Assembly: GCA_023132075.1 (NCBI GenBank)
Contig: JAGLYT010000105.1
Coordinates: forward strand, 1 to 5,895
Origin: JAGLHV01 sp023132075 [NCBI: bacterium]
GTDB lineage: Bacteria > CBDUZB01 > JAGLHV01
DNA: 5,895 nucleotides
Direction of reading: 5' to 3'
Positions 1-5,895 of this stretch are shown here, piece after piece (position 1 is the first letter of the stretch; each line of letters starts with the position of its first letter). The notes under the pieces are model-generated. The model was given only the letters and a program-made list of their open reading frames with translations. It searched no databases and was not told where the DNA came from. The translations under genes were made by a program, and so were the position numbers.

Positions 1-128
1 TTCGCGACTGAAGGGAGTCGGAGGGCATCGTGTTTACTTACTGCGCAAAAGTTATCTGTGATAAACCTTTGATAATCAGTAATTCGCTGTGGGGCAGTTG
101 ATTCAAAAAGACTTAAATTTTTAAAATG
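1..128. other. Gene-free upstream segment with higher G+C and short inverted repeats
   Basis: The first 60 bases are about 50% G+C, well above the rest. Inverted repeats seen are CGACT/AGTCG (5-9 with 16-20), TTACTG/CAGTAA (38-43 with 77-82) and TTATC/GATAA (52-56 with 60-64). Forward frames close at 9-11, 59-61 and 70-72, with no recognisable protein tail. On the - strand one frame is open from 185 to 1 but has no start codon. It may be the end of an upstream gene, a structured RNA or a mobile-element remnant; I cannot tell which. Confidence 0.3.
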
Positions 129-157
129 TTTACAAAAAAAGCAAAATATGGTACAAT
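129..157 (+). promoter_or_regulatory. Sigma-70 promoter of rpsO with extended -10
   Basis: The -35 hexamer TTTACA lies at 129-134 and the -10 hexamer TACAAT at 152-157, separated by exactly 17 nt. A TG dinucleotide at 149-150, one base before the -10, makes it an extended -10 element. Transcription should start near 163-165, giving a leader of about 50 nt before the rpsO ATG. That is too short for a large folded leader. It is the only good promoter seen upstream of the rpsO-pnp-accB block. Confidence 0.75.
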
Positions 158-196
158 AACGTTTTATAAGTAGTTTATATTGAAATTAAATAGAGT

Positions 197-204
197 AAGG
201 AGGT
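197..204 (+). promoter_or_regulatory. Shine-Dalgarno site fixing the rpsO start
   Basis: AAGGAGGT at 197-204 is a near-perfect ribosome binding site, 8 nt before the ATG at 213. It rules out the upstream in-frame TTG at 180, which has no such site and would add 11 residues that S15 proteins do not have. Confidence 0.9.
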
Positions 205-212
205 TGTATATA

Positions 213-482
213 ATGAGTTTAAACAAAGAATCAAAAAAAGGAGTTGTTGAAAAATTTAAAATTCATGAGAAAGATACCGGATCTCCTCAGGTCCAGGTCG
301 CACTTTTAACTTCTCGAATTGAATATTTAAATGAGCACTTTAAAACGCACAAAAAAGATCATCATTCTCGTACAGGGCTTTTAACATTAGTAGGGAGAAG
401 GCGGAAGTTGTTAAATTATTTGAAGGAGTATGATCTCAAAGAGTATAGGCAAACTATTAACAAATTGGGTTTACGCAAATAG
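213..482 (+). CDS. rpsO: Small ribosomal subunit protein uS15
   Basis: This is ribosomal protein S15, a primary binding protein of the 30S subunit that binds the central domain of 16S rRNA and helps form the bridge to the 50S subunit. The 89-residue product starts MSLNKESKK and matches the family's usual length of about 89. Family features are visible: [16 protein letters not shown] near residues 20-35, the [12 protein letters not shown] segment near residues 41-53 that contacts rRNA, and the C-terminal helix containing [10 protein letters not shown]. The ATG at 213 is chosen because of the strong Shine-Dalgarno site 8 nt upstream and the family length. It is followed 37 nt later by pnp with no terminator visible, the classical rpsO-pnp order, so the two are probably co-transcribed. 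In several bacteria S15 represses its own mRNA; no such leader fold is recognisable in the short leader here. Confidence 0.97.
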
Positions 483-502
483 AAGATGTTAATCAAACAA
501 AA

Positions 503-523
503 AAGGGAGTGTTAATGAAATGA
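503..523 (+). promoter_or_regulatory. pnp ribosome binding site with a two-codon minicistron overlapping the start
   Basis: AAGGGAG at 503-509 is the only Shine-Dalgarno site before pnp. It is 10 nt from the pnp ATG at 520, which is rather far, but only 5 nt from another ATG at 515. That second ATG reads ATG-AAA-TGA, and its stop codon (521-523) overlaps the pnp start codon as ATGA. Ribosomes could start at either ATG; whether the mini reading frame is used is inference. Confidence 0.5.
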
Positions 524-2604
524 GATTTAAATTAGGGGAAGAAGATTTGATAATACAAACAGGTGAATTGGCTAAGCAATCTAATGGTTCTGTTTTAGTA
601 CAATATGGTGGAACGGTAGTGCTGGTAACGGTAACGGCGTCTTTTGAGGTAGAGGAGTCAATGGATTTTCTTCCTTTATTTGTAGATTATAAGGAAAGAA
701 CTTATGCTGCAGGAAAGATTCCCGGCGGATTTTTCAAAAGAGAAGGAAGACCGAGGGAAAAAGAGGTATTAACTTCACGATTGATTGATCGTTCAGTCAG
801 GCCTTTGTTTCCTAAGCAGGTAGACAGAAAAATACAAATAATAGCGATGGTTCTTTCCTCTGATCAGGAAAATAATTCCGATATTCCGGCCATTATAGGA
901 TCTTCTATCGCTCTTGGCCTTTCAGATATTCCTTTTGGTAATCTCATAGGTGCGGTAAGAATAGGAAGAATTGACGGAAATCTTAAGGTTAACCCCTTGT
1001 TATCTGAAATGGAAAATAGTGATTTGGATATTATAGTTACCGGGACCAAAGAAAGCATCGTTATGGTAGAAGGTATTACCAATGAAGTCCCGGAAGAAGA
1101 TTTATTTAAAGCTTTGGAATTGGCTTCTTCTCAAATAAAAGTGATAGTGGAAAAAGAAGAAGAGTTTGTAAAGGAGCATGGGGAGAAAAAAATAGAATTT
1201 AAGGAAAGCAATTTTTTAAGTGAGGAAGATGAAAACAAAATAAAAGAATTCTGTAAAGAGGATATAAATAACACTGCATTAATCAAGGACGGGGAAGAAA
1301 GGGAAAAAATATTAGAAGAAATAAAAGATAAAACATTCGTTCAGTTTAAGGATATTGTTGGTGATAACTCTAAGGCGGTTTCAGAGATAGTAAAAGAATT
1401 GTTATCTGCCCGGGTAAGAAATTTGATTATAGATGAAGGGATACGCCTGGACGGAAGAAAACCGGAAGAGATAAGGCCTATTACCTGCAAGGTCGGATTA
1501 TTGCCTTGTGCCCATGGTTCAGGTTTATTTACGCGGGGGCAAACACAAGCTTTAGCGGTTACTACTCTAGGAACCAGTTCGGATAAGCAAATTGTTGATG
1601 GGTTGGAGAAAGAATATAAGAAAAGATTTATGCTTCATTATAACTTTCTCTCCTTTAGCACCGGAGAGGTAAAACCTGACAGGGGACCGGGGAGAAGAGA
1701 AATAGGGCATGGAATATTAGCCGAACGATCTTTAACACCTGTGTTACCTTCAGATGAAAAATTTCCTTACACCATACGTCTTGTATCTGATATTTTGGAA
1801 TCTAACGGTTCTTCTTCTATGGCATCTGTTTGTGGGGGAAGTCTTTCTTTAATGGATGCGGGAGTTCCAATTTCCGGACCGGTAGCAGGTGTGGCAATGG
1901 GCTTAATTAAAGAAGGGGAAAAATTCAAAGTTCTTACCGATATTCAGGGATTAGAAGACCATTTAGGGGATATGGATTTTAAATTAGCAGGTTCGCGAAA
2001 AGGTGTTACTGCCTTACAAATGGATATCAAAATAAAGGGAGTTAGCTTACAAATTTTAAAAGAAGTTATACAGGAAGCAAAAAACGGAAGATTATTTATC
2101 CTGGGAGAAATGGAACAAGTAATAAGTGATTCCAGAAAGGAAGTTTCTCCTTACGCCCCGAAAATTTCAATCTTGCAAATAAATCCGGAAAAAATCAGGA
2201 CGGTGATTGGTGCGGGAGGGAAAACGATTAGAAAAATAACAGAAGAGACAAATGTAGAAATTAATATTGATGACGATGGAAAAATATTTATTTCCGCAAC
2301 GGAAATTTCCGCTGTAGAGAAAGCCCGGAAAATAATTGAAGATCTAACTGCCGAGGTTGAAGTGGGAAAGGTATACAGAGGGAAAGTTATGCGAATAGTT
2401 CCTTTTGGAGCTTTTGTGGAAGTATTACCGGGACAGGAAGGTTTGGTGCATATTTCTCAATTGGACAAAAAAAGAGTAAATAAAGTTGAGGACATTCTAA
2501 AAGAAGGAGAAATAATTACTGTTAAGGTAATGGAAGTAGATAAGCAGGGAAGAATAAATTTGTCACGAAAAGCAGTTTTAGATAAACAGGAAAAAATAAA
2601 TTAA
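520..2604 (+). CDS. pnp: Polyribonucleotide nucleotidyltransferase (PNPase)
   Basis: PNPase degrades RNA 3' to 5' by phosphorolysis, releasing nucleoside diphosphates, and can run in reverse to add 3' tails. It is a trimer and often part of the RNA degradosome. The 694-residue product has the full family order: first RNase PH domain (about 1-140), linking helical domain (about 145-240), second RNase PH domain (about 310-530), KH domain (about 550-605) with the GAGG loop at 564-567, and S1 domain (about 614-685). Catalytic and phosphate-binding residues are present: FFKREGRP at 71-78, GRREIGHG at 391-398, GSSSMAS from 430, and EDHLGDMDFK at 479-488. D480, D486 and K488 match E. coli D486, D492 and K494. 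The enzyme therefore looks intact. It lies between rpsO and accB with short gaps and probably shares their transcript. No RNase III-type hairpin, the element used for autoregulation in E. coli, is evident in the 37-nt gap upstream. Confidence 0.98.
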   Translation: MRFKLGEEDLIIQTGELAKQSNGSVLVQYGGTVVLVTVTASFEVEESMDFLPLFVDYKERTYAAGKIPGGFFKREGRPREKEVLTSRLIDRSVRPLFPKQVDRKIQIIAMVLSSDQENNSDIPAIIGSSIALGLSDIPFGNLIGAVRIGRIDGNLKVNPLLSEMENSDLDIIVTGTKESIVMVEGITNEVPEEDLFKALELASSQIKVIVEKEEEFVKEHGEKKIEFKESNFLSEEDENKIKEFCKEDINNTALIKDGEEREKILEEIKDKTFVQFKDIVGDNSKAVSEIVKELLSARVRNLIIDEGIRLDGRKPEEIRPITCKVGLLPCAHGSGLFTRGQTQALAVTTLGTSSDKQIVDGLEKEYKKRFMLHYNFLSFSTGEVKPDRGPGRREIGHGILAERSLTPVLPSDEKFPYTIRLVSDILESNGSSSMASVCGGSLSLMDAGVPISGPVAGVAMGLIKEGEKFKVLTDIQGLEDHLGDMDFKLAGSRKGVTALQMDIKIKGVSLQILKEVIQEAKNGRLFILGEMEQVISDSRKEVSPYAPKISILQINPEKIRTVIGAGGKTIRKITEETNVEINIDDDGKIFISATEISAVEKARKIIEDLTAEVEVGKVYRGKVMRIVPFGAFVEVLPGQEGLVHISQLDKKRVNKVEDILKEGEIITVKVMEVDKQGRINLSRKAVLDKQEKIN

Positions 2605-2626
2605 TTTTTTGTATTGAGGTTTTGTG

Positions 2627-3112
2627 ATGATAAAGAATAGTAGGGAAAAAATTAAAGAAGATATAACTGTTAAAGAAATAAAAAAAATTTATGATTTAAT
2701 GGTGAAAAGTAATTTATTAGAAATAGAATTGGATGAAAAAAAATATAAAATAAAGATAAAAAGAAAAAGTGAAAAAAGTAATAAAGAAGAGAGAGTTGTG
2801 GTGAAAGAGAATAATGCTTTGGCGGGGATTGATTTAACTGCTTCTTCTTTGGAACAAAAAAAAATAAAAGAAATGGAAACGATAAAGGCGTCAATACCGG
2901 GTGTTTTTTATGAATCCCCTTCACCTGATTCACCGCCTTTTGTAGAAGTAAATGGTATTGTGGAAAAGGGAGAGACAATATGTATTGTTGAAGCGATGAA
3001 GGTGATGAATGAAATTCAGGCAGAAAAAAAATGTAAGATAATAAAAATTTTGGTAAAAAATGGGAAGTCTGTTCAACAAGGAGAGGATTTGTTTTTTGTT
3101 TCTTATTTGTAA
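2627..3112 (+). CDS. accB: Biotin carboxyl carrier protein of acetyl-CoA carboxylase
   Basis: AccB carries CO2 on a covalently bound biotin between the biotin carboxylase (AccC) and carboxyltransferase (AccAD) parts of acetyl-CoA carboxylase, the first step of fatty acid synthesis. The product has 161 residues, close to the 156 of E. coli. The N-terminal helical region (ITVKEIKKIYDLMVKSNLLEIEL) is typical, followed by a very lysine-rich linker (about 40-65). The biotinyl domain occupies about 82-161. It has the 'thumb' segment SPSPDSPPFVEV, typical of AccB, and the biotinylation motif EAMKVMNE, with Lys125 as acceptor. ATG 2627 is preferred over the adjacent GTG 2624 because GAGGT at 2616-2620 then lies 6 nt away instead of 3. 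The gene follows pnp by 22 nt, so co-transcription is likely. Two oddities: accC does not follow, and the usual PMVG before the thumb reads SIPG. Confidence 0.93.
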   Translation: MIKNSREKIKEDITVKEIKKIYDLMVKSNLLEIELDEKKYKIKIKRKSEKSNKEERVVVKENNALAGIDLTASSLEQKKIKEMETIKASIPGVFYESPSPDSPPFVEVNGIVEKGETICIVEAMKVMNEIQAEKKCKIIKILVKNGKSVQQGEDLFFVSYL

Positions 3113-3148
3113 AATAAAAATGAAATTTGTCGTCGGGATTTTTATTTT
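3111..3148 (+). terminator. Weak AT-only hairpin after accB, possible terminator
   Basis: AAAATAAAAAT at 3111-3121 pairs perfectly with ATTTTTATTTT at 3138-3148, an 11-bp stem made only of A-T pairs, with a 16-nt loop that contains GTCGTCGGG. A T7 run follows at 3153-3159, after a short gap. It sits right at the accB stop codon and would separate the first operon from the next promoter. The lack of G-C pairs in the stem makes it a poor intrinsic terminator, so the call is tentative. Confidence 0.35.
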
Positions 3149-3184
3149 TAAGTTTTTTTAGTTTAAAAAATAAATAAAAAAAAT

Positions 3185-3235
3185 ATTTAAAATTGAATTT
3201 TTTTCTTGACAGAAATATTTTTTGGGGTATATAAT
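3185..3235 (+). promoter_or_regulatory. Perfect-consensus sigma-70 promoter of the lysine-repeat gene, with likely UP element
   Basis: TTGACA at 3206-3211 and TATAAT at 3230-3235 match consensus at all twelve positions, with an 18-nt spacer. Just upstream (about 3185-3204) lies an A-tract/T-tract stretch of the type bound by the RNA polymerase alpha subunit (UP element). Predicted start is near 3241-3243, leaving a leader of about 40 nt. By sequence alone it is the strongest promoter in the window. Confidence 0.85.
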
Positions 3236-3282
3236 TAAAATGTAAGCACTTAATTTTCAAAAAGAAAAGAGGTGGTAAAAGA

Positions 3283-3396
3283 ATGGTGGTTAAGAAAAAG
3301 GCAAAAAAGAAACCCGCAAAGAAGAAAGTGGTAAAGAAAAAAGTAGCGAAGAAAAAAGTAGCAAAGAAGAAAGTAGCAAAAAAGAAAAAAAAGTAA
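3283..3396 (+). CDS. Lysine-repeat histone H1-tail-like small protein
   Basis: This gene encodes 37 residues, 23 of them lysine, with seven Val, five Ala, one Pro, the initial Met and no acidic or aromatic residue. It is built of pentads: KKKA, then KKKPA, KKKVV, KKKVA (three times) and a terminal KKKKK. This is the composition of the C-terminal tail of histone H1 and of the basic tails of bacterial H1-like proteins, but without any globular domain. The likely role is neutralising and compacting DNA, or binding RNA or other polyanions; this is inferred from composition alone. The frame is credible because AGAGGTGG at 3268-3275 lies 7 nt before the ATG, a perfect-consensus promoter precedes it and a strong terminator follows 14 nt after the stop. 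Lysine is encoded by both AAA and AAG and alanine by GCA and GCG, so the reading frame looks selected rather than a simple A/G repeat. An alternative is that it is chance coding in a purine-rich transcript, which I consider unlikely. Confidence 0.8.
   Translation: MVVKKKAKKKPAKKKVVKKKVAKKKVAKKKVAKKKKK
3304..3378 (+). repeat. 15-bp tandem repeat, five units, inside the lysine-repeat gene
   Basis: Five consecutive 15-bp units encode KKKPA, KKKVV, KKKVA, KKKVA and KKKVA at 3304-3318, 3319-3333, 3334-3348, 3349-3363 and 3364-3378. The last three differ from each other only at synonymous third positions (AAA/AAG and GCA/GCG). Fifteen is a multiple of three, so gain or loss of a unit would keep the frame. 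Confidence 0.85.
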
Positions 3397-3410
3397 AAAG
3401 TGTTTAATAT

Positions 3411-3452
3411 TTTAAAAAAAGGGTGGAAGATTGGTTCCACCCTTTTTTTAAA
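3411..3452 (+). terminator. Strong intrinsic terminator after the lysine-repeat gene
   Basis: The stem GGGTGGAA (3421-3428) pairs with TTCCACCC (3435-3442) around the loop GATTGG. An A7 run before (3414-3420) and a T7 run after (3443-3449) extend the pairing, and TTT at 3411-3413 with AAA at 3450-3452 brings it to 18 bp. The T-tract makes it a canonical Rho-independent terminator on the + strand. The A-tract means it could also work in the opposite direction, though no convergent gene is present. Confidence 0.93.
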
Positions 3453-3480
3453 TTGTGCAACAAAAAGAGGAGTTTAATAA

Positions 3481-3678
3481 ATGGTTGAATTGGCTGGAGA
3501 AGTAGCCGGTAGGATATGGGAATATTTAAATAAGAATGGAGACGTTACTATTTTGAATTTGAAAAGCCATTTAAAAATTTCCAATACTTTAATTTGTATG
3601 GGTATTGGATGGCTTGCCAGGGAAGACAAATTAGTTATACAGAAGAAGGAAAAAGGATATTTGATTTTGTTAAAGTAA
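3481..3678 (+). CDS. Small winged helix-turn-helix protein, DUF2582 type
   Basis: The 65-residue product resembles the short winged-helix family DUF2582 (PF10771 as recalled, not searched). Family-like features are the start LAGEVAGRIWEYLNKNGDVTI, a second helix LKSHLKI, the recognition-helix region ending in GWLAREDKL, and a final strand pair (VIQKKEKGYLILLK) forming the wing. The length equals the whole domain, so nothing else is attached. The molecular role of this family is not established; DNA binding is inferred from the fold. GAGGAG at 3467-3472 lies 8 nt before the ATG. Only 14 nt separate the preceding terminator from this ribosome binding site, so no separate promoter fits there. 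Transcription probably depends on readthrough from the lysine-repeat gene, which would link the two functionally and keep this product at lower level. Its own terminator follows at 3696. Confidence 0.85.
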   Translation: MVELAGEVAGRIWEYLNKNGDVTILNLKSHLKISNTLICMGIGWLAREDKLVIQKKEKGYLILLK

Positions 3679-3695
3679 AATAATTTTAAATTTAG

Positions 3696-3734
3696 ATGCC
3701 TCCTATTATAATAGTTGATAGGGGGCATTTTTTT
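3696..3734 (+). terminator. Intrinsic terminator after the winged-helix gene
   Basis: ATGCCTCCTAT (3696-3706) pairs with ATAGGGGGCAT (3718-3728), 11 bp with one G-U wobble, around an 11-nt loop. A T7 run at 3728-3734 follows. It closes the middle transcription unit and insulates uppP. The loop side contains a perfect 12-bp palindrome, CTATTATAATAG at 3703-3714, which could form a competing small hairpin. Confidence 0.88.
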
Positions 3735-3735
3735 A

Positions 3736-3764
3736 TTGTTTTTAGTAAAACTTTTTGTTATAAT
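3736..3764 (+). promoter_or_regulatory. Extended -10 promoter of uppP-ftsK
   Basis: TATAAT at 3759-3764 is a perfect -10, preceded by TG at 3756-3757 (extended -10). TTGTTT at 3736-3741 serves as a weak -35 with a 17-nt spacer. Transcription should start near 3771, about 35 nt before the uppP ATG. It begins directly after the preceding terminator's T-tract, which supports a new transcription unit here. Confidence 0.7.
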
Positions 3765-3804
3765 TAAAAATTAGTTATTAGAGGGATTAACGGGGGAAAT
3801 ATTA

Positions 3805-4605
3805 ATGTCCTTTATTAAATCGATTATTTTGGGGGTAACTCAGGGAATAAGTGAATTTTTACCTATTTCCAGTTCCGCTCATCTGGTTTTTGTGGAATAT
3901 TTTTTACGAATAAATTCATCCCAGGTGTTGTTTGAGGTATTATTGCATTTTAGTACTGCCTTAGTGGTGATAACTCTGTATCGGAATGAAATTTGGCAAA
4001 TTTTAAAAAGTTTTCATAAATATAAACAATGGAAGACAAATATTTGGTGTCGTACTTTTTGGTTGTTGTTTATTGCGTCTGTTCCTACGGCAATAATGGG
4101 CATTTTTCTGAAGGACTATTTTGAAAAAGCTTTTGAGAATATATTCTTAGTAGCGATTTTACTTTTGGTAACAGGGACTTTTATTTGGTGGGTAGAAAAA
4201 TTTCCTAAAAGAAATAAAAAAAATAGTATTTTGGAAATAACGGTAAAAGATGTATTATTTGTCGGATTTATGCAAGGAGTAGCCATATTGCCCGGGATTT
4301 CCCGTTCAGGTATAACCATTTGTGCCGGCTTATTATGTGGGTGGAGGAGAGAAGAGACAGTACGATTTTCTTTTTTGCTGGCACTTCCGGCTATATTAGG
4401 AGCAAATTGCCTTCAATTTAAAAATTTAAATTTTAGTGGACAGAAAATTTTGTTGCTGCAATATTTAACCGGAATGGTTTTTGCTTTCGTTTTAGGTTGG
4501 GTTAGCTTGAAATTATTGATACGAATGTTAAAAAACCGGAATTTAATTTTATTTAGTTATTATTGTTGGGTTTTAGGAATAATTGTTATTATAAGCATAT
4601 TATAA
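3805..4605 (+). CDS. uppP: Undecaprenyl-diphosphatase (BacA/UppP family)
   Basis: UppP dephosphorylates undecaprenyl pyrophosphate at the outer face of the inner membrane. This regenerates the lipid carrier used for peptidoglycan and other envelope polymers, and overproduction gives bacitracin resistance. The 266-residue product matches the family's usual 260-280 and is a polytopic membrane protein with hydrophobic segments throughout. Both signature motifs are present: the (E/Q)xxxE motif as QGISE at 13-17, continuing FLPISSSAH to residue 26, and PGISRSGIT at 163-171. E17, S23, H26 and R167 correspond to E. coli E21, S27, H30 and R174. Gln at position 13 instead of Glu is a known variant of the motif. 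The ATG at 3805 lies 7-8 nt after a GGGGGA ribosome site (3792-3797). It has its own promoter and is followed by ftsK after 31 nt without a terminator. Confidence 0.97.
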   Translation: MSFIKSIILGVTQGISEFLPISSSAHLVFVEYFLRINSSQVLFEVLLHFSTALVVITLYRNEIWQILKSFHKYKQWKTNIWCRTFWLLFIASVPTAIMGIFLKDYFEKAFENIFLVAILLLVTGTFIWWVEKFPKRNKKNSILEITVKDVLFVGFMQGVAILPGISRSGITICAGLLCGWRREETVRFSFLLALPAILGANCLQFKNLNFSGQKILLLQYLTGMVFAFVLGWVSLKLLIRMLKNRNLILFSYYCWVLGIIVIISIL

Positions 4606-4636
4606 ATTGTAAATAAAAAAGTATGGGTTGGAATCA

Positions 4637-5895
4637 ATGAAAAGAGAAAAAAATAAGCAATTGTCTATAATGCATCGGAAAGAAGGAAAGTCTGAAGTAG
4701 TGGCAATTGTTTTTTTTGCTTTTGCTATTTTGATTTTATTGAGCTTGCTTTCTTCAGGTAGAGTTAGTTATGTTGGCGTTTTTGGAGAATTTTTAGCTAA
4801 ATATTTACTTCTTTACCTTGGAGGAGGCAGTTATTTTTTACCTCTGCTTGTGTTTCTTGGAGGAATAAGTATTTTTAAGAGAGAAAAAATTGATAAAATA
4901 ACTTTTAAAATTATTGGGGTATTACTGTTTTTAATCGGAAGTTGTTCTTTATTTAGTTTTTTTGATTTTTCTAAAGTGGACGGAGGAGTGTTTGGAGAAT
5001 ATTTTTCAAAACTTCTAGTAAGCGGATTTGGATATATAGGAAGCTATATATTATTCACTGCTATACTAATTATTTCAATTATTTTGACTACGGGTTTTTC
5101 TTTAATTGGTTTTTTGAATAAACAGCCGGTAAGGTTTTTTAGCTATGTCGCAAAAAAAGCAAAAGTATTTTCTCCCTTTTTTATTAAAGAGAAGGATTTG
5201 CGTGAAAATAAGCGGGATATAAAAATTAGTTCATCAATGCATTCCGATAAGTTTTCTTCCAGCCAAATTTTTAATAAAAAAGAGAAATCTTTAAATGATA
5301 AAAAAAATATTAACGAAGAAAATAAAAAGGGAGTTTTTAAGGATTTTTTTTCGGGCAGCCGGAATTGTCCGGTTGAATACAAATTACCTTCTTTAGATTT
5401 TCTTGTTAACCCATCTACAACAAAAACAACACAGAAGGAAGAAGATTTAAAAGAGAATGCTTTTTTCTTGGAGAAAGCTTTAAACAATTTTGATATTAAA
5501 GCTAAAGTGGTACAGGTTAATCCGGGACCTATAATTACCCGTTATGAAATTGAACTTGCCCCGGGGGTAAAAGTAAGCCGCATCCTTAATTTATCCAATG
5601 ATATTGCTTTAACCATGAAATCGGGTAATGTAAGAATTTTAGCGCCCATACCGGGTAAAGCAGCAGTGGGCATAGAAATACCCAATCTTAAAAGCAGCTT
5701 TGTTGGTTTGAAAAGGATATTAATGACTGATAAATTCAGGAATGGCTCTTCGAAACTAACTATAGGTTTGGGTTTGACTGTTGCAGGAATTCCCTATGTT
5801 GCGGATTTATCATCTATGCCGCATTTACTTATAGCCGGGGCTACCGGTTCAGGAAAAAGTATAGGATTGAAGACTATTATTACAAGTATCCTTTA
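4637..5895 (+). CDS. ftsK: DNA translocase FtsK, 5' part (runs off the window)
   Basis: FtsK is a membrane-anchored hexameric ATPase at the division septum that pumps chromosomal DNA and helps resolve chromosome dimers. The window holds the first 419 complete codons; the frame is open to the last base. Four membrane segments lie at about 20-40, 57-80, 90-109 and 128-160, matching the FtsK 4TM N-terminal domain. A short, charged, low-complexity linker follows (about 162-270), much shorter than in E. coli. The alpha domain starts near 275 (ENAFFLEKALNNF, then VNPGPIITRYEIELAPGVK). The Walker A motif GATGSGKS at 401-408 begins the motor domain; Walker B and the gamma domain lie beyond the window. 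The ATG at 4637 has only a weak upstream site (GGGTTGG, 4625-4631), but no better start exists after the stop at 4610. Weak initiation suggests low expression relative to uppP. Co-transcription with uppP is likely. Confidence 0.95.
   Translation, partial: MKREKNKQLSIMHRKEGKSEVVAIVFFAFAILILLSLLSSGRVSYVGVFGEFLAKYLLLYLGGGSYFLPLLVFLGGISIFKREKIDKITFKIIGVLLFLIGSCSLFSFFDFSKVDGGVFGEYFSKLLVSGFGYIGSYILFTAILIISIILTTGFSLIGFLNKQPVRFFSYVAKKAKVFSPFFIKEKDLRENKRDIKISSSMHSDKFSSSQIFNKKEKSLNDKKNINEENKKGVFKDFFSGSRNCPVEYKLPSLDFLVNPSTTKTTQKEEDLKENAFFLEKALNNFDIKAKVVQVNPGPIITRYEIELAPGVKVSRILNLSNDIALTMKSGNVRILAPIPGKAAVGIEIPNLKSSFVGLKRILMTDKFRNGSSKLTIGLGLTVAGIPYVADLSSMPHLLIAGATGSGKSIGLKTIITSIL

What the first reader, a model, noticed from the sequence alone, without database searches (positions are those of the whole stretch)
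3283..3396. Free-standing 37-residue KKKVA-repeat protein resembling a histone H1 tail
Seen directly: a complete reading frame with a strong Shine-Dalgarno site, 62% lysine, in pentad repeats, with no globular domain. It is short enough that standard gene finders with length cut-offs would miss it. Known bacterial H1-like proteins (such as chlamydial Hc1 or the AlgP-type tails) are longer, usually well above 100 residues. A stand-alone tail of this size, flanked by its own promoter and terminator, suggests a minimal chromatin-condensing or polyanion-binding protein. The function is inference.
Basis: partly seen in the sequence, partly recalled or inferred. Interest (0 to 1): 0.72.

Follow-up and report, generated by a model that had tools for sequence, protein, structure and literature searches.

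The report
Stand-alone lysine-rich tail microprotein gene
A tiny gene for a 37-residue, 62% lysine protein looks real and belongs to a scattered group of 12-45-residue lysine microproteins in little-known bacteria, probably acting as a detached histone-H1-like tail that binds DNA, RNA or another polyanion.

Summary
Window 3283-3396 (+) is a complete 37-aa frame (23 Lys) with a Shine-Dalgarno site, a perfect TTGACA-18-TATAAT promoter and a strong terminator-like hairpin. It is very unlikely to be a chance frame. The same small gene lies between accB-like and DUF2582 in one of two same-genus genomes (22 aa) and in a separate lineage, the MAG titled Elusimicrobiota CSMAG_1382 (21 aa). I found 17 such free-standing genes (12-45 aa) in 14 genomes at five kinds of locus. 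In one family, the six genomes with a match to the partner gene all carry one just upstream of it, and one has three in tandem, each with its own ribosome site. Substitutions fall mostly on third codon positions. The partner, here called YLYF, is an unnamed one- or two-repeat protein, predicted all-beta, that often carries the same lysine tail fused on. Best reading: a translated, detached, H1/Hc2-like polycationic tail acting in trans on nucleic acid or another polyanion. Expression and binding are inferred, not shown. A leader-peptide role is the main rival; the pairing it would need did not pass shuffle controls.

The parts
3206..3235 (+). promoter, TTGACA-18-TATAAT
   Evidence: 12/12 consensus; TTGACA at the corresponding place in G001 (L006) and L011, and upstream of DUF2582 in G069-G072, which lack the micro-ORF here
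3269..3275 (+). Shine-Dalgarno site GAGGTGG
   Evidence: read from sequence; a G-rich SD stands before each of the 17 free-standing genes counted
3283..3396 (+). 37-aa lysine-pentad microprotein gene
3414..3449 (+). intrinsic-terminator-like hairpin (A7-GC stem-U7)
   Evidence: RNA fold z -5.7; G001 z -4.6; L011 hairpin z -5.7 but without a U-tract (sequence)
3481..3678 (+). downstream DUF2582 winged-helix gene (neighbour)
   Evidence: PF10771 E 1.4e-17
2624..3112 (+). upstream accB-like biotinyl-domain gene (neighbour)
   Evidence: PF00364 E 6.3e-17

Best explanation
A real, independently transcribed microprotein gene. Its product is a disordered polycation made of lysine pentads, the stand-alone equivalent of the lysine tail that the same bacteria fuse to a small protein (YLYF). 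It most likely acts in trans as a histone-H1/Hc2-like tail, neutralising and bridging nucleic acid (DNA first, RNA or polyphosphate possible). Shown by sequence comparison: conservation of frame, composition and SD and, at the DUF2582 locus, of a promoter hexamer and a hairpin; recurrence at other loci; tandem copies. Inferred: that it is made, that it is abundant, that it is disordered, and what it binds.
For: (1) Same gene, same place in G001 and L011. (2) 17 free-standing genes in 14 genomes, 12-45 aa, 53-71% Lys, each with a G-rich SD. (3) Codon differences at positions 1/2/3 sum to 0/6/31 over five pairs that share no sequence: G000/G001 0/1/5, G069/G072 0/0/1, G226/G444 0/2/13, G446/G445 0/3/10, G443a/b 0/0/2 (of the 15 pairs computed, first-position changes are 0 in 13 and 1 in 2). 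(4) G000 and G001 differ by 15 codons, the length of three pentads, in frame. (5) Three tandem copies in G443, each with its own SD. (6) In family f73, the 6 genomes with a YLYF match (of 7 f73 genomes searched) all carry the gene directly upstream of YLYF; the other 7 YLYF genomes of that phylum show neither a long Lys tail nor this gene in the fetched flanks. (7) The same kind of tail is fused to YLYF in G000, G001, G002 and others. Near rplK-rplA, G139/G221 has it free and G362, of a sister family, has it fused; all 4 genomes of that sister family that were searched have the fused form and no free gene in the fetched flanks. (8) YLYF is in 9 of 9 genomes searched by handle, 8 of which have a free gene, against 24 of 290 in the wider sample, which includes G000-G002.
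Against: No expression or binding data. Low-complexity sequence can arise repeatedly, so common descent of the free genes across lineages is not shown; by protein search the 37-aa query finds only itself in 290 genomes. G002 (same genus, 97% complete) lacks a DUF2582 match and I found no free gene there, though not every Lys-coding place in it was inspected. Only 3 of the 24 YLYF genomes have a free gene within the fetched flanks; in f73 the gene was found through YLYF, so that association is partly ascertainment, and the 8 genomes of point 8 are only a few lineages. The free genes of G000, G001, G060 and G069-G072 are not next to YLYF. The contig with G000's YLYF is nearly identical to G002's (97% over 76 aa), so its binning is uncertain. 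In f73 the upstream HTH frame runs into the micro-ORF in another phase.
Confidence: 0.6

Rival explanations
1. Leader peptide/attenuator: the frame is a run of Lys codons whose translation controls the hairpin and thereby DUF2582 (window) or the next gene elsewhere.
For: Short frame, hairpin 17 nt after the stop codon, no promoter match between hairpin and DUF2582; in G069-G072 a TTGACA promoter stands directly before DUF2582 without the insert; in G069-G072 a conserved palindromic stretch follows the micro-ORF before purH.
Against: No convincing antiterminator: in all three genomes the best alternative pairing is of the hairpin 3' arm with the SD region, but it is weaker than the hairpin (-14.4/-13.6/-12.1 against -20.0/-23.3/-24.3 kcal/mol), compares with shuffled arms at P 0.04, 0.24 and 0.77 (core-only shuffles 0.16 and 0.54 for the first two), and swapped arms pair about as well or better in most combinations. 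The next genes differ (DUF2582, purH, a small CxxC-protein gene, YLYF) and none looks like a lysine-metabolism gene; tandem triplication with separate SDs and lengths up to 45 aa fit poorly.
Confidence: 0.15
2. Small basic ribosome- or RNA-associated protein (working like bTHX-type mini ribosomal proteins, recalled) rather than a chromatin protein.
For: Polycation; in G139 a member lies downstream of rplK and rplA, and in G362 the fused form lies downstream of nusG-like, rplK and rplA genes (names recalled from sequence); in the window it follows rpsO-pnp-accB.
Against: No fixed sequence beyond the pentads, length varies 12-45 aa, tandem copies; no Pfam or PDB-sequence match.
Confidence: 0.15
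3. Translation-boosting leader (ribosome reinitiation) for the next gene, as proposed in general by PMC4833913 (abstract and outline read).
For: In f73 the gap from micro-ORF to YLYF is 12-21 nt.
Against: In the window a hairpin and 84 nt separate the stop codon from DUF2582; such a role would not need lysine.
Confidence: 0.05
4. Chance or artefact: an A/G-rich tract that happens to be open.
For: AT-rich genome (about 30% GC in this stretch); the K3xxK3 DNA pattern is no commoner than its reversed control in 6 of 11 genomes.
Against: Random expectation 0.0-0.4 per Mb; conserved locus, SD, promoter hexamer, hairpin and third-position substitutions; among the fetched loci 13 of 15 distinct frames of 12-60 aa with at least 50% Lys belong to this group.
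Confidence: 0.03

Closest known systems
Chlamydial Hc2 (HctB) histone H1-like protein
   Same: Tandem basic pentamers; length varies by repeats without loss of frame (PMC2848022, passages read).
   Different: Hc2 is 165-237 aa; its pentamers have two basic and three mainly Ala residues and it has conserved non-repeat ends (same passages); here three Lys per pentad, 12-45 aa and nothing else in the protein.
AlgP / PhaF KPAA tails and Bordetella BpH1
   Same: Lys/Ala-rich repeat predicted to be disordered; KPAA-repeat peptides bind DNA in vitro and the AlgP C-terminus is needed for polyphosphate-granule spacing (PMC9239181, passages read).
   Different: There the repeat region is 154 aa and follows a 124-aa predicted helical domain (same passages); BpH1 is 182-206 aa (PMC2848022). 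Here the tail is a separate gene with one proline.
YLYF proteins of the same bacteria (unnamed family found here)
   Same: Many carry a KKKVA/KKVVKK-type tail.
   Different: They have one or two repeats of about 38 residues, predicted all-beta, in front of the tail.
Attenuator leader peptides (hisL, thrL type; recalled)
   Same: Short frame rich in one amino acid upstream of a hairpin.
   Different: No supported alternative structure and no biosynthetic operon for that amino acid.

Membership tests
Hc2/HctB family | tandem pentamers with basic residues | tested here: met
   KKKVA/KKKVV pentads
Hc2/HctB family | length 165-237 aa with conserved non-repeat ends | tested here: not met
   37 aa, repeat only; Hc2 figures from passages of PMC2848022
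Hc2/HctB family | match to a curated profile | tested here: inconclusive
   0 families in Pfam and NCBIfam, but low complexity and short length weaken this test
AlgP/PhaF-type tail protein | KPAA-type tail on a structured N-terminal domain | tested here: not met
   no N-terminal domain; one Pro only
H1-like function | binds and condenses DNA | not testable with these tools
   needs purified peptide
Attenuator leader peptide | alternative antiterminator structure | tested here: inconclusive
   pairing with the SD exists but P 0.04/0.24/0.77 against shuffles
Attenuator leader peptide | controls a pathway of the repeated amino acid | tested here: not met
   next genes DUF2582/uppP, purH, YLYF, CxxC-protein gene (purH and CxxC named from sequence, recalled)
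Free-standing lysine microprotein group defined here | 12-45 aa, at least 50% Lys, own SD, no other domain | tested here: met

The most novel reading that the evidence does not exclude
A split, modular chromatin-like system in several little-studied bacterial lineages: a small protein with no convincing match to a known fold (YLYF) and a lysine-pentad tail that evolution keeps either fused to it or as a detached 12-45-aa gene, sometimes in tandem copies, so that tail dosage is set separately from the core; the detached tail would be among the smallest H1-like proteins known.
Probability: 0.25. Interest if true: 0.8.

Novelty: new variant of a known kind. Interest (0 to 1): 0.62.

Why it matters
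Lysine-repeat tails are known as parts of larger bacterial proteins. A recurrent, conserved gene that is only the tail, sometimes multiplied beside the tailed protein, gives a natural experiment on what such tails do alone. It also marks a class that gene finders with length cut-offs and tryptic proteomics would probably miss, and that a protein search did not find even in the sister species, where it is present.

Tried and rejected
Protein search with the 37-aa query: only itself in 290 genomes, missing even G001's copy. Rfam, permissive: five matches, all under the gathering scores, set aside: mir-627 on both strands of G001's hairpin (E 0.0018 and 0.19), L20_leader at the hairpin of G001 and of the window (E 0.045 and 0.92), VrrA elsewhere. 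SD-hairpin pairing as an attenuator: not better than shuffles overall. Avoidance of long A-runs by AAA/AAG choice as a sign of translation: the observed longest run is below the random mean in the 16 valid rows, but P is under 0.01 only in G226, G446 and G444 and is 0.07 for the window, so weak; the G060 row of that call used wrong coordinates and is void (coordinates corrected). YLYF structure: AlphaFold2 pLDDT 87.7, pTM 0.70, 22 sequences; Foldseek PDB best E 1.1, best second-look Z 3.8, PDB profile best E 0.038, scattered weak Pfam matches with best E 0.00083: no function from these. YLYF in plasmids and phages: no match at E 1e-5. PNPase tree to decide whether the DUF2582-locus copy is ancestral: 18 of the 22 rows tried went in (four gave no frame or one under 550 aa); G000/G001, G060, G069-G072 and G139 form one group with support 84/85 and no resolved order inside, so gain or loss cannot be told. 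Literature: nine searches (listings seen, three papers opened in part) listed no description of a free-standing lysine-pentad protein of this size, and no paper naming DUF2582; they cover open-licence PMC papers only.

Full report
The finding. The frame 3283-3396 is there as described: 37 aa, 23 lysines (62%), an SD (GAGGTGG) 7 nt before the ATG, a promoter of twelve consensus matches and a hairpin ending in U7. The window is the start of contig C8 of a 1.87 Mb draft genome (86.7% complete, 1.7% contaminated); two other species of its genus are held, and the other relatives listed are related at domain level only. Gene order: rpsO, pnp, accB-like, [micro-ORF], DUF2582, uppP/bacA, ftsK (pnp and ftsK named from sequence).

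Conservation at the locus. In G001 (same genus) the same place holds MVVKKKAKKKVAKKKVVKKKKK, with TTGACA upstream and a hairpin downstream. In L011 (record title: Elusimicrobiota bacterium CSMAG_1382; PNPase 57% identical) the same place holds MAKAKKKKATKKKATKKKKKK with a TTGACA and a strong hairpin that lacks the U-tract. G002 (same genus, 97% complete) has no DUF2582 hit and its best accB match, 31% identical, stands in another operon. In G069-G072 and G139 the order pnp-accB-DUF2582-uppP is kept but the micro-ORF is not there; in G069-G072 a CTTGACA promoter sits directly before DUF2582. So in the window the micro-ORF and hairpin lie between a promoter of that type and DUF2582; whether they were gained or lost is unresolved (tree).

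The group elsewhere. A lysine DNA pattern run on 11 genomes gave 28 new loci, all inspected by script, and I fetched 14 more stretches; many other matched places, above all in G000, G001, G002 and G139, were not inspected, so free genes may have been missed there. Found: in G069-G072 12-17 aa with a G-rich SD, ahead of purH and, in three of the four, behind an HD-GYP-type sensor gene (G071 has only a short frame there) (gene names recalled from sequence); in G139 27 aa between argB and a small CxxC protein (names recalled) and 24 aa between an HTH-like frame (translated by eye) and YLYF, downstream of rplK-rplA. In all I count 17 free-standing genes in 14 genomes: G000, G001, G060, G069, G070, G071, G072, G139 (2), G226, G367, G443 (3), G444, G445, G446. 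A further Lys-coding fragment without a start at a contig edge of G139 is left out. G139 and G221 are probably the same genome under two handles (identical coordinates).

The YLYF partner. A tailed protein in G000 and G002 led to a family with the motif MAEKVxKxGVKRExGYLYFIDKxGDVSRAKMARGG once or twice. It is in 24 of 290 genomes of the wide sample, 9 of 9 searched by handle, 13 of 16 of G367's phylum and 5 of 6 of G221's phylum. Of one search's 24 genomes, 3 have a free lysine gene in the fetched flanks (G226, G367, G221). In G367's phylum the 6 YLYF genomes of family f73 (7 searched) have it directly upstream, with three tandem copies in G443; none of the other 7 YLYF genomes does (four short frames of 11-21 aa with 43-55% Lys and no pentads that the script printed there were set aside). 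In f73 an HTH gene precedes the micro-ORF in the 6 genomes, and a large mfd-like frame precedes that in 5 (G444's contig begins in the HTH gene) (mfd recalled; HTH_17, PF12728, E 7.8e-14, scanned for G226 only). The HTH frame runs on into the micro-ORF in another phase, over about 50-80 nt in five genomes and over all three copies in G443 (coordinates, worked out by hand); in G226 the micro-ORF's third position is the HTH frame's first, so the third-position changes favour the micro-ORF frame. In G221's phylum the 4 genomes of family f185 have the tail fused and no free gene in the fetched flanks. YLYF has no convincing Pfam, PDB-sequence or fold match.

Is it translated? Changes at positions 1/2/3 are 0/6/31 over five pairs sharing no sequence (the two g73 pairs may share history, and codon-sized gaps were imposed by the aligner). 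G000 and G001 differ in length by exactly 15 codons. Each of the 17 genes has a G-rich SD. In 1.24 Mb of fetched, redundant DNA the distinct frames of 12-60 aa with at least 50% Lys are 15: 13 are this group, one is a YLYF tail cut by a masked stretch and one is a 12-aa chance frame; the script's own SD test passed 11 of 15, failing two group members for which it took an upstream GTG as start. Since loci were fetched because of such matches this shows a gap in the distribution, not a frequency. Frames that begin with TTG in that script (G069, G071, G072) and G445's longer frame fell outside it.

Mechanism. Committed reading: a short transcript makes a disordered polycation that binds polyanions, DNA first. 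The anatomy fits: it is nothing but the tail that related bacteria attach to YLYF, repeat number drifts as in Hc2 (PMC2848022, passages), and AlgP shows that such tails bind DNA and organise polyphosphate granules (PMC9239181, passages). The hairpin directly after the gene would give more microprotein mRNA than DUF2582 mRNA (inference). A leader-peptide role is not excluded but lacks support.

Novelty. Lysine-pentad tails are known; a conserved gene that is only the tail, in a recurrent group of 12-45 aa, did not appear in the listings of the searches made. I class it as a new variant of a known kind. The free genes may be convergent; low complexity forbids a homology claim across lineages.

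Noticed in passing
L161:1402-1728 (-), L196:1501-1803, L165:1501-1851 and relatives: YLYF: an unnamed family of about 40-200 aa proteins (one or two repeats of about 38 residues, often with a Lys tail), predicted all-beta (pLDDT 87.7), no convincing Pfam or PDB match.
   Followed up: partly
L119:1545-1590, L120:1540-1590, L141:1165-1215: In G069-G072 a conserved stretch with the 16-bp palindrome ATCAGTGGCCACTGAT follows the lysine micro-ORF and precedes purH: possible RNA switch or operator; no Rfam match in L119, L120 or L141; fold z -0.25, -2.2 and -3.2.
   Followed up: partly
window 2670-3440 (-): A 256-aa open frame on the minus strand, full of Phe (complement of the Lys codons), could be miscalled as a gene.
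   Followed up: no
L004:305-1870: G000 C179 encodes a PorV-like outer-membrane protein with a long KKKVVKKQKINKKK insert before a TPR-like end (names recalled).
   Followed up: no
L157 (G000 C51) and L156 (G002 C173): YLYF/DJ-1-like region nearly identical between G000 and G002 although G002 lacks a DUF2582 match and has a different accB context: possible mis-binning or unusual conservation.
   Followed up: no
L168:1501-1742: The YLYF gene of G221/G139 next to the micro-ORF has an in-frame TGA within its second repeat and runs to the contig end.
   Followed up: no
L145:1310-1460 (-): A small protein with two CxxC pairs directly after the G139 lysine micro-ORF, DUF5679-like from memory.
   Followed up: no
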